Program-made: the position numbers and the translations under genes
Shown: positions 1 to 64,000 of the stretch, one piece after another
Numbering within the stretch: position 1 is the stretch's first letter
How the letters are laid out: each line of letters starts with the position of its first letter
Source of the DNA: a virus
IMG/VR virus record: IMGVR_UViG_3300034280_001042
Location: 1-64,000 of that record
Length of the DNA: 64,000 nucleotides
Reading direction: 5' to 3' (one strand)
Notes under the pieces: generated by a model
Seen by the model: the letters and a program-made list of their open reading frames with translations, nothing else
The model's database searches: none
What the model was told of the DNA's origin: nothing

Positions 1-282
1 ACTACTACCGGAGGAACTACTACTGGAGGTACAACTACCGGAGGTATAACAACTGGCGGAATTACAACTGGCGGAATTACAACTGGAGGAACTACTACCG
101 GCGGAACAAATGCTGACGGCACACCAGCAGTTCCAATAACTGGAGGAACTACTACTGGAGGTACAACTATCGGTGGTACAACGACCGGAGGAATTACAAC
201 TGGTGGAACTACTATTAATGGAATAACAACTGGAGGAACCACTATAGGAGGTATAACAACTGGAGGAACAACCACTGGAGGA
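1..282 (+). repeat. 15-bp tandem repeats coding for (T/I)TTGG
   Basis: In the frame of the host gene the DNA reads as about 16 five-residue units (TTTGG, ITTGG, TTIGG, one degenerate TTING), interrupted once by TNADG plus TPAVPITGG at bases 106-147. The third codon positions vary between copies, so the array is old enough to have diverged at the DNA level while the peptide is kept. The array probably continues before the window. It gives a flexible Thr/Gly stalk. Confidence 0.9.
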
Positions 283-2451
283 ACTACCACAAGCAAAAAC
301 CCACCCTCGTGTAACGGTTTAAGCAATAATAGTCTTGTAGGAGTTAACCTAAGTGGCGCTAATCTTAGCGGTTGCAGTGTTACCAATAGCGATTTTATGA
401 ATACTAATTTCGATAGCTCTAATGCGGATGGAATAAACGTTGGAAATAGTAATTTAACTAATACTAATTGGGATAATGGAAATATTAATAATAGCTCTTT
501 CGATAACTCTAATTTAAGCAACACTTCTTTTGATAATACAAATTTTAATAGTACTGTTTTCCATAACGCAAATGCGATAAATAGTAATTTTAAAAGCTCA
601 TCTTTAATCAATAGTAATTTTATTGATAGTAATTTTGATGATAGTAATTTTGATAATAGTAGTCTAAATTTTACTGCTATAAACGATAGCTCAATCAACA
701 ATGTTTCATTTGATAATAGCTTCATAAATAATAGCAATATAAACAACATTTCTTTGAAGAATAGCAGTTTTCAAGACACCTCAATCACAAATAGTTCAAT
801 CAATAACAGCACGGCGACATCGTCGAATTGGAGTAATTCGGACTTTAGTAATACGTCTATTACAGATTCTGAATTTTCTGATACTAATTTTAGCAATGCT
901 AATATTGGTAATGAATTGTCAAATATCACTTCTCAGCGTATTGTACAAATTAATTCTTCTGAGGCTAATATATTTAGCAGTCCAGATACATCTTTAAAAA
1001 TTACTGGAGTTAATTTAGAAACATCGGATTCTGTCAATATAATATTAAGAGATAAAAATAATCAACCAATTAATGTTTCCAGTTTTATCGTAGGTTCTGA
1101 TAATGATATTACTTTATTTGGATTAGACTTGAGTAAAGTAACCGGCCCAATCACCGCTCAAGTTTCTAATGAGAATAGCACAACTTCTGCTGTTCAAGTT
1201 GCAAATGTCGTATCAGATAATACTCCGTCTTCTGTTTTAACTCCCAATATTCCACAGAATATAGCCACTAATGGTAATGTTTTCCAAATTAATGGAAATG
1301 GATTTACAACAGAATCTATCCCACTACTGAAAACCAGCAATAATATACCATTAACTAATTTTACTTTTACGGTCGATTCTCCCAATCTGATAACAGTTTC
1401 TCTTTCCGAACTACCAGCCATTGACACTACAATAGTAGGTCAAGTTAATACTAATAATACATTAAGCAATTCTTCTACTCTAGGAAAGATATCTACACAA
1501 GCTATACCAGCTTCTGTTACTCCAAGTTTTTCTATAATTAATAATCAAACAGCAATTATTAATGGTTCAAATTTTTCTAATAGTAATAATATAGTCCAAT
1601 TATTTACTAAGACTAATGAAATATTGGTTCCGTTAGATATAATTTTAACGAATAAGTCAGGACTACAAGGTGTTGCATCGAACACAGACAAGACACAACT
1701 GACCGTTCAATTAAAAGAAGTTATTCCTCAGGGACCCATATTTGCTATAGTTTCCTCTAATGGAATTCTTTCAGAAAAGGATCCTGTTCAAATAGGAATT
1801 GTTAATTTTAATCTGCCAACAACATCAACTTTCTCAGGATCTGGATCAACAATAACTATTACTAGTCCAAATCATGGATTCTCGATAGGAGATAGTGTTA
1901 ATCTTGACTTTATTAGTGGGTCGATCACAAACGATGGCAACTTTAAGATAATAGCTATTAGCAAAAATACCTTTACAATAATAAACGACAAAGCAGTAGG
2001 TAATACCACAGGTAGTGTGAATATCGAAGGACGCATAGATGGTACTACTGTCATAGATAATAGAACAAAAATTATTCTTTCTAATTTCATATCTTCGTCA
2101 TTCAATGGAGCATCACTAGTTAATACTGTTTTATTTGGATCCTCATTTATTAATAGCGATTTTCAAAATAGTAATTTTATTAACACTGAAATTAATGAAT
2201 CTAATTTTACAAATGCTGATTTCAGAGGAGCTAATCTATCAGAAGCTATTATTATAGATTCTATATTTTGTGGTGTTATTTATGATAGTACTACCATATG
2301 GCCTAAAAACTTTGATGTTATTGCTGCTACGAGGTGTGATGGTAGTTTTTCTCCAACTAAAAAGCCAACTCCTCTGATTGATGGGGTTGGGGGTATTTGG
2401 AGAGCGTCTACTCTGGATCTAAAAGAGCAAAAAGAAGAAGATATTCAATAA
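1..2451 (+). CDS. Pentapeptide-repeat surface/appendage protein, 5' partial
   Basis: The reading frame is open from the first base of the window, so the gene begins upstream; the first in-frame ATG (397) lies inside the repeats and is not a convincing start. Order of parts: TTxGG tandem repeats (bases 1-282), a short Cys-containing linker, a long run of pentapeptide-like repeats rich in N-x-(N/S)-F and A-N-L (about bases 330-930), a middle region of beta-rich segments with IPT/TIG-like look (motifs such as ITGVNLET and INGNGFT), then a second pentapeptide block (about 2090-2270) ending in SNFTNADFRGANL and a Trp/Cys tail. Pentapeptide repeats fold into a right-handed square beta-helix. An extracellular fibre or adhesin role is inferred from this architecture and from the following Thr-Pro-rich propeller gene. 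No enzymatic motif is visible. Confidence 0.8.
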   Translation, partial: TTTGGTTTGGTTTGGITTGGITTGGITTGGTTTGGTNADGTPAVPITGGTTTGGTTIGGTTTGGITTGGTTINGITTGGTTIGGITTGGTTTGGTTTSKNPPSCNGLSNNSLVGVNLSGANLSGCSVTNSDFMNTNFDSSNADGINVGNSNLTNTNWDNGNINNSSFDNSNLSNTSFDNTNFNSTVFHNANAINSNFKSSSLINSNFIDSNFDDSNFDNSSLNFTAINDSSINNVSFDNSFINNSNINNISLKNSSFQDTSITNSSINNSTATSSNWSNSDFSNTSITDSEFSDTNFSNANIGNELSNITSQRIVQINSSEANIFSSPDTSLKITGVNLETSDSVNIILRDKNNQPINVSSFIVGSDNDITLFGLDLSKVTGPITAQVSNENSTTSAVQVANVVSDNTPSSVLTPNIPQNIATNGNVFQINGNGFTTESIPLLKTSNNIPLTNFTFTVDSPNLITVSLSELPAIDTTIVGQVNTNNTLSNSSTLGKISTQAIPASVTPSFSIINNQTAIINGSNFSNSNNIVQLFTKTNEILVPLDIILTNKSGLQGVASNTDKTQLTVQLKEVIPQGPIFAIVSSNGILSEKDPVQIGIVNFNLPTTSTFSGSGSTITITSPNHGFSIGDSVNLDFISGSITNDGNFKIIAISKNTFTIINDKAVGNTTGSVNIEGRIDGTTVIDNRTKIILSNFISSSFNGASLVNTVLFGSSFINSDFQNSNFINTEINESNFTNADFRGANLSEAIIIDSIFCGVIYDSTTIWPKNFDVIAATRCDGSFSPTKKPTPLIDGVGGIWRASTLDLKEQKEEDIQ

Positions 2452-2490
2452 ATCTCTACGGTGTATTTGATTAATAGGAGTTAACTTAAT

Positions 2491-3990
2491 ATGTCTAGTA
2501 GCAATAATATTCCAAATATCGTTTTTGGTAGCGGTATAAACTTTCGCATAAACGCTGCGGGAAATAAGCCTCTACCATCACAAGAGAATTTTGCTCAACA
2601 AATCTTACCTGAAATCGGATTATTTTTTACTCCAACTCCGACTCGCACTCCAACAGTTACTCCAACATTAACTCCTACTATTACCCAAACTCCGACTGGG
2701 GCAACAAAAACCCCCACCCCCACCGCTACAAAAACTCCAACTCAAACAGCATCACAAACAAGAACCCCCACACTAACTCCTAGCGTTACTAGAACAAAAA
2801 CCCCAACCCCAACAGTTACTCCAACTCGAACGATTACTCCAACGATTACTTCAACTGTAACTATTAGTCCAACAGTTACTACTAGTCCAACCCCAACTAG
2901 AGACTGTATTTTAGGAGACAACTTCAGTAGCTACTCATTACCTGCAATCACAGATTGGAAAGACATAACTTATGGCAATAATACTTATATTATTATAGAA
3001 AGTATTAATGCGACATTAGTTAGTTTAGATGCTCGCAATTGGACTCTGGGAGAAGGACTTCCATATTCTGGTCCTAATGCTTGGCAGAGTATCACTTATG
3101 GTGCAGACAATAGGTTTGTGGCTGTTGGATCGTCTCCAAAATCAGCAATCAGTAACGATGGATCAACTTGGGTGGCTGGAAATAATATCATGCCAATAGT
3201 TGCTGTATCTGGTTCAGGTACGCCTCCACCCGTAGAGAATTACACATGGAATCAGATTATATATTCTGAAGAAATACAAAAATATCTAGCAGTTTCTAGT
3301 TCGAGTAATCGATCTACAGCTTCTAGAATAGCTATTAGTAGCGACGGGATCACTTGGACAAGTAACCCCCTACCTACAGCGCCATCTTTCAGCGGTGCTC
3401 CAACAAATAAAAATTGGCTAACCATAGCTTATGGGGCCAATTATTTTGTTGCGGGTAGCGATTCGTCTTTTGGAGATGGTACCATAGAGACAGATTATGA
3501 TCCATCGATAGCCACGAGTACAGATGGTGTTGTATGGACACTAAGATCAATAGGGTCTTCAACAAACTGGAACACTAATAACATAGGAAATATTAAAAAG
3601 ATAGTATATGGTAATGGTAATTTTGTAGCTATTGCACAGGGGAATATAACTGTGGGAAGCTCAGTGAGAGGTTGTTGTCGCGTATTTATAAGCTCTAATG
3701 CTATCAACTGGAACTTGGTTGCAACAATACAAGGATCAAATAGCAACTTGGTATTCGGATCACCTAATTCTTTGGGTATGAGTAAGTTTTTGCTTTTAGT
3801 TAGAAATATTACTACTGGAGATAATGATATTTACTATAGTATGACTGGTTCTGGATGGACGATTTTAAGCTCTCTAGAATCTACAGCTTTTGATATTTCT
3901 AGTATTCAAAGCTTAAATGGTCAATTTATAGCAATTAATCAATCAACAGTTTATTTAGCAGACAATTGTCCTGGAGGATTTTCTCAATAA
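2491..3990 (+). CDS. Thr-Pro linker + beta-propeller appendage protein
   Basis: 499 residues. An N-terminal anchor-like segment (1-46) is followed by a Thr-Pro-rich linker (47-137) of TPT/TPTxT type, then a C-terminal region built from about five repeats with the pattern W-x-x-I-x-Y-G-(N/A)-x-x-F-(V/I)-A-(V/I) followed by S-x-D-G-x-x-W. Such Asp-box/BNR-like repeats form beta-propellers, often in carbohydrate-recognising proteins. A TAGGAG ribosome site precedes the ATG. The same linker plus propeller occurs in the gene at 7997, so the two are modular relatives. Tail fibre, head fibre or adhesin is the likely role by inference; sialidase catalysis is not supported because no full active site is recognisable. 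Confidence 0.75.
   Translation: MSSSNNIPNIVFGSGINFRINAAGNKPLPSQENFAQQILPEIGLFFTPTPTRTPTVTPTLTPTITQTPTGATKTPTPTATKTPTQTASQTRTPTLTPSVTRTKTPTPTVTPTRTITPTITSTVTISPTVTTSPTPTRDCILGDNFSSYSLPAITDWKDITYGNNTYIIIESINATLVSLDARNWTLGEGLPYSGPNAWQSITYGADNRFVAVGSSPKSAISNDGSTWVAGNNIMPIVAVSGSGTPPPVENYTWNQIIYSEEIQKYLAVSSSSNRSTASRIAISSDGITWTSNPLPTAPSFSGAPTNKNWLTIAYGANYFVAGSDSSFGDGTIETDYDPSIATSTDGVVWTLRSIGSSTNWNTNNIGNIKKIVYGNGNFVAIAQGNITVGSSVRGCCRVFISSNAINWNLVATIQGSNSNLVFGSPNSLGMSKFLLLVRNITTGDNDIYYSMTGSGWTILSSLESTAFDISSIQSLNGQFIAINQSTVYLADNCPGGFSQ
2629..2901 (+). repeat. Thr-Pro linker repeat
   Basis: Low-complexity coding repeat of ACT/ACN-CCA units giving TPT, TPTV and TPTR peptides (residues 47-137 of the host protein). 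It is similar to the two linker blocks at 8882-9205 and 9353-9913, which makes these places candidates for recombination between the genes. Confidence 0.9.
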
Positions 3991-4026
3991 TTATAATGGT
4001 GTATTAATATAAGGAATAAAAAAACT

Positions 4027-4257
4027 ATGAACACTTTAAATCATACCACTATCACAATCGATAATAGATGTTTAGATATACTATTAACAGAACAAGAAAT
4101 AGAAATAGCATTCGAGAGATCCATAAAAGAAGAAAATAGATCTTTTATAGATATCAATAAGTGCTGTAAATGCTGGCCTACTAATAAACCACCAGAATGT
4201 GGATTTTGGAAAAAAATCCTAGGTTTATGTGTTAAATGTAATTGTTCATGTAACTAA
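4027..4257 (+). CDS. Small Cys-rich protein, unknown
   Basis: 76 residues, acidic N-terminal half (LTEQEIEIAFERSIKEE) and a Cys-rich C-terminal half with CCKCW, PPECG, LCVKCNCSCN. The nine cysteines suggest metal binding or disulfides, but no known zinc-finger spacing is clear. It lies between the propeller gene and a run of small membrane proteins in the same direction. No function assigned. Confidence 0.6.
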   Translation: MNTLNHTTITIDNRCLDILLTEQEIEIAFERSIKEENRSFIDINKCCKCWPTNKPPECGFWKKILGLCVKCNCSCN

Positions 4258-4278
4258 TATAAATTAAGGCTTATAGCT

Positions 4279-4596
4279 ATGAGCGAAACCATTATTCATT
4301 TCTGGGAAAATATTGCAACAACCAGTATTGGCATTATTGTCACAATGGTAGGGTTTTGGGTGGCTATTGGTAGAAATATGGCTACTAAAGCAGAAGTTTT
4401 AGTTATGATAGAAACTCAAAGTCCATATAACCATGATAAACAGTTTATTATGGAAAGACTTAACAGCAATAAAGAAAGTCAAGCAGCATTTGCATTAGCT
4501 TTGCAAAGAAATACTGAAGTAATGACAGAGTTAAAAATTCAAATAGCAACACTTGGTAAAACCTTAGAAGCCCTAGAAGACAGAATAGAAAGGTAA
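4279..4596 (+). CDS. Small membrane protein with coiled coil
   Basis: 105 residues. One hydrophobic segment near the N-terminus (about 14-33, TSIGIIVTMVGFWVAIG), then a charged helical part with heptad character to the end (LKIQIATLGKTLEALEDRIER). Single-TM plus coiled-coil proteins of this size occur in phage lysis and tail modules, but the family is not recognised. Ends three bases before the next start, so the two are probably translated together. Confidence 0.6.
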   Translation: MSETIIHFWENIATTSIGIIVTMVGFWVAIGRNMATKAEVLVMIETQSPYNHDKQFIMERLNSNKESQAAFALALQRNTEVMTELKIQIATLGKTLEALEDRIER

Positions 4597-4599
4597 TTT

Positions 4600-4800
4600 A
4601 TGGCAAATGATATAAATAAAGCAATTAGTGCTAATCAGATAAAAAACGGAACAACCGTTGTCACAACAACAGTTGCAGGAGAGTATTCAACAATAGATAC
4701 ATATGCTAAAAATAGTCCAACAATTAATGATATTCAAGCCAAATATGATAATAGATTCTATAATGGTATTTTTGTTAATGTAATTGCTAGTGGTATTTAA
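4600..4800 (+). CDS. Small hypothetical protein
   Basis: 66 residues, Thr/Asn/Ile-rich, no TM segment, no cysteines. It starts four bases after its neighbour's stop. Composition resembles small beta-rich virion decoration or tail proteins, but there is no motif to back this. Confidence 0.5.
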   Translation: MANDINKAISANQIKNGTTVVTTTVAGEYSTIDTYAKNSPTINDIQAKYDNRFYNGIFVNVIASGI

Positions 4801-4833
4801 TAAAATAATCACATAATTGGAGAAAATAAATCA

Positions 4834-5160
4834 ATGGTCAAACCCGGCTATAGAACCAGTGAATTCTGGTTTACTTTTGTCAGTTTTATATTTAGTGGAT
4901 TATACCTAATTGGCTTATTGGATAGTAATAGTCAAAAAGAAAATTTAATCGAAGAAACTAGCAGAGGATTAGAAGCTACTATCCTTATTATAGGACAATT
5001 AATGGTATTGTTCAAATATGTTAAAGGAAGAACTGATCTTAAAAAGACTTGGTGGAGCACAGCAACACCAGAAGAAAGAAAAGAAGCTAATAAAAAGAAT
5101 AGTCAACCGCTAAGAAAAAAGAGAAAGAAAAATGCAAACCCAAAACCTATCAGTAAATAA
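4834..5160 (+). CDS. Putative holin-like membrane protein
   Basis: 108 residues with two predicted membrane helices (about 11-29 and 49-67, LEATILIIGQLMVLFKYV), a short negatively charged loop between them and a strongly basic C-terminal tail (KKRKKNANPK). Two helices, a short loop and a charged tail fit class II/III holins. The opening GYRTSEFWFT is reminiscent of small phage/prophage membrane proteins beginning KTTEFW, some of which are annotated as holins (from memory). TGG-AGAA ribosome site upstream. Overlaps the next gene by 29 bases. Holin is a guess from topology and context. Confidence 0.45.
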   Translation: MVKPGYRTSEFWFTFVSFIFSGLYLIGLLDSNSQKENLIEETSRGLEATILIIGQLMVLFKYVKGRTDLKKTWWSTATPEERKEANKKNSQPLRKKRKKNANPKPISK

Positions 5161-5557
5161 TCTTGGGAATCTAGTAATTAAAGCTAAAGAAATACTAAAT
5201 AGTGCTAAAGCAGTAGCCATGCCACAAGCATGGAATATTTTACAACTAGCTACAGCAGAAGTTATTCAGAGCATAGAAGATAATAGTCCCTCTCTGAGAG
5301 GGGCCGATAAAAAAACATTGGCTATGACTATGATTTCTAACTTTTATGATCAAGTATTTACAATAATAAATTTTCCATTTGTTCCACAGATTTTACAACC
5401 TATTATACAGAAGTATGTGAAACAAATTCTCATGCTATTGGTTAGTGCGACTATTGATGCTTTAGTTACCACTTTTAGAAATAGTGGAGTTTTTGTTGAT
5501 CCAAGCACTAAGGTTGATCCTGTTGTTGATAATACTCCAAAAGTTTCAGATAAATAA
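5132..5557 (+). CDS. Hypothetical helical protein
   Basis: 141 residues, mainly helical, with an amphipathic to hydrophobic stretch at about 93-112 (YVKQILMLLVSATIDALVTTF) and a short C-terminal tail of VDPVVDNTPK. The PKVDPVV-type tail also appears in the next gene, suggesting related membrane-associated partners. No known family recognised. Confidence 0.5.
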   Translation: MQTQNLSVNNLGNLVIKAKEILNSAKAVAMPQAWNILQLATAEVIQSIEDNSPSLRGADKKTLAMTMISNFYDQVFTIINFPFVPQILQPIIQKYVKQILMLLVSATIDALVTTFRNSGVFVDPSTKVDPVVDNTPKVSDK

Positions 5558-5571
5558 ACAAGGAAAACAAA

Positions 5572-5973
5572 ATGAATTTTACAGAGAGCTTCCAAGAATT
5601 TAGTAGTCGTTTGAGCACAACGGATTTGGCTCTTTATGCTGGTGCTGGCATTATTATCTGGGTATTGTTTAAGGATAGACTAAGCCCAGTTCAACAATTA
5701 ATTACTTCATTAGTTGAAAAAGTCAAGGGTATAACAAAAGGAAATACTGTTACATTACCAACTGTTGATGTTCCCAAAGTTGATCCAGTAGTATTACCTA
5801 AAGTAGTCGGAGAGAATAAGGACGATGTGTTTTTTAAGCTTGTAGTATCATGGAAACAAACTCGTGATCTAGCAGAAAAGAGTGGTTGTGCCGAGGCTAT
5901 TAAGGTTGCTGATCAAATGTTTCCGTTTCTAAGTCCTAATGTGTGCTCTAAAAAAGAGGATAAAGTAGTATGA
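5572..5973 (+). CDS. Single-pass membrane protein, unknown
   Basis: 133 residues: one N-terminal membrane helix (about 18-33, LALYAGAGIIIWVLF), a Val/Pro-rich linker (TLPTVDVPKVDPVVLPKVV), then a small soluble helical domain with two cysteines (SGCAEAIK and SPNVCSK). AAGGAAAA site upstream; its stop overlaps the next start (ATGA). Part of a four- to five-gene membrane block before the protease. Confidence 0.55.
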   Translation: MNFTESFQEFSSRLSTTDLALYAGAGIIIWVLFKDRLSPVQQLITSLVEKVKGITKGNTVTLPTVDVPKVDPVVLPKVVGENKDDVFFKLVVSWKQTRDLAEKSGCAEAIKVADQMFPFLSPNVCSKKEDKVV

Positions 5974-6464
5974 AAAATAATAACCTATTACTGGTAGTAG
6001 CTGGTTTACTTATTCTGGTTGGCTTAACCAAGTTTGATCTATCAAGACTCAACATTCTACCAAACAAACCTAATGCTGTTGATGTTCTAGAATTACCAGA
6101 ACCAACAGACTCAGCTGTTAAAAAAGAAGCAGATGACGTTGTCTCAGTACTAAAAGAATCTGGAGCAAAAGGCGATGCTAAAAGATTACGAGATTTATAT
6201 CTTGATCTAGCAAAACTTGTTGAGCTTGATGGAGAAAACGAGGTGGTTAGAAATACTGAAGAAATTCGTCAAGCCAATAGTTTGGCTGGTGTTATGCTTA
6301 GACTAGATATTAAGGGTAAGTATCCTGATCTAGCTAAAGAAGCAAAAGAAGTGGTAGTAGCAGCTATTGGAGACGATCAAATTCTTTTATCTAAAGAGCT
6401 AAGGGCTAAGGCCGTAGAAGGTCTTAATGCTTTAGCTTGGGCTTGTAATATGGGGTCAAAATAA
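5970..6464 (+). CDS. N-terminally anchored helical protein, unknown
   Basis: 164 residues. N-terminal hydrophobic anchor (about 4-21, NLLLVVAGLLILVGL) with a KN start, then a long acidic helical domain, probably exported or on the outer side of the membrane. The shape resembles inner-membrane spanin subunits, but also many other phage membrane proteins. Overlaps both neighbours by one to four bases, which ties it to the downstream protease. Confidence 0.55.
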   Translation: MKNNNLLLVVAGLLILVGLTKFDLSRLNILPNKPNAVDVLELPEPTDSAVKKEADDVVSVLKESGAKGDAKRLRDLYLDLAKLVELDGENEVVRNTEEIRQANSLAGVMLRLDIKGKYPDLAKEAKEVVVAAIGDDQILLSKELRAKAVEGLNALAWACNMGSK

Positions 6465-7387
6465 TGGCTAGACTCTCTCCGAAAGAATTATACGATAATT
6501 ATCGTAAGGGATTTAGTGGATGCGTCTGGGAAGAGCATGTGTTCAATCATTTGATGGAAACTTCCAAGTATCCATTATTTGGTGATGCTAGTAAAAAAAT
6601 TAGTGGCAGCGGTAAGGGTAAACTATCAACACCATACAAGAGTGTGTTAAAGTTTGATAAACATCCTTATAATGAAAGACAAACCACTGGGGATTGTGTT
6701 AGTCATGGAACACGAAATGCTTGTGATGTTTCACGAGCAGTAGAAATAGATGTGCATAATGAAAGAGAGGATTGGATAGCAAGGGGTGCAACAGAGGCTA
6801 TCTATGGATATAGAGGATTTAGTGGACAGGGCATGAGTTGTGCCAGAGCAGCTGAGTTTGTCAGCAAGATTGGTGGTCTTGTAGTAAGAAAAAATTATGG
6901 TTTTGTAGATTTCAGTAAATACAATGGTAATTTAGGTGCTGGTTGGGGAGGTCGAGGACTCCCAGACAAAGTACTAGATCTAGCAAATGACCATCAAATC
7001 AAGACCGCCTCATTAATACGAACAGTAGAAGAAGCTAGAGATGCTTTGGCTAACGGTTATGGTTTAGCAGTATGTTCTAACTATGGTTTTAGTAACACTA
7101 GAGATAAAAAGGGATTTGCTAGACAGTCTGGTTCTTGGGCGCATTGTATGGCTTGGATAGCTTGTGACGATACTAATGGAGAACCAGCATTTCTAGTACA
7201 AAATAGCTGGGGAAAATGGAATGATGGTGGTCATCCAGAATGGGGTCCAATTCCTGATGGTTCATTTTTAATTCATTCTGATGTTGCTCAGGGTATGTTG
7301 AGTCAAAACGGATCATATGCTTTTAGTGGTTTTGATGGATTCCCTCTTCAAAAACTACCAAGCTACGGATTTGATGACTATTTGTAG
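6464..7387 (+). CDS. Papain-like (C1-type) cysteine protease
   Basis: 307 residues. The catalytic layout of C1 peptidases is visible: nucleophile Cys78 in TTGDCVSHGT, His227 in SWAHCMAW and Asn247 in VQNSWGKW. Gly-rich segments between them fit the papain fold. No signal peptide and no inhibitor-like prodomain is obvious, although the first 70 residues could serve as one. Its start overlaps the preceding stop by one base (TAATG). It follows four small membrane proteins, so a lysis, virion-entry or protein-processing role is possible. Family assignment is strong, role is inference. Confidence 0.85.
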   Translation: MARLSPKELYDNYRKGFSGCVWEEHVFNHLMETSKYPLFGDASKKISGSGKGKLSTPYKSVLKFDKHPYNERQTTGDCVSHGTRNACDVSRAVEIDVHNEREDWIARGATEAIYGYRGFSGQGMSCARAAEFVSKIGGLVVRKNYGFVDFSKYNGNLGAGWGGRGLPDKVLDLANDHQIKTASLIRTVEEARDALANGYGLAVCSNYGFSNTRDKKGFARQSGSWAHCMAWIACDDTNGEPAFLVQNSWGKWNDGGHPEWGPIPDGSFLIHSDVAQGMLSQNGSYAFSGFDGFPLQKLPSYGFDDYL

Positions 7388-7496
7388 AGTTAATTTTCAC
7401 TTATCGATATAATCTCCACTATTTCTGGCCAAAAATGCATTAGTGGTATTTGGTGTATCATAATATGTTACTACCCTATTATACGAGATTATTTCT

Positions 7497-7691
7497 ATGA
7501 GACTAATAGACAGAATAGCTTTAAATAGAGCTATACATATGCTGTTAGGGTTTATCTTGTCTGTATTAAAGATGTTTGAAAAAAACAATCCAGAAAATAA
7601 ACCAGACGATTCGATTAAACCAAAACCACAAAAAAGAAAAAGACTAAAAGACTTGGTAGACAACATACTACCATGGAGAGAACAAAAATGA
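7497..7691 (+). CDS. Small basic membrane-associated protein
   Basis: 64 residues with one hydrophobic segment (about 12-26, IHMLLGFILSVLKMF) and a Lys/Pro-rich C-terminal half. It is preceded by a 109-base gap that contains a TATAAT at 7408 without a good -35 and the recurring GGTGTAT word at 7452. Stop overlaps the next ATG (ATGA at 7688). No family recognised. Confidence 0.5.
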   Translation: MRLIDRIALNRAIHMLLGFILSVLKMFEKNNPENKPDDSIKPKPQKRKRLKDLVDNILPWREQK

Positions 7692-7984
7692 ATAAATTAT
7701 TTATTAGTCTATTTTGCATTAGTTTATTGTTTTCTGAAGGAAGGTATTACGGCTCAACAACAGCTTCGGTAACTCTTGCTGGTGGAATTATTAAAGCTAA
7801 GCATTCACAAGAAATTACTACAAAATACAAGAGAAAAGATTGTCCAGTATGTAAGGGTAAAGGATGGTATATGAGTGGAGACAATATCAAAAAAATTGAT
7901 TGCAATTATTGCGAACCAGACAACTCAGCACCACTCTCTTCTAAAATAGACCCTAATTGTAAAACTCATATCAAACGCAACTAG
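7688..7984 (+). CDS. Exported small protein with DnaJ-like CxxCxGxG motif
   Basis: 98 residues from the ATG at 7688 (an in-frame ATG at 7673 adds five residues but spoils the signal-peptide start). N-terminus MNKLFISLFCISLLFS looks like a signal or lipoprotein-like peptide. The second half has CPVCKGKGW and, 18 residues on, CNYCEPD, a zinc-binding pair resembling half of the DnaJ Cys-rich domain. Probably a secreted metal-binding protein; function unknown. Confidence 0.6.
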   Translation: MNKLFISLFCISLLFSEGRYYGSTTASVTLAGGIIKAKHSQEITTKYKRKDCPVCKGKGWYMSGDNIKKIDCNYCEPDNSAPLSSKIDPNCKTHIKRN

Positions 7985-7996
7985 GATTCTGTTATA

Positions 7997-10762
7997 ATGC
8001 CAACATGTAATAGTGCTAATTATAATCTATCAGCAAACTGGAATGGTGTTGTAGGAAATCTTACTTCTGTTGGTACTAATGGAAGTCCCAGCTATTATGA
8101 TACCTATGACCAGTCAGGATCTTTATACGAATGGAATGATTCTATTATTGGGTCCAATAGAGGATTAAGGGGTGGTAGCTGGACAGACTCTACTGTTAGT
8201 AATTTGTCAAAATCATATAGATTTTCTTTTTTGCCTAACGCTAGATTAACTACTGTTGGATTTAGAATAGCTACAATCAATGATGATCGTCAATACAGCA
8301 CCTTTGTAACAGTAGCTAATATTGCTAATGCAGCTGATAGCACAACATATGGTTCTGTTGGATATACATATAAAATACAAAAATATTTAGTTACTAATAC
8401 TGAGTATACGGAATTTCTAAATGCTATAGGTATGACAGATACCTATGGACTGTATTCAGCAACATATATGGGCACAGAAAGCAGAGGAGGTATTGCTAGA
8501 GGAGGATCCAATGGAAGTTATGTATATGCTGTTAAAACTAACATGGGAAATAAACCAGTATACTATATATCTTGGTTTAATGCTGCTAGATTTGTAAACT
8601 GGTTGCATAATGGAAAACCCAGTGGTGCTCAAAATTCATCCTCAACAGAAGACGGAGCATACACCCTCAATGGAGCTATATCTGGATATAGTTTTACAAA
8701 AAATATCTCAGCTAAATATTGGATTCCAACAGAGAACGAATGGTATAAAGCAGCTTATTATGATCCATCTTTGAATACAGGATCGGGTGGATATTACTCT
8801 TACTCAACACGTAGCAACAGCTCCCCAGATTCCGTAACAGCATCTTCAATCGGAGATGCTATATTGCCAATTGGTTGCATAACACCTACTCCAACAGCAT
8901 CTTTCACACCATCTCCTACAAAAACTCCAACTAATACACCGACCAATACAGCAACAGTAACTGCTTCACAAACTAAAACGCCATCGGCAACTCCTACATT
9001 CACACCAACTCCAACAATAACGGCTTCTGTAACGCCAACTGTTACTAAAACTCAAACAACTACCATTACTCCAACAAGAACCGTTACTCCAACACATACT
9101 GCAACCAGTTCTTTAACTCCTTCAATCACTCCAACAAATACAAAGACTCCAACAGCTACTAAAACTAGTACTCCAACAACCACAGTATCTCCGACACCAT
9201 CCAAGTCTTTATGTGATTCTTTAAAACTAGGACAACTAATTCTAAATGAAGCACTATACAATACAAATGACATTACTATATTATATAACGGATTTGTATT
9301 AAGGGGCATAATTGATGATCCCATATTTAGCTTAAGAGAACCTCCAAATGTAACGCCTACAAGAACTCCCACGGTTACTCCTACAAATACAGCAACTCCT
9401 ACGGTTACTCCTACAAAGACTGCAACCCCAACTCTTACCACCAGTTTAACTAATACTCCAACAGCAACAACAACACCTACTAAGACTCCAACACAAACTC
9501 AAACCAGTACAACAACTCCAACAAACACAATAACCCCAACAGTAACGACGACACAAACTCAAACCACAACACAAACAATAACTCCTACAGTTAGTGTTAC
9601 ATCTACTAGTACCTTAACTCCAACTCCTACTAATACTATTACCTCTACTAATACTGTAACTCCAACAAATACTAATACTCAAACAAATACTGGTTCTCTA
9701 ACACCAACTCCCACACTAACAGCTACTACAACTCCTACTATAACTCCAACAAACACTGAAACTCCTACTATAACTCCAACTAGCACTGTTACTCCAACTA
9801 ATAGTACAACTCCAACTAATACTATTACGCCTACAAATACAGCTAGTCAAACCCCAACAAACACAATAACTCCGACATATACAAGAACACCAACTCCAAC
9901 TCCAACTAATCCAATACCAGCTTCATTCGTAGCAGTTGCTTTTAATTCAGACACTGTTGCAACTTCTAATAATGGAATTTCATGGAATAATTATACTTTA
10001 CCAGGATCTAAATATTGGACAGATATAGAATATGGTAACGGAGTATTCGTATCTTGTCCTTATACAGATGCTGTGGGAGCCAAATCTACCAACATTTCTA
10101 GTTGGACCAACCAATCTTTAGGCTCGGCCTCTAATTGGATCAATATAATTTATGGTAATGGTATTTTTGTTGTTATGTCTCAAACTGGTAATACTCAAAT
10201 TTACTCTAGTACCACAGATACATGGTCTTCATCTTCTTTACCTTCTCTGGGTGTTGGTTCAATATGGAAGTGTGGAGCATATGGTAATGGTGTCTACGTT
10301 GCATTGTCCTCTACAAATAATCTAGCCACGTCAAACAATGGAACCAGTTGGAGTCAATCTACATTACCTTCTACTGGGGACTGGCAAGCTATTACATATG
10401 GCAATAATAAGTTTGTAGCAATTGCAAATAACTCTGATAAAGCCATATATTCCAGTAATGGTACAGATTGGTCTGCTAGTACCCTGCCATCTGTCGCCTA
10501 TTGGTCTAGTATAGCTTATGGTAATGGTAAATATGTGGCAGTTGCAAATGATTTTGGTTATGTCGCAGTTTCTTCTGATGGAGTTAATTGGACTCAATAT
10601 GCTTCTCTGTGGGGCCTATGGCAAGGTATCTCTTATGGAAATAACATATTTGTAACTGTTGGTTTTGGTTCAACTACGCTAACGTCAACAAATGGAATAA
10701 CCTGGACTCAAAGAACAATGGTCGGTCGAGATTGGTCAGCAATTACATTTAGAAACGATTAA
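7997..10762 (+). CDS. Appendage protein: permuted FGE-like domain + Thr-Pro linkers + propeller
   Basis: 921 residues. Residues 1-92 match the C-terminal half of a formylglycine-generating-enzyme-type (SUMF1, C-type-lectin-like fold) domain: GSLYEWND, RGLRGGSW, VGFRIA. Residues about 100-285 match the N-terminal half of the same kind of domain: YKIQKYLVTNTEYTEFLNA, PVYYISWFNAARFVNWL, YWIPTENEWYKAAYYDP. The order is therefore reversed relative to the usual family. Then come a Thr-Pro linker (296-403), a short unique segment (404-452), a second linker (453-639) and about seven YGNGxFVAV / SxNGxxW propeller repeats (640-921). Likely a receptor-binding or decoration fibre; catalysis is unlikely. 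Confidence 0.75.
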   Translation: MPTCNSANYNLSANWNGVVGNLTSVGTNGSPSYYDTYDQSGSLYEWNDSIIGSNRGLRGGSWTDSTVSNLSKSYRFSFLPNARLTTVGFRIATINDDRQYSTFVTVANIANAADSTTYGSVGYTYKIQKYLVTNTEYTEFLNAIGMTDTYGLYSATYMGTESRGGIARGGSNGSYVYAVKTNMGNKPVYYISWFNAARFVNWLHNGKPSGAQNSSSTEDGAYTLNGAISGYSFTKNISAKYWIPTENEWYKAAYYDPSLNTGSGGYYSYSTRSNSSPDSVTASSIGDAILPIGCITPTPTASFTPSPTKTPTNTPTNTATVTASQTKTPSATPTFTPTPTITASVTPTVTKTQTTTITPTRTVTPTHTATSSLTPSITPTNTKTPTATKTSTPTTTVSPTPSKSLCDSLKLGQLILNEALYNTNDITILYNGFVLRGIIDDPIFSLREPPNVTPTRTPTVTPTNTATPTVTPTKTATPTLTTSLTNTPTATTTPTKTPTQTQTSTTTPTNTITPTVTTTQTQTTTQTITPTVSVTSTSTLTPTPTNTITSTNTVTPTNTNTQTNTGSLTPTPTLTATTTPTITPTNTETPTITPTSTVTPTNSTTPTNTITPTNTASQTPTNTITPTYTRTPTPTPTNPIPASFVAVAFNSDTVATSNNGISWNNYTLPGSKYWTDIEYGNGVFVSCPYTDAVGAKSTNISSWTNQSLGSASNWINIIYGNGIFVVMSQTGNTQIYSSTTDTWSSSSLPSLGVGSIWKCGAYGNGVYVALSSTNNLATSNNGTSWSQSTLPSTGDWQAITYGNNKFVAIANNSDKAIYSSNGTDWSASTLPSVAYWSSIAYGNGKYVAVANDFGYVAVSSDGVNWTQYASLWGLWQGISYGNNIFVTVGFGSTTLTSTNGITWTQRTMVGRDWSAITFRND
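8882..9205 (+). repeat. Thr-Pro linker repeat, first block
   Basis: Coding low-complexity repeat with TPT, TNTPTNTATVT and TKTPTAT units, residues 296-403 of the host protein. Same repeat style as 2629-2901. Confidence 0.9.
9353..9913 (+). repeat. Thr-Pro linker repeat, second block
   Basis: Coding low-complexity repeat of TPTNT, TPTVTPT and TQTQTTT units, residues 453-639. Nearly every second residue is Thr, giving a long extended stalk before the propeller. Confidence 0.9.
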
Positions 10763-10777
10763 AAAAGGATAAATATT

Positions 10778-11005
10778 ATGACTTTAACATATACAATAGA
10801 AGCAAATAATACAGTAGCGATCTACTCTGACACACAAACAGAACCAATCATTTTACAACCCAATTGGCCTAATGGTACTCCTTGGTCATCGTCCGCAGAA
10901 GCTTCAACTTGGGCAGAATTGTGCATAGCTTCAATGCAAGATCCAAATGCCCCATATGCTCCAGCTGGTCCTGGTTTACCCGGTGACAATAAAACAAACT
11001 CTTAA
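10778..11005 (+). CDS. Small fibre-associated protein, unknown
   Basis: 75 residues, beta-rich opening (MTLTYTIEANNTVAIYSD) then a Pro/Trp-rich middle (QPNWPNGTPWSSSAEASTWAE) and a Pro/Gly tail. The WPNGTPW / A-x-x-WAE layout recalls short phage proteins encoded next to tail fibres. AAAAAGGATAAAT site upstream. It sits directly after the large appendage gene; a chaperone or small structural role is a guess. Confidence 0.5.
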   Translation: MTLTYTIEANNTVAIYSDTQTEPIILQPNWPNGTPWSSSAEASTWAELCIASMQDPNAPYAPAGPGLPGDNKTNS

Positions 11006-11020
11006 AAAAGAATACTTTAT

Positions 11021-11401
11021 ATGAATAACGAAAAACTAAAACTTATTGCTAACAAAGTTATCGAAAAGTCTCAGATTCCTGAAAAGGATAATTATGGATT
11101 TGCAATTGTTACGGTTTTAATGGTAATTAGTATCATCTTAACGTGCGTAAGGATTCTACAAGAATGCGATAAAAATAAAGTACTCCCTATGGATCAAGCT
11201 CAATATTCTAAAGAAATTAAAGCTCTTACTAATACCAGGGGCTGGTTTACTAAAATGAGAATTAAAAAATTGATTAGAAAAGAATTAACTTCAGAAAATT
11301 ATAGACTTTATAATAAAGCTTTATTAGAAGCTATTCTTGATACAGGAGAAACTCTCACGGAAGAGGAAACATTTACTCTAATGGAGGCGGCTAATGTTTA
11401 A
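11021..11401 (+). CDS. Membrane protein with helical tail, unknown
   Basis: 126 residues. One membrane helix at about 25-45 (FAIVTVLMVISIILTCVRIL), then a basic helical domain and an acidic end (DTGETLTEEETFTLMEAANV). Its 3' end overlaps the start of the next membrane protein by eight bases, suggesting translational coupling. No family recognised. Confidence 0.55.
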   Translation: MNNEKLKLIANKVIEKSQIPEKDNYGFAIVTVLMVISIILTCVRILQECDKNKVLPMDQAQYSKEIKALTNTRGWFTKMRIKKLIRKELTSENYRLYNKALLEAILDTGETLTEEETFTLMEAANV

Positions 11402-11642
11402 TTTATTAATGTGGTCTGTGTATGGAATTTTTGTTGGTAGCATTGCTAAGAGTTTAGTTCCGGGAGAAGAACATCTAGGTTTTTTTCAAACCATAGCTCT
11501 AGGTGTTGCTGGTTCCTATATGGGAGGAGCAATCCTATATATGCTCGGAACATACCAAGCAGTTTCTCCAGCTGGTTTATTTATGGGTGTTGTAGGATCT
11601 GTAATTAGTTTGATACTTTACAATAAAGCTATCAAAGTATAG
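11394..11642 (+). CDS. GlsB/YeaQ/YmgE-like membrane protein
   Basis: 82 residues, three hydrophobic segments with Gly motifs GIFVGSIAKSLVPG, GVAGSYMGGAILYMLG and FMGVVGSVISLILYNK. This is the length and Gly-rich hairpin pattern of the GlsB/YeaQ/YmgE (transglycosylase-associated, general stress) family. Its function in bacteria is poorly defined; in a phage it could protect or alter the host envelope. Ribosome site GGAGG lies inside the preceding gene's end. Confidence 0.65.
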   Translation: MFNLLMWSVYGIFVGSIAKSLVPGEEHLGFFQTIALGVAGSYMGGAILYMLGTYQAVSPAGLFMGVVGSVISLILYNKAIKV

Positions 11643-11657
11643 ATACTTGATTATGCA

Positions 11658-12575
11658 ATGAAATCTCATCAAAAAATTCCGGTATTATTATGGCTATATC
11701 ATAATGATCTTTGGCCAGAATTTCTAGAGCTATTAAGGCCAATCGGTGATCTGATTGATTTGCGTCTTGGATTATGTGTAGAGAATAATATAGATCATAT
11801 CTCTCAAGACTTCTATAGTCATTTTACTGGGTCAATTACTTTGCACCCGAACAAGGGAGTTGATGTTCTCCCTTTTCTTCATCAGATGAGTTTTTTAAAC
11901 ACAGAGAACTCTGATGACGTATTTTTAAAAATACACGGGAAAAAGAGCGAGATAGTCCCAGGCATGAACTGGAGAGCCATTCTGCTTAATAGTTTGATTG
12001 GAAATAGAGAAAATTTCGTATCCAATATAACCAAGTTTAATCAGCCAAATATTGGCATGTTGTCTAGTCAAAATCTAATCTTGTCAAATAGAGAAAGGGC
12101 AAATACTAAGAAAATAAATCAATTATGCCAAATGATGAATATAGACTATTCCATTGTCAACTCTGGTAGTTTTCCTTCTGGTAATATGTTTTTTGGCAGA
12201 ACTAGTTTGTTTAGACAATATTTTAATGAATCAACCATACAAAAACTGAATGACCTATTTAAAGCAGAGTGCGGTAGAGTGATTGATTCTAAAGACGGAA
12301 CATATTGTCATACTCTAGAAAGAATGTTCGGATATCTAGTATCCTATAACAACCAAAAGATTCTCCAGTGTTCCGAAATAAATATTGATATCTTTGGACA
12401 TGACAGTCCTAATCAAATATTTAATATAGTTATAATGTACAACGGAGACTGTTATTATCGAGATAATATGTATGTTTATGGTAAAATTCTTTCTCAAGAT
12501 AAATCTGGAATAGTAGTAGACTGGAAACACACAACACCAAATCAAATAAGAAAATATAAAATAAATGAAAGATGA
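11658..12575 (+). CDS. Rhamnan-synthesis F (RgpF)-like glycosyltransferase
   Basis: 305 residues. Motifs typical of RgpF-type proteins are present in order: LYHNDLWPEFLELL, NKGVDVLPFLHQM, DVFLKIHGKKS, WRAILLNSLIG, GMLSSQNLIL, PSGNMFFGRTSLF and GTYCHTLERMFGYLV. These enzymes build rhamnose-containing polysaccharides and occur often fused to or beside GT2 enzymes. It opens the glycan island. The last 12 bases overlap the next gene. Confidence 0.75.
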   Translation: MKSHQKIPVLLWLYHNDLWPEFLELLRPIGDLIDLRLGLCVENNIDHISQDFYSHFTGSITLHPNKGVDVLPFLHQMSFLNTENSDDVFLKIHGKKSEIVPGMNWRAILLNSLIGNRENFVSNITKFNQPNIGMLSSQNLILSNRERANTKKINQLCQMMNIDYSIVNSGSFPSGNMFFGRTSLFRQYFNESTIQKLNDLFKAECGRVIDSKDGTYCHTLERMFGYLVSYNNQKILQCSEINIDIFGHDSPNQIFNIVIMYNGDCYYRDNMYVYGKILSQDKSGIVVDWKHTTPNQIRKYKINER

Positions 12576-13824
12576 ACCTGAAATAGATATTAAACTATTT
12601 GATCCTGATATTTATATAAAATATAATCCAGACATAGCCAAACATCTCCTTACTCCTGCTAATGCTTCAATTAGTAAGGATTTATTAGATCAGAAACTAC
12701 TAAACCATTATACTAAATGTGGATATAAAGAAAATAGACTCTTTAATAAAGAACAGCTCAAAAAAGTATGGGTCTCAGAAGACGAAATAGATAATGCTTT
12801 TGATCATGAATTTTATCTTGCAGAATATCCTGAAACTATTGAGTTTAGTGCTTATTTGTCTCAAGTATCATTGAGAGAAAGACTGTTTAATCATTATTAT
12901 CAGTTTGGTAAAATAGAAGGAAGATATATAAATCAACAACAAAAATATGCTTATAAAATAAAAACACTAAATATTAGTAAAATTATACCACGGTCTTCTT
13001 TGAAACATTTTACAAATAATCTAGAATGTATTGCTTTATTGGTAACGGATAATGAAATACAAAATGGTCAATATATAGAATTAATTAATCGTTTAATCGA
13101 CAATACAACCAAAGAAGAAGCCCAGAACATACACTTCAACATAATTGTTAACAATATAAACTGCTGTATAGAAACCAAAACTATACAAACCATCTTTTCT
13201 AATGTAAATATTATCAATCTTAATCTAACTGAAGAAGAAGATTTGTATTTGAAAGATGCCCGCAAGTTAGAAAAAATCCCAACATATGGAAGAAAATCTG
13301 GGCCAAATATAATGTTTTATAGAACCATAGAGGTCTGCAAAAACTATAATACCACATTATTTCTGGAAACAGATTGTTTTTTTAGAGAAACATGGCTACA
13401 AAAACTCAAAAACTTTGTTAATCATTCAAACGGCTTTTGGATATCTGGGGCTCTTTATGACGGATTAGTTCCAAACGCAGCAGGATCAGCATTATCAACT
13501 CATATCAATGGAGGAGTAGGATTATATGCTACCGGAAACGAAACGTGTCGATTATTCATGGGTCAGTGCGAAGTCTTTTTGATAGAACAGATCAAAGGAG
13601 GCTTAGCAGTACTAGCTTATGATGTTGGTATAAAAATGTATATAGACCATATAACAAACGCTAATATTAAAAACCCTGAAGATATCCTAGTCGCTAAATT
13701 TCTTAATCGCCAATATTTACCAAATAAAATTATTGGTAATTTTAGCACAACTAAGGATACGATTATTAGTTTAGAACAAATCAGTAATATTTATAACTAC
13801 TATATTATACATAAAAAATCCTAA
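12565..13824 (+). CDS. GT-A-type glycosyltransferase with two FDxxxYL modules
   Basis: 419 residues. The N-terminal 125 residues hold two copies of a module of the type FDPDIYIKYNPDI...NHYTKCGYKENRLF and FDHEFYLAEYPET...NHYYQFGKIEGRYI, common in bacterial and viral GT proteins as a non-catalytic repeat. The C-terminal domain starts near residue 150 and has LFLETDCFFRETWL, a DxD-like metal site, and NGGVGLYA, as in GT-A folds. The sugar donor cannot be read. Same module occurs in the gene at 16206. Confidence 0.65.
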   Translation: MKDEPEIDIKLFDPDIYIKYNPDIAKHLLTPANASISKDLLDQKLLNHYTKCGYKENRLFNKEQLKKVWVSEDEIDNAFDHEFYLAEYPETIEFSAYLSQVSLRERLFNHYYQFGKIEGRYINQQQKYAYKIKTLNISKIIPRSSLKHFTNNLECIALLVTDNEIQNGQYIELINRLIDNTTKEEAQNIHFNIIVNNINCCIETKTIQTIFSNVNIINLNLTEEEDLYLKDARKLEKIPTYGRKSGPNIMFYRTIEVCKNYNTTLFLETDCFFRETWLQKLKNFVNHSNGFWISGALYDGLVPNAAGSALSTHINGGVGLYATGNETCRLFMGQCEVFLIEQIKGGLAVLAYDVGIKMYIDHITNANIKNPEDILVAKFLNRQYLPNKIIGNFSTTKDTIISLEQISNIYNYYIIHKKS

Positions 13825-13856
13825 CGCCTAACATTAATTCTATAGCAACATAAAAT

Positions 13857-14645
13857 ATGAATAAATTAATAGTAACACACAACGCAGGATTATTTTCTTG
13901 TATGAGTCAAAGATTAAGGGCAATAATTGTTTATGCTAATGAGCATAAAATATTCCCTAAAATTGTCGATAGCTCCCAGCAATTTATGTTATATAAACAA
14001 AATCAAGACAATGATATAACTAATTTTTTTCTAGATCAAGATATTCCACAAGAGCTCTCGTATACAGAGCATATCGATTTTACCGATCAGTTTACTGATT
14101 ATTCCAAGCTTAATTTTAATATTTTGAGTCCAATCATTAATCAATATTTTTTCCCAAGTAATTTTGTCACAAAAAAAGTTTTGTATTTTGAAAATAAATA
14201 TAATATACAATACAGCAATCTTTGCTCAGTATTCTATCGGGGCAACGATAAAGCATTAGAATGCAAATTAGCGACCCATGATGACTTTATTAAAAGAGCA
14301 AAAATTGTTAAAAATTTAAATCGTAATATTAGGTTTTTAGTACAAACAGACGATCTGGTTTTTTTGCAACTTTTTTTAGCAGAATTTGAAAATTCTATTC
14401 ACATCGCAGAACTACCAGCAATAAACCGACCATCCACATCTGTGACTGCCTTACTTGATGTGAATAATAGAATAAATTTTGCGATTGATTTTATAGCAGC
14501 GGTCATTGTTGTGTCTCGATGTAACATTATGATAACTCATTCCGGTAATTGTGGTTATTGGGCATCTTTATATAGGGGATCCTCAACTAATATTATTCAA
14601 CACTTTACTAACGAAGCAAATAATAATTATGGATGGATCTCTTAA
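13857..14645 (+). CDS. Fucosyltransferase-like GT-B protein
   Basis: 262 residues. Central VFYRGNDKALECKLA corresponds to the donor-binding H-x-R-G-x-D-like motif of alpha-1,6/O-fucosyltransferase-type enzymes (here Y-R-G-N-D), followed by RFLVQTDD and a C-terminal FAIDFIAAVIVVSRCNIMITHSGN, the usual donor-site helix and GNCGYWASLYRG. Assigned by motif order; the acceptor is unknown. A short gap (13825-13856) with no clear promoter precedes it. Confidence 0.6.
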   Translation: MNKLIVTHNAGLFSCMSQRLRAIIVYANEHKIFPKIVDSSQQFMLYKQNQDNDITNFFLDQDIPQELSYTEHIDFTDQFTDYSKLNFNILSPIINQYFFPSNFVTKKVLYFENKYNIQYSNLCSVFYRGNDKALECKLATHDDFIKRAKIVKNLNRNIRFLVQTDDLVFLQLFLAEFENSIHIAELPAINRPSTSVTALLDVNNRINFAIDFIAAVIVVSRCNIMITHSGNCGYWASLYRGSSTNIIQHFTNEANNNYGWIS

Positions 14646-14648
14646 ACT

Positions 14649-15461
14649 ATGCCATATCTAACAGATTATATTAATTTTATTCAAAACGAACTAGATCAAA
14701 GTGATCTCGTAAACTATACAGTTAATCCCAATATCTGTATTAATTGTGAACACAATCTAGTTTGTCCTGAATTTACTCAGAATCATGATTTTCAAAAAGG
14801 AACAATACCACTCCCAAACAAAAAAGACAATTACTTAGTTAGAATAGAAAACTTCAAAGGTTTTGTAAATTCTGATATCTATATCGAATATAGTCAGCCT
14901 AATATTCTTAATATAAAAAACTCAATATACAGTAAATATTTTAATAAAATAATTTATATTCCTCCACTATTGTGTGAGTATAGTCCTAAAAACGACAAAA
15001 AAAATATTGATATATTAACTTGTTTTTATCATGTTTATGGTAGAAGACAGGTATTGTTTAACAATCTAAATAATGGTTTTTCTAGTTATATAAATATTCA
15101 AAATACTTTTGACCAAAATCTGTATGATATATACAAACAAGGCAAAATTCTAGTGAATGTTCATCAAACAGAATATCATCATACATTTGAAGAAATTAGA
15201 GTAATTCCAGCATTATTAAATGGATTGGTGGTTGTTGCAGAGGATAGTCCGTTGAAGGAAGCTGTTCCTTATCATGAATATGTCATCTGGAGCCCGTATG
15301 GGTCCATAGTAGATGCAACAAAAAATATATTAAATAACTACGAATTTTACTTTAATAAAATTCATGGAGAACAATCAAAGCTTAAACAAATATTTCAACA
15401 GATGAAATATAATATTAAAAAGGATATTAACAAATGTATAAAGACGCAGATATTATCGTAA
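14649..15461 (+). CDS. GT-B-type glycosyltransferase
   Basis: 270 residues. The first 60 residues contain ICINCEHNLVCPEF, a possible metal-binding CxxC...C. The C-terminal half has KILVNVHQTEYHHTFEEIR and IPALLNGLVVVAEDSPLKE, the E-x7-E-like donor region of retaining GT-B enzymes (also seen in bacterial CgeB-like proteins). Overlaps the next gene by 28 bases. Confidence 0.6.
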   Translation: MPYLTDYINFIQNELDQSDLVNYTVNPNICINCEHNLVCPEFTQNHDFQKGTIPLPNKKDNYLVRIENFKGFVNSDIYIEYSQPNILNIKNSIYSKYFNKIIYIPPLLCEYSPKNDKKNIDILTCFYHVYGRRQVLFNNLNNGFSSYINIQNTFDQNLYDIYKQGKILVNVHQTEYHHTFEEIRVIPALLNGLVVVAEDSPLKEAVPYHEYVIWSPYGSIVDATKNILNNYEFYFNKIHGEQSKLKQIFQQMKYNIKKDINKCIKTQILS

Positions 15462-16213
15462 GCTTAGCAGGCGGCCTTGGTAACAGACTACACACTCTCT
15501 ATAGTGCGCACTACCTTACTATGCATTACGGCTTACCTCTCAAGTATTATTGGCATGACGATTTTGGTAGCGGCTGCGGTTTTAATGATCTGTTTGACGA
15601 TGAGAGATTGGTTATGATTCAAGACAGGGCCGAGCTATATAATAATAGGCTTGAGATACGAAACTCTATGATTACAAATACAGAACTCCAACAAAAGATT
15701 CACTGGGTACACCCATTTACTGCTAGACTTGAACATAGCTCCCACAGCCCTGACCTAGCTGAAACATTCAACAACATCAAACTTCATCCAAGTATTATTG
15801 ATGAGATTAATAATATTAATATCCCAGAAAACACTTTTGGTATACATGTTCGCGGTGGAGATATAAAAGTTGGAAATATAGACCCAAGAGATAAGAGAAA
15901 ATATGTGTCTCCGGAGGCTTTTTTCTCGACTATTGATGACATTTTAAACCATAACAATAATCAAAAATTCCTTTTGTCATGCGAAAACCTAGAAGATGAA
16001 GAACTTTTTACTAATAGATATGATAAACAAAACCTGATTATATTAGGTTCATGCCCATATAATAGAAACTCTAAAAGAGGCATAATATGCGGATTTATTA
16101 ATATCATATTACTATCTAAGTGTATAAAAATCTTTGGAATGGTAAGCTCTTTTTCAAGCGTTGCCGTCCATATATCTAATCTTCCCACAACTAAAATTAA
16201 TTTTTATGCCTAA
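15434..16213 (+). CDS. GT11-like fucosyltransferase family protein
   Basis: 259 residues. The N-terminus has LAGGLGNRLHTLYSAHYL, matching the G-G-L-G-N-Q/R opening of alpha-1,2-fucosyltransferase-like enzymes, and residue region 137-142 has HVRGGD, the H-x-R-(R/G)-G-D donor motif. The C-terminal CIKIFGMVSSFSSVAVHIS fits the final S-S-FS motif. Sugar specificity is not proven. Base composition is a little higher in GC at its 5' end than in the preceding gene. Confidence 0.65.
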   Translation: MYKDADIIVSLAGGLGNRLHTLYSAHYLTMHYGLPLKYYWHDDFGSGCGFNDLFDDERLVMIQDRAELYNNRLEIRNSMITNTELQQKIHWVHPFTARLEHSSHSPDLAETFNNIKLHPSIIDEINNINIPENTFGIHVRGGDIKVGNIDPRDKRKYVSPEAFFSTIDDILNHNNNQKFLLSCENLEDEELFTNRYDKQNLIILGSCPYNRNSKRGIICGFINIILLSKCIKIFGMVSSFSSVAVHISNLPTTKINFYA

Positions 16214-18551
16214 TGATATTTTAAGCAAAATAAAAAATAATATAGAAAATATCTTTTATTATTACGAAACTATAACAGATAACTCTTTTTTAGTAAATAA
16301 TTTATTTATTAGCACATCAGTAAAAGATGTGCTTATTAATGATTCTAGCTATGTTAAACTTTTAGTGTCTGACAGACCACTAGATAGTCAATTAATACCC
16401 ATTGAAAATATTAATCTTCTCTATTATAACAATAATAATTTAGATAATTTTGATAATATCTTTAATGATACCGTAGCCTGGTTAATAGACATACCAGAAA
16501 ATTTTGATGAACAACAATATCTAAAAAATAATCCTGAAGTAGCCAATTACTATTTGCCAGACGCTATAAATATGGGTTTTTCAGATCGTCAAAGAATCTA
16601 TCACCATTTTCTATTGTTCTATTATAGATTTTTAAACGACGATCAAAAACTATGGCTACAACCAGTAGACATAGAGTTTAACGAAGAGGACTATCTGAGC
16701 CGATATCCAAAAACAGAGAATTATTATCTGCCTTGGGCTGAAGAAAATGGCTATTCTAAAAGACAAAGACTCTATCATCATTATCTAAGATTTAATCAAA
16801 AATATTATAGTATTCATATCGAAAAAACATCTTCTCATAAAAAAAAATATTTAGTAACTAAATCTAGTTATTCTTACCATAAACAAAAACATCTTACACA
16901 GGATAGTAATGAAAATAAAGACAAGATTAAATGTAAGCTTTTAATAAAAATACCTACTTTAGGTAGAGAGAGTAAACTATTGCGAACACTAGAATCTTTT
17001 CAGACCAACGCATATAGTATAGAAGATATAGCATTTTGTATATCTGGTAATACAAATGATACAACAATAAACAATAAAAGCACAATAAATAAAATTCTTT
17101 CATTTCCAAATGTTCATATTTTTTTCGATAACCACCAGACCAAAATAGAAGCATATAATGCGGACATTAATCGATTCGATTTCGATATAGTAGTAGCTGC
17201 TTCAGATGACATGATAGTTACAGAAAAACATTACGATAGAATTATCGCACAAAGTATGAATAAATATTTTACAGATTTAGACGGGGTTCTTTGGTTCGAC
17301 ACAGGAGACAACGAAAAAACAGACACTTTGAGTATAGTCGGTAAAAAATACTATGAAAGATTTAACTACATATATCATACTAGTTATCAGGGGTATTTTT
17401 GTGATGATGAATTTACTCAAATAGCCTATAAATTAGGAAAGATTATTAGGATTAATAAACAGATTATACGGCACGATATCGCTCAGCATTTAGACATGTC
17501 TGATGACAATACGTATTTAAAAAGTTTAGTTTTTGGAGCTAGCGATAAAGCTATGTATAAAATCAGAAAAAAAATGCAATTTAATATTCCTGGCGCTAAT
17601 ACTCTAGAATACGCATCTTTGCCAGATATTTTTTTTGACGATAAAAGAAACAAGAATGAAACACGCTGGCCAATATATTTTACAAAATACGATGATCCTA
17701 TTAGTGTCCCAGAGCTTTATATTCTAGAAAAAATGGATATAGATATTGCTAATATGACAGCAGAAGAATTTTTAAAATTTGCCCCTAATTATTTTAGAGA
17801 TTTTAGACTATTGATTCCACCTATTATTCATCAGATTTGGTTTGGGGAAATTTCTTCAGAAATTAAAATGATGATGGAGACTTTTTCCAAAGAATATACA
17901 AATAAGTATCCCGGCTGGAGATATATTTTATGGACAGAAGAAAAACTTAATAATTTAGATATGATCAATAAAGACCTTTTTATGAAAGAAAAGAAATATG
18001 ACGCTAAATCAGATATTGCTAGACTAGAAATTTTAAATAGGTTTGGCGGTTGGTACTTGGATTCTGACTTTGTTTGGCTAGGAGACAAGCCTCTGTCTTC
18101 ATTAATATCTGTAGTTAAAAATGGCTTTATTATATCTTATGAAAAAAATGGAACAAAAACAGGGAGCAGATTTCTAGACAAAGATACTACTAGAGTGGCG
18201 AATGGGTTTTTAGGATCTACAATTAGCAATCCTATTATAGCATTTATTATTGGTCAAATGAGAGAGTCTTATGGAGTCAATCAAAATGAGGGTGCGGTTA
18301 TTTGTAGTGGACCTGATTTTGTTCAGTCGTGTTTAGATAGTATTTCTGGTATAGATATCAGCATCTTAGATCATAAGCATTTCTTTCCAGCCTGGTGGTG
18401 CCTAGACAAACAGAGAAATACCAGCTATGATGAACATATACAGAACACAAGTATAAGCATCGCAGAGCTAGGTAAAAAATATCCAAGCTCCATAGCCTAT
18501 CATATGGGATTTACATCAAAAAATGAATATAGTCACGGTAATGAACTATGA
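16206..18551 (+). CDS. Two-domain glycosyltransferase (GT2-like + OCH1-like)
   Basis: 781 residues from the ATG at 16206, which overlaps the previous stop by eight bases; an ATG at 16161 would add 15 residues and a 53-base overlap. N-terminal region carries two FDEQQYL...RQRIYHHF / FNEEDYL...RQRLYHHY modules. A GT2-like domain follows (LLIKIPTLGRESKLLRTLESF, IVVAASDDMIV). The last 230 residues have IIHQIWFG, GWRYILWTEE and DIARLEILNRFGGWYLDSDF, the hallmarks of the DXD sugar-transferase (OCH1/Gly_transf_sug) family. Two catalytic domains in one chain suggest sequential additions to one glycan. Confidence 0.75.
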   Translation: MPNDILSKIKNNIENIFYYYETITDNSFLVNNLFISTSVKDVLINDSSYVKLLVSDRPLDSQLIPIENINLLYYNNNNLDNFDNIFNDTVAWLIDIPENFDEQQYLKNNPEVANYYLPDAINMGFSDRQRIYHHFLLFYYRFLNDDQKLWLQPVDIEFNEEDYLSRYPKTENYYLPWAEENGYSKRQRLYHHYLRFNQKYYSIHIEKTSSHKKKYLVTKSSYSYHKQKHLTQDSNENKDKIKCKLLIKIPTLGRESKLLRTLESFQTNAYSIEDIAFCISGNTNDTTINNKSTINKILSFPNVHIFFDNHQTKIEAYNADINRFDFDIVVAASDDMIVTEKHYDRIIAQSMNKYFTDLDGVLWFDTGDNEKTDTLSIVGKKYYERFNYIYHTSYQGYFCDDEFTQIAYKLGKIIRINKQIIRHDIAQHLDMSDDNTYLKSLVFGASDKAMYKIRKKMQFNIPGANTLEYASLPDIFFDDKRNKNETRWPIYFTKYDDPISVPELYILEKMDIDIANMTAEEFLKFAPNYFRDFRLLIPPIIHQIWFGEISSEIKMMMETFSKEYTNKYPGWRYILWTEEKLNNLDMINKDLFMKEKKYDAKSDIARLEILNRFGGWYLDSDFVWLGDKPLSSLISVVKNGFIISYEKNGTKTGSRFLDKDTTRVANGFLGSTISNPIIAFIIGQMRESYGVNQNEGAVICSGPDFVQSCLDSISGIDISILDHKHFFPAWWCLDKQRNTSYDEHIQNTSISIAELGKKYPSSIAYHMGFTSKNEYSHGNEL

Positions 18552-19359
18552 TTGGAATAATAAGAATAATGTGGCATTATGCTACCTGTGGATTAAACAG
18601 GCCGAGCTTTGGCTTAAAGAAACAGATACTTGTATTATCTTTTCTAGGGATCTTCTACCTAAAATATTGCTAGACAAAATGAGATCTTCAAAAACTTGTA
18701 AATTTAAAAATACCATACATAATGGTTTTGATCAAAAAATTAATTTTCCTGCTGGATCCTTCAAGTCTCGTGGAACAAATTTCACCTATAAATTTTTTGT
18801 TATTTGCTCTATTTCTTTTCCTTTTATTTTCATAGATGCTGATGCTATTATAGTGTCCGACATCAATAAAATAAGAGAGGTTCATAATAATCAGTCGAAA
18901 CCCATTATTTGCATAGATCATGAACAAGATGAACAAATTAAAACAGCAAACTATCCACCATTCATTAATTCTGGTGTTATGTTGATTAATGACCCGCAAA
19001 AAGAAATTATTAACTGGAATAAAATATATGACTATGGTATTAGACACAGATTTATGTTTTATTTTAAGGGTTCAAAACAAATCATTCCAGGAACAGATCA
19101 GGCTATATTAAAATCTTACCTAGATTTTATACAGTATGACTATAGGCACGAAGAAATAGATAGCTCATATAATCCCTGTTCTTTTGGTGTTGAATTCTCT
19201 AAAAATAATAATGGCGTATGGGAAGCATATAAAAATAATGAACCCATGCACATAGTTCACTATTGGCATAACCACAAACCATGGAGTAATATACAGTGTC
19301 CAATGTTTCAAGAGGTAAGAAATGACAAAATGTTCAATAGTTATACTATCATGGAATAG
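18523..19359 (+). CDS. GT-A-type glycosyltransferase
   Basis: 278 residues. The opening MNIVTVMNYDW is a typical first beta strand, which supports the start at 18523 even though it overlaps the previous gene by 29 bases. FIFIDADAIIVSD provides the DxD metal site and INSGVMLIND the following acceptor loop; HYWHNHKPW near the end may supply a metal ligand. Resembles GT8-like or related nucleotide-diphosphosugar transferases. Confidence 0.6.
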   Translation: MNIVTVMNYDWNNKNNVALCYLWIKQAELWLKETDTCIIFSRDLLPKILLDKMRSSKTCKFKNTIHNGFDQKINFPAGSFKSRGTNFTYKFFVICSISFPFIFIDADAIIVSDINKIREVHNNQSKPIICIDHEQDEQIKTANYPPFINSGVMLINDPQKEIINWNKIYDYGIRHRFMFYFKGSKQIIPGTDQAILKSYLDFIQYDYRHEEIDSSYNPCSFGVEFSKNNNGVWEAYKNNEPMHIVHYWHNHKPWSNIQCPMFQEVRNDKMFNSYTIME

Positions 19360-20527
19360 GCCTAAAAATATAAATAGCATAATCGAAAAATATAATAACT
19401 ATTCTATAGTTGAAGAAATTATAGTATGGAACAATAATAGTTTATTTTTGATTAATAGCAATTTGCCTAAGGTTAAAACCATAAACACAAATAAAGATCT
19501 AGGACTAAACTCAAGATTTAGTGCTGCCCTACTGTGTAAAAATAGATGCGTAGTTGTTCATGATGATGACCTGATTCTCTCTGAACTAAATATCAAAGGA
19601 TTAGTAGATGCTTTCACTTCTGATTATTGTAGAGTATATACTTATGAGGGTAGAAATTTAGTCAATAATTTATATACCAATATTCCTGGTCCGGGCAGAA
19701 TAGAAAAAGTTTCATCTCCTACTGAAGTTGATATATGTTTAACTAGAGCTACGTGTTTTGACAAAAATTTAGCAGCAGAGTATCTTCGACTATCCGACAT
19801 CGTATTCTACGATACCGACATATGTTTAAACGCAGAAGACATACTATTAAGTTATATTTCAACAAACTATTTTGGTAAAAAACCACTAGTAATACCAATT
19901 CCAGATATAAACGGATATGAGGAGCTTCCAGCAGAAGCAGATACAAAAATTTCTACTAGGCCAAATTTTATTAGTGAGAGAAATAAAACTATCAATAGGT
20001 GTCAAATAATACTACCCGAACCTACTTATGAAAATAAACCAAACACAATATTTGGACCGGGGGCATATCCGAATGGATACTACGAAGAATCAATCTGCTA
20101 TAATAGCACGTATTCAAAAATTTTAGTTAAAGATAGCAGTGGTATAAGATATCTGTCTATAGATAATGATCCATCCTACGATTATTCTTGTGCCACTATT
20201 CTACTTACGAAGCCTGTGAATATTTTAAAGAATTTACTCCTAACACTATTTTTTAAAAACAATAGCGTCCCTGTAGAAGTTAAATTCTCTTTCACTCTGA
20301 ATAATCATGACTATGAATCAAACAGAATTCTATTGCAACAAATAAGTGTAAATTATGTTGAGCAATACGAAATCTCTCCCGAGGATATAGTTGCGGGTTT
20401 AGTGTCAGAACAAACAGACTTTTCAGATTTTATGCTATCCGAAATAAAACTGATTATTCATAATAACAAAAAAAAATGTGAGTTATGCATCGCTGATCTA
20501 TCTTATGATAATAAAGGAGAAATTTAA
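19322..20527 (+). CDS. GT64/exostosin-like glycosyltransferase with C-terminal beta domain
   Basis: 401 residues. CSIVILSWNRPKNINSIIEKY and VVVHDDDLIL match the start and the D-D-D metal site of GT64/GT2-like enzymes; ISTNYFGKKP follows as in that family. The C-terminal 170 residues (from PNTIFGPGAYPNGYYEES) look like a separate beta-rich, possibly carbohydrate-binding domain. Overlaps the previous gene by 38 bases and shares its stop/start (TAATG) with the next. Confidence 0.6.
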   Translation: MTKCSIVILSWNRPKNINSIIEKYNNYSIVEEIIVWNNNSLFLINSNLPKVKTINTNKDLGLNSRFSAALLCKNRCVVVHDDDLILSELNIKGLVDAFTSDYCRVYTYEGRNLVNNLYTNIPGPGRIEKVSSPTEVDICLTRATCFDKNLAAEYLRLSDIVFYDTDICLNAEDILLSYISTNYFGKKPLVIPIPDINGYEELPAEADTKISTRPNFISERNKTINRCQIILPEPTYENKPNTIFGPGAYPNGYYEESICYNSTYSKILVKDSSGIRYLSIDNDPSYDYSCATILLTKPVNILKNLLLTLFFKNNSVPVEVKFSFTLNNHDYESNRILLQQISVNYVEQYEISPEDIVAGLVSEQTDFSDFMLSEIKLIIHNNKKKCELCIADLSYDNKGEI

Positions 20528-20775
20528 TGTACGAAGATCTAAAAAACTTATTAGAACACTATGAGCCCACAAACAATTTGGAGCAGGATACAAAAATTAA
20601 ACAAATGCTTTCTTTGTGTTTTCAGACTATAATGAGACTAGACACGCAGAACGGCGAATTAGTAGAAAAGATATTAAAGATCGAAAAAGTAGAATCAACT
20701 CTATTAAATGAAATCGAAAGTATCAAAAATAAAACCTCAGATTTTCTTGGTAGCTGGGTTCGTTATAATTGGTAG
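20527..20775 (+). CDS. Small coiled-coil protein, unknown
   Basis: 82 residues, almost entirely charged helix with leucine heptads (LVEKILKIEKVESTLLNEIESIKNK) and an aromatic end (FLGSWVRYNW). Placed between two glycosyltransferase genes with a one-base overlap upstream, it may be an accessory or oligomerising subunit. No family recognised. Confidence 0.5.
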   Translation: MYEDLKNLLEHYEPTNNLEQDTKIKQMLSLCFQTIMRLDTQNGELVEKILKIEKVESTLLNEIESIKNKTSDFLGSWVRYNW

Positions 20776-20779
20776 TCTT

Positions 20780-21508
20780 ATGACACAAACTATCAATATT
20801 TTTCAGGTTATTAAAAATAGATCAAAAATAATAACTCCAAATGGAAATTTGCTGTATTTATATCCTAATTGTATAGACTCTATTCTGAATAGTATAGAAG
20901 GGTCTAAGATTAGATATAAAATTACTATTTGTGACTTTGAATCTAATGACTTCCCTTTAGAAGACTGGCTACCACAAAAACTAAAAGGCGTATTGGATTA
21001 TGAAATTATTAAAATATCTCGCAAATTTTTTGATAAGGGTATTGGATTAAATATATCTAGGAGTATTTTTAATCATGAGGATTTTATATTTTATCTAGAT
21101 GCCGACAATCAAATAACCAAGAACGCAATAAATAGAATAGAGCACAGGCTTGAACAATCATGTGATTCGGTTGGTTTTTTAGCGCCTATCTACATAGAAG
21201 AAGACGGAAGTAAAATTCGTAGAGTTGACAGCGTTGGTAATCTATGGATAAGAAACAAAGACTTATTAAGTATACCTCCGTGGATTAATATGAACTGTTG
21301 GGGAGGAGAAGACACAATCTTTTTGTATAACTGCTTAAAGTCCAAACTAAGGGTTTATCGTGAGACCGATGTGGATATCTATCATCAATGGCACCCAGCA
21401 GAATTAAGGAACAAGTATTACAAAGGAGGACTTCCTCCTAAAGATGATTATTCCCAAGCAATTAGGGACTATTATAAAACAGGTGTTCTAAGAGAGATTA
21501 CTAAATGA
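20780..21508 (+). CDS. GT2-like glycosyltransferase
   Basis: 242 residues from the ATG at 20780, four bases after the previous stop; a longer form from 20708 would add a chance hydrophobic leader. Motifs: KITICDFESNDFPLEDWL, FFDKGIGLNISRSIF, FIFYLDADNQI (DxD) and MNCWGGEDTIFLYNCL (the ED-type catalytic region of GT2/GT27-like enzymes). WHP-AE-near the end agrees. Acceptor unknown. Confidence 0.65.
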   Translation: MTQTINIFQVIKNRSKIITPNGNLLYLYPNCIDSILNSIEGSKIRYKITICDFESNDFPLEDWLPQKLKGVLDYEIIKISRKFFDKGIGLNISRSIFNHEDFIFYLDADNQITKNAINRIEHRLEQSCDSVGFLAPIYIEEDGSKIRRVDSVGNLWIRNKDLLSIPPWINMNCWGGEDTIFLYNCLKSKLRVYRETDVDIYHQWHPAELRNKYYKGGLPPKDDYSQAIRDYYKTGVLREITK

Positions 21509-22545
21509 AAGTTACTATTCAAGCAATGAGGGGATCCGCAGAGAATACTTTTTTCCCTTATGTAGATTGGATGTATCGTATACTTTTCAAAGAACTAGAG
21601 TCCAAACTTGGATGGAAAATTACACTCAACTCAAGACCATGCGTCAAAGAACAGTTTGGAAATCCACATGGGCAACATCATACTATTCTAAGAATAGAAG
21701 GATGTAAACCAATTGTAATAGATGAAAGAGAGGTTTCTTATATTACTCCAGTCATCAATGACTTTGATGCTTGGTTTATTGTCAAATATGCATATAGAGA
21801 CAAAGAAGGCTTTTATAATAATAGAGGTATTGGGATTGAAAATGATGAACAAAGTAAAAACCTTGGAGGATGTAGACATAAGGTTGTACCATGGGTCGGT
21901 CATGCTTGGGAATATGGAAGATGGAAAACCAAACCATGTGAAACTTGGGTTTCCAATTTTGATAAAGACATAAATCTAATATTTACTGGTACAGACCGAA
22001 GGAATAGAGATACTGAGATTTTAAGATCTAGTATATGCAGGACCATAGAAAAATATCTACCACCAATGTCCTATCTAGGACTACACACCGTTCCGTTTAG
22101 CATAACAAATGGGATAGATAATGTGTATTCTAATATTATCATTAAAAGCCTATACGAAGATTATCAAAATAAGCTTTCTAGGACTAGGATTGGATTAAGC
22201 CTGCCCGGACTTGGCCTTGCCTGTTACAGAGAATACGAATATTTTGCCCAATGTATTCCATGTATAGCTCCCGAGTTTGAAGTCAGGTACGCGGACCCAT
22301 TGATTCCAGATTATCATTACGTGGCATTTGATTTAGAAAAACCAGAATCTTTTAAAGAAGCATATGACAAATTACAATCTAAAGATTTTTATGACTTCGT
22401 TTCTTTTAATGCCTGGAATTGGTGGAGAAAGAATTCTAATCCCAAAAATAAACAAGGAATGCTAGATTCATTTTTATCTGCACTAGGACAATGTGATTCT
22501 TTTAAAGAAAAATTTCCAAACTATTATTTAACAGGTTTTAGATGA
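21505..22545 (+). CDS. Exostosin/GT-B-like glycosyltransferase
   Basis: 346 residues. The C-terminal half has NLIFTGTDRRNRDTEILR, then SRTRIGLSLPGLGLACYREYEYFAQCIPCIAPEF, resembling the donor half of GT-B enzymes (GT1/GT47-like) where an invariant E or R contacts the nucleotide sugar. Starts within the previous stop (ATGA). The N-terminal half has no clear motif. The reaction cannot be named. Confidence 0.55.
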   Translation: MKVTIQAMRGSAENTFFPYVDWMYRILFKELESKLGWKITLNSRPCVKEQFGNPHGQHHTILRIEGCKPIVIDEREVSYITPVINDFDAWFIVKYAYRDKEGFYNNRGIGIENDEQSKNLGGCRHKVVPWVGHAWEYGRWKTKPCETWVSNFDKDINLIFTGTDRRNRDTEILRSSICRTIEKYLPPMSYLGLHTVPFSITNGIDNVYSNIIIKSLYEDYQNKLSRTRIGLSLPGLGLACYREYEYFAQCIPCIAPEFEVRYADPLIPDYHYVAFDLEKPESFKEAYDKLQSKDFYDFVSFNAWNWWRKNSNPKNKQGMLDSFLSALGQCDSFKEKFPNYYLTGFR

Positions 22546-22560
22546 TCGGATTGGTGAATT

Positions 22561-23364
22561 ATGAAAAACTTATTGATTGGTTATTTTTATAATGTAAAGT
22601 CTATTGAAGGAATCAAGGTGTTTATAAAGAGCGCTTATTCTTTAAAAAACAAAAGCTTCGATACTGTTTTGCTAGACGCTTCTGACGATGGTTCTGGAGA
22701 GGAGATAACAGAATTTGCAAAAAAAAACGATGTTTCAATTGTCAAAATCAACAAACAAATTGATAGTCTTTATATAGATAGATTTCAAGCATATAAAGAA
22801 TACCTTAGTCAAACCACGTATCAGCATATAATACTGAGTGATTGCACAGATGTTTATTTACAAAAAGATCCTTTCTTAGACTTAGAAACCTATCAATCGG
22901 GGTTGGTTTTATCTTCTGAAAATGCTCTAATTAAAGATATACGGTGGAATTATGACATTATTAAAAACGTATATAATTATCAAATAGCTGATCAGTTTTT
23001 AGAAAAAATGGTAATCAATAGTGGCATAATTTCAGGAGACCAAGCTTCTTTAGATGCTATTTGTGATCTCATTGTTTCCGAGCACAATAAAACACGGCGC
23101 TGTTTTACCGGATCAGACCAAGGAATATTAATGAAAATAATCTATTCTAAACAGTATCCTTATAGCTATCAATTTGCTTCTAGTAATTTTAGTTTAATGT
23201 TAGCTGCTGGTTTTGGTTTTTTTGATAAACTCATCAATAGTCACGGAATTAATATTGACGGGATCAAAATCACAGACAACCTTAATAGGGTGTATTCGAT
23301 AGTTCATCAATACAATAGAAAAGAAAGTTTTAACAATAAAGTAATCCAATATTTCTCAACATAA
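22561..23364 (+). CDS. Probable GT-A-type glycosyltransferase
   Basis: 267 residues. Opens with LLIGYFYNV and contains HIILSDCTDVYLQKDPF, a D-x-x-D metal-like site, and VINSGIISGD with FTGSDQGILMKIIY, the G-x-D-Q signature seen in GT8-type and viral glycosyltransferases. The DxD is degenerate (DCTD). It is the last gene before a 112-base stretch and a change of gene style. Confidence 0.6.
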   Translation: MKNLLIGYFYNVKSIEGIKVFIKSAYSLKNKSFDTVLLDASDDGSGEEITEFAKKNDVSIVKINKQIDSLYIDRFQAYKEYLSQTTYQHIILSDCTDVYLQKDPFLDLETYQSGLVLSSENALIKDIRWNYDIIKNVYNYQIADQFLEKMVINSGIISGDQASLDAICDLIVSEHNKTRRCFTGSDQGILMKIIYSKQYPYSYQFASSNFSLMLAAGFGFFDKLINSHGINIDGIKITDNLNRVYSIVHQYNRKESFNNKVIQYFST

Positions 23365-23395
23365 GCAGAAAAACATGGGTTTCTAATCTACAAAT

Positions 23396-23464
23396 ATGAG
23401 AAAAATATCATCTCCAGACGAAGTTAAAAACAAAGTTAAAAAAACAAAACAAAACAAAATATAA
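23396..23464 (+). CDS. Possible 22-residue Lys-rich microprotein or remnant
   Basis: Small open frame starting ATG and ending TAA in the gap before the methyltransferase gene; the peptide is SSPDEVKNKVKK-like and half lysine. It may be a remnant of a longer gene or nothing. No ribosome site better than chance. Confidence 0.2.
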   Translation: MRKISSPDEVKNKVKKTKQNKI

Positions 23465-23476
23465 AAAGGGGGACAA

Positions 23477-24031
23477 TTGAACATTCACAAAAATGGATTT
23501 TGGTTAGATATGAATTCAGACGGCCATTACTTCGACATAAACCTTAATTCTGAGATGATTAAGTTTTTAAGAGAGGAAAAAATAAATTCTATAATAGACC
23601 TTGGTTGTGGTAACGGAAGCTATTCCAAAGAATTTAAAAAAGAAGGTTTTTCATGCGATTGTTACGACGGAAACCCCAACACAAAAGAGCTTACCGGAGG
23701 GCTCTGCTCAGAGATCAACCTTGCGGAAGAAATCGATTTAAATAAAAAATATGATTGTGTCGTTTCTTTAGAGGTCGGAGAACATATCCCAAAAGAATTT
23801 GAATCTATATTTATAGATAATATAATAAAACACTCAAAAGGACTGATAATTTTATCTTGGGCTGTGGTGGGGCAAGGAGGAAGAGGTCATGTAAACGAAA
23901 GAGATAATGACTACATAGAAAAAACTTTTTTAGACAAAGGATGGAAAAGAAATAAAGAAAAAGAAAAAGAATTAAGAGAGAAAAGTAGCTTAAGTTGGTT
24001 CAAAAAGACTATAATGGTTTACGAAATATAA
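23477..24031 (+). CDS. SAM-dependent methyltransferase (class I)
   Basis: 184 residues, starting with TTG; the strong AAAAAGGGGGA site just upstream supports this start. Motif I SIIDLGCGNGSYSKEF (glycine loop for SAM), motif II acid in CDCYDGNP, and CVVSLEVGEHIPKEF as motif IV/post-region. The end carries ILSWAVVGQGGRGHVNERD. Likely methylates a sugar or a small glycan intermediate given its neighbours; the substrate is inference. Confidence 0.75.
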   Translation: MNIHKNGFWLDMNSDGHYFDINLNSEMIKFLREEKINSIIDLGCGNGSYSKEFKKEGFSCDCYDGNPNTKELTGGLCSEINLAEEIDLNKKYDCVVSLEVGEHIPKEFESIFIDNIIKHSKGLIILSWAVVGQGGRGHVNERDNDYIEKTFLDKGWKRNKEKEKELREKSSLSWFKKTIMVYEI

Positions 24032-24073
24032 AAAGATCTCACAAAAAACCTTTTAAAATAACGCAAGGAAAAA

Positions 24074-24634
24074 ATGGAACATTTTTATCAAAAAGTTGAT
24101 GGGTGGTTCAACATGGAAAAACAATATCTAGAATTACTCAGCCATTGCCCGGATGGTGGAACTCTCGTTGAACTAGGGGCGTGGAAAGGGAAAAGCACAT
24201 GCTTCATAGCAACAGAAATTATAAAACAAAAAAGAAACCTAAAGTTTTATACGATAGACACGTTTGAAGGAACTTCGGAACTATCAGATATTGCCGAGAC
24301 GAGTGTTTACAACAAACAAGATAAGAACATACTAGACCAATTTATTAAAAATACGACCCCAGTAAAAGATAACTTGAACTACATAATATCAAAAAGCCAT
24401 GAAGCTGCCAAAGAATTTGACGACTTCTCGGTCGATTCTATATTCATAGACGCAGGACATTCCTACGAATCAGTAAAAAAAGATATAGAATGTTGGTATC
24501 CAAAAATGAAAAAAAATAGCATAATTTCCGGCCATGATTACACAGAAGGTTGGCCAGGAGTAATGAAAGCCGTAAATGAATTTTTTGGAAAACCGGATAA
24601 GGTAGAAAATAGTTGCTGGTTTAAATACTTGTAG
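24074..24634 (+). CDS. Class I methyltransferase, CmcI/Methyltransf_24 type
   Basis: 186 residues. TLVELGAWKGKSTCFIATE is the SAM-binding loop, YTIDTFEGT gives the acidic motif II, SIFIDAGHSYESVKKDIECW and IISGHDYTEGWPGV complete the pattern of the cephalosporin/TylF-like O-methyltransferase group often found in glycan clusters. The D-A-G-H and H-D-Y residues probably bind metal. Related to the gene at 28420. Confidence 0.75.
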   Translation: MEHFYQKVDGWFNMEKQYLELLSHCPDGGTLVELGAWKGKSTCFIATEIIKQKRNLKFYTIDTFEGTSELSDIAETSVYNKQDKNILDQFIKNTTPVKDNLNYIISKSHEAAKEFDDFSVDSIFIDAGHSYESVKKDIECWYPKMKKNSIISGHDYTEGWPGVMKAVNEFFGKPDKVENSCWFKYL

Positions 24635-24706
24635 CAAAAAAATACCTTCTAGAACACAACTATAGTAATTTATGCTCGATAATAAACTTAACAAGGTGAG
24701 AAAAAA

Positions 24707-25447
24707 ATGAGCACTTTTAGCCAAGTTCCAAGTATCATAGGAGCTAATCAATTAGAAATAACAAAAAAAAATCCATTGTCATATGCTCCCATTTCAAACT
24801 TATCTGTTGTGGTTGGTTTGAAAAACAGGTCCAGAGTTTTACAAACTTCCATAAATTCTTGGCTAATGAAACCAGAAATTAAAGAAATAGTAATAGTCGA
24901 TTGTTCTTCTTCTGATTTTAATTCAAAATACTTTGAATCTTTAGATAAACGAATCATAATTATAAGATCGCATGATGAAGAATACTTTAATCAGTCTAAA
25001 GTTTATAATATTGGAATTGAAAATTGTATTTATGAAAATATTCTAAAATTAGATGTCGATTACATCTTGAATCCTTATATTGATTTGTGCGATTGGCTAA
25101 GTTTTGATTTGGAATCTGAGTTTTTTACCGGGCATTGGGGAGATGGATCGTTGGACAATTCCTTGGGGTTCTTGAAATATTTAAATGGATTTTTGTGTGC
25201 AAAAAAAGAACACATAATTAATGCCGGATTATACCAAGGAAATCAGCATGGTTATGGTTATGATGATTGTGATTTATACTCAAGACTAGAGAAATTAGGA
25301 TTAAATAGACAACGACTTAAATTTGATAAAAATTTTGTACCAATTTTTCATATCCCACATGGCGACTACTTTAGGACAGAAAACTACAAAGAAAAAGATT
25401 TGTCTGTATCTTGGGAAAAAAACATGCATGAAAAAAGATCTCGCTAA
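24707..25447 (+). CDS. GT2/galactosyltransferase-like protein, C-terminus possibly frameshifted
   Basis: 246 residues. LSVVVGLKNRSRVLQTSINSW, EIVIVDCSSSDF, ILKLDVDYIL (DxD) and GYGYDDCDLYSRL are the ordered motifs of GT2 and the galactosyltransferase (GT7-C-like) finish. Preceded by an AAGGTGAGAA ribosome site. After the stop, the +1 frame continues as an amphipathic helix (LANLKEFSEECPQKVFEI) up to the next ATG, so the original protein may have been about 20 residues longer. Confidence 0.65.
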   Translation: MSTFSQVPSIIGANQLEITKKNPLSYAPISNLSVVVGLKNRSRVLQTSINSWLMKPEIKEIVIVDCSSSDFNSKYFESLDKRIIIIRSHDEEYFNQSKVYNIGIENCIYENILKLDVDYILNPYIDLCDWLSFDLESEFFTGHWGDGSLDNSLGFLKYLNGFLCAKKEHIINAGLYQGNQHGYGYDDCDLYSRLEKLGLNRQRLKFDKNFVPIFHIPHGDYFRTENYKEKDLSVSWEKNMHEKRSR

Positions 25448-25510
25448 TCTGAAAGAATTTTCAGAAGAATGTCCACAGAAAGTCTTTGAAATTATAAAAA
25501 AACTTTTATC

Positions 25511-26161
25511 ATGAAAATATTATTTACACAATGGTTTAAAGCCACGCCCGAAGTTTTAACATACAATCTGTATTGCTTGTATAGAAACCTTTCTAATGAA
25601 AGAATAGACAAACTAGTTCTATTTGTTGACAATTGTGAGTTCAGTAATATTTTCAATGAAAAGCTGATTGTTGTTCCAATACAAATAAGACTTTCCTATA
25701 AAATGTGGATGGACTATGCCGATAAAGAATATCCAGAAGACATAAAAATACTATCTAATTCTGATGTTTATTTTGATGAATCATTATCTTTTTTGGATCA
25801 AATAAATGAGTGGGAAAATAGATTATACGTATTAACAAGAAAAGATTTGACAAAAGATGGGAATATAATTCCCTCCTCTTTAGTGTATAATCCAAATAAC
25901 ACAGAGCAAACCAGCCCTCAGCATTGTCAAGACGCTTGGATATACAAAAACAAACTAGGGGGAGATTTCAATTATAATCTTGGAGTAATGCATTGCGAAA
26001 ATAGTTTCAGAATAAGCGCTCAAGAATTTGGAATAGAAGTATTTAGTCTTTTTGATAATGTTGAATTGATACATGTTGACTGGAGAGGTTCAAAAATATA
26101 CAGTCAAGAACAATATATAATTTATAAAGAACGCCCAAACTTGCCATATATAGAAAAATGA
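25511..26161 (+). CDS. Glycosyltransferase-like protein, full-length copy
   Basis: 216 residues. MKILFTQWFKATPEVLTYN opens a Rossmann-like fold; KILSNSDVYFDESL is a D-x-Y-x-D variant of the metal site and LGVMHCENSF a later loop. ELIHVDWRG ends the fold. The first 31 residues and the HVDW region are nearly repeated in the shortened copy at 27471. Family not certain, but such proteins occur in viral and bacterial glycan clusters. Confidence 0.55.
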   Translation: MKILFTQWFKATPEVLTYNLYCLYRNLSNERIDKLVLFVDNCEFSNIFNEKLIVVPIQIRLSYKMWMDYADKEYPEDIKILSNSDVYFDESLSFLDQINEWENRLYVLTRKDLTKDGNIIPSSLVYNPNNTEQTSPQHCQDAWIYKNKLGGDFNYNLGVMHCENSFRISAQEFGIEVFSLFDNVELIHVDWRGSKIYSQEQYIIYKERPNLPYIEK

Positions 26162-26841
26162 AGAGACAATTAATATCAGTAATAGGAGTGGAAATTGTAG
26201 ACATAGATCTATTTTATCATTTCATAAACTATTATAACCCATATGTTGACGAATTTTCTTTAGTGTTTAATTATAAAAATAAAGATATATTAGATTCTTT
26301 TTATGAAATGGTACCACAAAATAAAAGGAATATACAATTTTGGGATAAAAAATTTACTGAGGATGCCAAAACAAAATATATAAATGAATTAATTAGTTTT
26401 GATGATAGAGTCAGCTTAATAGCAGATCACGATGAATTCATTGAGTTTAATGAAGAGTTTTTTGATTGTCCAAAAAATAAATGTAATGTTGGCGAATTGG
26501 TACAAAGATTTAATGTAGTGAACGATAAAGTGGTTCTATCTAAAGTAGAAAGAGATAAGAGCCTATTTGATCAATTCAAATATTCAAGCACAACAGATAT
26601 ACCTGATGGTCACATAAATACTTTCCGAGCATCAGCAAAAGTTTGTTATGTTCATGATATGCGCGTTTCTGATGGACATCATTGTCTTGAAGGATGGGTG
26701 GGACCAACAGTAGAACAGATTCACACTAAAATAAATGTTTATCATTTCAAATACGATAGCTATTTCCCAAAAGTTGTAAAAAATATTCTTGATGTATATC
26801 CGACTTTCGATGAAATTATAACCCTAGATAAGTTGATTTGA
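26158..26841 (+). CDS. GT2/GT92-like glycosyltransferase
   Basis: 227 residues. ISVIGVEIVDIDLFYHFINYY matches the opening in which the chain bends towards the nucleotide sugar, and VSLIADHDEFIEF is the D-x-D-E-F motif typical of GT92/GT2-like proteins (usually DxDEF). HVHDM-like and WVGPTVEQI residues follow. Overlaps the previous stop (ATGA). Donor unknown. Confidence 0.6.
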   Translation: MKRQLISVIGVEIVDIDLFYHFINYYNPYVDEFSLVFNYKNKDILDSFYEMVPQNKRNIQFWDKKFTEDAKTKYINELISFDDRVSLIADHDEFIEFNEEFFDCPKNKCNVGELVQRFNVVNDKVVLSKVERDKSLFDQFKYSSTTDIPDGHINTFRASAKVCYVHDMRVSDGHHCLEGWVGPTVEQIHTKINVYHFKYDSYFPKVVKNILDVYPTFDEIITLDKLI

Positions 26842-26844
26842 CAA

Positions 26845-27474
26845 ATGACCAAAACAGTATACACATATTATGAGCCTCTGGGGATGGGTAGAAATTACGC
26901 AGAAGAAGATCTAATTAAAATTTGTGCAGAATCTTGGGAGAAAAATGGTTGGAAACTTGTAGTTTTAAATTATGAATTAGCCAAATCGCATGATTTTTAT
27001 TCAAGCTATTCTGAAGTTATTAAACAATTGCCTTCTGTTAATCCAGCCTTCTATGATTATCACTGCTATATTAGATGGCTAGCTATGTCTAAAATTGGCG
27101 GCGGTATAATGATAGATTACGATGTTGCTAATCTGAGTTTAACAGACGATTCTATTTTTCAACAAAAAATTATTACAGGATTTCAAGGACACGTTCCATG
27201 TGTTGTTTCAGGAACAGCGGAACAATATCTCGGGGTGTGCAAAATTTTCTGCGAATTAAGAGACAATGAAAAATGCATAGACAATAATTATAAAAAACCG
27301 CACACATCAGACATGATGATGATAGCCAGAGGATTTAAAGAAGATCAATTTAATAAAATTAATTATGTTGTTGATTACCCAAAAACGGCTCCACTTGTTC
27401 ATTGTCCTCAAGATGCGTGCTTAAAAAACAAAAGGACCAAACTTGAAGCTATGAGAGAGATTCTTAAACTATGA
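26845..27474 (+). CDS. DXD sugar-transferase-like protein (OCH1/Gly_transf_sug)
   Basis: 209 residues. HCYIRWLAMSKIGGGIMIDYDV corresponds to the R-x-x-x-L-x-x-x-G-G-x-Y-x-D-x-D motif of this family, here with M-I-D-Y-D. The protein is shorter than the C-terminal domain of the gene at 16206 and lacks its HQIW opening, so the donor half may differ. Ends in an ATGA overlap with the truncated copy that follows. Confidence 0.6.
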   Translation: MTKTVYTYYEPLGMGRNYAEEDLIKICAESWEKNGWKLVVLNYELAKSHDFYSSYSEVIKQLPSVNPAFYDYHCYIRWLAMSKIGGGIMIDYDVANLSLTDDSIFQQKIITGFQGHVPCVVSGTAEQYLGVCKIFCELRDNEKCIDNNYKKPHTSDMMMIARGFKEDQFNKINYVVDYPKTAPLVHCPQDACLKNKRTKLEAMREILKL

Positions 27475-27653
27475 AAATATTATTCACACAATGGTTCAAA
27501 ACCACGCCCGAAGTTCTATCCTACAATCTTTACTGTTTGTATCAAAACCTTTCTAATGAAAGATTTGAACATATAGATTTGATACATGTTGATTGGAGAC
27601 AAGAGAAGAAGTATACTCAAAGCGCCTATCATTCTTGGCAAGATATAACCTAA
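27471..27653 (+). pseudogene. Internally deleted copy of the 25511 gene
   Basis: 60 residues. Bases 27471-27563 align with 25511-25603 (start, ILFTQWFK, PEVL, LYCLY, NLSNER) with about ten differences, and 27576 onward aligns with 26063 onward (LIHVDWR). About 150 residues between these segments are missing, yet the frame is kept. The remaining chain cannot form the full fold and lacks the DVYFDE site, so it is probably a remnant, unless the short form has taken on another role. Confidence 0.75.
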
Positions 27654-27680
27654 ACTATAGTATAAAGAAAGGAGAAACTT

Positions 27681-28418
27681 ATGATATGTGTTTTTACCCA
27701 AACCCATGGCGACAAAAGATCAAAGCTTTATGATTGGAAGGCTAGAGATGAGAACCTTAACTTTTTCATCAGCCAATTTGATCACTCCATAATGTCATTT
27801 CATAATTCTCCTGATGAGTATAGAAAAGAAATATTAAAAAAATACAATGTTTTCAAAGAGATAAAAATTTTTAATGGAATTTTGTATGCCGAATGTATTA
27901 AGAGAATCGTAGACTATGTGAAGGAAAATAACTTCACCAAGTTTATTTTTTTTCACGATGATGTATTTAGTGTCCAGAAAGATCGTGAATTTTATGAGGA
28001 ATTGGTTGATTTCATCAAGAATTCTTCGCACGATATGATGTGCTTGGAATATGAAGGAAATCCCGAGCAACACAAGGTTCTGGAGAGTAGAAACAACTTC
28101 AATGTATTTAACACCACCAACCACGATCTGGTGAAGTCCGATCCTAAGATATGGCATTTTGATGACGCCGCGTTCGTTGCAAATGTCAAATTCTTAGACA
28201 CGATCTATAGCAAGGAATTCTTCGCAGCAGACGACCGAAAGCCGTGGGTACAAGACGGAGGACACGCAGAGTGCATACTGAGAAGCCAGATGCAACAAAA
28301 GGTCATACCTAGATATGTGCTTGACAAAAAGAGTTTAGTCAGGTGCAACCTAGTTGGTCCCTCAAGCAATAAGACGACCGAAAAGTGGTTAATAAAGAGA
28401 TTTAAGGAGGAGGATTGA
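27681..28418 (+). CDS. GT-A-like protein with GC-rich 3' half
   Basis: 245 residues behind a strong AAAGGAGAAA site. VFTQTHGDKR opens the fold and KFIFFHDDVFSV is a D-D-V metal site; HFDDAAFVANVKFLD and WVQDGGHAECILRS follow. The second half has far more GC than the surroundings (32 of 60 bases in 28201-28260, against 12 of 60 in 26221-26280), a sign of recent transfer or codon replacement. Confidence 0.55.
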   Translation: MICVFTQTHGDKRSKLYDWKARDENLNFFISQFDHSIMSFHNSPDEYRKEILKKYNVFKEIKIFNGILYAECIKRIVDYVKENNFTKFIFFHDDVFSVQKDREFYEELVDFIKNSSHDMMCLEYEGNPEQHKVLESRNNFNVFNTTNHDLVKSDPKIWHFDDAAFVANVKFLDTIYSKEFFAADDRKPWVQDGGHAECILRSQMQQKVIPRYVLDKKSLVRCNLVGPSSNKTTEKWLIKRFKEED

Positions 28419-28419
28419 A

Positions 28420-29001
28420 ATGATAAAAAACGAAACCAATTGGTTCAATTATGCTAATTTTTACGAGTTTATAGCAGAGCAAAATTTTAAAACTTTTGTT
28501 GAAGTTGGCGTATTTTTTGGCTTGTCAATTAGTTTTTTAGCCCAAAAAGTCAAAAGCAAAGATGGCGTAAAAATATACGGAGTTGATTTATTTGAAACTT
28601 GGGCGGGAAAAGAACAAATTGAATATTTGTATGACATAAAAGGCTTGTCTGACAAAGATAGATTGGAAAAACTTGGTGAATACAAGTATAATTTCGTTGT
28701 CAATAGATTAAATGAAGTTGGATGTAATCATTTTGTTGAACTTATAAAAAGCGATAGTTCTGCTGCCGCCTCGTTGTTTGAAAATGAATCATTAGATTTT
28801 GTTTTTATAGACGGAAACCACTGGTACGATTATGTAAAAAAAGATATAGAAGCATGGTTGCCCAAAATTAAAAAAGGTGGTATTATTTCTGGACATGACT
28901 ATCAAGCGGCGGGAGTTTCAACTGCGGTAGGAGAGACCTTTGGCGATTCGGCTAAAGTTTTTAAAGAATCTCGATCCTGCTGGTATGTGGATATCAAATA
29001 A
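28420..29001 (+). CDS. Class I methyltransferase, Methyltransf_24 type
   Basis: 193 residues, behind GGAGGAGG, one of the strongest ribosome sites in the window. FVEVGVFFGLSISFLAQK is the SAM loop, YGVDLFETW motif II, FVFIDGNHWYDYVKKDIEAW and GGIISGHDYQAAGVSTAV the later motifs. Similar in all motifs to the gene at 24074, so both belong to one family and may have come by duplication or repeated gain. Confidence 0.75.
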   Translation: MIKNETNWFNYANFYEFIAEQNFKTFVEVGVFFGLSISFLAQKVKSKDGVKIYGVDLFETWAGKEQIEYLYDIKGLSDKDRLEKLGEYKYNFVVNRLNEVGCNHFVELIKSDSSAAASLFENESLDFVFIDGNHWYDYVKKDIEAWLPKIKKGGIISGHDYQAAGVSTAVGETFGDSAKVFKESRSCWYVDIK

Positions 29002-29762
29002 TGAATATGCAAGTTATCATGTCCGACAATAGAGATGTTGAGTTTGATTTGGAAAAATGCGAATACAACACATTATCTGCAATAATAAATTACGAGTATT
29101 CTTGTCTGCACAAATATGACTTCAAGTACTTTAGGCCTTTGATAAAAGGCAAAGTTGAGTTGGCTAATTGTCTATCTCCAACTAAAAAACCCAGACATGC
29201 GGCATGGTCTAAAATTCTTTCTTGCATTAAGGCCATAGAAGAAGGTTACAAATACGATTTTGTTGTATATCTGGACTCGGATTGTGTTTTCAGTCATCAC
29301 GAAACTTCTTTAACTGATTACATTGACCGAAGCAAGAATGTATTGAATAAAAATTTGAACATGAAGTTTGATGTGTTTTTCATGAACAACCAACCATGGC
29401 ATCGCTTCTTGCCATGCTCCGGTTTTTTTCTGTTTAGGCCCAATTCCAAAGCTCTTGATTTTTTCAAAACTTGGTATCAACAAAATCAAGACGACAAGTA
29501 TAATCTTAATCATCCATGGGAACAGCACTGCCTACAGAGTTACTTAATCAAAAGTTCTAAATTTGAAGTAATAAACGACTGGATGTTTAATGATCGGAAA
29601 CAAAATCAATACTTGAGACACATAGGTCGTGGAAATCCGTTAAGAAAAACCTTTTTTAATCAAATTATTAATACATACAATCAGGAAAAAATAGAGTCTA
29701 GTCTTGAAGCGCTTAAAGAGCTTGTTGTAGCTTACGATACTACTACTATTAAGTACGATTAA
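29001..29762 (+). CDS. GT34 (GMA12/MNN10)-like glycosyltransferase
   Basis: 253 residues. RHAAWSKILSCIKAIEEGY followed by FVVYLDSDCVF matches the W-x-K-...-W/Y-L-D-x-D layout of galactosyl/mannosyltransferases of family 34; MNNQPWHRFLPCSGFFLFR and HPWEQHCLQSYLI complete it. Overlaps the preceding gene by one base. Acceptor unknown. Confidence 0.7.
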   Translation: MNMQVIMSDNRDVEFDLEKCEYNTLSAIINYEYSCLHKYDFKYFRPLIKGKVELANCLSPTKKPRHAAWSKILSCIKAIEEGYKYDFVVYLDSDCVFSHHETSLTDYIDRSKNVLNKNLNMKFDVFFMNNQPWHRFLPCSGFFLFRPNSKALDFFKTWYQQNQDDKYNLNHPWEQHCLQSYLIKSSKFEVINDWMFNDRKQNQYLRHIGRGNPLRKTFFNQIINTYNQEKIESSLEALKELVVAYDTTTIKYD

Positions 29763-29775
29763 TTAGGAACAAAAA

Positions 29776-31107
29776 ATGATTTCTAAAGACGACTACGTCT
29801 GCCCAAGCTGTCATAATGATGATAAGCAAAGAATAATCTTCTTAGGTTCAGATTTTTCTTATCAATGCAAACATTGTTTGGCTATTCATGTGTTTGTAGA
29901 AAATCTATATTCAAAATTTCAAGATAATTTTAAACATCATGGTTGCGGCTCTTATAGGTGGAAAATTAATCGATATATAGGAACATATTCTCAACAAAAT
30001 CAGTGGATTGATAATATTAATACTACGGCTAAGGATACTCATGAAATTAATCAATACGCTAACGCTAGGAAAGGTTTTGAAAAAATTATTTTAGGCATAG
30101 GTTCTGATTATAATAAAATAAATATTACTAAAGAAAAAATATCTAATAAAAATATTGATGCTAATACTTCTATTTTTATTGCTAATGCCATCAACACTAA
30201 ACACTTTCAGGATTCTTTCAGGGCGATTGTGAGAATGAAAGAAAGATTACTAGAAGAAAAAGAATCATATAAAATATTAATTATGCAACCTAATATGCAT
30301 ATTTGTAAGAACCCAGTATCAAAACTAGAGGGCATTGATGAAATATGGGTTGTTAATGATTGGAATGATAAAATGGATTGGTATTATATGTTGGGGGAAA
30401 ACGATAATAATTTGAATGATATAAAAAACCTATCCTATAGTCTAACTCAAGCACTAGACAGTTATAGAGATAATGAAACAGAGGCTGTCTCAAAAAGACC
30501 AGGACCGATGAAACAAGGAACCAAACCAATTAAAGACTTATTATACGTCCCAAAAAGAGAGCTAAGAGATAACAAGAATAGATTAATTGATGGCAAGTAT
30601 TTAGCAATTTTAATTAGAAATGATTATCCGAGCAGAGCTGGACTAGAAACAACATCTCAAATACAAGAAATATGTGAAGCTATTAAGAATCAAGGTTTTA
30701 AACCAGTCATCATAGCTTGTGATAATAGAGAAGAAGATATTTGTAAATTATTAACATTAGATGATCCTATAATAATAGCAAAAAACTTAGAAGAACAAGT
30801 AATTTTTTATAATGAACATTGCTACGGTCTTATAGGAACGAACTGTTCAGGATGTAATTTACCAGTATTATATAGTATACCAATGTTTATTTTAGCTAAA
30901 ACAAGATTTTTCCCAGACGACTTTTATTGTATGGGGCGCATATTATCCCCTCATGACTGCAATAAACTATTTAATGGCGACCTTACCAAACCAGATAATG
31001 TAAAAGAGATAAGAACAATCACGGACCAGCATACCAGTATTAAGAACCACTTAGTAGAATTTGAGGAGTGGTTGTATTCTTTAGGTAAACAAATTATTAA
31101 CACATAA
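29776..31107 (+). CDS. Zinc-ribbon protein with GT-B-like domain
   Basis: 443 residues. N-terminal zinc ribbon CPSCH...CKHC (about residues 9-35). The rest resembles two Rossmann halves: KILIMQPNMHICK and YLAILIRNDYPSRAGLETTSQIQEI, with a conserved-looking LIGTNCSGCNLPVLYSIPMFILAK that resembles the donor pocket in fucosyltransferase/heptosyltransferase-like GT-B enzymes. The combination is unusual; the enzymatic call is tentative. Preceded by AGGAAC. Confidence 0.5.
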   Translation: MISKDDYVCPSCHNDDKQRIIFLGSDFSYQCKHCLAIHVFVENLYSKFQDNFKHHGCGSYRWKINRYIGTYSQQNQWIDNINTTAKDTHEINQYANARKGFEKIILGIGSDYNKINITKEKISNKNIDANTSIFIANAINTKHFQDSFRAIVRMKERLLEEKESYKILIMQPNMHICKNPVSKLEGIDEIWVVNDWNDKMDWYYMLGENDNNLNDIKNLSYSLTQALDSYRDNETEAVSKRPGPMKQGTKPIKDLLYVPKRELRDNKNRLIDGKYLAILIRNDYPSRAGLETTSQIQEICEAIKNQGFKPVIIACDNREEDICKLLTLDDPIIIAKNLEEQVIFYNEHCYGLIGTNCSGCNLPVLYSIPMFILAKTRFFPDDFYCMGRILSPHDCNKLFNGDLTKPDNVKEIRTITDQHTSIKNHLVEFEEWLYSLGKQIINT

Positions 31108-31871
31108 TGAACAAAAAATTAGCATTCATATATACTTATGGTAGGATAGGATCTACAAGTTTATTTCGTAGCATATCTAATAAAACAGATGCTCATCATT
31201 TTCATAATTTCAAACCATATTTTGACAACCATCTGAATACAACAAATAATTATACTAATATAGAACAACTATTATCTTCTCAGGAATCTATCTATATAGT
31301 CACGGGGGTACGCGACCCTATAGCCAGAACAATATCTGCTCTTTTTACATGGATCACCAAAGAAGGCAGACTCAATAATTTAACTCAGTATTCTGGAGGA
31401 GGTAAGTACTTTTTAGGCCATAATAAAGAAGAAATCAAAAAGCTTGATATTAATTTGATAATACAGAAACTTTTAAACTGTTTGTCTAACGATAATATGT
31501 TTGATCAAAAAGACTGTTGGTTCAATAATAATATTCGTAATTTTTTTGATATAGATATATATAATTATTCATTCAATACCAACCAAGGATATATTCTGAT
31601 TAATCAAGATAAATATAAAACTCTAGTATATAGGCAGGAAAACTTAAGAGATAATCATGAAATGGTTAATTCTTGGTTGAACACAAGCGATATTTTGCTG
31701 GTGTCAGAAAATGAATCCAAAACCAAGTGGTACTATGACTTATACAAACAGCTATTAGAAAATATAAAATTTTCTCAAGAAATCTTGGATAAAGTATATG
31801 ATAATAAAAAAATTCGTCATTTTTATAGCGATACAGAAATATCTAACTTTTATAAGTATTATCTTTCATGA
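31107..31871 (+). CDS. Sulfotransferase-like protein
   Basis: 254 residues. FIYTYGRIGSTSLFRSI near the start matches the P-loop-like 5'-phosphosulfate site (G-x-x-x-S/T-S/T), and IYIVTGVRDPIARTISALF matches the 3'-phosphate site with R-D-P and S. These are the two PAPS-binding elements of sulfotransferases. Because no PAPS synthase is nearby, the donor would come from the host. Likely adds sulfate to a glycan made by neighbouring enzymes (inference). Confidence 0.65.
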   Translation: MNKKLAFIYTYGRIGSTSLFRSISNKTDAHHFHNFKPYFDNHLNTTNNYTNIEQLLSSQESIYIVTGVRDPIARTISALFTWITKEGRLNNLTQYSGGGKYFLGHNKEEIKKLDINLIIQKLLNCLSNDNMFDQKDCWFNNNIRNFFDIDIYNYSFNTNQGYILINQDKYKTLVYRQENLRDNHEMVNSWLNTSDILLVSENESKTKWYYDLYKQLLENIKFSQEILDKVYDNKKIRHFYSDTEISNFYKYYLS

Positions 31872-32566
31872 AAGAACCTAAAGAACCCACTAACGAATGG
31901 CGGCTGTCTTCTGATTATGATGAAGCAATTCATCTTAACGGTGGATATACTCTAGCTCTTGGATATTGCTATCTTAATAGACTAGAATATCTTTTTAAAC
32001 AGAATAATAGAAGGCTATTCCAGTTCAGAACCAAGTGGGGCTGGTGTGGTGTGAATTTTTTATTCTCTGCTATGCGGCCCGATAATATACTGATTATTAA
32101 CTCTTGGGCTAATTCTGCTATGGTTGCTAAGTCTCATACTACGCTATTTTATGTTTGGTCAGCTATTTTAAGAAACATATTAGAGGTCAGAGGACCAGAT
32201 AATAAGCCGATACCAACTATGATCATTGATATGCCAGCAGCTATCCATAGACATCTAAACTTAGAGGACAGCACAATAGATAAAACCAAATTCCTACAAA
32301 ATAGAGAAAAATATAAAGCTAAAATTATTGATCCAATTATATCTGATAATCCTAGTCATATTAGATATATTGATCTTCTCGACTATTTTTCGGCAGAGTG
32401 GGAGATGATAATAGAAAATCAAAAAAATGAGCATAATAGATCTCCTTGGCATATATCTGATCAGGTATTAGACACCATCTTTAGTCACTTTTTACAATTT
32501 ACCAATAATGCCGAACACTATTCTCACATGAATCTGATCAAAGACTTAAAACAACTAAAATTATGA
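31868..32566 (+). CDS. Unknown protein of the glycan island
   Basis: 232 residues, mostly alpha/beta with NNRRLFQFRTKWGWCGVNFLF and IDMPAAIHRHLNL motifs that I do not recognise. Starts four bases inside the previous gene and overlaps the next by four bases, so it belongs to the same transcript as the sulfotransferase-like and GT-D-like genes. Confidence 0.45.
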   Translation: MKEPKEPTNEWRLSSDYDEAIHLNGGYTLALGYCYLNRLEYLFKQNNRRLFQFRTKWGWCGVNFLFSAMRPDNILIINSWANSAMVAKSHTTLFYVWSAILRNILEVRGPDNKPIPTMIIDMPAAIHRHLNLEDSTIDKTKFLQNREKYKAKIIDPIISDNPSHIRYIDLLDYFSAEWEMIIENQKNEHNRSPWHISDQVLDTIFSHFLQFTNNAEHYSHMNLIKDLKQLKL

Positions 32567-33417
32567 AAACCAAAATAGCAGATCAAAACTATAGCAAGCC
32601 TATACCCACAGCTGTAGATGGTAATAATCTATTAATAGATAAATTAAAATCTGATAAAATATTTTTCGCTGGTAGATCTGGTGGAACAGAGTGTGAGATC
32701 GTTCAAAAAATTTATAGATATAAAGAAAAAGTTCCACACCACGTTAGAGAGAGAGCATTTAAAGTAGCAGGAATATATCCTTTAACAGATGATAATTACC
32801 AAAAATTTGTAGATACATATATAAGAGGAATTAGAACTCTTGACGTTGTTGGAGTTTGGGGTGTTATTGGTTACGATTGGTTAGTAGATACCTTTTGTCC
32901 AGAAGCAGATTATATTAGATTAACTAGTCTAGAGCCTTATTATTTCCCAGATAATCCATGGAGTGCTTTTTTACAGGACAAGAAAATTCTAGTTATTCAT
33001 CCATTTGTTAATAGCATACAAAATAATTTTCTTAAAAGAGAACATCTTTTTAGAGAGACAAAAATTTTACCAAATTTCTATCTTACAACCTTAAAAGCCG
33101 ACCAAAATTATGGTAAACAAGCTGATTGGTTTGAGAGCTTAGATAAAATGAAGAATGAAATACTAAATATAGATTTTGATATAGCGATTATTGGGTGTGG
33201 CGCTTTTGGGTTGCCTTTAGGATCTTTTATTAAGGAAGTAGTTAAAAAAACAGCGATTCATTTAGGAGGTCCAGTTCAGATATTATTTGGTGTTATGGGC
33301 AGGAGATGGGAAACCAACAGCGGTATTATGAGGTTCCACAACGAATACTGGACACGACCTTTGCCCGAAGAAACTCCGGAATCTTATATGTCTGTAGAAA
33401 AAGGATGTTACTGGTAA
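32563..33417 (+). CDS. GT-D-fold-like protein
   Basis: 284 residues. KIFFAGRSGGTECEIV near the start recalls the F-G-D-G-E motif opening of GT-D enzymes, and IAIIGCGAFGLPLGSFIKEV with IHLGGPVQILFGVMG matches their nucleotide/metal-binding C-terminal part. GT-D is a less common fold, known from streptococcal serine-rich adhesin glycosylation. Motifs are shifted from the classic set, so treat as a distant relative. Confidence 0.5.
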   Translation: MKTKIADQNYSKPIPTAVDGNNLLIDKLKSDKIFFAGRSGGTECEIVQKIYRYKEKVPHHVRERAFKVAGIYPLTDDNYQKFVDTYIRGIRTLDVVGVWGVIGYDWLVDTFCPEADYIRLTSLEPYYFPDNPWSAFLQDKKILVIHPFVNSIQNNFLKREHLFRETKILPNFYLTTLKADQNYGKQADWFESLDKMKNEILNIDFDIAIIGCGAFGLPLGSFIKEVVKKTAIHLGGPVQILFGVMGRRWETNSGIMRFHNEYWTRPLPEETPESYMSVEKGCYW

Positions 33418-34274
33418 TGTCTAGTATAGACTATTTTATAGTTTGTCATAGTCAAGAATCTATTATTGAATTTTTGGATACAAAAAAATTTAATACGCTA
33501 CCTAATTATCGTTTTCTATTTGTTGGTAACAGAGAAACTAATCAACTTAAACCACTATCTAACGTAATTGTCTGTAATAAATTACCAAAAAATATAGAAG
33601 AATGTGCCAATCTATGTAGCTTTACAGCATGGTACGCTATTTCTAAAAATAAACTATACAATTCTAATCATTTATGTTTATTAGAATATGATATCGAGTA
33701 TTCTCAAGAACTACATAATAAAAATACATTTGCTATTTCCAATGAAACCAAACCATCTATTTATGGATATTCTATAGCTCCTGTTAACCATCGTGTGTTC
33801 TATAGAAGCACACCAATACTAGAACTAGCAATTCATAAAACATATAATATTGATCTATTAAATTTTATAAATAATTATGGATCTCAAGAAAAATACTGGC
33901 TCACCACCACAAACATGATGATGCATCAAAATACTCTGCGCTCATTTGTAGACTGGTATATGCCGATGATAGAACAATTTAAATATGAACCTATGAGCGC
34001 GTATGTTCATGAAAGAGCTATACATATATTTTTTTTACTTAAGAATATTCAGCTTAACTATATAAAAAATGCTATTAAACATCACCAAAAATGTTCACAC
34101 AGCATAGAAGATGTTTATGGATATTTTTTGAAAAACAAACAAGAAAAATACCTGATCTCCTCGGATATGCCAGAATACGATCTATTGTACACAAACATAC
34201 TATGCGAGCTTGACAAAAAGTACAACTCCAGTATGATAGACCATGTAAACTCAAAGGAAACAGGATCAAAATGA
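33417..34274 (+). CDS. Glycosyltransferase-like protein, unknown family
   Basis: 285 residues from the ATG at 33417, which overlaps the previous stop by one base (TAATG); an in-frame ATG at 33306 would overlap by more than 100 bases and is less likely. YFIVCHSQESIIEF, FLFVGNRETNQL and LCLLEYDIEYSQEL suggest a GT-A-like fold with a Y-D-I-E metal-site variant. The later RVFYRSTPIL and WYMPMIEQF segments are not recognised. Last gene of the first glycan island. Confidence 0.45.
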   Translation: MSSIDYFIVCHSQESIIEFLDTKKFNTLPNYRFLFVGNRETNQLKPLSNVIVCNKLPKNIEECANLCSFTAWYAISKNKLYNSNHLCLLEYDIEYSQELHNKNTFAISNETKPSIYGYSIAPVNHRVFYRSTPILELAIHKTYNIDLLNFINNYGSQEKYWLTTTNMMMHQNTLRSFVDWYMPMIEQFKYEPMSAYVHERAIHIFFLLKNIQLNYIKNAIKHHQKCSHSIEDVYGYFLKNKQEKYLISSDMPEYDLLYTNILCELDKKYNSSMIDHVNSKETGSK

Positions 34275-34738
34275 GACCATCTTGGACGGATTATTTTTTG
34301 GGATTGTCTAAAGTTGTTTCTCAACGAAGTCATGATATACATACTCAACATGGGTGCGTAATAACAGACAATCATAATAGAATTTTGGGAGTAGGATACA
34401 ATGGATTTGCCAGAGGGCTAGATGACTCATTATTACCTAAAACCAGACCAGAAAAATATCATTGGATGATCCATGCTGAACGTAATGCTTTATCAAATTG
34501 TGTTGTTCGTCCAGATAATGGAATCGCTTATGTCTCAGGCCAATGCTGTAATGACTGTATAATGGCCTTATGGCAAGAAGGAATTACCAAAGTAATTATG
34601 TCAAATGATCATGGTACAAAGTTGTTTGATGCTGAAGCTTCAGAAAAATTTGACTTATTTGTTAAAATGAGTGGAATTTCTGTGGAAAAAATTTCTCCAG
34701 ATCTTTCTTGGCTGAAACAGCTTTGTGGTGTATCTTGA
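34271..34738 (+). CDS. dCMP/cytidine deaminase family protein
   Basis: 155 residues. The zinc motif H68-A-E70 in IHAERNAL and C93-x2-C96 in SGQCCNDCIMAL are those of the (deoxy)cytidylate deaminase family, with Cys92 where Pro is usual before the metal Cys. The N-terminal DYFLGLSKVVSQRSHD and HGCVITDNHNRILGVGYNGFARG support dCMP deaminase, which provides dUMP for dTMP synthesis. Coupled to the glycan island by an ATGA overlap. Confidence 0.85.
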   Translation: MRPSWTDYFLGLSKVVSQRSHDIHTQHGCVITDNHNRILGVGYNGFARGLDDSLLPKTRPEKYHWMIHAERNALSNCVVRPDNGIAYVSGQCCNDCIMALWQEGITKVIMSNDHGTKLFDAEASEKFDLFVKMSGISVEKISPDLSWLKQLCGVS

Positions 34739-34873
34739 TTACAAGAACATGTTTTTACATATTATATATACTGTATTTTTATCATTCTTTTACTGGTGAC
34801 ACAAATATGATCAATCATCATTTTGAAGTTGCCACTCTCACTGGACTACTAGTACTAATTAATAGGAGATAAT
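34739..34873 (+). other. AT-rich gap before the reductase gene
   Basis: 135 bases with two tiny frames, ATG 34749 (16 residues) and ATG 34807 (21 residues, ending next to the reductase start). It contains an AT-rich block (ACATATTATATATACTGTA) that could hold a promoter or a NrdR-like site, but no match to a full NrdR box or cobalamin riboswitch is visible. AATAGGAGATAAT before the reductase is a good ribosome site. Confidence 0.4.
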
Positions 34874-37066
34874 ATGTCGGCTCTTCAAGAATTGCAGAAT
34901 TATACATTTGTTAGCAAATATGCTCGTTGGTTAGAAAATCAAAATCGTCGTGAAACATGGAAAGAAGCAGTTGAACGTGTTAAAAATATGATGCATACAA
35001 AGTATGCTGATAAAGATATTGCCGACGAAATTAATTGGGCATATGATGCGATGTATAAGAAGAAGGTTCTTGGGAGTCAAAGAGCACTTCAATTTGGAGG
35101 AGATCCAATACTAAAGAGACATGCCAAAATATATAATTGTACTAGCTCTTATTGTGATAGATTAAGATTTTTCCAAGAGTGTTTTTGGCTATTGCTATGC
35201 GGTAGTGGAACAGGATTTAGCGTACAAAAGCATCATGTTGCAAAACTACCGTCTCTCGAACACAATGTGGAAGAAGGTATTTGTACAAAATATGTTATAG
35301 ACGATTCTATAGAGGGTTGGTCAGATGCGCTCGGGGTTTTACTAAGTTCATATTTCAGTAAGCCAGTAGAAGAATTTAAACAATACAAAAATTGTCATAT
35401 AGCATTTGATTATTCTAATATTCGCCCAAAGGGTTCTTCATTAGCTTCTGGAGTAGGCAAAGCTCCTGGATACGAACCACTAGCAAATGGTCTAGAAAAA
35501 ATCAGAGCTTTATTAGATCGTTGTGTGGCTGGTGGTCAAAAGAAATTACGTCCAATCGATGCTTATGATATTGTTATGCATAGTAGTGATGCTGTGCTGT
35601 CTGGTGGTGTTCGTAGAAGTGCTTCTTTAGCATTGTTTAGTCATGATGATGAAGAAATGGCCAAGGCTAAAACAGGCAATTGGTATCTTGATAATCCACA
35701 GAGAGCACGAAGTAATAACTCGGCATTGCTACTAAAGCAAGAAACAACTTTTAATGAATTTAATACCCTTATGCAATCTGTGAAGGAATTTGGTGAGCCT
35801 GGATTTATTTGGAGCGAATCAACAGAAATGATCTTCAATCCATGTGTAGAGATTGGTATGTGGCCTGTTGATGAAGAAACACAAAAGAGCGGATGGCAGG
35901 GATGTAATCTGTCAACAATTAATTGTTCGAGTGTGATGGACGAAGAAGATTTTTATGAAAGATGTAGAGCAGCAGCAATAATAGGTACTCTACAGGCTGG
36001 CTTTACAACACTAGCATATCTAGGAGACATTAGTCAACGTATTTTTGAGAGAGAGGCTTTATTAGGAGTTTCTCTTACCGGAACCATGGAAAAACATGAC
36101 CTAGTATTATCTGAAAAGGTATTGACAAAGGGAGCAAAAATTGCTGTTGAGACAAATAAGAAAATTGCTCAGAAAATCAATATTAACCAAGCAGCAAGAG
36201 TCACCTGTTTAAAGCCAGAAGGAACGTCTTCAAGTATGCTAGGAACATCGTCAGGTATACATCCTCATCACGCTAAACGATACATACGCCATGTACAGGC
36301 CAATGTTTTAGAAGCCCCATACCAACACTTTAAGAAACTAAACCCACAGGCTTGTGAGAAATCTTCGTGGTCAGCAAACAATACTGATGAAGTTGTTAAG
36401 TTTCCAATTGAAGTTCCAGATGGTGCCAAGCTTAAGAATCAGTTACCAGCAGTAGAAATGTTGTCTATTGTAAAGGATACCCAGAAGAATTGGGTTCATT
36501 CTGGTAAAAATAGAGCATTATGCACACAGGAATATTTAAGTCATAACGTTAGCAACACAGTAACTGTTAAGCCTGATGAATGGGATGACGTTACCAAATA
36601 TATTTATGATAATCGTAAGTATTTTGCTGGTATTAGTCTTATTCCTCAAAGTGGAGATAAAGACTATCCACAAGCTCCATTTACAACAGTTTATACTAGT
36701 CGTGAAATTGTTAAAGAATATGGAGACGCAGCACTATGGTGCTCTGGATTGATTGAATTAGGACTAAATAGCTTTAATAATAACTTATGGGCAGCATGTG
36801 ATTATATATCCATGAACCAATACAAAGACGGTGATTCAGAAGATAAACTATTATTTGCCACAAAAATGAAAAACTTTGCTGGTAAATATTTTAATGCAGA
36901 TGTTAGACGGTTAACATACTGTATGAAAGATGTTTATAATTGGAAAATCTATTGCGATCTTTTCGAAAGCTTTAAGAAGGTTGATTATACGCAACTGGCT
37001 GAGACTGAAGACAATACCGTAGGAATAGAGGAAATTAGTTGCGCTGGCGGCGCCTGTCTAATTTAA
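34874..37066 (+). CDS. nrdJ: Class II (B12-dependent) ribonucleotide reductase
   Basis: 730 residues, the size of monomeric adenosylcobalamin-dependent reductases such as the Lactobacillus leichmannii enzyme. It shows the expected cysteines: Cys89 (YNCTSSY), Cys324 with Glu326 in NPCVEI (thiyl radical and acid), a CNLSTINC segment for the active-site disulfide partner, and a C-terminal CAGGACLI pair (Cys723, Cys728) for reduction. SGGVRRSASLALF and KPEGTSSSMLGTSSGIHP are other family marks. Makes dNTP precursors without an oxygen- or glycyl-radical subunit, if the cell supplies B12. Confidence 0.9.
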   Translation: MSALQELQNYTFVSKYARWLENQNRRETWKEAVERVKNMMHTKYADKDIADEINWAYDAMYKKKVLGSQRALQFGGDPILKRHAKIYNCTSSYCDRLRFFQECFWLLLCGSGTGFSVQKHHVAKLPSLEHNVEEGICTKYVIDDSIEGWSDALGVLLSSYFSKPVEEFKQYKNCHIAFDYSNIRPKGSSLASGVGKAPGYEPLANGLEKIRALLDRCVAGGQKKLRPIDAYDIVMHSSDAVLSGGVRRSASLALFSHDDEEMAKAKTGNWYLDNPQRARSNNSALLLKQETTFNEFNTLMQSVKEFGEPGFIWSESTEMIFNPCVEIGMWPVDEETQKSGWQGCNLSTINCSSVMDEEDFYERCRAAAIIGTLQAGFTTLAYLGDISQRIFEREALLGVSLTGTMEKHDLVLSEKVLTKGAKIAVETNKKIAQKININQAARVTCLKPEGTSSSMLGTSSGIHPHHAKRYIRHVQANVLEAPYQHFKKLNPQACEKSSWSANNTDEVVKFPIEVPDGAKLKNQLPAVEMLSIVKDTQKNWVHSGKNRALCTQEYLSHNVSNTVTVKPDEWDDVTKYIYDNRKYFAGISLIPQSGDKDYPQAPFTTVYTSREIVKEYGDAALWCSGLIELGLNSFNNNLWAACDYISMNQYKDGDSEDKLLFATKMKNFAGKYFNADVRRLTYCMKDVYNWKIYCDLFESFKKVDYTQLAETEDNTVGIEEISCAGGACLI

Positions 37067-37089
37067 CTACTATTCGTAAAGGGTAACAC

Positions 37090-37815
37090 TTGAGAAAAAA
37101 TAATAAAAACGTAAAGAAAAAAGCAAAGCTTATAGACGCTACTCATGATTTGGTTGTACCTCAGCTTTATAGAAACAGACTAAGACCTCGCAGTGAAAAT
37201 CAAAAACAGTATATTAGAAATATAGCAGAAAACACTATTTCATTTTGCCAAGGTGCTGCCGGAAGTGGTAAGACGCATATAGCTGTTGGAATGGCATTAG
37301 AATATTTGTTAGAAGAGAAAGTTAAGAAAATAATTATCACCAGACCCGTGGTAGAATCTGGTGAAAAAATAGGATATCTACCAGGAACAGCAGAAGAAAA
37401 ATTACATCCATATTTATTACCACTACTAGATGAAGTGCACCACTTTATCTCTGGTGGTCAATATGCTGGTTTAAAGACAAACAATAAAATCGAAATTGTT
37501 CCATTGGGACTCATGAGAGGTAGGAATTTTCACGATTGTTTTATTGTTGCCGATGAGTGTCAGAATGCTTCTTATGATCAGCTTAAAATGTTATTGACAA
37601 GAATAGGAAATAATAGTAAAATGGTCTTGACAGGAGATATTAGCCAGTCAGACCTACTAAGACATATGCGTGGGGGATTTTTTGAAATGATGACCAGTCT
37701 TGAAGGCATAGAGGGTATATCAATAAGTCGTTTAGACTTTTCAGATATAGTTAGAAATCCTATTATATCCAAGATTCTTCAAAGATTAGATAGTTATGAG
37801 TCAGACAAAACATAA
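37090..37815 (+). CDS. phoH: PhoH-like ATPase
   Basis: 241 residues with a TTG start (37090) after GTAAAGGGTAAC. Walker A GAAGSGKT at residues 55-62, IITRPVVESGEKIGYLPG, Walker B-like CFIVADECQNASYDQ and VLTGDISQSD are all PhoH motifs. PhoH proteins are common in phages; they are P-loop ATPases linked to RNA metabolism or phosphate stress, with no settled role. 20-base overlap with the next gene. Confidence 0.9.
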   Translation: MRKNNKNVKKKAKLIDATHDLVVPQLYRNRLRPRSENQKQYIRNIAENTISFCQGAAGSGKTHIAVGMALEYLLEEKVKKIIITRPVVESGEKIGYLPGTAEEKLHPYLLPLLDEVHHFISGGQYAGLKTNNKIEIVPLGLMRGRNFHDCFIVADECQNASYDQLKMLLTRIGNNSKMVLTGDISQSDLLRHMRGGFFEMMTSLEGIEGISISRLDFSDIVRNPIISKILQRLDSYESDKT

Positions 37816-38380
37816 ATGCTTATTATTAAACTCTGATTATACTCCTATGACTATAGTTGATTGGCAAAAAGCTATTATATGGTCTTTGAGGTCATATAAT
37901 GATCAGAAAAAATATGGGATTGAAATTTTAGATTTTCATAAAGAACAATACGTTATTGGCACAGGAGGAAGAAAATACAAAATTCCTTCTGTTGCCAGAA
38001 CTATAAGATTTTTTAATCATTACAATAAGCGAATTCATTTTTCTAGACGTAATTTATTTTTAAGAGATGATCATACTTGCCAATATTGTAAAAATCATTT
38101 TCATCCTAATCAGTTAACATATGATCATGTTATTCCTAAGTCTCGTTATAAAACCTCTTTACAAAAAAAATGTACTAATTGGACCAATATTGTAACATCT
38201 TGTATTACGTGTAACTTTAAAAAGGGCAATAGAACCCCGGAAGAAGCTGGTATGACATTAGCAACAATGCCATGTGAACCAAAATATTCGGATAAATACT
38301 TGCCTTGGCACAACGAAGCTCTTAAGATATACCAGACACAAGAACTAGAGACTTGGAAACCGTTCATTAATTTTAAATAG
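37796..38380 (+). CDS. HNH endonuclease
   Basis: 194 residues. CQYCKNHFHPNQLTYDHVIPKSR is the zinc-containing HNH start (DHV), followed by NWTNIVTSCITCNFKKGN with the second pair of Cys and N-x-x-x-K. The N-terminal LLLNSDYTPMTIVDWQKA is the usual lead-in of phage HNH proteins of the 5-methylcytosine-restriction/RNA-ligase-like group. May be a homing nuclease or involved in host DNA degradation. Confidence 0.8.
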   Translation: MSQTKHKCLLLNSDYTPMTIVDWQKAIIWSLRSYNDQKKYGIEILDFHKEQYVIGTGGRKYKIPSVARTIRFFNHYNKRIHFSRRNLFLRDDHTCQYCKNHFHPNQLTYDHVIPKSRYKTSLQKKCTNWTNIVTSCITCNFKKGNRTPEEAGMTLATMPCEPKYSDKYLPWHNEALKIYQTQELETWKPFINFK

Positions 38381-38390
38381 GATAGGATAA

Positions 38391-38798
38391 ATGGCTGAAC
38401 ATATATTTAGAACACAAAATCCAGATACTCAAAGTATGTTTTATTGTCTTTCTGGTCAAGAAGATTTTATCGATAATGAAAATAATCCCAGAGTCAAAGA
38501 AGAACAAGACAATAGAGTAACGGCTAAAGCTGTGCAAAATAAAAAACCTAAACACTTTAAAGACTCATCTAATCAATATAGATATTACATTAAAATAAAT
38601 CCAAATCTAGAAATATATAATCCAATTAATCTACATTCTTCTATTAAAGACAAGAAAAAATTTTCTCATATTAATACTGTATGTAAAAATGACTGGATTT
38701 TTAAAGAAGTAGACAAATCAATATTCGATAAATATGTAGCATTCCTGAAACACCAAAATGCTCAAAGTCTTAAGGATCTTGAAAGACAAATCAAATAA
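38391..38798 (+). CDS. Hypothetical protein, paralogue of 39502
   Basis: 135 residues with a C-terminal half that follows the gene at 39502: QEDFIDNENNPR / YYIKINPNLEIYNPINLHSSIKDKK / FSHINTVCKND. Two copies are separated by two short genes. No motif of known function. Part of a run of small genes just before the recombinase. Confidence 0.55.
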   Translation: MAEHIFRTQNPDTQSMFYCLSGQEDFIDNENNPRVKEEQDNRVTAKAVQNKKPKHFKDSSNQYRYYIKINPNLEIYNPINLHSSIKDKKKFSHINTVCKNDWIFKEVDKSIFDKYVAFLKHQNAQSLKDLERQIK

Positions 38799-38800
38799 TT

Positions 38801-39148
38801 ATGCCAACATACACATATAAGTGCGAACAATGTGAAGTAAAATTTGAATTATTTTTTACGATGAACAAATACGATGAACACCCCCTATGTACGTCTTGTA
38901 AGTCTAAAAAAACAAACAGATCTTATGAAGACGATATGTCTACAATATCTAGCTCTGTAAAAAAATCAGACAGTGAACTAAAAACGATTGGAGACTTAGC
39001 TAATCGTAATAGAGACAAAATGAGCAATGATCATAAGCAATATTTACAAGAAAAGCATAACGAATATAAAGATACGGAATTAGAAAAACAACTTCCCAAG
39101 GGTATGAACAGAATAAAAAAGCCCAAAAAGAAAATTAAATGGACATAA
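38801..39148 (+). CDS. FmdB-like zinc-ribbon protein
   Basis: 115 residues. MPTYTYKCEQCEVKFELFF and CTSCKSKK make the CxxC...CxxC ribbon of the FmdB/regulatory family; the rest is charged and Lys-rich (RIKKPKKKIKWT). In phages such proteins are often of unknown function near replication genes. Starts three bases after its neighbour. Confidence 0.7.
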   Translation: MPTYTYKCEQCEVKFELFFTMNKYDEHPLCTSCKSKKTNRSYEDDMSTISSSVKKSDSELKTIGDLANRNRDKMSNDHKQYLQEKHNEYKDTELEKQLPKGMNRIKKPKKKIKWT

Positions 39149-39149
39149 T

Positions 39150-39509
39150 ATGGTAGAAAAAATAAAGTTACAACCGGAAACACTTGAACAGCTAAAAGAT
39201 CTAACAGACGCTATTGAACATACAGTAGCAAAAGAATCCTACACAGCATTTCAAGAACTGATAGACTATAATAGTACTACTAAACTTACTAATTCTCCTC
39301 ATGAAATAGTATTTGATATTACTGCTTCTGTATTTGAAGAAAACACAAAAGGAGAGCTTGTTGGAACAAAAGAAATTTGTACAAAGAAATTTCATATACC
39401 AGTTCCTATTGATAAAGAATATGAACTGTTCATGAAAACTTTTTTCACACATCTTGAAAAATGTATATTAGCATCTACCCAAGCAGCATACGAGGATAAT
39501 AATGGATAG
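39150..39509 (+). CDS. Hypothetical protein
   Basis: 119 residues, mixed alpha/beta, with a beta-rich middle (EIVFDITASVFEENTKGELVG) and a helical end. No motif recognised. It starts one base after the zinc-ribbon stop and overlaps the paralogue gene by eight bases. Confidence 0.5.
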   Translation: MVEKIKLQPETLEQLKDLTDAIEHTVAKESYTAFQELIDYNSTTKLTNSPHEIVFDITASVFEENTKGELVGTKEICTKKFHIPVPIDKEYELFMKTFFTHLEKCILASTQAAYEDNNG

Positions 39510-39885
39510 TTTTATATTTCAACAAAAACCAAACAAACAAGAGACAATCGAAACAGAATACTATACTGATCCAGATCAAGAAGACTTTGTAGACATGAGC
39601 GGGCTACCAAGAACGAACAATCCAAATAATAAGCATATAGTGGCTAAAAAAATTACTAAATTAGACGCTCAGCCTAAATATTCTATTAAGATAGGAATTA
39701 ACAATAAATTATTAAATCCTCTGTCTATTTATGGAAAAGATAAAGACTCTTCGTTTTTGGATACTGTATGTAGAGCTAATGATAGATTTATCGATGTAAA
39801 TCTAAAAGCGTTTGAATTATATCTGAATTTTCTTAGAACAAAAAATTCTTCATGGCTATATAATGCCGAAAGGGAACTAACATAA
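39502..39885 (+). CDS. Hypothetical protein, paralogue of 38391
   Basis: 127 residues. DPDQEDFVDMSGLPR / KYSIKIGINNKLLNPLSIYGKDKD / FLDTVCRANDRFIDV correspond position for position to the gene at 38391, with the same ending of an amphipathic helix. A duplication that kept both copies suggests a selected function, perhaps paired subunits or a dose effect. Confidence 0.55.
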   Translation: MDSFIFQQKPNKQETIETEYYTDPDQEDFVDMSGLPRTNNPNNKHIVAKKITKLDAQPKYSIKIGINNKLLNPLSIYGKDKDSSFLDTVCRANDRFIDVNLKAFELYLNFLRTKNSSWLYNAERELT

Positions 39886-40208
39886 TGTCTCGTATTAATA
39901 AAACAACAATTTATGCAATCAAATGGTTAAGTAGTCAGGGACATGATATAGAATCTATAGCTAACGAACTGTCTGTTTCTAAAAAGCAGGTAGAGGCCCA
40001 CACAGACCTGCCTCAACCAGTTCAGACTAGTCCAGAAGAACCACCCAAAATTACACCTAAAAATCTTATGATAACACAAACAAGTGTTAAGAAAACAAAC
40101 AACGTTGCTATTATGACTGGTGAAGCATCTATGCTCAGTGACCATATCAAGAAAAATCAAAAAGCAACACCAAAACATCAAACAGGAATTTTCCGACCAA
40201 AACAATAA
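39885..40208 (+). CDS. Helix-turn-helix-like small protein
   Basis: 107 residues. N-terminal TTIYAIKWLSSQGHDIESIANELSVSKKQVEAHT has the spacing of a helix-turn-helix (recognition helix SKKQVEAH). The remainder is a Pro/Lys-rich tail with no fold. Could be a DNA-binding regulator of the replication block; this is inferred only from the motif. One-base overlaps on both sides. Confidence 0.55.
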   Translation: MSRINKTTIYAIKWLSSQGHDIESIANELSVSKKQVEAHTDLPQPVQTSPEEPPKITPKNLMITQTSVKKTNNVAIMTGEASMLSDHIKKNQKATPKHQTGIFRPKQ

Positions 40209-40630
40209 TGAGTAATATTTATCCATCTAGGTATTCTAATGGTAAGAAGGTTTCGGCTGCTCAGTATATTACTGAATTAATATGTGAAAATAAAGCAAAG
40301 CAAGATAAATTAGATTTACATCATAGATTTTGGTTGAACCCAGAGTGGTCCAAATACTATAGAAATCAAATAGGGACTGCTAATCAACTATTAAAGAAAT
40401 ACAGTCCTAAAGCGATTATCAAAGCTTTACAAGACAACAAAGCACAAAAAATCTATTCTTTGCGAGCACCTCACCTTGTGGCTATTATAGACCAATACCA
40501 GTCCATAGTAGACTCTGAAAATACAGAATTTACCAAAGATATAGAACGTAAAGAAGTTAAAACTTACAGAAAAGAACAACCCAAAACTAGTCTACTATCA
40601 AAACTAAAGGAACTAGACGATGAGTCTTAA
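40208..40630 (+). CDS. Conserved-looking phage protein, unknown
   Basis: 140 residues. NKAKQDKLDLHHRFWLNPEWSKYYRNQI is rich in aromatic and His residues, then a Lys-rich helical region. Such proteins sit before RecA/UvsX genes in large phages (from memory). No catalytic motif. Overlaps the next gene by 11 bases. Confidence 0.5.
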   Translation: MSNIYPSRYSNGKKVSAAQYITELICENKAKQDKLDLHHRFWLNPEWSKYYRNQIGTANQLLKKYSPKAIIKALQDNKAQKIYSLRAPHLVAIIDQYQSIVDSENTEFTKDIERKEVKTYRKEQPKTSLLSKLKELDDES

Positions 40631-41645
40631 AGAAGATGTTGCTAAAAATTTTGGAAATGAAATTATCTTATCAGGTAATGCTATAGTAGATAGAAAGTCT
40701 ATTATCATACCCGTAAGCCCATCGTTGGATATGGTTTTAAATGGAGGTATCCCAGAAGGAAGTTTTGTGGTATTCACAGGACAACCCAAATGTGGAAAAA
40801 CCACGACCTCTCTTTCTTTCGCCGCTACTGCACAAAGGCCCGAGTACAAGGGAGACTTAGCGAAAGATCGTCATGTGTATTACCTAAATATTGAGGGTAG
40901 ATTAAAAAAGAGAGATCTTGAAGGTATTCCAGGATTAGATCTTAATAGGATTGATGTTATAGGATCTCAACAAGGTAAAATTCTTCATGCAGAAGAATAT
41001 CTGCAAATTGGAGAAAGAATCATTAATGAAATTCCTGGTTCTATATTAATTATCGACTCATATTCTGCACTATGTACAGAAGCAGAAATTACTAGTGATA
41101 TGGATAAAATGCAACGCGCAGACGGCGCTAAATTATTAGCAAAGTTTTGTCGTAAGGTAGCAAATGTAATACCTGTTAATAAAAATATTGTAATTGGTAT
41201 CACTCATCTTATGGGTAATCCAACGGGATATGGGGCAGAATTTAAGGAGAAGTCTGGGCAGGCTATTGCTTATCAGACGGATGTTAAGATAAAGGCTAAG
41301 ACTTTTAAGCCATGGATTATCGGAACAGATGCTACTCAAATAGGCCAAGAAGTAGAATGGCAAGTTCTATGTTCCGCTCTCGGTCCTCCGGGAGCTTCTA
41401 TCACTAGTTATATTAGGTATGGTCAAGGTATTGATCAATATACTGAATCGATCATGTTGGCTTGTGATATTGGTCTAATCAATAAGGCCGGAGCTTGGTA
41501 TACTTTAGACTTTGTTGATGAAGGAACAGAGAAAAAACCAAAGATGCAAGGCACCGAAAAAATCAGGCAGTTTTTGCTTGACAATCCGGAAACATATAGT
41601 AAACTCAACGCATCAATCAAGAGTACCATGGGAATCAAATGCTAG
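40620..41645 (+). CDS. uvsX: UvsX/RecA-like recombinase
   Basis: 341 residues. Walker A GQPKCGKT (54-61), Walker B SILIIDSYSAL, and NIVIGITHLMGNP for the sensor region, with GGIPEGSFVVFTG before Walker A, give a RecA-fold recombinase shorter than bacterial RecA and like T4 UvsX. Loads on ssDNA for homologous recombination and recombination-dependent replication. Placed with the helicase, primase and polymerase. Confidence 0.8.
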   Translation: MSLKEDVAKNFGNEIILSGNAIVDRKSIIIPVSPSLDMVLNGGIPEGSFVVFTGQPKCGKTTTSLSFAATAQRPEYKGDLAKDRHVYYLNIEGRLKKRDLEGIPGLDLNRIDVIGSQQGKILHAEEYLQIGERIINEIPGSILIIDSYSALCTEAEITSDMDKMQRADGAKLLAKFCRKVANVIPVNKNIVIGITHLMGNPTGYGAEFKEKSGQAIAYQTDVKIKAKTFKPWIIGTDATQIGQEVEWQVLCSALGPPGASITSYIRYGQGIDQYTESIMLACDIGLINKAGAWYTLDFVDEGTEKKPKMQGTEKIRQFLLDNPETYSKLNASIKSTMGIKC

Positions 41646-42046
41646 TAAAGGACTTGGATGGCATTGCTCACACTTGGAACTTGACAGGAAATATGGCTCA
41701 TGGAAAGACTACTAATAAGTCCTCTTTGCATATAAGAGCCAGAGCCTTGTTATCTACTCAGTTTCCAACACTACAATTGCTGGAAGAAATTCCAATTATA
41801 TTGCGTAAGTCTGAGACTTTGTACTTAGATTTTTATATGCCTCTTAATAGAACTTGTGTGGAAGTTCATGGAGAACAACACTATAAATTCGTTGGTCATT
41901 ATCATAATAATGCTCTAGGCTTCATGAAGCACAAAAAGAGAGATAAAGAAAAACTGGAATGGTGTGAATTAAACGGTATTAAATATATAGAACTACCCTT
42001 TAATGAGTCTGATTCAGAATGGCTAAATAGGATTACAGGGAAATGA
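41639..42046 (+). CDS. PD-(D/E)xK-like nuclease
   Basis: 135 residues. The segment TLYLDFYMPLNRTCVEVHGEQHY (read with the D and E-x-H) and the following DKEKLEWCELNGIKYIELP match the Vsr/DUF559-like nucleases, with probable active-site D, E and a later E-x-K-like acid. Found after UvsX with a seven-base overlap. Could process recombination intermediates or act as a free-standing endonuclease. Confidence 0.6.
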   Translation: MLVKDLDGIAHTWNLTGNMAHGKTTNKSSLHIRARALLSTQFPTLQLLEEIPIILRKSETLYLDFYMPLNRTCVEVHGEQHYKFVGHYHNNALGFMKHKKRDKEKLEWCELNGIKYIELPFNESDSEWLNRITGK

Positions 42047-42528
42047 ATACTAAAGAACAAGTTGAAGAATGGGATCGTATATTAGACGAATATGAAAAAT
42101 CTATTGGTCTAGGAACATATTCTGATATTCATAATTTTACAGAAGAAGAATTAAATTCCTACTTCTCTATGTCACGGGATGTGATAGAAAAATTAACCCC
42201 AGAAGATTGTGCACAGATCTCCTTGAGATTAGCCCAATATGCTTTGTTCTTACAAAGAACTATTAATAGAGAAATAGCTAGACATAACTGGGCCGAAGAA
42301 TCAATTAAGGAATCTATCGCTGACGAAATTAATAACTATAAGGGATATGGGTATATAGAAAAATCTCTTCAGGCTATTAAGCATAACGATAAGGCTAGTG
42401 GATTAAATCGTATAAAAAAATATGCAAAACAAAGAATGGACAGATTATCCTATTTAGCGAACAATATTAAAAACTTATCCGATATTATATTAGCAGTACA
42501 GAAAACAAAGGTGAAACATGGATCTTAA
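42043..42528 (+). CDS. Helical protein, unknown
   Basis: 161 residues, wholly helical and charged, with LTPEDCAQISLRLAQYALFLQ and NIKNLSDIILAVQKTK. No motif found. Situated between the nuclease and a zinc-ribbon protein, overlapping both (ATGA and 11 bases); a loader or mediator role is only contextual. Confidence 0.45.
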   Translation: MNTKEQVEEWDRILDEYEKSIGLGTYSDIHNFTEEELNSYFSMSRDVIEKLTPEDCAQISLRLAQYALFLQRTINREIARHNWAEESIKESIADEINNYKGYGYIEKSLQAIKHNDKASGLNRIKKYAKQRMDRLSYLANNIKNLSDIILAVQKTKVKHGS

Positions 42529-42946
42529 TGACCTAATAAAAAATCCAGATCAAATTAAAAGTCTCATAGAGGTTCTGCAAGCTCTTTTACCAAAAGAGCA
42601 AGAAAATACAGAGTCTGTTGTAGCAACAAGTAAAATTAAGAGTAAAAACTCAACTAGATCAACATCCACAATCAAGACACGCGGAGGACAAAAGCGCCGT
42701 AAGTCTAACAGTGGTGATGGTCTTAATAAGTTTGAAAGTATGTCTGAATTTGGTATGCATAAAGAGGATTCTGCAATAGATAAAGTTTTGTCTAAAATTC
42801 CACCGGTTGCTAGAACAAGAGACGAAGCCGAGCCGGTGAATGTGGTTTGTAGAATATGTGGAAAAAAAGAGAGTGTCAGTCCCTCGTTAATTTTTGATTC
42901 AATCTCTCGTTATAAATGTAATACTTGCGCTACACAATCAGGTTAA
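42518..42946 (+). CDS. Zinc-ribbon protein with basic linker
   Basis: 142 residues. An acidic N-terminus, a Ser/Lys/Arg-rich disordered linker (TRSTSTIKTRGGQKRRKS), then CRICGKKE and, after about 18 residues, CNTC (zinc ribbon). The linker-plus-ribbon layout suits a DNA- or RNA-binding adaptor. Directly before the helicase. Confidence 0.55.
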   Translation: MDLNDLIKNPDQIKSLIEVLQALLPKEQENTESVVATSKIKSKNSTRSTSTIKTRGGQKRRKSNSGDGLNKFESMSEFGMHKEDSAIDKVLSKIPPVARTRDEAEPVNVVCRICGKKESVSPSLIFDSISRYKCNTCATQSG

Positions 42947-42964
42947 TTTTAAGGTTTATTAAAT

Positions 42965-44425
42965 ATGATTTTATGCGATCCTTCGGCAGAAAGAGCCGTA
43001 TTAAGTGGCATTCTTCAATATGGTGAAGATGCTTTTTTAGACGTTAGTGATCTTATACAAGAGTCTACATTTACAGTAGATAGTAATCAGCTTATTTTTC
43101 GGTGTTTAAAAACAATATGTGAAAAGCACCAAAAACCCAACATAGACTTGGCACTAATCTACTCTACTGCACAAGAACTAGAAATTGGACATATTCTCAC
43201 AAAGAAAGAAGAAGCTTTACATTTAAAGGCTATTAGTGATTTTCCTGTTAATCTAGAAAACATTCGCAAATTTGCTGCAAAAATCAGAAAACTTGAAATT
43301 GCTAGACTTCTACATAAGCAACTCAAAACCGCTCAAGATAAAATCTTAGACGTTAATGGTAGCGAAAGTATTTCCTCTATCATAGGTATTGCTGAAGATA
43401 GTGTTTTTAATTTTGCTTCTTCTATTAATAATGATAACGATAATGCTCCGTCCTTAATGGGAGAAGGCTTAGAAGAATACATAGAATATCTACAAACCAA
43501 TACTATTGATCAGGTTGGTATTCCTACTGGCTTTCCGGTTTATGATCAAGCTATCGGAGGAGGATTGAGAAAGGGTACTGTTAATGTTATTGGAGCTAGA
43601 CCAAAAACTGGTAAAACACTATTGTCTGACAATATGGGTAGAAATATAGCTAAACTAGGTATACCTGTTTTAAACATGGATACCGAAATGAGCAAAAAAG
43701 ACCATATACATAGACTACTAGCTATGTCATCAGAAATAGAAATAGCTAAAATTGAAACTGGAAAATTCACAGAGTCTCCAGTACATAAAGCAAAAATACT
43801 AGAAGCTGTGACAGAACTAAAAAATATGCCTATACATCATAAGGTAATAGCAGGAAAACCTTTTGAAGAACAGCTATCCATTATGAGAAGATGGATAGTT
43901 AAAGAAGTAGGATTAAATGACGACGGTACAGCTAAAGATTGTGTTATCTTTTATGACTATCTTAAGCTTATGGATACGGCAGGAATGGATAAAGATCTCA
44001 AAGAGTATCAGCTACTAGGCTTTATGATGACAGCACTTCATAACTTTGCTGTAAAGTATCAAGTTCCAATCATGGCTTTTATTCAATTGAATCGAGATGG
44101 TATTACTAAAGAAAGTACAGATTCTGCTAGTGGTTCTGATCGTATTATATGGTTGTGTAGCAATTTCAGCATCTTCAAACGAAAGTCTGATGAAGAAATA
44201 GCAGAAGACGGGGTTGAGGGAGGTAATAGAAAACTTATTACTTTGATCGCTCGTCACGGAGGAGGTTTGGATGACAATGACTATATCAACTGTAATATGA
44301 AGGGCTGGTGCGCTAAAATTACAGAGGGTAAGACTAGACTAGAACTATTGAGTAATAATAAACAACACCAAGATGGATTTATCGTTGATGACGAAAATAA
44401 TAAAGAAGACATTCCCTTCGTATAA
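42965..44425 (+). CDS. dnaB: Replicative DNA helicase, DnaB-type
   Basis: 486 residues. The N-terminal CDPSAERAVLSGIL is the standard lead of the DnaB N-domain, followed by a linker helix region. Walker A GARPKTGKT (210-218), VLNMDTEMSK, CVIFYDYLKLMDTAG (Walker B) and PIMAFIQLNRDG with a TESTDSASGSDRIIW sensor loop complete a RecA-fold hexameric helicase. Unwinds the fork with the primase that overlaps its 3' end. Confidence 0.9.
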   Translation: MILCDPSAERAVLSGILQYGEDAFLDVSDLIQESTFTVDSNQLIFRCLKTICEKHQKPNIDLALIYSTAQELEIGHILTKKEEALHLKAISDFPVNLENIRKFAAKIRKLEIARLLHKQLKTAQDKILDVNGSESISSIIGIAEDSVFNFASSINNDNDNAPSLMGEGLEEYIEYLQTNTIDQVGIPTGFPVYDQAIGGGLRKGTVNVIGARPKTGKTLLSDNMGRNIAKLGIPVLNMDTEMSKKDHIHRLLAMSSEIEIAKIETGKFTESPVHKAKILEAVTELKNMPIHHKVIAGKPFEEQLSIMRRWIVKEVGLNDDGTAKDCVIFYDYLKLMDTAGMDKDLKEYQLLGFMMTALHNFAVKYQVPIMAFIQLNRDGITKESTDSASGSDRIIWLCSNFSIFKRKSDEEIAEDGVEGGNRKLITLIARHGGGLDDNDYINCNMKGWCAKITEGKTRLELLSNNKQHQDGFIVDDENNKEDIPFV

Positions 44426-45491
44426 TCAGTATCAGTTAAAAGAATTGTCTGATGCTGTTTGTGATGACATAGAAAATTTGTTAATTACTTTGGGTATTGA
44501 AGACTATAAGATTCTTGATAAAATGGTTATTATGCCATGCCCCATTCACAGTGGGGATAATGCTTCTGCTTTTAATCTTTATTACCAAGGAGATTCTTAT
44601 AGAGGAAACTGGAAATGTAGAACACATCAATGTGAGGGTGTTTTTAAATCTTCTATTATTGGTTTTATACGTGGATGTTTATCCAGAATCAAAAAAAACT
44701 GGACAAAACCAGGCGATGATATGATATCTTTTAATGAAGCCGTAGAGTATGCTGTACAATTTAGTAATCACAACGTTCGTGCAATATCTACACCTAAAAA
44801 AGATCAAGAAAAACATACATTTGTTAATACCGTTAACTATATCACCAAGAATAATACCAAAGCTACCAATCAAATAGCTCGTTCAACAGTGGTGAAGTCT
44901 TTACAAATCCCATCGTCTTATTTTCAAACTAGGAACTTTAGCAAGAAGATTCTAACAAAATACGATGTTGGAGAATGTACAACTAGCGGCAGAGAGATGT
45001 ACAACAGAGCTGTGGTTCCGATCTATGATCAAGACCATAAGCATATGATAGGATGTACTGGGCGAACAATTAATAATGAAAACCCAAAATGGAGACACAG
45101 CAAAGGATTTTCTGCTAATGAATCTTTGTATAATTTCTGGTATGCTAAAGAACACATTAAAGCACTCGGTGGAGTAGTTTTGGTGGAAAGCCCTGGTAAT
45201 GTATGGAGACTTGAAGAAGCAGGAATACACAACTCTGTTGCTATATTTGGTTCTTCGTTGGGAGATAAACAAAAAATGCTTCTTGATATTTCTGGCGCTA
45301 TGACTATTGTAACCTTAATGGATAACGACGAAGCTGGTAAAAAAGCAGCAGATCAGATTCTACAAAAATGTCAAAGAACGTATAATGTTAAACATATTCA
45401 ACTCACCGACTATCCAGATGTTGCAGAAATGCCTTTGGAAAAAGTAATAAAAGATATTAAACCATTAATTGAAAGCCATATCAAATGCTAA
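44373..45491 (+). CDS. DnaG-type primase with TOPRIM domain
   Basis: 372 residues from the ATG at 44373; an ATG at 44388 is equally possible. Zinc-binding site C56-x2-H59 (PCPIHSGDNASAF) with C82 and C87 (WKCRTHQCEG), a central RNA-polymerase domain, and a TOPRIM part VVLVESPGNVWRLEEAG and TLMDNDEAGKKAA. The combination marks a DnaG-like primase (short form). Overlaps the helicase by 53 bases, as expected for a helicase-primase pair. Confidence 0.85.
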   Translation: MDLSLMTKIIKKTFPSYNQYQLKELSDAVCDDIENLLITLGIEDYKILDKMVIMPCPIHSGDNASAFNLYYQGDSYRGNWKCRTHQCEGVFKSSIIGFIRGCLSRIKKNWTKPGDDMISFNEAVEYAVQFSNHNVRAISTPKKDQEKHTFVNTVNYITKNNTKATNQIARSTVVKSLQIPSSYFQTRNFSKKILTKYDVGECTTSGREMYNRAVVPIYDQDHKHMIGCTGRTINNENPKWRHSKGFSANESLYNFWYAKEHIKALGGVVLVESPGNVWRLEEAGIHNSVAIFGSSLGDKQKMLLDISGAMTIVTLMDNDEAGKKAADQILQKCQRTYNVKHIQLTDYPDVAEMPLEKVIKDIKPLIESHIKC

Positions 45492-46213
45492 TATTAGGAA
45501 TATCTGGAAGAAAACAGTCCGGTAAAAGTACTACTGGAAATTTTATATACTCTATCTATATGTCTAATCTTGGCATATCCAATAAAGTATATATCAACGA
45601 GTATGGACAAATTATAGTATCTGATTTATTGGGGGATACTAATTATGCTGGAGTATTTGATCCTACCAATCATTATGGTAATAACGACTATATTATTTCC
45701 CAAGTGTTTGAAAAATTAGCTCCATATATTAAGATATATAATTTTGCAGATGTCTTGAAGAGGGATATTTGTATGAATATTCTTGGATTAACCTATGATC
45801 AATGTTATGGTTCTGATGAAGAAAAAAATGCGCCAACGAACCTTCAATTAGACGGTAAGTGTCTATCAGCCAGAGATATTTTACAATATATAGGAACCGA
45901 CGTATTTCGTAAAATTAAACCAGACGTTTGGGTGGAAGCTACGATTACTAAAATAAAGAAAGATAAACCAGAGTTAGCTATTATTACAGACTGCAGATTT
46001 CCAAATGAAGTAGACATAGTTAAAAATAATAATGGTAAAATTCTGAGACTTTCAAGAGATTTGCATCATTCTGACCACATTAGCGAAACCATCTTAGATC
46101 CAGAAAATTATAATTGGACAAATTTTGATTTTGTATTAAATAATGATAATATGTCCATATTAGAACAACTAACAGAAACCAAAAATATTTTAGAGGAGAT
46201 ACTAAAATTATAA
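45485..46213 (+). CDS. Deoxynucleoside monophosphate kinase-like protein
   Basis: 242 residues. P-loop GRKQSGKS at residues 8-15, then a long insert; DVLKRDICMNILGL and LDGKCLSARDILQYIGTDVFRKI correspond to the substrate and R-x-x-L-Q-x-x-G-T-D motifs of T4 gene 1-type dNMP kinases, and IITDCRFPNEVDIVK to the later D-x-R-F-x-N-E motif. Phosphorylates dNMPs towards dNTPs. Overlaps the primase by seven bases. Confidence 0.85.
   Translation: MLILGISGRKQSGKSTTGNFIYSIYMSNLGISNKVYINEYGQIIVSDLLGDTNYAGVFDPTNHYGNNDYIISQVFEKLAPYIKIYNFADVLKRDICMNILGLTYDQCYGSDEEKNAPTNLQLDGKCLSARDILQYIGTDVFRKIKPDVWVEATITKIKKDKPELAIITDCRFPNEVDIVKNNNGKILRLSRDLHHSDHISETILDPENYNWTNFDFVLNNDNMSILEQLTETKNILEEILKL
46194..46198 (+). 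promoter_or_regulatory. Ribosome site deciding an ATT start
   Basis: AGGAG lies eight bases before the ATT at 46207, inside the end of the dNMP kinase gene. In this frame there is no ATG, GTG or TTG between the stop at 46147 and codon 46387, so this site is the best support for an ATT (or ATA at 46210) start of the nuclease gene. Confidence 0.55.
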
Positions 46214-47247
46214 TCACATACTTTCGAAGTAGTTCATATAATACCCACAGTCTTTGTGAGCAACAATATTTTATTGAATATGTTCTTGGATGGAGAGGTC
46301 CGTCTGGTCAAAAGGCCGATAAAGGAACTATTGTCCATAAGGTTTTAGAAATTTTAGCTGTCATTAAAAAAGGACAGCAAGACGGTATGACCGAAATAGA
46401 CGATGATGTAGTTGGCCATATTGATGTGAATAATTATAATCTGGATACTATCACACAAAAAGTATACAAGCACTACACAGAGAGATCTCCGCATCACAAG
46501 TGGGCACCTAAAGACTATAAGGATTGTCATTCCTGGGTTTATAAGGCAATCGAATTAAATAATGGCATGTTTGATCCTAGAAATCGTAATATTTTAATGC
46601 CAGAACAACATTTTGATTTTGAAATAAAAAAACCATGGTCTAAATACTCTTATAATCTTACAGACGGTTCTGTATTAGAGGGTAATTTGGCCATGAAAGG
46701 TACTATTGATTTAATAACTCTTGTTAATAAAGATACTATCGAGGTAATTGACTGGAAAACAGGTAAAAGATTAGACTGGGCAACGGGACAAGAAAAAACC
46801 CAAGAAAAGCTTGAGAACGATCCACAACTAAGAATTTACCACTATGCCATTAAACACTTATATCCTGATATTAAAAACATTATATTCTCTATCTATTTTA
46901 TTAATGATGGTGGACCTTTTTCTATTTGTTTTCATGATAGCGATATTGCTGAAACAGAAAATATACTTCGTAGAAAATTTGATATAATAAAACAAACTAC
47001 TAAACCTAAACTTAATAAGTCTTGGATGTGTAGTAAACTGTGTCATTTTGGTAAGACTACTTTTGCTAATACTAGTATCGAACCTGTTATCGAGTATAGA
47101 AATGGTCAGTTGTGCTCAAAGGACACGACCATGACAAAGTGCGAACAAATAAAACACGATCTAGACTTATATGGAATCGACGCTACTATAGGGCTATACA
47201 AGCACCCGAATCACTCCTTTGGATCATACAAAGCTCCCGGAACATGA
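46207..47247 (+). CDS. Cas4/RecB-like PD-(D/E)xK nuclease, non-canonical start
   Basis: 346 residues if started at ATT 46207; the first in-frame ATG (46387) would remove the whole conserved N-terminus TYFRSSSYNTHSLCEQQYF and KGTIVHKVLE. The catalytic core has Asp168 (KGTIDLI) and D182-W-K184 in EVIDWKTGK. Cys17 plus Cys275 and Cys279 (WMCSKLC) and Cys303/Cys312 are placed like the four Fe-S ligands of Cas4 and AddB. Likely a 5'-3' or 3'-5' ssDNA exonuclease in recombination, or part of the polymerase operon. Stop overlaps the dnaE start (ATGA). Confidence 0.75.
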   Translation: MIITYFRSSSYNTHSLCEQQYFIEYVLGWRGPSGQKADKGTIVHKVLEILAVIKKGQQDGMTEIDDDVVGHIDVNNYNLDTITQKVYKHYTERSPHHKWAPKDYKDCHSWVYKAIELNNGMFDPRNRNILMPEQHFDFEIKKPWSKYSYNLTDGSVLEGNLAMKGTIDLITLVNKDTIEVIDWKTGKRLDWATGQEKTQEKLENDPQLRIYHYAIKHLYPDIKNIIFSIYFINDGGPFSICFHDSDIAETENILRRKFDIIKQTTKPKLNKSWMCSKLCHFGKTTFANTSIEPVIEYRNGQLCSKDTTMTKCEQIKHDLDLYGIDATIGLYKHPNHSFGSYKAPGT

Positions 47248-49109
47248 AACAATACATCCCTTTGCATGTACATTCTCATTATAGTCTTATGGATGGTCTT
47301 AGTAAGCCAGCTCAAATAGCAACTAGATGTGCTAAAATTGGAGTTCAATCTTGTGCTATTACTGATCATGGATCTATTTCTGGAACAGTACAGTTTTATC
47401 AAGCACTTAAGAAACAAAAGATAAAACCAATACTAGGTTGTGAGCTATATATTTCTAAAGACAATAGTTCATTAAAAGTCAAAGAAAATAGCAAACTAAG
47501 TCACTTTTTAGTTTTGGCTAAAAACTATGCTGGGTGGAAAACCTTGATTAATATTGTTTCAGAATCTAACTCAGAATCTAACTTTTATCATAAGCCAAGA
47601 CTAGACTTTAAAACACTATCCAAGCTATTAGATGGTAATATTATAGGATTTTGTGGTCATTTGGGATCCAGTCTAGCTAATCTAATTCAAGAATCCACAG
47701 ATTCCATAGAAAAGTCTGGCACAGAATTCATTGCTCAAATGAAAGATATTTTTGGTCAAGACAATTTCTTTCTAGAAGCACAACTAATGGATAGAGAGTA
47801 TTCTAAAGAACAAATAGAAATGACAGAGCATATTAGAAGGCTTGGTCAAATAACTAATACTAAAGTAATCTGTACTCCAGATGCCCATTATTGTGAAAAA
47901 GAAGACGCTATTGATCAACGCATATTACTATGTAATAATCTTAAAACAACACTAATTGATGTCAATAAAAAAATTCTTAACGATGAATCTGTAGCTATGG
48001 ATTGTTTTTTTAAGTCAGATAATTTCCATATTCTAAGTCCAGAAGAAATGGCAAGTCTACATACAGACGAAGAAATAGAAAATACTAACTATGTAAATTC
48101 ATTATGTGAAGAATACGATATTCTACACAAACCTCTTCTTCCAGAATTTAAATGTCCGCCAAACTTTAATCCCGACGAATATCTAAGAGAACTATGTCGT
48201 AAAGGATGGAGAGAAAAAATAGATAAGCAAATAGCTAAAGAAGACCATCAACAGTATGTAGATAGAATCAAATTTGAACTAGAAATCTTACAAGGTGCCG
48301 GATTATCTAGTTACTTTTTAATTGTGCAAGATATTGTTAATCTCGTTAGATCTAAGGGTTGGTTGCCGGGTCCGGGTAGAGGTTCTGCTGCTGGATGTTT
48401 AGTATCATATCTAATCGGAATCACGTCTATCAATCCTATAAAGTATGATTTGATCTTTGAAAGATTTTATAATGCTGGTAGAAACACATCAGACCATATC
48501 TCTATGCCAGATATTGATGTTGACGTACCCATTAATAAAAGAGAACAGATTATCTCATATATTAAAAACAAGTATGGTCACGATAAAGTATCTCAAATGA
48601 TTACATTTAATACTATGAAGGGTCGAGGAGCCCTAAAAGAAGTATTAAGAGTCTATGGTAATATTAGTTTCGACGAAATGAACCGTATAACTAAATACAT
48701 TCCGGATGAAGCTAAAATTGCAGACGAACTACAAGAGATGAAAGAAGATACTGGAGAAGCATCAATTATTCGATGGGCCTTAGAAAATAATGTTGACAAA
48801 CTCAAAGAATGGTGCTATATATCTGAAGACAATACACTAGCAGGCCCTCTTGCTAAAAGATTTGAACAAGCTATACGTTTAGAAGGAACAAAATCTAACC
48901 AATCGAAACATGCTGCTGGTGTAGTTATTAGTAGCGAAAATCTAAAACTTGTTTGTCCTATGATATATGATTCTAAGAACAAGCAGTCGATTGCTGGTAT
49001 GGAGATGCAAGATTTAGAAAGCCTTGGCGTGATTAAATTTGATATTCTTGGTATAGCTATGTTGGATAAAATTATGACTATAACAGATATCCTTAAAAAT
49101 GGAGAATAA
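47244..49109 (+). CDS. dnaE-n: DNA polymerase III alpha subunit, N-terminal fragment (split DnaE)
   Basis: 621 residues from the ATG at 47244 (ATGA overlap; a longer form from 47112 would add residues that lie in the nuclease gene). PHP domain: HVHSHYSLMDG (8-18) and a later PDAHYC. Palm: GRGSAAGCLVSYL, then catalytic D423 and D425 in PDIDVDVP and D600 in IKFDILG, matching E. coli D401/D403/D555. The chain ends 21 residues after D600. No intein or splice junction is seen at the end (KNGE stop). Confidence 0.85.
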   Translation: MKQYIPLHVHSHYSLMDGLSKPAQIATRCAKIGVQSCAITDHGSISGTVQFYQALKKQKIKPILGCELYISKDNSSLKVKENSKLSHFLVLAKNYAGWKTLINIVSESNSESNFYHKPRLDFKTLSKLLDGNIIGFCGHLGSSLANLIQESTDSIEKSGTEFIAQMKDIFGQDNFFLEAQLMDREYSKEQIEMTEHIRRLGQITNTKVICTPDAHYCEKEDAIDQRILLCNNLKTTLIDVNKKILNDESVAMDCFFKSDNFHILSPEEMASLHTDEEIENTNYVNSLCEEYDILHKPLLPEFKCPPNFNPDEYLRELCRKGWREKIDKQIAKEDHQQYVDRIKFELEILQGAGLSSYFLIVQDIVNLVRSKGWLPGPGRGSAAGCLVSYLIGITSINPIKYDLIFERFYNAGRNTSDHISMPDIDVDVPINKREQIISYIKNKYGHDKVSQMITFNTMKGRGALKEVLRVYGNISFDEMNRITKYIPDEAKIADELQEMKEDTGEASIIRWALENNVDKLKEWCYISEDNTLAGPLAKRFEQAIRLEGTKSNQSKHAAGVVISSENLKLVCPMIYDSKNKQSIAGMEMQDLESLGVIKFDILGIAMLDKIMTITDILKNGE

Positions 49110-49111
49110 TT

Positions 49112-49297
49112 ATGGAGAAACAGTTCAGTCAATTAGCAGTAGGTGATAAGTTTATGGTAAATGGCGTACAATATGTTAAAGCAGTAGAAGTTAAAGTTAG
49201 TTGTTGCAAGTCGATCAACGCAACTGCTTCGGCTAACAGTAACGAGAAGACTTTTTTCCCAGGAAATACCCTAGTAACAGTGGAAACCAATGGCTAA
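49112..49297 (+). CDS. Small beta-barrel-like phage protein
   Basis: 61 residues. FSQLAVGDKFMVNGVQYVKAVEVKV and SINATASANSN then FFPGNTLVTVE follow a pattern of short phage proteins with a small beta fold (from memory of T4-like and SPO1-like genomes). Sits three bases after the polymerase N-fragment and overlaps the exonuclease by eight bases. Function unknown. Confidence 0.55.
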   Translation: MEKQFSQLAVGDKFMVNGVQYVKAVEVKVSCCKSINATASANSNEKTFFPGNTLVTVETNG

Positions 49298-49988
49298 TTT
49301 TCAAAAATTTTGTGTGTTCGATTTAGAGACAGATGGTTCTAATCCAGATGTCTGTAGTCCAGTACAAATTGCTGCTGTGATTATAGATCCTTTTAGATTA
49401 GAAATAGTGAAAGATTCAGAGTTTAATATCACACTAAAACCAGCAGCTTTGGAAGAAAAAGAAGAATACGCCTATGAAGATAGCGATGTTCTTGATTTTC
49501 ATGCCAAAGTAAGGGGGTGCGCTAAAGACAAGATTCTATCAGATTGGCATTCTTATCAGAAACAAGAGCATGGATGGAAGATGTTTGTATCTTACCTAGA
49601 TATGTATCATACAAGGTCCGATAGAAAATCTTGCTTTAGTGCCCCTATTGCTGCTGGATATAATATTAACAGATTCGACTTAAAAATCATAGATAGATTA
49701 AGTCAGAAATATAAGAACATCAATAAGGAAGGAAAATCCAGTCTTTTTTATCCAAGAGACGTTGTGGATTTAATGAATGTTGTATTTTATTGGTTCGAAG
49801 GTAATAACGAACTCAAAAATTACACACTAGACCATGTAAGAGATTACTTTGGTTTAAGCAAAGAAGGTTCACATGATGCTCTTAAAGATGTTAAAGACAC
49901 AGCAGAGCTTTTGATTAGGTTTATGAGACTATTTAGGAACACATCATCTAAGGTAAAATTTAAAGGATCGTGTACAGCAAATGGCTGA
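49290..49988 (+). CDS. DnaQ-like 3'-5' exonuclease (proofreading)
   Basis: 232 residues. Exo I D11-x-E13 in VFDLETDG, Exo II in AGYNINRFDLKII, Exo III H-x4-D in GSHDALKDVKDT: the DEDDh set. The chain is about the length of epsilon subunits. Found between the two pieces of the polymerase and overlapping the C-terminal piece by eight bases, so it is very likely their proofreading partner. Confidence 0.8.
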   Translation: MANFQKFCVFDLETDGSNPDVCSPVQIAAVIIDPFRLEIVKDSEFNITLKPAALEEKEEYAYEDSDVLDFHAKVRGCAKDKILSDWHSYQKQEHGWKMFVSYLDMYHTRSDRKSCFSAPIAAGYNINRFDLKIIDRLSQKYKNINKEGKSSLFYPRDVVDLMNVVFYWFEGNNELKNYTLDHVRDYFGLSKEGSHDALKDVKDTAELLIRFMRLFRNTSSKVKFKGSCTANG

Positions 49989-51606
49989 GTATTATACTTT
50001 TGATTGCGGTTGTAAATTTCCTGTTATTTCTCAGTCTGGTGAATTCCCTAAAATTGATTTTACTCCAAATGTAGAGAATCTAAATTTAGATTGCCAAAGA
50101 ACATGGGAACTGATATCAGAAGGAAATACAAAAGGTTGTTTTCAGCTAGAGTCTAGGTTAGGCCAAACGATGGCCCGTAAGCTTAAACCAGAAAATATGG
50201 AACAGCTATCTGGTCTGATCAGTATTCTTAGACCAGGATGTTTGGAAGCCTATAGAGATGGCAAAAGCGTATCTAATCACTATATAGATAAAAAGAATGG
50301 ATCTGAGTCAATTGACTTTTTCCATCCTGCTCTTGAAGAATCTTTAAAGAGTACCTACTCAGAAATGGTCTACCAAGAACAGGCTATGCAAATCTCACAA
50401 AAAATTGCGGGATTTGATCTTCAAGAAGCCGATATGTTAAGAAAAGCTATTGGGAAAAAGAAACCAGAAGAAATGGCTAAGGTTAAAAAGAAATTCATTG
50501 AGGGAGCAAAAAAGGTTAAAATTGTTGACGAATCTGAAGCAGAAGAGATTTTCGGTTGGATAGAAAAATCTCAGAGATATAGTTTTAATAAGTCCCACGC
50601 GATTTCATATGCTATTAATGCTTATATGTCAGCATATGCGAAAGCACACTTCCCAAGAATCTTTTTTGCATCATATCTAAGATTTGCTAAAGACAAAATA
50701 GATCCTCAACAGGAAATAAAAGAGCTGGTTAGAAATGCAACCGAAATGGATATTATTGTTTCTATTCCAGATATACGATATCTAAACGAATTCTTTATTC
50801 TCAAGAATAAGATTATTTATTTTGGATTAACAGATATCAAAGGGGTTGGTCAATCTGTCTTTAAGAAGATATTAAGCTTAACAAAAGAAATAGACCTCAA
50901 AACCGCAACATGGCTACAAATCCTAACTCAACTACTGCTCAATATTAATTCAACAGCAAGTAAAGCATTGATCTCTGCTGGGGCTTTGGACTATTTAAAA
51001 AAGAATAGAACAGAGATGCTATTTGAATATGATATATGCTCTTCTTTAACTAAAAAAGAATTACAGCTTTTAATGGAAATAATATCAGAAAGCAATCCCA
51101 AGAACCTCAAAGAAGCATTAGGTTCTATGTTGTTAATCAAAAAAGTGACTAAAAATAGGCAACCTAATATTCAAGCTTTAATTCAGTCTATAGATAAACC
51201 TCCATATTCTTTGCTAGATAAAATTGAGTGGTTATCTGACTCTGAGAATTCTTTACTTGGCACAGCAATAACCTGTTCCAAGCTGGATACTTATGATACT
51301 AGTATGTCAAACTGTAACTGTAAAACATTTAAAACTACTTTTACCAAAGAAAATATTGTTTTAGCTGCCGAAATTAGTAATATCAATATTACCAAAACCA
51401 AAAACGGTAAAAATCCAGGACAAGAAATGGCCTTTCTCACAATTGAAGATCAGTACGGAGTATTGGATTCTGTTGTCTTTTTTCCAGAACAATTAGCTAA
51501 ATATAAACATCATTTATTTGTTGAGAATATTCTCGTTTTTGTAGGAAATAAAAGCAAGACCAAAGACGGTCTTATAGTAGAAAAATGTTTCATCCCAGTC
51601 ACTTGA
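49981..51606 (+). CDS. dnaE-c: DNA polymerase III alpha subunit, C-terminal fragment (split DnaE)
   Basis: 541 residues. After a 45-residue N-terminal extension with DCGCKFPVI it continues at TWELISEGNTKGCFQLESRLGQ, which matches the fingers region just after the palm in unsplit DnaE, then ISILRPG, MVYQEQAMQI, FNKSHAISYAINAY, the helix-hairpin-helix FGLTDIKGVGQSVFKKIL and an OB-fold ending (LTIEDQYGVLDSVVF). All the parts that the N-fragment lacks are here. Its TGA is inside the -35 box of the ssb promoter. Confidence 0.85.
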   Translation: MAEYYTFDCGCKFPVISQSGEFPKIDFTPNVENLNLDCQRTWELISEGNTKGCFQLESRLGQTMARKLKPENMEQLSGLISILRPGCLEAYRDGKSVSNHYIDKKNGSESIDFFHPALEESLKSTYSEMVYQEQAMQISQKIAGFDLQEADMLRKAIGKKKPEEMAKVKKKFIEGAKKVKIVDESEAEEIFGWIEKSQRYSFNKSHAISYAINAYMSAYAKAHFPRIFFASYLRFAKDKIDPQQEIKELVRNATEMDIIVSIPDIRYLNEFFILKNKIIYFGLTDIKGVGQSVFKKILSLTKEIDLKTATWLQILTQLLLNINSTASKALISAGALDYLKKNRTEMLFEYDICSSLTKKELQLLMEIISESNPKNLKEALGSMLLIKKVTKNRQPNIQALIQSIDKPPYSLLDKIEWLSDSENSLLGTAITCSKLDTYDTSMSNCNCKTFKTTFTKENIVLAAEISNINITKTKNGKNPGQEMAFLTIEDQYGVLDSVVFFPEQLAKYKHHLFVENILVFVGNKSKTKDGLIVEKCFIPVT

Positions 51607-51630
51607 CACCAACCCGACTCCAAATATAAT
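51603..51630 (+). promoter_or_regulatory. Consensus sigma70 promoter for ssb
   Basis: TTGACA (51603-51608), 16 bases, TATAAT (51625-51630): perfect -35 and -10 boxes. Transcription should begin about 51637, giving a leader of about 45 bases that holds a repeated TTTGAGTTT and an AGGAGAATATT ribosome site before ATG 51682. Confidence 0.75.
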
Positions 51631-51681
51631 ACTCATGGCGTTTGAGTTTTTTTGAGTTTAAACTTTTAGGAGAATATTCAT

Positions 51682-52056
51682 ATGAATATTACTTTGCTTC
51701 GAGGGAATTTAGCTAGAGATCCAGAATTGCGTATTGTTAACACTTCAGGTAAGCAAACATCTGTGGTCAACTTTACTGTTGCAGTATCTAGAGAGTATGT
51801 GAAGGCTAGCGGAGATAAGGATAAGATTACTTCCTTTATTAACTGTGAAGCCTGGGATACCGGGGCTGAGATGATTGCAGAATCCTTTAAGAAGGGTGAT
51901 CTAGTAATGATTGAGGGATCTTTACGAAATGACTCGTGGGAAAAAGACGGTGTGAAACACAGCAGCTTGAAGGTTAGAGTAAATAACTTTTCAAAGATCG
52001 CTAAGCTATCACGACCAAGTAGTAAAACAGAAAATGCTGAGTCTGTAGCTTTCTGA
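51682..52056 (+). CDS. ssb: Single-stranded DNA-binding protein
   Basis: 124 residues. LRGNLARDPELRIV, VVNFTVAVSREY, FINCEAWDTGAEMIAESFKKGDLVMIEGSL and a KDGVKHSSLKVRVNNF are the OB-fold of bacterial SSB; the tail is short (PSSKTENAESVAF) and ends with hydrophobic VAF rather than DDDIPF. Own promoter and terminator, so it is probably transcribed apart from its neighbours and may be highly expressed. Confidence 0.9.
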   Translation: MNITLLRGNLARDPELRIVNTSGKQTSVVNFTVAVSREYVKASGDKDKITSFINCEAWDTGAEMIAESFKKGDLVMIEGSLRNDSWEKDGVKHSSLKVRVNNFSKIAKLSRPSSKTENAESVAF

Positions 52057-52086
52057 ACATAATTCATCCAGGAAAAAGCAGAATAC

Positions 52087-52109
52087 GGGGGCGAAAGCCC
52101 CCTTATTTT
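52087..52109 (+). terminator. Rho-independent terminator after ssb
   Basis: GGGGGC - GAAA - GCCCCC hairpin with a stable tetraloop followed by TTATTTT. The six-pair GC stem is the strongest such structure I saw in the window. It separates ssb from the following glycan genes. Confidence 0.9.
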
Positions 52110-52120
52110 GTATCTATAAT

Positions 52121-53785
52121 ATGTCAAACAAACTTAAAATCTTAATGTGTTCCGAAGCTAGTTTTTTAAATTCTGGATTTGGAACGTATACCAAAGAACT
52201 ACTCTCTCGTCTTCATAAAACCAACAAATATGTTATTGCAGAATTTGCTTCTTATGGTTTTGTCAATGACCCAAGAGACAAAGACATTGAGTGGACCTAC
52301 TACGCAAACGCTGTAAAAGACACGGACCCTAGACATAAAGAATATACGTCTAGAGGAGATAACCAATTTGGTCGATGGAGATTTGAGAAAGTTCTATTAG
52401 ATTTTAAGCCAGATGTAGTTATTGATATTAGAGACTATTGGATGACAGCATACCAAGAAACGTCGCCTTTGCGTAAGTATTTTCATTGGATTCTGATGCC
52501 AACAGTGGATTCTGAACCACAACAAGAGGACTGGATAGATACCTTCTTATCGGCAGATGCTATTTTTACATATTCTGATTGGGGTGCAGAAGTTCTTAAA
52601 AAACAAAGCTCCAACAAGATTAAATATATTGATACTGTTTCTCCAGGAGTTGATTTAAATACATTTAAGATCAAAGACAGAACAGCTATAAAAAAAGCAG
52701 CAGGATTCAAAGATAATGACATTATCATTGGTTCTGTCATGAGAAATCAAAAAAGGAAACTCTTTCCAGAACTGCTAACATCTTTTCGCTCTGTCTTAGA
52801 TAATCTTGAAAATACTAATCCAGAACTTGGCTCAAGACTATTTTTATATCTACATACCAGCTATCCAGATATGGGATGGGATATTCCCGAACTCTTAAAG
52901 GATACTAGATTAGCTAACAAGGTTTTCTTTTCGTATGTATGCAAAAGTTGCAAAAATACTAGCTGTAATGTTTATAGTGGTGTTCAAACAGTTTGTCAAA
53001 AATGTTTGCACAAAACATGCGGTATGCCATCTGTTACAGATGGATTTAGCTCATCAAATTTAGCAGACGTATATAATCTGTTCGATCTTTACGTTCAATA
53101 TTCCATATGTGAGGGATTTGGGATGCCTCAAGTGGAGGCCGGGGCCTGTGGAGTACCCGTTGCAACGGTTGATTATAGTGCTATGTGCGACGTTATTAAA
53201 AAGCTCGATGCCTTCCCAATCAGGGTTAAAACCAAGTTCAAGGAACTCGAAACCAAAGCATTAAGAGTATATCCAGATAATGATCACTTGGCCAGTATTA
53301 TCTTAGATTATATACAGTTACCAGAAGATATTAGAAACAATAAAAGACAAACAATTAGAAAATTGACAGAAAAATATTATGATTGGGATCAAGTAGCCGA
53401 AACATGGGAAAAGTATCTGGATAGCTTAGACCAATCAGGGTTCAGATCAAATTGGGACTCTAAAGCCCAGACGATTGGCCCAATACAAAAATCTCAAAAT
53501 ATTAATCGTCACGATCATTTCGAAACACTATTATCAACCTGTAGCTATCCTTTCAACAAACCGGACATGATAGCATCTGCAAAAATTCTAGGTATGCTAC
53601 GAGATGCTGATTATGGATTTGCTCAAGGCGGACCAACTCAAATTATTCCTTTTGGATATAACAACATAGAAGACTATTTACAAATCTTGGTTAATAATCA
53701 AAACCATGCTGAGAAGGTCAAAGAAGACAAAGTTTCTTTTGACGAAGATTTTATCCTATACGCAAAGCTGAAGAATCAAAAATGA
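52121..53785 (+). CDS. GT4-type glycosyltransferase with zinc-finger-like insert
   Basis: 554 residues. N-domain SEASFLNSGFGTYTKELLSRL (G-x-G-x-x-x donor/acceptor loop). C-domain: IGSVMRNQKRKLFPELL and CEGFGMPQVEAGACGVPV (the E-x7-E donor motif) are classic GT4. Between them, near residues 272-306, is CKSCKNTSC...CQKC..KTCG, six Cys that look like a zinc-ribbon insert, which most GT4 enzymes lack. Starts 12 bases after the terminator with little room for its own promoter. Confidence 0.75.
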   Translation: MSNKLKILMCSEASFLNSGFGTYTKELLSRLHKTNKYVIAEFASYGFVNDPRDKDIEWTYYANAVKDTDPRHKEYTSRGDNQFGRWRFEKVLLDFKPDVVIDIRDYWMTAYQETSPLRKYFHWILMPTVDSEPQQEDWIDTFLSADAIFTYSDWGAEVLKKQSSNKIKYIDTVSPGVDLNTFKIKDRTAIKKAAGFKDNDIIIGSVMRNQKRKLFPELLTSFRSVLDNLENTNPELGSRLFLYLHTSYPDMGWDIPELLKDTRLANKVFFSYVCKSCKNTSCNVYSGVQTVCQKCLHKTCGMPSVTDGFSSSNLADVYNLFDLYVQYSICEGFGMPQVEAGACGVPVATVDYSAMCDVIKKLDAFPIRVKTKFKELETKALRVYPDNDHLASIILDYIQLPEDIRNNKRQTIRKLTEKYYDWDQVAETWEKYLDSLDQSGFRSNWDSKAQTIGPIQKSQNINRHDHFETLLSTCSYPFNKPDMIASAKILGMLRDADYGFAQGGPTQIIPFGYNNIEDYLQILVNNQNHAEKVKEDKVSFDEDFILYAKLKNQK

Positions 53786-54777
53786 ATACAATATATCTAG
53801 GACCATATAGAGATAATACAATTAATGGGGTGTGGTCGTATAATATTTTATCCAGCCTATTAGAACATCCAAACCATCAAGTAACTTGCAGACCAATATA
53901 CTTAGAATCATCAAATGTAAGTACTCGCAATCCTAGAAATAACGATTCTGCTATATCGGCAGCAGAACATACCATTCAGTCAACATATGACTGCTTGATT
54001 CAACATATACGTCCAGAAAATATTGTTTCTAATAAATCTCTTAAAAATATTTGTATACCAATTATAGATAGTGAATTTTTATCTCATAAAGCTATTACCA
54101 ATCTTAAGAATTGTGATTTAATTCTAGTTGATAATGCATTAAATTTCCAAAAGTTATCTACCATACTTGAACAAACCTCAAACATAGAGCTATTTCAATA
54201 TGGGGTTGATACTAATTATGGCAATGATACATATGATTTTGGTCCATATTCGTATATGAAAAAAATGTATACGATAGCGAATTATGCTGCAAATTCTGAT
54301 CTTTATAGCGATCTTTTGATAGACTTTATTATTTTGACACAAAAATATGAAAACTTATGTTTGGTTTTATTTGTTGTAGATTCCGGAGGGTCTATACAAG
54401 AAATACAAAAGATAATAGATAAAACATATGAGAGCCTCAATATAATAGCTTCGCTCAAAAAGATTTGTATTATACCAATCTTACCAACTATAGAAAATCT
54501 GGTTTCTTGTCATAAAATATGTGATATGTATTTGAATATTAACGATGACATTCGTAGCACAGCAAACTCTGCATATGCGTATGCCTTAGATAAGCCAACA
54601 ATTGAACACCATAATCTATCGTTTCAAATGACCCCTATAAGAAATAGTAAAATTAGTAAACATTGGTACGATGTCCCATCTAATCAGAGTATAATGACAG
54701 CTATGCAAAATATTTTATCTAATCCAACTAAGGGTCAGTTTTTACCAAATTCAAAATCTCTGGAATTGTTTTTATGA
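53782..54777 (+). CDS. Degenerate GT-B-like protein
   Basis: 331 residues. NGVWSYNILSSLLEHPNHQ resembles the start of a GT4-like fold and IPILPTIENLVSCHKICDMYLNINDDIRSTAN the E-x7-E region, here without the second glutamate. TAIRTSP is not conserved. Might be an inactive partner of the previous enzyme. ATGA overlap on both sides. Confidence 0.5.
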   Translation: MNTIYLGPYRDNTINGVWSYNILSSLLEHPNHQVTCRPIYLESSNVSTRNPRNNDSAISAAEHTIQSTYDCLIQHIRPENIVSNKSLKNICIPIIDSEFLSHKAITNLKNCDLILVDNALNFQKLSTILEQTSNIELFQYGVDTNYGNDTYDFGPYSYMKKMYTIANYAANSDLYSDLLIDFIILTQKYENLCLVLFVVDSGGSIQEIQKIIDKTYESLNIIASLKKICIIPILPTIENLVSCHKICDMYLNINDDIRSTANSAYAYALDKPTIEHHNLSFQMTPIRNSKISKHWYDVPSNQSIMTAMQNILSNPTKGQFLPNSKSLELFL

Positions 54778-55643
54778 GTTCTAACTTTGTCTATAATACG
54801 CTTAATAAATTATTAGATAGTAATATTAATATATTATATGAACCAAATCAAAGCTTATTTGATGTTGTATTTCCTGAAATAGACGCAACAATATTACGAA
54901 CAGAATCAGCTTCTTCTAAGTATTTTTACTATGATGCTTATGTAACCAGTAATTTTTTCTCTCATGTAAATTATAGAAATAAATTCTTACACAATCATCA
55001 AACTCAAGACGTTGTAATCTTTCATCAAAAAACCCCAAATGTATTTAAAAAAGAAGATAAAACGATATTAAGAAACAATTTGTCTTCTGCCTATAAAATA
55101 TTTCCAACCAGCGTTATTGCAGACGAGTGGGGAATACAAGATAAAAAATCAATAACTATTAATTATGGAATACCAAGTATAAAACATGAATTAATACCAT
55201 TTAAAAACAGAAATACTGTTTTATTTATGAATTTTAATGATGATACAAATGTAAATAATTTATTTGCTAGTATTAAAACATTTTTCCCTGATGCTATTTT
55301 AATAAACAAATTAGTAAATAACAGTTTAGAAGAAACACTTAAATTAATATCCAACTATAAAATAGTTATAGATTTAGCACATCCATTCAACGCCCTATGT
55401 GCAACAGCTTGTGGGTGCTTCACTGTAACTAATCAGATTAGTGATGATTCAATTAAGTCTTGCTTGGTTACACAGAATTTTAGAGACGCAAAAGAATTAC
55501 TATCGGATATTATTAATAACGCTAATACCGATTTAATTGAAAAAGATAAAGAGTACATTATAATGAATTATTCAATGAACATCTTTATAGATAATATGAC
55601 AAAACTATTTAATAGAATCAAAATGGAGCCATTCATAATATGA
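54774..55643 (+). CDS. Glycosyltransferase-like protein, divergent
   Basis: 289 residues. Two alpha/beta halves: an N-terminal one ending in IFHQKTPNVFK, and a C-terminal one with NTVLFMNFNDDTN, KIVIDLAHPFNALCATACGCFTVT, the place of the GT-B donor helix. The catalytic acids cannot be pointed out. Member of the overlapping second island. Confidence 0.45.
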   Translation: MSSNFVYNTLNKLLDSNINILYEPNQSLFDVVFPEIDATILRTESASSKYFYYDAYVTSNFFSHVNYRNKFLHNHQTQDVVIFHQKTPNVFKKEDKTILRNNLSSAYKIFPTSVIADEWGIQDKKSITINYGIPSIKHELIPFKNRNTVLFMNFNDDTNVNNLFASIKTFFPDAILINKLVNNSLEETLKLISNYKIVIDLAHPFNALCATACGCFTVTNQISDDSIKSCLVTQNFRDAKELLSDIINNANTDLIEKDKEYIIMNYSMNIFIDNMTKLFNRIKMEPFII

Positions 55644-56053
55644 AACGTAATATTCATTTGTGTAATATTCACAGTAAACAAGTATCAGATGCTGAACCAG
55701 TAGACATATCTACTATTTCTAGTGTTGTTAATTTGTCTGTCGATACTATTTTTTGCGATTCTTTAGAGTCTATAGCAGCAGAAGATTTGTCTAAAAAATT
55801 TGTAGAAATATTAAACAAAATCCGACCTAATGGATATCTGATATTAAATATCTTAGACATAAAAAAACTTTGCTCAGAGTACTTACAAAATACTATTTCA
55901 AACCAAGTTTTCTTATCACTAATCAAAGACAAAAATAATTTTATTAGTATAGATAATATATATTCTTTAATAGACACTAAACATTTTCAAATTATGAAAA
56001 TCGATACTGATCAAAATACTATTTCTGTAGTTATTCAAAGGACAAAAATATGA
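55640..56053 (+). CDS. Truncated methyltransferase-like protein
   Basis: 137 residues. DTIFCDSLESIAAEDLSKKFVEILNKIRPNGYLILNILDI resembles the post-SAM part of class I methyltransferases (motif V-like I-R-P-N-G-Y-L), but the SAM glycine loop is missing. Possibly a pseudo-enzyme or binding domain. ATGA overlaps link it to both neighbours. Confidence 0.45.
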   Translation: MKRNIHLCNIHSKQVSDAEPVDISTISSVVNLSVDTIFCDSLESIAAEDLSKKFVEILNKIRPNGYLILNILDIKKLCSEYLQNTISNQVFLSLIKDKNNFISIDNIYSLIDTKHFQIMKIDTDQNTISVVIQRTKI

Positions 56054-56802
56054 CAGCAACATCTTGTAAGGACTGTGTTTTTGCTCATTCAATTAATTCT
56101 ATTAAGTCATGTGATTTTAATCTTATTGATAGTATAAAAAATACTAGAGATATAGAAACTAAAGACAATTATAACTATATTCCAAACTATCACTGTAAGT
56201 ATGGCCTATCTAAAAAAACATATTACGCCAATAAGGATAAGTTTGAAGAAATTGATTTGATGAACTATATTCGACATAGAAATCTAATAAAATATTATCT
56301 TGTCATAGATTTAGAAGACGAGACTAATATTGAAGCATTATGCTTACATATCAATTCTTTATCGATTAAACCTGATTTTGTTTCTATATTAGCCTATGCA
56401 TCTGATATGGCTGATCTTATAGAAGTTATCAAAACTAACATTGGTTCGGATATAAGGTGGAAACTGCACAATTTAATAAATAAAGACATGGATCATAGTC
56501 TTGCTTTAAAGGTTGCTTTAGATACGAGTCCTATTCTTGATAAAACACAGTTTATCTGGATTAATAGATCATCTGATATGCAATATATAGCTGAGTCTGA
56601 TATTGTATCTAAAATTAACTATATCGTAAATATAGAGCAGCCTGTTTGTAATTTTGTTGGCTCTCAAATCTTATCAAGCGATAATTTCCATAATTTATTG
56701 ATGTCTGTTGCCACATACAAACACATTATTAAACATATTTCCTCTTCCTTAGCAGATGGCATAAAGCAATTAGGAACAACAGTAACAGCTTATTATGATT
56801 AA
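56050..56802 (+). CDS. Cys-rich glycan-island protein, unknown
   Basis: 250 residues. N-terminal SCKDCVFA ... SCDFNL ... YHCKYG, four to five Cys that may bind zinc, then an alpha/beta domain (YYLVIDLEDETNIEALCLH and KPDFVSILAYAS) like a glycosyltransferase A core without a DxD. Eight-base overlap with the next gene. Confidence 0.45.
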   Translation: MTATSCKDCVFAHSINSIKSCDFNLIDSIKNTRDIETKDNYNYIPNYHCKYGLSKKTYYANKDKFEEIDLMNYIRHRNLIKYYLVIDLEDETNIEALCLHINSLSIKPDFVSILAYASDMADLIEVIKTNIGSDIRWKLHNLINKDMDHSLALKVALDTSPILDKTQFIWINRSSDMQYIAESDIVSKINYIVNIEQPVCNFVGSQILSSDNFHNLLMSVATYKHIIKHISSSLADGIKQLGTTVTAYYD

Positions 56803-57469
56803 TGTTTTAGTTTTAATACCAGAAATAACAAAGGGAATGAAATCCATTGGATCAAAATCTTTGTTAAAAATTAAAAACTCTAAATCTATCATAGAACACC
56901 AAATCGAACTATTGCTTTCTATGAAGAATAAAGTCTCTATTAATATTGCAACAGGATTTGATAATGACAAAATAAATAAAACTATAGATAAATACAAAAA
57001 TATTAATATCATATATAATGATCAATATGAAAATACTAATTATGGTAAATGTATAAAATTATTCATACAACAAAATCCGAATATTGATAATTTATTTGTG
57101 ATCGGGAGCGGTATTCTTTTTAAAGAGAATATTTTTTCGCAAAGTTCTTTTGGTAATATATCTAGAATTTTTATATTAGACAAACCAGCCAATAATTTTA
57201 ACATAGGATGTAATCCCAATAAAAATATTGAATATTTGTTTTATGATTTACCAGAGCCTTGGGCAGAGTGTGTGTATTTCGATCTTTCCGGAATCGGAGG
57301 ATTGAAAACTTTAATAGAACAGAAAAATATAGATCAGATGTATATTTTTGAAATAATCAACGATTTATTATTATTGAATATAGATTTTCAGAAAGAGTAT
57401 TTTTCTAGAAGCAAGTTTTTTAAAATATCTAGTACAAAAGACATAAATAGGGCTAAATTATTTATATGA
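56795..57469 (+). CDS. Sugar nucleotidyltransferase-like protein, degenerate
   Basis: 224 residues. LIPEITKGMKSIGSKSLLKIKNSKSIIEHQIELLL follows the pattern of the nucleotidyltransferase start (G-x-G-x-x-K-x-L-x-x-I...I-x-H-Q), and IIYNDQYENTNYGKCIKLFI matches the second signature. The glycine loop is altered to K-G-M-K-S, so activity is uncertain. If active, it would make an NDP-sugar for the island. Confidence 0.5.
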   Translation: MINVLVLIPEITKGMKSIGSKSLLKIKNSKSIIEHQIELLLSMKNKVSINIATGFDNDKINKTIDKYKNINIIYNDQYENTNYGKCIKLFIQQNPNIDNLFVIGSGILFKENIFSQSSFGNISRIFILDKPANNFNIGCNPNKNIEYLFYDLPEPWAECVYFDLSGIGGLKTLIEQKNIDQMYIFEIINDLLLLNIDFQKEYFSRSKFFKISSTKDINRAKLFI

Positions 57470-58194
57470 GTATATTATTTATTCAGGATTCGGATAATAA
57501 GTTCGTTAATAATATAAAATTAACACAGATTCCAAACCACCAGATAATGTTTGGTCCTATAAATCAAAATTTATATGGTTTATACTATAATTATCGTTTT
57601 AGTCATTTGATACTCATGGCTTCTATGCTGGACCAAGAAACTCTACAGTTTGTGTCAGAATATCATGCAGAAATTAAATGCTATGTATATAGCGATATTT
57701 ATATAAGTCCTAATATAGTAGAGCTATATAAGAATAAGGTTACTTTTATCTTAAGAAACAAACAGAATCATATCTCTAAAGATAATTCTATTATACTACC
57801 TAAACTAGTGAACGAAGAACTCTTTAATAGTCTCAATCAATCGCCAAACAGACATAATTCTATTATTTGTTTTATAGATCATTTAGATAAAATTCCTGAC
57901 TCATTAAATCAATATTTATATCCAATGACAAAGCTACCAATTAAATTATTTAATAATAGTAACATAAAACATCATCAAAACCTAGGAACTCTATCAGAGA
58001 TAGACAAAGCATCTATGCTGCAACAGGTTCGATATTATCTTACTATTGACGAGCACTATCTTGCTGAAGCTTGGGCTGGAGGATGCGATGTTTTGACTAT
58101 AGAGGAATTAGACCTAATACAACCCAAAAAATATAAACATAAAAAACAATGTCAAACATATAAAAGCTTTATGGAGAATTTTTTAAATGCTTAA
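57466..58194 (+). CDS. Unknown GT-B-like protein
   Basis: 242 residues. Alpha/beta with LNQYLYPMTKLPIKLFNN and QQVRYYLTIDEHYLAEAWAGGCDVLTIEE, reminiscent of the donor half of a GT-B enzyme with E-A-W-A-G-G-C in place of E-A-x-A-x-G. Overlaps both neighbours, ATGA-type at the start. Confidence 0.45.
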   Translation: MSILFIQDSDNKFVNNIKLTQIPNHQIMFGPINQNLYGLYYNYRFSHLILMASMLDQETLQFVSEYHAEIKCYVYSDIYISPNIVELYKNKVTFILRNKQNHISKDNSIILPKLVNEELFNSLNQSPNRHNSIICFIDHLDKIPDSLNQYLYPMTKLPIKLFNNSNIKHHQNLGTLSEIDKASMLQQVRYYLTIDEHYLAEAWAGGCDVLTIEELDLIQPKKYKHKKQCQTYKSFMENFLNA

Positions 58195-58654
58195 ATCGTC
58201 AGATATCGGTTTTGTATCGCTAAAGCTTACTAATACTAGTTTTTATGAAAATCTACTACAAACAGCAAGACAATTTATAGATAATCAACCATACAATCAA
58301 ATTGTGGTATTTAATAGTTTTTGTGATAAAATAGATACTCATTCTGTGCCAATATTACACCTTAACCATGCTAAGTTTTTTAATGGGAATCTTATATTGT
58401 TTGATTTGGCTAGTGTTCTTTTAACACAAAGCTTCACTAATATTAAAAAACGATTTCTTTATACTAAAGACACTCCATGGGCTACTTCGCCAACTACTAA
58501 GTATACCGAATGGTTAAAGTTATATGGGTCTAGTAATCTTGATATTATTGTTCCAAACCACCAACTATATGATATATACAGCATATGTTGGAAACAACCA
58601 GTAGGAATATCGGAGAATTTTCATTATGAAGAAATCAAAAATTTTATACTCTAA
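58187..58654 (+). CDS. Unknown small alpha/beta protein
   Basis: 155 residues with IGFVSLKLTNTSFYENLLQTARQFI and FTNIKKRFLYTKDTPWATSPTTKYTEW. No motif. Closes the second glycan island; its last 29 bases overlap the next gene in another frame. Confidence 0.4.
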   Translation: MLKSSDIGFVSLKLTNTSFYENLLQTARQFIDNQPYNQIVVFNSFCDKIDTHSVPILHLNHAKFFNGNLILFDLASVLLTQSFTNIKKRFLYTKDTPWATSPTTKYTEWLKLYGSSNLDIIVPNHQLYDIYSICWKQPVGISENFHYEEIKNFIL

Positions 58655-59423
58655 TTTGTCAGACGAAGAAAAGTATACCATATTAGATCAACTATATTCT
58701 CAACAACAACAAAGTTTTGCAGATATAGCTGATGCGTATGAGACATATCCTAATAAGGTTCGCAGAGACGCTAAGAGACTTCAAATTCAAATTAGAAATA
58801 AATCTGAGGCTCAAAAAAATGCCTTATCTTCTGGCAAACATAAACATCCAACAAAGGGTAAGCCAAGGTCTGCCGACATAAAAAAGAAAATAGGTTCTGG
58901 AGTTCTTAGTTCATGGGAAGAATTGACAGATCAAGAACTTCAGTTAAGAAAAGATAAAGCAAAAGAAAACTGGCAAAAGTTGAGTGAAGAAGAAAAACAG
59001 AACATGCAAAGAGCAGCAACTAATGCTGTAAGATTAAGTAGCAAGGTAGGATCTAAGTTAGAGAAATTTATTTTGACACAATTACTTGCAGATGGTTATT
59101 ATGTTGAATTCCACAAAGAACAAACTCTTGTAAATACCAAGTTGCAAATCGACCTGTTTCTTCCTAAGATAAACACAGCGATTGAGATTGATGGACCTTC
59201 TCATTTTTTGCCGGTTTGGGGAGAAAATGCATTACAAAAAAATATCTCCTATGATCAAAAAAAGGAAGGATTGATTCTAGGAAAAGGCTGGCATCTGATT
59301 AGGATCAAACAGCTACGAGATTTTTCTACTACCAGATCACAAATTCTATACGATAAATTAATTCAAGTAATAAGCCAAATAGATTCTAATACTACCCCAC
59401 AAAGAATTATAGTTGAGGACTAA
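58626..59423 (+). CDS. Vsr/PD-(D/E)xK-like endonuclease with DNA-binding N-domain
   Basis: 265 residues. The N-terminal 70 residues include a winged or helix-turn-helix-like segment (FADIADAYETYPNKVRRDAKRL). Then a Lys-rich linker (SSGKHKHPTKGKPRSADIKKK) like NUMOD motifs of homing nucleases. The C-terminal domain has KLEKFI, LQIDLFLP, TAIEIDGPSHFLPVWG and ILGKGWHLIRIKQ, the E...D...E-x-D...K order of Vsr/DUF559-type enzymes. Might be a homing-type endonuclease or a repair nuclease. Confidence 0.65.
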   Translation: MKKSKILYSNLSDEEKYTILDQLYSQQQQSFADIADAYETYPNKVRRDAKRLQIQIRNKSEAQKNALSSGKHKHPTKGKPRSADIKKKIGSGVLSSWEELTDQELQLRKDKAKENWQKLSEEEKQNMQRAATNAVRLSSKVGSKLEKFILTQLLADGYYVEFHKEQTLVNTKLQIDLFLPKINTAIEIDGPSHFLPVWGENALQKNISYDQKKEGLILGKGWHLIRIKQLRDFSTTRSQILYDKLIQVISQIDSNTTPQRIIVED

Positions 59424-59424
59424 A

Positions 59425-60153
59425 ATGATCAAAAAAGATAAAGTTGAAAACAAGTTAGAAACTGAACATGAACAGGAAGCTGTCCGTATTCCAATTATTA
59501 CGGATATAGAATGGACAGACTATGTATTAGGTCTATTATCTGATGATGAAAAAATAGCCGGAAATCCAACAACAGATGGATTAAGAAGAGTTTTTGAAAT
59601 TGCTCTAAATTGTCTGGTAATTAATGCGTCTACTAATGTGGTCCAATCTCCGGCCCCTGACAACGAAAAAAGAGCTACTGTTGTTCACACCATTGACTAT
59701 GTATTAAAAGATGTTCCGTCAGAGGAGTCTGAGTTTAAATACAGGTCTGTAAGTGGCTCTGCTGACGTTTATTGGGGGAATTGTGACAAGATCTATCGTA
59801 ATCATCCCGTTGCTGTTGCAGAAACTCGGGCTGAAGGTAGAGCACTAAGACGAGCACTAAGGCTTAGAAAAGTTGTGGCAGCAGAAGAAATTGCCAAGGA
59901 CATGGAGGATCATCCTGATCAAAATTCTGTATCCAAGATTAGCCATAATCAAATAAATTTTGTTGACGTAATGGCACAAAGACTTAATATAAGTGTAATT
60001 AAGCTGTTGGAAAGCAATCAATTGGTAACAGATAATATCTACAATTTATTGCATGAAGATGCTGTTAAAGTAATTAGGCAGTTATCTAAATTCCAACAGA
60101 ATATATCGGAAATTCCCGAAAACATTTTAGGTTACTCTAGCGACTGGAAATAA
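59425..60153 (+). CDS. Possible single-strand-annealing/Rad52-like protein
   Basis: 242 residues from the ATG at 59425. NPTTDGLRRVFEIAL, VLKDVPSEESEFKYRSVSGSADVY and HPVAVAETRAEGRALRRALRLRKVVAAEEI recall conserved phage proteins with an A-x-T-R-A-x-G-R-A-L-R motif that resembles the Rad52/Erf annealing fold (A-x-G-R-A-L). A C-terminal helical domain (SHNQINFVDVMAQRLNIS) could bind a partner. Assignment from memory of motifs only. Confidence 0.45.
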   Translation: MIKKDKVENKLETEHEQEAVRIPIITDIEWTDYVLGLLSDDEKIAGNPTTDGLRRVFEIALNCLVINASTNVVQSPAPDNEKRATVVHTIDYVLKDVPSEESEFKYRSVSGSADVYWGNCDKIYRNHPVAVAETRAEGRALRRALRLRKVVAAEEIAKDMEDHPDQNSVSKISHNQINFVDVMAQRLNISVIKLLESNQLVTDNIYNLLHEDAVKVIRQLSKFQQNISEIPENILGYSSDWK

Positions 60154-60155
60154 AC

Positions 60156-60491
60156 ATGAAAGTTACTTATAAGGCTAATGATAAGCTACAGTTTGAACTT
60201 GAAGGATCTGGACAAAAGGAAGTATTCAAAGAACTCTCCTTAATACAAGAAATCTTCAGCGAAGACAAATGCGGAGCTTGTGGTAAAAATAACTTTAAGT
60301 TCGTAGTTAGAAATGTTGATAGTAATGACTATTATGAACTAAGATGTAATGAATGTAGTGCTGTCTTATCATTTGGTCAACACAAAAAGGGTGGTACTTT
60401 ATTTCCAAAGCGCAAAGATGACGAAGGAACATATCTACCCAACAAGGGATGGCACAAGTGGGTACCGGACGGAAAAGAAGCTAAGAAGTAA
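60156..60491 (+). CDS. Zinc-ribbon phage protein
   Basis: 111 residues. CGACGKNNFKFVVRNVDSNDYYELRCNECSAVL is a two-CxxC zinc ribbon; a WHKWVPDGKEAKK end follows GTYLPNKGW. Often encoded beside single-strand-binding or annealing proteins in large phages (from memory). Two bases after the preceding stop. It converges with the - strand gene one base away. Confidence 0.6.
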   Translation: MKVTYKANDKLQFELEGSGQKEVFKELSLIQEIFSEDKCGACGKNNFKFVVRNVDSNDYYELRCNECSAVLSFGQHKKGGTLFPKRKDDEGTYLPNKGWHKWVPDGKEAKK

Positions 60492-60492
60492 T

Positions 60493-60897
60493 TTAGATCT
60501 CTTTTTTCCACTTTCCAACTGGACACTCTTGATCCGCCCAAGCCAATTTACTAGCAAACATTTTGTTACGAAATAAGGGACACCCACATTTTGTACATGT
60601 GTCTTCTTTAAAGAATTCACAAGTCATACAGATGTCATGTCTTTTAATAATCTGTTCTTCTGTACAGGTAGGCATTCCTGTTTTTAAATGATTAATTGCA
60701 GCACCAGCAAAGTTCTTAATCTTTTGGGAAAAAGAAATTTTATCCTCTAATGATCTTTGCAAAGATTTTTTACACGGAAACATCGGTGGAGAATCGATAG
60801 GATCCTGAACAGTTATTTTTATTCCACAGTTTTTGCATTCGTAGTGAATATTATCAAGTGTTATAAACTCACAAAAGATATTATATGTCGTATTCAT
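60493..60897 (-). CDS. Cys-rich zinc-binding protein
   Basis: 134 residues. CKNCGIKI and PPMFPCKKS near the N-terminus; the C-terminal half has RHDICMTCEFFKEDTCTKCGCPLFRNKMFASKLAWADQECPVGKW with the repeated C-x-x-C...C-x-x-C-G-C pattern found in short phage zinc proteins. Overlaps the 3' end of the large - strand gene by 17 bases, so both share a transcript. Confidence 0.65.
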   Translation of the reverse strand: MNTTYNIFCEFITLDNIHYECKNCGIKITVQDPIDSPPMFPCKKSLQRSLEDKISFSQKIKNFAGAAINHLKTGMPTCTEEQIIKRHDICMTCEFFKEDTCTKCGCPLFRNKMFASKLAWADQECPVGKWKKEI

Positions 60898-63800
60898 ATG
60901 GAATAAGTTCCCATGGAGACAAACTCTTTAACTCATCTGTTTTATTCTCTATGCCATCAACGCTACCAAAAAAGGCTCTATACAACATTTCATTTTGTAA
61001 CTTTAAAAAATCTGGAGTTGTGCTATATTGTAGTTGATTATTTTGGTCTTTCTGCAAACACTGCCATACATAAAAATAATTATTTAAACTTTGACCAATA
61101 TTTAGTTCCGGTGGAGACTCAAAACTGGAGTTAGGTCTAAACTCAGTTCCAGCGCTACCATATTTGTATACTGTAGTATAATAATCTATGGATCTAACTT
61201 GTCTAGGAACTTTTCGGAATCTAACCTTAAGTGTATTTTGATCGTCTAAATTAAAAATATTGTAAACTCTAGTTAGGGTATTCTGTCTAGAACCAAATGG
61301 ACCAGCTAATCCCTTACTGACATCCGCAGACCCATCGTTTTTATAGCAACTAGTCGGAATTGGATTGTTGTCAGTTTTAATATGACAAGGAACGGCTAAA
61401 AGATAGGTTTCTGTTGCTCTTACAACAAGGTCTTGAGTACCGGCGGCGAAATCGTCATTAACAAAAAAAGTTCGTTCAACAATATGATTAGTTTTCCATT
61501 TGATATTAGGATATTTAGTTTCATATTCTTGTTTTTGTTTGTCAATAGTAACTTGTGGAATTTCATATGTAATCCTCATATCACTTCCAAACAAACCTCC
61601 AGGAATAGATCCCGCTCCGAGACTAACAGCCCCACCAGATACAGGTATTTGACCACCAGCTAACATATTGCCAGGACAAATATTGTTGTCTAGTGGTCCA
61701 CTAGCAGCATTAGCGTATCCACATACATATTGAGTTTTGATTAAAATTTTAGGACAGTCTTCTTCAGCAATACTACAAGATTGTTTTGGGTCGATATTTA
61801 TCCAATAATAATTATCAGATATGTCTTCATATGTAATAGATAAAGAACCTTCTCCTACAGTATTATTACTGTTTTGATTAGCTGGTGTTACCGATACTCT
61901 AGTATATGGTAAAATACTCGAATTGGATGTTTTGGCTGTATAAGTAACATTTCCGTCTGCATCTGTTGTTCTAGTCGTTTGATTTTGTAATAGTCTTATG
62001 AGATCATTTCTTTCTTTATATCTATTAAGTATTGCTTGTTTAGTTAATCTTTTATAACAAGAAGATCTATTACTAGAATTTGATTTTTGATAGCACGATA
62101 GTGGGTCTTCTTCTAAAGAATTATAGTGATTTTCTAAGTCAGAAATACTACCCACATTGATAATATTTGAAGTTCGAGCAGGTTTACCTATCTCGCTGGT
62201 TATATCTATATTATTAGACTCTAAGGAATTAAGCCTAGTCACCACAGTAGTAATAGTCTCTTGATCTAAATGGTTGGTTGGTGCTGCTTGTATGTAGTCT
62301 TCATCAAAAATTATTTCTCCATATCTAACGCTAGATAGTTCTTCGGATGCTAAATGAGGACATTTAATAAAAATAATTTGCATAGCAGTGTCAGGAATAT
62401 CTGCTACAGTATTCGTTAACGCTTCAAGCAGAGTTTCGTATTGTGCATCTGTCATATTAGGATGACGAATAAATTTGAATCCCCCATTCAAGAAAATATT
62501 CTTAATATCTTTGAGAGAGCAGGCATAACCTAAAGCTCCATTATTATTTTCTATAGGAGTAACTGTGGTTGTAGTCTGTCCATCTTCAGTTAATGATTCT
62601 GTAAATATTGTCATATTATTAAATTTAAATCTATCATTAATATGATTATTAAATAGTTCATATATTGTTTTAAGTTGATTCTTTTGTAGTTTATAGGTTA
62701 AAATTTCTTTGTTTTTGAATGGAGAACCATTACCATATGCTCCTAGTCCAGTAGTAGAAAATTGAGTGTCTGGTACTGTCTGATGTATTTGTTCTTTTTC
62801 CAAACCCCAAACATTGATTGGTTGTTCTGTAATCTTGGTTGTTTGTGGTTTAAATACTACAATTGTGTCACTATTACTAACGTGACTAATAAGATTATTG
62901 GTATTAATAGAAGCTGACAACTCTAATACCGTGTAGTATCTATTGTCTTTGATAATGAGTCCCTTTTGATTAATAATAACAGAGACTGGGTCGGTACTAT
63001 CTCTTGTAGATTCATTATATATATTAACCGTATCTGAAACACCAAATACGTAAAATGGTATTTTACCCTCTAAGAGAACAAGATTATTCAGAGGGGAGTT
63101 GAAGATATTTGTTTTATAGCTTAATATATTATTGTGTGATAAAATTTTATTAGAACTAACTAAGCGCCCAGGCTCTAACGGTAAATCGCTGTCACGAGAA
63201 CCTGATTTGGTAATTCTATAAATAGTATCGTTATCTTTAATATAAAACCCACCAAGGTAGTCCTGTGCCAAAGGAACTGTACAGGTTAATTGAAACAATG
63301 TCCCATCTGCTAGACTGCTTATTTTATCTATGTCTTTGATTTTGCTCGCAAGATAAGATACATTTGACTCTGTACCTTCTTGAGCATTAATTAAATCTAG
63401 TTCTCCTAAAGATATGTTAATAAACATATTATTATCTAATAATTGACCAACGTCTGTAACGGATTCCATAGCAAATTCTGATAGTCCCGGCATAGTTCCT
63501 CTGCCTAACTTAACAAATTTGTATTTATTGTGTTCAAGAACTGGAGTATTTTTATACTTAAAGACAGAAGCTTCTAATTTATACCAAATACCACCATCTT
63601 TACTAACGTTTAATAGTATCTTTTCTGGAGAACCAAAAGGGAAATTACTATATCTTGGAGCATAGGCGAATCTTGCTTTTTCTGTGATATTATTATATAA
63701 TCTGTTGCTAGCAAAATACTCCATAATCTGATTAAAACCGCTGGAGTAACTGGCTCCAAAACCCATAGTTGCTCCAATCAGACCTCCTCCTCCTGATGCA

Positions 63801-63982
63801 AAACCGGATGTTGTGCCTACCATAATGTTAAGTATAGCATCTGTCGGGAAAGTAGGAGGCCTAATCATAGATGCTTTGGGTCTGTTGTCGGGGTCGGCAA
63901 AATCACAGAGAGAAGAGTCGTTAATATACACATATGGAGCATTTAGATTAACATTCGGTAATAGATGTTTTTTATTGCTCAT
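60881..63982 (-). CDS. Large probable virion structural protein
   Basis: 1033 residues, complete with ATG at 63982 complement; no strong ribosome site is visible in the last bases of the window. There is a Gly-rich patch (FASGGGGLIGATMGFGASY) near residues 60-80, then long beta-rich, Asn/Thr-rich regions, Cys-containing loops (CSIAEEDCPK, YVCGYANAA, CYQKSNSSNRSSCYKR) and no catalytic motif. Size and composition suit a tail, baseplate or head-fibre subunit. It starts a gene pair opposite to the rest of the window. Confidence 0.6.
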   Translation of the reverse strand: MSNKKHLLPNVNLNAPYVYINDSSLCDFADPDNRPKASMIRPPTFPTDAILNIMVGTTSGFASGGGGLIGATMGFGASYSSGFNQIMEYFASNRLYNNITEKARFAYAPRYSNFPFGSPEKILLNVSKDGGIWYKLEASVFKYKNTPVLEHNKYKFVKLGRGTMPGLSEFAMESVTDVGQLLDNNMFINISLGELDLINAQEGTESNVSYLASKIKDIDKISSLADGTLFQLTCTVPLAQDYLGGFYIKDNDTIYRITKSGSRDSDLPLEPGRLVSSNKILSHNNILSYKTNIFNSPLNNLVLLEGKIPFYVFGVSDTVNIYNESTRDSTDPVSVIINQKGLIIKDNRYYTVLELSASINTNNLISHVSNSDTIVVFKPQTTKITEQPINVWGLEKEQIHQTVPDTQFSTTGLGAYGNGSPFKNKEILTYKLQKNQLKTIYELFNNHINDRFKFNNMTIFTESLTEDGQTTTTVTPIENNNGALGYACSLKDIKNIFLNGGFKFIRHPNMTDAQYETLLEALTNTVADIPDTAMQIIFIKCPHLASEELSSVRYGEIIFDEDYIQAAPTNHLDQETITTVVTRLNSLESNNIDITSEIGKPARTSNIINVGSISDLENHYNSLEEDPLSCYQKSNSSNRSSCYKRLTKQAILNRYKERNDLIRLLQNQTTRTTDADGNVTYTAKTSNSSILPYTRVSVTPANQNSNNTVGEGSLSITYEDISDNYYWINIDPKQSCSIAEEDCPKILIKTQYVCGYANAASGPLDNNICPGNMLAGGQIPVSGGAVSLGAGSIPGGLFGSDMRITYEIPQVTIDKQKQEYETKYPNIKWKTNHIVERTFFVNDDFAAGTQDLVVRATETYLLAVPCHIKTDNNPIPTSCYKNDGSADVSKGLAGPFGSRQNTLTRVYNIFNLDDQNTLKVRFRKVPRQVRSIDYYTTVYKYGSAGTEFRPNSSFESPPELNIGQSLNNYFYVWQCLQKDQNNQLQYSTTPDFLKLQNEMLYRAFFGSVDGIENKTDELKSLSPWELIPYEYDI

Positions 63983-64000
63983 ATCCGCAATAAAACCATA

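Follow-up and report, generated by a model that had tools for sequence, protein, structure and literature searches.

Known FGE-type domains and the window protein

The FGE-sulfatase/SUMF1 type (PF03781) includes formylglycine-generating enzyme (FGE), SUMF2, EgtB, PvdO and CarF. Both halves of the phage domain described here are homologous to this type and its predicted elements are the same, but the halves are in reversed order and the catalytic cysteine pair is absent. DGR variable proteins with an FGE-type C-type-lectin (CLec) fold, such as TvpA (2Y3C), Mtd and TaqVP, are also related. TvpA is the best structural neighbour of the phage domain, whose most variable segment, between GGSW and GFR, is the equivalent of the variable region (VR) of these proteins. 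The VR is located at the C-terminus of the domain in DGR variable proteins, whereas the first third of the permuted domain contains its equivalent, and the phage record differs from DGR systems in that no reverse transcriptase (RT) or template repeat was found. Canonical FGE-like domains are carried by Planctomycetota, Verrucomicrobiota and others, some of them in tandem (NCNC, N and C being the N- and C-terminal halves), and share up to 58% identity with the permuted domains. Unlike the CN order of the phage, the order was N-C throughout the best 80 of 351 cellular relatives (NC in 73 ORFs, NCNC in 17 and NCNCNC in 2, plus fragments), and no CN order was found among these 80. Tentaclins, which are phage receptor-binding proteins, have an N-terminal C-type-lectin-fold domain on a multi-domain adhesin like the window protein, but they differ in their DUF6273-like C-lec domain, their Ig stalk and their DGR-driven variation, and the paper on them makes no mention of permutation (PMC10743442).

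The window, that is, the whole stretch of DNA analysed, is the first 64,000 bases of a virus record of 91,971 bp. It contains an ORF of 921 amino acids that bears the predicted permuted FGE-type domain at its own N-terminus (Table 1). The frame opens at 7985, with an in-frame stop just 12 nt ahead of the ATG. The C-terminal repeat region of the protein gave a weak EPTP match, just under the Pfam cut-off.

Three other features of the window were recorded. The neighbour protein at 2491-3990 has a Thr/Pro-rich stalk and a YGN-repeat region as in the 921-aa protein, without the permuted domain. A pentapeptide-repeat protein is encoded at 1-2451, in a frame that begins with a long TTGG-type repeat at the start of the record. 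A DNA polymerase III alpha-like enzyme is apparently split between 47112-49109 and 49981-51606 with other ORFs in between, the PHP/NTPase part being on one ORF and the finger part on the other.

Table 1. Features of the 921-aa ORF and its N-terminal domain (window positions).
Feature	Residues and signatures	Position	Strand	Basis
ORF, predicted permuted domain N-terminal	921 aa	7997..10762	+	ORF list/translation
C-terminal half of FGE-type domain, placed first	6-93; YEW, GGSW, VGFR	8012..8275	+	profiles
Hypervariable segment, DGR variable-region equivalent	63-86; from GGSW to VGFR	8183..8254	+	alignment
Junction linker, canonical C-terminus to canonical N-terminus	9 residues	8276..8302	+	
N-terminal half of FGE-type domain, placed second	~103-282; YKIQKYLVTNTEY, WIPTENEWYKAA motifs	8303..8842	+	profiles
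Thr/Pro-rich stalk 1		8879..9199	+	sequence
Small segment separating the two stalks		9200-9334	+	
Thr/Pro-rich stalk 2		9335..9913	+	sequence
C-terminal repeat region, probable beta-propeller	YGNG repeats	9914..10759	+	

Order of the two halves

The PF03781 score of the whole 921-aa protein was 47.3 bits at a cut-off of 23.3, a significant family match. Positions 156-254 of the profile (C-half) matched nt 8033-8272 with an E-value of 6e-4, and positions 36-126 (N-half) matched nt 8366-8767, after the C-half, with an E-value of 6e-11. The two halves do not follow each other in N-to-C order along one continuous match; the C-half precedes the N-half. Half-profiles of the phage family gave the placement shown in Table 1 with E-values of 1e-35 for the C-half and 5e-77 for the N-half; these profiles include the window sequence, and the independent E-values are those of Pfam. 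Profile positions 1-88 and 2-179 were covered, which means that both halves are complete. No further piece of either half was found by a read-through profile search in six frames of the window, and there is therefore no hidden N-half upstream and no final C-half downstream. Hidden flanking halves, or a frameshift, were ruled out by the same search.

The original prediction had located the half markers at 7997-8870 and described their order as the reverse of that in the known family. Its coordinates and markers were accurate by Pfam and half-profile placement, and the Pfam matches given above confirm the order. A complete first copy upstream, which it had named as a sign of an assembly artefact, was not found in any of the six frames, and dozens of assemblies have the same order, as described below.

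Predicted structure

AlphaFold2 (AF2), run with 43 permuted sequences, predicted a single compact domain with pLDDT 95.1 and pTM 0.93. The model begins with strands 44-51 and 54-58, helix 67-70 and strand 76-78, followed by two strands (103-106, 125-128), two helices (134-144, 155-160), two strands (166-169, 176-179) and two helices (193-204, 246-254). The structural control was L066, a canonical phage relative and not the same chain as the permuted domain. Its model has two strands (7-10, 29-32), two helices (38-48, 59-62), two strands (70-73, 80-83), two helices (97-108, 157-165) and, at the end, strands 232-236 and 244-248, helix 256-259 and strand 265-268. The main secondary-structure series of the permuted model is the L066 series rotated; a short helix (118-122) is present in L066 only.

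Foldseek alignment follows chain order. When searched against PDB, the permuted model had its best match to TvpA (E 0.073, 103 columns, TM 0.24) and was aligned with FGEs over just 41-76 columns. The canonical control was aligned from end to end; its best E-value was 8.7e-12 over 325 columns, 77 hits were obtained at E<=0.001, and TvpA and FGEs were aligned over ~310-360 columns with E-values from 1e-7 to 1e-11. The sequence profile of the permuted family matched CarF and SUMF2 chains in swapped order; with 5aoh, query 181-266 was aligned with chain 79-165 and query 31-94 with chain 199-263. A structure search of BFVD gave no usable match.

Strands beta1 and beta5, at the two ends of the chain, run antiparallel in the FGE subtype (PMC6328139). 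Because these strands are adjacent, a 9-residue linker can join the old termini. The halves are complete, the old termini are joined, the opening lies in a former loop and the unit is autonomous, as in a circular permutant, and the AF2 model has the same elements as the FGE-type C-type-lectin fold in one packed domain. As modelled, residues ~6-285 of the 921-aa protein would almost certainly form one folded domain, a circular permutant of this fold. The original prediction, which had proposed a true circular permutation as one of two readings and had named halves that do not pack together as its refutation, was largely right on this reading: AF2 gave one compact and confident domain, and dozens of assemblies are ordered alike.

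Cys4 (8006-8008) and Cys294 (8876-8878) are the only two cysteines near the domain and lie at its new termini. They could form a disulfide that staples the domain; the AF2 model ended at residue 290.

The same order in other phages

A second protein of the same record, located outside the window at 84,966-88,484 on the minus strand, also has the C-then-N order. It has diverged from the window domain (38-43% identity). The gene next to it, with a tape-measure PHROG match at E 1.3e-4, probably encodes the tape measure. When 2.9 million viral contigs were scanned, 75 loci were obtained, most of them with reversed order by profile typing, and some of the proteins hold several permuted copies. Dozens of viral contigs, assembled independently of one another, yielded 67 non-redundant permuted domains (<85% identity); relatives in other contigs are 38-60% identical to the window domain. 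A second, profile-based scan gave 270 viral relatives, and the order was reversed in all 78 of the 78 loci kept, many of the contigs being already among those of the first scan. Several permuted loci are on contigs >200 kb, and a 2021 survey reports no lectin-fold domain of this kind for the jumbo phages that it covered (PMC7824862). Using tblastn of the domain, no permuted relative was found at E 1e-5 in 50,697 deposited phage records.

The gap between C-half and N-half is mostly 7-21 aa in the permuted phage domains, with 39-300 aa in a few loci, while the N-half is usually separated from the next C-half by 77-810 aa or has no next C-half. The CN unit sits at the start, in the middle or at the end of ORFs, and the 315-aa ORF of locus L013 is almost nothing but this domain. 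The short gap, the distant or absent next C-half and the varied position indicate a unit. Judged by these sequence comparisons, CN is an evolutionary unit and not the chance middle of an array, and it is probably a folding unit as well.

Some loci have unusual arrangements. In L044, L051 and L059 (first ORF), ~270-300 residues lie between the C- and N-halves, at the old termini, and Pfam detected nothing beyond the FGE halves in this stretch. In L053 (ORF 1396-10584, aa ~838-1407), a loop in the N-half of a permuted CN domain apparently carries a whole canonical NC domain as an insertion. L012 (ORF 2-4399, aa 599-1170) has a canonical domain immediately after a permuted one; this canonical domain groups with Planctomycetota sequences, which suggests that it was acquired separately.

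The reversed order could in principle have been produced during assembly or sequencing, by mis-joining of a canonical or tandem gene in one contig. The contig is metagenomic, and paralogues and repeats can cause such mis-joins, but a diverged permuted protein is present in the same record, the order recurs in dozens of independent contigs at 38-60% identity to the window domain, and junction length is conserved. An artefact is refuted by the many independently assembled contigs, and its probability is negligible. Another objection concerns folding, since the halves might not fold together in one chain, being either remnants or, in an oligomeric fibre, swapped between chains. Homotrimers are common among phage adhesins, a swap is compatible with a monomer prediction, and the 39-300 aa between C- and N-halves in a few loci would also suit it. 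However, the monomer itself was modelled with high pLDDT and pTM, the L013 ORF encodes nearly this domain alone, and the linker, short and constant, joins strands that lie side by side in the canonical fold (PMC6328139). Halves that fold apart or swap are quite improbable, and a single-chain circular permutant remains the preferred reading.

Cellular relatives and origin of the permuted form

Many of the cellular tandem arrays have C-to-N linkers of 5-14 aa that match the phage junction; for example, GFRVARVPDPFMTVGDPGN resembles GFRIATINDDRQYSTFVTVANIAN of the window protein. For the trees, the halves were put in one register before alignment. In the IQ-TREE analysis (LG+C20, 92 domains), a single branch separated the permuted domains from the rest in 96% of bootstraps. 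The FastTree analysis of 187 domains agreed on the permuted group save for one intruder, the canonical L134, which is inside the permuted clade in FastTree and outside it in IQ-TREE. Trees of each half alone nearly recovered the group, with 3-4 misplacements. The other copy of this virus (L006) formed a long branch at the base of the permuted group in IQ-TREE, with weak support. From these trees the permuted form apparently arose once.

A second permutant, N2-C-N1, is present in two phages (L063, ORF 5779-8022, aa 74-377; L228, ORF 2926-4005, aa 31-346). The cut site is within the N-half, just ahead of the WIP...EWYKAA motif, and the form nests in the permuted clade. It retains the native N-to-C junction together with the permuted C-to-N junction, and their presence in the same chain suggests that there was a tandem intermediate. 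On this evidence the route with the best support is permutation by duplication, and cutting and rejoining of the domain would have happened at least twice. A canonical domain would have been tandemly duplicated and the outer halves then lost, leaving the CN form. New termini would have been opened in the stretch that joins the halves of canonical members, and the old termini joined by ~9 residues at low cost, because the canonical termini are adjacent antiparallel strands. Descent, duplication and transfer may then have carried the permuted form through large phages. The permuted domain taken together with this origin is very probable.

The original prediction had offered, as an alternative to permutation, the middle of a former tandem array. 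That idea stands in so far as the junction resembles a tandem-array linker, but it fails in that CN is a unit and not an accidental middle. The two readings fit one history, which would have ended in a stable, predicted single-domain permutant.

Function of the domain

Within the domain, variability peaks in the segment between GGSW and VGFR (3.02 bits compared with a mean of 1.65 in the 43-row alignment). A formylglycine-generating enzyme has two active-site cysteines in its C-terminal part (Cys336/Cys341 in human). The catalytic segment of the window copy has no Cys; a single Cys occurs in 6 of the 43 relatives and two in none. Partner domains in the permuted proteins of other phages are propeller, RCC1 and LamG domains, and no tail-attachment domain was recognised in the window protein. 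From its domain company and its variability, the domain is probably a non-catalytic module of an appendage that binds a ligand, either a receptor or a glycan. Its placement at the tip of the appendage, as in the original prediction, would be one possibility for a domain that is N-terminal in the chain. The permuted domain, lacking the Cys pair, would be mounted on Thr/Pro-rich stalks, with propeller and lectin-like domains as neighbours, and its GGSW-GFR segment would diversify for binding cell-surface receptors or glycans.

Other functions were weighed against ligand binding. The homology to PF03781 is clear, as would be expected of a working formylglycine-generating or related metalloenzyme, but the catalytic segment lacks cysteines in the window copy, no row of the alignment has two, and the segment coincides with the most variable part of the domain; moreover, the DGR variable proteins of the FGE type are regarded as binders that lack the triad (PMC6328139). 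An active FGE enzyme is ruled out by the missing cysteines, and enzymatic activity of any related kind is extremely unlikely. It is also very improbable that the domain is a DGR target, with a reverse transcriptase rewriting its variable segment. DGRs are known to use FGE-type CLec folds as a scaffold (PMC5006420), the hypervariable stretch corresponds to the VR, and the DGR protein TvpA is the closest solved structure; against this, neither RVT_1 (reverse transcriptase) nor a template repeat, that is, a second copy of the variable segment, was found in the 92-kb record, which is possibly incomplete, and the DGR target was rejected on that basis. A structural spacer or virion decoration with no receptor role would be compatible with the permutation and competes only as to function. 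The domain does occur in long proteins with multiple domains, some of which contain more than one copy, but its variability is concentrated in one segment and its partner domains are of ligand-binding types, which makes a spacer somewhat unlikely. Ligand binding is the function we favour.

Significance

Literature searches on permutation of the FGE or C-type-lectin fold, which covered open-access papers, returned unrelated work only, and neither Foldseek of PDB nor the deposited phage genomes yielded a naturally permuted form of the FGE/C-type-lectin fold. The original prediction that the arrangement is new agrees with these searches.

The results suggest that a lectin-type scaffold, known to tolerate massive variation in sequence, has also withstood cutting and rejoining in nature, at least two times. 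Likely intermediates are still visible, namely the canonical tandem arrays in cells and the re-permuted form with both junctions, so that permutation by duplication is directly testable on one family. It is possible, though doubtful, that serial permutation re-mounts the lectin-type scaffold on phage appendages: the NC, CN and N2-C-N1 forms coexist, NC even within CN, and each may change the attachment of the stalk relative to the binding face and hence the encounter with the receptor. Profile searches and sequential structure searches under-recognise permuted proteins; in large environmental phages, a class of domains that probably bind receptors is therefore likely to be under-annotated.

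Follow-up and report, generated by a model that had tools for sequence, protein, structure and literature searches.

Organization of the split dnaE locus

The 64,000-nucleotide window (positions 1 to 64,000 of IMG/VR virus record IMGVR_UViG_3300034280_001042) carries, in one run on the plus strand, two genes that each encode part of a DNA polymerase III alpha subunit, dnaE-N and dnaE-C, with a small ORF (S61) and an exonuclease gene (EXO) between them (Table 1). Positions, lengths and gene order in the ORF listing are those that a first-pass annotation of the sequence had given. The two polymerase genes lie near each other (dnaE-N ends at 49109 and dnaE-C starts at 49981); S61 and EXO are the sole plus strand ORFs between them at a minimum length of 50 aa, and no endonuclease ORF is found there. 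The reading frame of dnaE-N extends upstream to a GTG at 47112, and the homologous start is the ATG at 47244. Among 98 clusters of related loci (see below), EXO and dnaE-C overlap by 8 nt in 43 and by 4 nt in 18, with other spacings in the remaining 37.

Table 1. Features of the split dnaE locus (positions in the window).
Feature	Position	Strand	Size	Remarks
dnaE-N	47244..49109	+	621 aa	PHP domain and palm with D423/D425/D600
D423-I424-D425 codons	48510..48518	+		palm catalytic carboxylates, in dnaE-N
D600 codon	49041..49043	+		third palm carboxylate, 21 residues short of the end of the N piece
S61	49112..49297	+	61 aa	ORF; weak phrog_2183 match (E 0.008)
S61 stop / EXO start overlap	49290..49297	+	8 nt	
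EXO	49290..49988	+	232 aa	DEDDh 3'-5' exonuclease: D11, E13, D130, H195, D200
EXO stop / dnaE-C start overlap	49981..49988	+	8 nt	putative translational coupling
dnaE-C	49981..51606	+	541 aa	fingers, helix-hairpin-helix, OB fold
C9-G10-C11 knuckle	50005..50013	+		clade-specific N-terminal extension of dnaE-C
C38	50092..50094	+		dnaE-C; stands for the Asp of all 18 outgroup DnaE rows compared
FNKSH motif	50584..50598	+		intact; dnaE-C residues 202-206
C447	51319..51321	+		fourth clade-invariant Cys; dnaE-C, immediately ahead of the OB fold

The identification of the larger intervening gene as a DEDDh exonuclease is borne out by matches of EXO to RNase_T in Pfam (2.3e-10) and to phrog_192, 'DNA polymerase exonuclease subunit' (4.8e-19), and its DEDDh residues are invariant wherever aligned. 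Compared with INPHARED, EXO had no match at E 1e-5. EXO may bind the polymerase. In S61, the pair C31-C32 is invariant in 56/56 aligned sequences.

Coverage of one DnaE fold by the two pieces

The N piece matches the Pfam families PHP (8.4e-38) and DNA_pol3_alpha (1.8e-73), and the C piece matches DNA_pol3_finger (1.5e-44) and HHH_6 (2.2e-9). The Pfam match of the OB fold is below threshold (2.2e-5; 24.8 bits, cut-off 27), and in structure comparison the model of C matched OB folds at Z 11-12. The single profile phrog_405 (1190 positions) spans both pieces, N covering positions 41-615 and C positions 622-1053. Similarly, the AlphaFold model of N corresponds to residues 3-576 of E. coli alpha (2hnh; Z 32.9, rmsd 4.0 over 492 residues) and that of C to residues 576-910 (Z 14.7, rmsd 8.8 over 324). 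Both models are of moderate quality: mean pLDDT is 73.7 for N, with residues 454-520 and 535-557 under 50, and 82.6 for C, with a pTM of only 0.61 and rmsd values of 8-15 Angstrom to solved DnaE chains. N and C thus tile one DnaE fold, and the break lies in the loop connecting palm and fingers, in agreement with the first-pass proposal that C continues where N stops. The order PHP-palm-fingers-HHH-OB of C-family DnaE is present but spread over two chains, so that the single polypeptide of DnaE is here replaced by two ORFs. Bacterial DnaE, a single chain, ends in a tau-binding domain, for which C has no room, since its OB match covers residues 460-531 of 541 and the chain ends about 10 residues later.

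The palm carboxylates assigned to N at first pass, D423, D425 and D600, are invariant in 54/54 aligned N pieces, and residues N203, S205 and H206 of the FNKSH motif are invariant in 59/59 aligned C pieces. Conservation of at least 97% extends to 250 of the 621 residues of N and 168 of the 541 of C. Relatives as distant as 62% identity to the C piece of the window keep both frames open and have all catalytic residues, and the pairwise distances of N and C correlate (r = 0.86, 51 sequences).

Conservation of the split among related viruses

Three overlapping scans of IMG/VR yielded 227 loci, representing 99 sequence clusters; the sampling is biased, because only the best 80 of 462, 399 and 404 relatives, respectively, were kept. 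N and C are separate ORFs in 99/99 clusters, and never one ORF among the 227 loci examined, with the break at one common place throughout (N matches the profile to position 617-621, C from 1-4), and the arrangement is therefore not due to chance. A comparison with relatives had been suggested at first pass, and the split proved common to every clade member examined. Decay or assembly error was considered and is ruled out by the recurrence of the arrangement in all 99 clusters, which come from many IMG/VR data sets. The order N-S61-EXO-C is kept in 92/99 clusters, the remaining seven having extra breaks; one gene order in 92 of 99 clusters is also expected from shared ancestry alone.

Motif-pattern scans of IMG/VR viral contigs for a fused N-C form (gaps 120-243 nt) gave no match; the pattern consists of exact motifs, both halves of which occur in 84/99 known clusters, and reaches forms within the clade only. 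In INPHARED no close cultivated relative was found, all matches of N and C being below 60% identity and the best among the matches listed below 36%. Sister groups between the clade and outgroups at 30-35% identity were likewise not found in these scans, which were aimed at the clade. Among bacterial genomes a single locus turned up (L083); its contig belongs to an Alphaproteobacteria bin from Lake Lanier, which is no proof of a host.

Each of 18 records (38-233 kb) holds one such polymerase. A single finger-domain place was found in 18/18, and a single DNA_pol3_alpha place in 16/18; in the remaining two, N is divided and gives two half places. Neither the 91,971-b record of the window nor the 17 related records contained an additional or an undivided DnaE, none of these records being known to be a complete genome. 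A family A or B polymerase was found in 0/15 records searched (PF00136 0/15), which may be fragments. The beta clamp's third domain found no match in any of the 15 records (0/15), and a host factor is therefore probably needed in any case.

The missing clamp domain would also suit the view that the virus uses the host replicase, with one piece or both being remnants and the locus having a different function, for example in PHP/exonuclease repair. We hold this to be quite improbable, given the invariance of the palm Asp and FNKSH residues, the number of strongly conserved positions in both pieces, the neighbouring genes, which include DnaB, primase, dNMP kinase and SSB, and the lack of another replicative polymerase in the 15 records. 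The case named at first pass as fatal to a split polymerase, a decayed copy beside a full DnaE elsewhere, finds no place here either, with the frames open and no second DnaE in the 18 records, possibly fragments.

Comparison with other split polymerases

In cyanobacteria, DnaE-N and DnaE-C are encoded by two genes and the halves are ligated by the Npu/Ssp split intein at FNKSH. The present system is likewise a C-family polymerase in two genes, but its break lies about 200 residues earlier, FNKSH being inside C, in line with the difference from the cyanobacterial split put forward at first pass. In the bacterial DnaE structures compared (E. coli 2hnh/5fkv, Thermus 2hpi, M. tuberculosis 7pu7) the domain order is the same and the aligned ranges are contiguous.

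A close parallel is Rossellomorea phage phiT1 (PV767480; gp20-gp19-gp18). Its DnaE is broken at the same palm-to-fingers loop, a small gene (49 aa) separates the halves, and no intein is seen by eye. Its pieces are however only 33% (N) and 32% (C) identical to those of the window, and it is without an exonuclease gene between them and without the CGC extension, and keeps the usual Asp at the C38 column. A second tree, built without three long-branch rows and three clade rows, grouped phiT1 jointly with this clade with a support of 41/91, a single origin of both splits being possible on this support; Pseudomonas phage Y1 and Acinetobacter phage MD-2021a resembled bacterial DnaE and were treated as bacterial rows. 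Two annotated DnaE genes also occur in Bacillus phage Jayan (PQ299153), with a break at about aa 413-418 of the N piece of the window, in Microbacterium phages TinyMiny (Krampusvirus) and JingleBells, where the PHP domain has its own gene, and in Bacillus phage KLEB27-3 (OM634661), where the break is within FQ(I/L)ES and an HNH ORF lies between. Because cultivated phages also carry split DnaE, one of them at the same site, the split is less unique than the first-pass annotation held.

For group 2.2 jumbo phages, Iyer et al. (2021, PMC7824862) describe a split minimal PolIII alpha whose two proteins are thought to reconstitute the enzyme, a module that lacks PHP and the remaining PolIII domains, has its genes far apart and accompanies a family B polymerase. 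In contrast to the system as described there, PHP (8.4e-38), HHH (2.2e-9) and OB are present here, the genes are adjacent, and Pol B is absent from the 15 records, possibly fragments. Two further papers report phage replicative polymerases in two genes. That of phage MIJ3 (PMC6892783) is of family B and joined by a split intein, and in OM43 phages MEP401/402 (PMC10580990) a small ORF separates the two DNA polymerase genes. Split DnaE in phages is therefore already known. The open-licence literature searched gave no account of this clade, nor of a DnaE in two genes with an exonuclease between, which is weak evidence of absence.

Inteins and mobile elements at the break

An HMM search of N and C against the intein models of Pfam and NCBIfam gave no match up to E = 1, in line with the first-pass statement that no intein is seen at the junctions; as a control, the intein N-terminal model TIGR01445 does match relative L134, which has a split intein. 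Rfam gave 0 matches on the window, and thus no known intron at the break. These results speak against the halves being joined as in cyanobacterial DnaE, after translation by an undetected split intein or by a trans-spliced intron RNA. Moreover, the N piece stops three residues beyond the last helix predicted in its model, and C has a start of its own and, close behind it, the conserved CGC knuckle, with C9 and C11 invariant in 59/59. In L134 and L147, on the other hand, a split intein interrupts N itself at GPGRG|S381, accompanied by a free-standing endonuclease-like ORF, so the clade does meet such elements. On the whole, joined halves appear highly improbable.

A question compatible with two separate chains is how the break came about, and it may be the vestige of a since-lost homing endonuclease or split intein, whose old site EXO and S61 then occupied. 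Fresh fractures of N in the clade accord with this. Besides L134 and L147, relatives L010 and L083 have a LAGLIDADG ORF (Pfam) at about aa 420 of N, L051-L057 show a similar layout, and L074 has an ORF between N and S61 that is HNH endonuclease-like by eye, with only a weak HTH match in Pfam. The HNH ORF annotated at the DnaE break of KLEB27-3 points the same way, but no such element could be traced at the N/C break of the window, and phiT1 has just its 49-aa gene there. We therefore regard this origin as a reasonable candidate, at somewhat less than even odds. The fresh fractures illustrate how polymerase splits may arise; fractured genes were reportedly treated by Dassa in 2009.

A putative two-chain replicase

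Replicative polymerases are usually seen as single chains. We assign a probability of roughly 0.86 to the reading that this locus encodes the phage's own replicative C-family polymerase, permanently in two genes, whose chains associate non-covalently and rebuild the active site. The N chain (PHP, palm and catalytic Asp) and the C chain (fingers, HHH and OB) would be translated separately from one operon, which would also yield EXO and S61, with coupling mostly via the short gene overlaps; N and C would then associate without covalent joining at the break in the palm-to-fingers loop, restoring the DnaE active site. From the sequences we infer both this co-assembly and polymerase activity. If true, the only replicase detected is kept in two unjoined pieces, which would show that C-family polymerases can do without a palm-to-fingers connection. 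A natural and testable two-chain polymerase would then be at hand, of use for split-enzyme design.

A more elaborate version, which seems to us rather unlikely, is an obligate multi-chain core, in which N, S61, EXO and C would be co-translated, EXO (and perhaps S61) would sit at the break, and the loop would be closed by a zinc site of C9, C11, C38 and C447; in relatives of the L010/L051/L083 type, where the palm is cut again without an intein or detected intron, the catalytic subunit would then consist of three chains. Irrespective of such a core, these cysteines may form a zinc clasp that keeps the newly created N-terminus of the C chain in place. The set is present in 59/59 aligned C pieces. 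The C38 column is Asp in 18/18 outgroup rows, and the C447 column is loosely aligned, 1/18 outgroup rows (Bxz1like) also having Cys; the full set of C9, C11, C38 and C447 was not seen in any compared DnaE protein outside this clade.

Organization of the split polymerase locus

The DNA polymerase III alpha subunit (DnaE) of this virus, whose record comprises 91,971 bases with the window covering bases 1-64000, is encoded by two genes, dnaE-N and dnaE-C (products N and C), which enclose a small gene, S61, and an exonuclease gene, EXO; this confirms the arrangement noticed in the first-pass annotation. Located 5' of this four-gene run are genes for a DnaB-like helicase, a primase, a dNMP kinase and an exonuclease-family protein (phrog_69), and an SSB gene is found downstream of dnaE-C. 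The ORF antisense to the SSB gene is probably a chance frame. Much of the window is filled by ORFs that, by eye, look like glycosyltransferases and methyltransferases.

Coordinates of the features discussed (positions in the window or, for IMG/VR relatives designated L, within the locus)
Feature	Coordinates	Strand	Length	Description
dnaE-N	47244-49109	+	621 aa	PHP and DNA_pol3_alpha palm domain
S61	49112-49297	+	61 aa	ORF between polymerase halves
EXO	49290-49988	+	232 aa	RNase_T/DEDDh exonuclease
dnaE-C	49981-51606	+	541 aa	Finger domain, HHH_6, weak OB match
SSB gene	51682-52056			
Antisense ORF	51678-52127	-	149 aa	
Transferase-looking ORFs	11658-33417, 52121-58194			
L010, L051, L083	2140-5133, 2126-5119, 1942-4935			Second palm cut
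L010, L083	38-2023, 2-1945			Nuclease gene
L134, L147	2538-5617, 2568-5628			N cut by split intein
L146, L155	2861-6486, 3877-6453			Interval between EXO and dnaE-C

N and C tile a single DnaE

One phage profile, phrog_405, spans both pieces, with N matching positions 41-615 and C positions 622-1053, leaving a gap of six positions; by sequence, the N match on Thermus DnaE ends at residue 627 and the C match begins at 646. AlphaFold models built on 42-row alignments (N: mean pLDDT 73.7, pTM 0.75, poor at residues 454-520 and 535-557; C: mean pLDDT 82.6, pTM 0.61) align to adjoining ranges of solved DnaE structures: E. coli alpha (2hnh; N 3-576, Z 32.9, rmsd 4.0 over 492; C 576-910, Z 14.7, rmsd 8.8 over 324), M. 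tuberculosis (7pu7; N 7-608, Z 32.4, rmsd 4.8 over 499; C 606-1099, Z 17.3, rmsd 15.0 over 443) and Thermus (2hpi; N 5-639, Z 34.0, rmsd 4.7 over 495; C 639-1123, Z 14.7, rmsd 12.0 over 405). The break is thus placed in the loop that connects the final palm helix to the fingers. The high rmsd of C probably reflects a loose placing of its domains in the model.

All 54 aligned N sequences carry the palm residues D423, D425 and D600, and H8, H10, D17, H42, E67, H87, D213 and H215, which we take to be PHP metal ligands, are kept in nearly all rows reaching them (positions 8 and 10: His in 37 rows, one different, 16 rows beginning later). D11, E13, D130, H195 and D200 of EXO are invariant wherever aligned. 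Pairwise distances among 51 sequences correlate between N and C (r = 0.86) and between EXO and each of them (0.74 each), partly through shared ancestry, and fit the expectation for co-inherited genes.

Conservation of the split among relatives

IMG/VR was scanned with three C pieces (window, L081 and L144), yielding 462, 399 and 404 relatives, from which the 80 best per scan were taken; the resulting 227 loci, many of them one contig under a second identifier, contained 112 distinct C genes in 99 clusters at approximately 95% nucleotide identity. The plain order N-S61-EXO-C was present in 204/227 loci; among the remaining 23, N was cut again in 18, three began within S61 at a contig end, and two had EXO broken in frame. 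Counted by cluster, 92 showed the plain order, six had N cut again (N1/N2-S61-EXO-C), one had a broken EXO and none was unsplit. In 99/99 clusters the N profile is matched up to position 617-621 and the C profile from position 1-4, so the break lies at one place. Added DNA separates the pieces in L073/L074, L149, L155 and L146 with gene order unchanged.

When the whole viral collection was searched by pattern for a fused N-C junction (clade motifs 120-243 nt apart), none was found; since both motifs are present in 84/99 clusters, such a search would detect most fused members. The finger domain occurs once in 18/18 records (38-233 kb; possibly fragments), as does the palm domain in 16/18, the two others, with N cut again, having two half places. 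Family A polymerase, family B polymerase and the third domain of the beta clamp were each found in 0/15 records, which are possibly fragments. By these sequence comparisons, the split polymerase is conserved, not broken.

In L146 and L155, approximately 2.5-3.6 kb lie between EXO and dnaE-C. The L146 interval encodes ThyX (Thy1, 3.8e-34) and a DUF1559 protein (4.3e-41) that starts with a prepilin-type N_methyl match (1.1e-8). Proteins with DUF1559 are typical of Planctomycetes, and the gene is a possible hint toward such a host.

Inteins, introns and further cuts

The absence of an intein, also claimed in the first-pass annotation, was borne out: intein models from Pfam and NCBIfam gave no match up to E = 1 in P0001 or P0002, the protein queries for the two pieces. 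Nothing was found in an Rfam search of the window. Two relatives provided a positive control for the intein search. In L134, L147 and their copies, N itself is cut at GPGRG/S381 in addition to the N/C split; its first part terminates with an intein N-half (L134: TIGR01445, E 1.5e-8; L147: Intein_splicing, 6e-9), its second starts with a C-half ending GVHN/S (by eye; Pfam only 0.04-0.1), and between the halves lies a free-standing ORF that matches endonuclease families weakly. This is the 'fractured gene' arrangement reportedly described by Dassa in 2009. The clade, i.e. the relatives sharing the split, therefore carries split inteins that are readily seen, none of them at the N/C break. Overall, the comparative evidence gives good support (probability about 0.86) to the reading in which the two chains would assemble and stay unjoined.

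A second cut in the palm, directly before the catalytic motif MPDIDVD, is made by an ORF in L010, L051-L057 and L083; Pfam identifies this ORF as LAGLIDADG in L010 and L083. No intein was found in the L083 palm parts, and no Rfam intron in L010, L051, L053 and L083. The second palm part has an N-terminal extension of about 90 residues (L010 and L083 identical at 47/93, ungapped) that looks coding, and polymerases of this type possibly consist of three chains. The nuclease gene upstream of dnaE-N in L010 (PDDEXK_1) and L083 is interrupted in frame by an insert that has a LAGLIDADG domain by Pfam in L010. The end of the insert looks intein-like by eye (PTHN/TG), but the first residue of the insert is apparently Gly, not Cys/Ser.

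Features at the break

C starts with approximately 20-25 residues absent from the other DnaE proteins compared, including C9-G10-C11 flanked by two predicted strands. The C38 column has Cys in 9/9 clade rows and Asp in 18/18 outgroup rows of the alignment; C447 precedes the OB fold in a loosely aligned column that contains Cys in a single outgroup row as well (Bxz1like). C9, C11, C38 and C447 are invariant in 59/59 aligned C pieces and form a candidate zinc site that would anchor the newly created N-terminus of C. EXO and dnaE-C overlap by 8 nt in 43/98 clusters and by 4 nt in 18/98 (other spacings in 37/98), suggesting that their translation may be coupled in most clusters. S61, which matches phrog_2183 weakly by profile, is found between N and C in nearly all relatives and has an invariant Cys-Cys pair (56/56 aligned).

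Origin and precedents

Splitting as such is already known from earlier split phage DnaE/PolIII alpha. Iyer et al. 2021 (PMC7824862) described another, minimal split PolIII alpha without other PolIII domains, its genes distant and a family B polymerase alongside. What seems new is a clade with the split fixed in every examined member and an exonuclease gene between the halves, as well as, apparently, the cysteine set at the break and the further breaks.

In a 27-protein DnaE tree the clade comes out as a single group (100/100), and the stem leading to it is long (1.76 changes per site). Jayan (Bacillus phage), whose split is near aa 413-418, pairs with the unsplit phage BpsS36 as its sister (100/99), which argues that splits arose on more than one occasion. 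In Rossellomorea phage phiT1, two genes are annotated 'DNA polymerase III subunit alpha', with the break in the same loop and a 49-aa gene between them; in a 21-row tree it joins the clade weakly (41/91), so that phiT1 and the clade may or may not share a single split event. Microbacterium phages TinyMiny and JingleBells encode the PHP domain in its own gene, and DnaE of KLEB27-3 is interrupted inside FQ(I/L)ES, with an HNH ORF, possibly by an intron.
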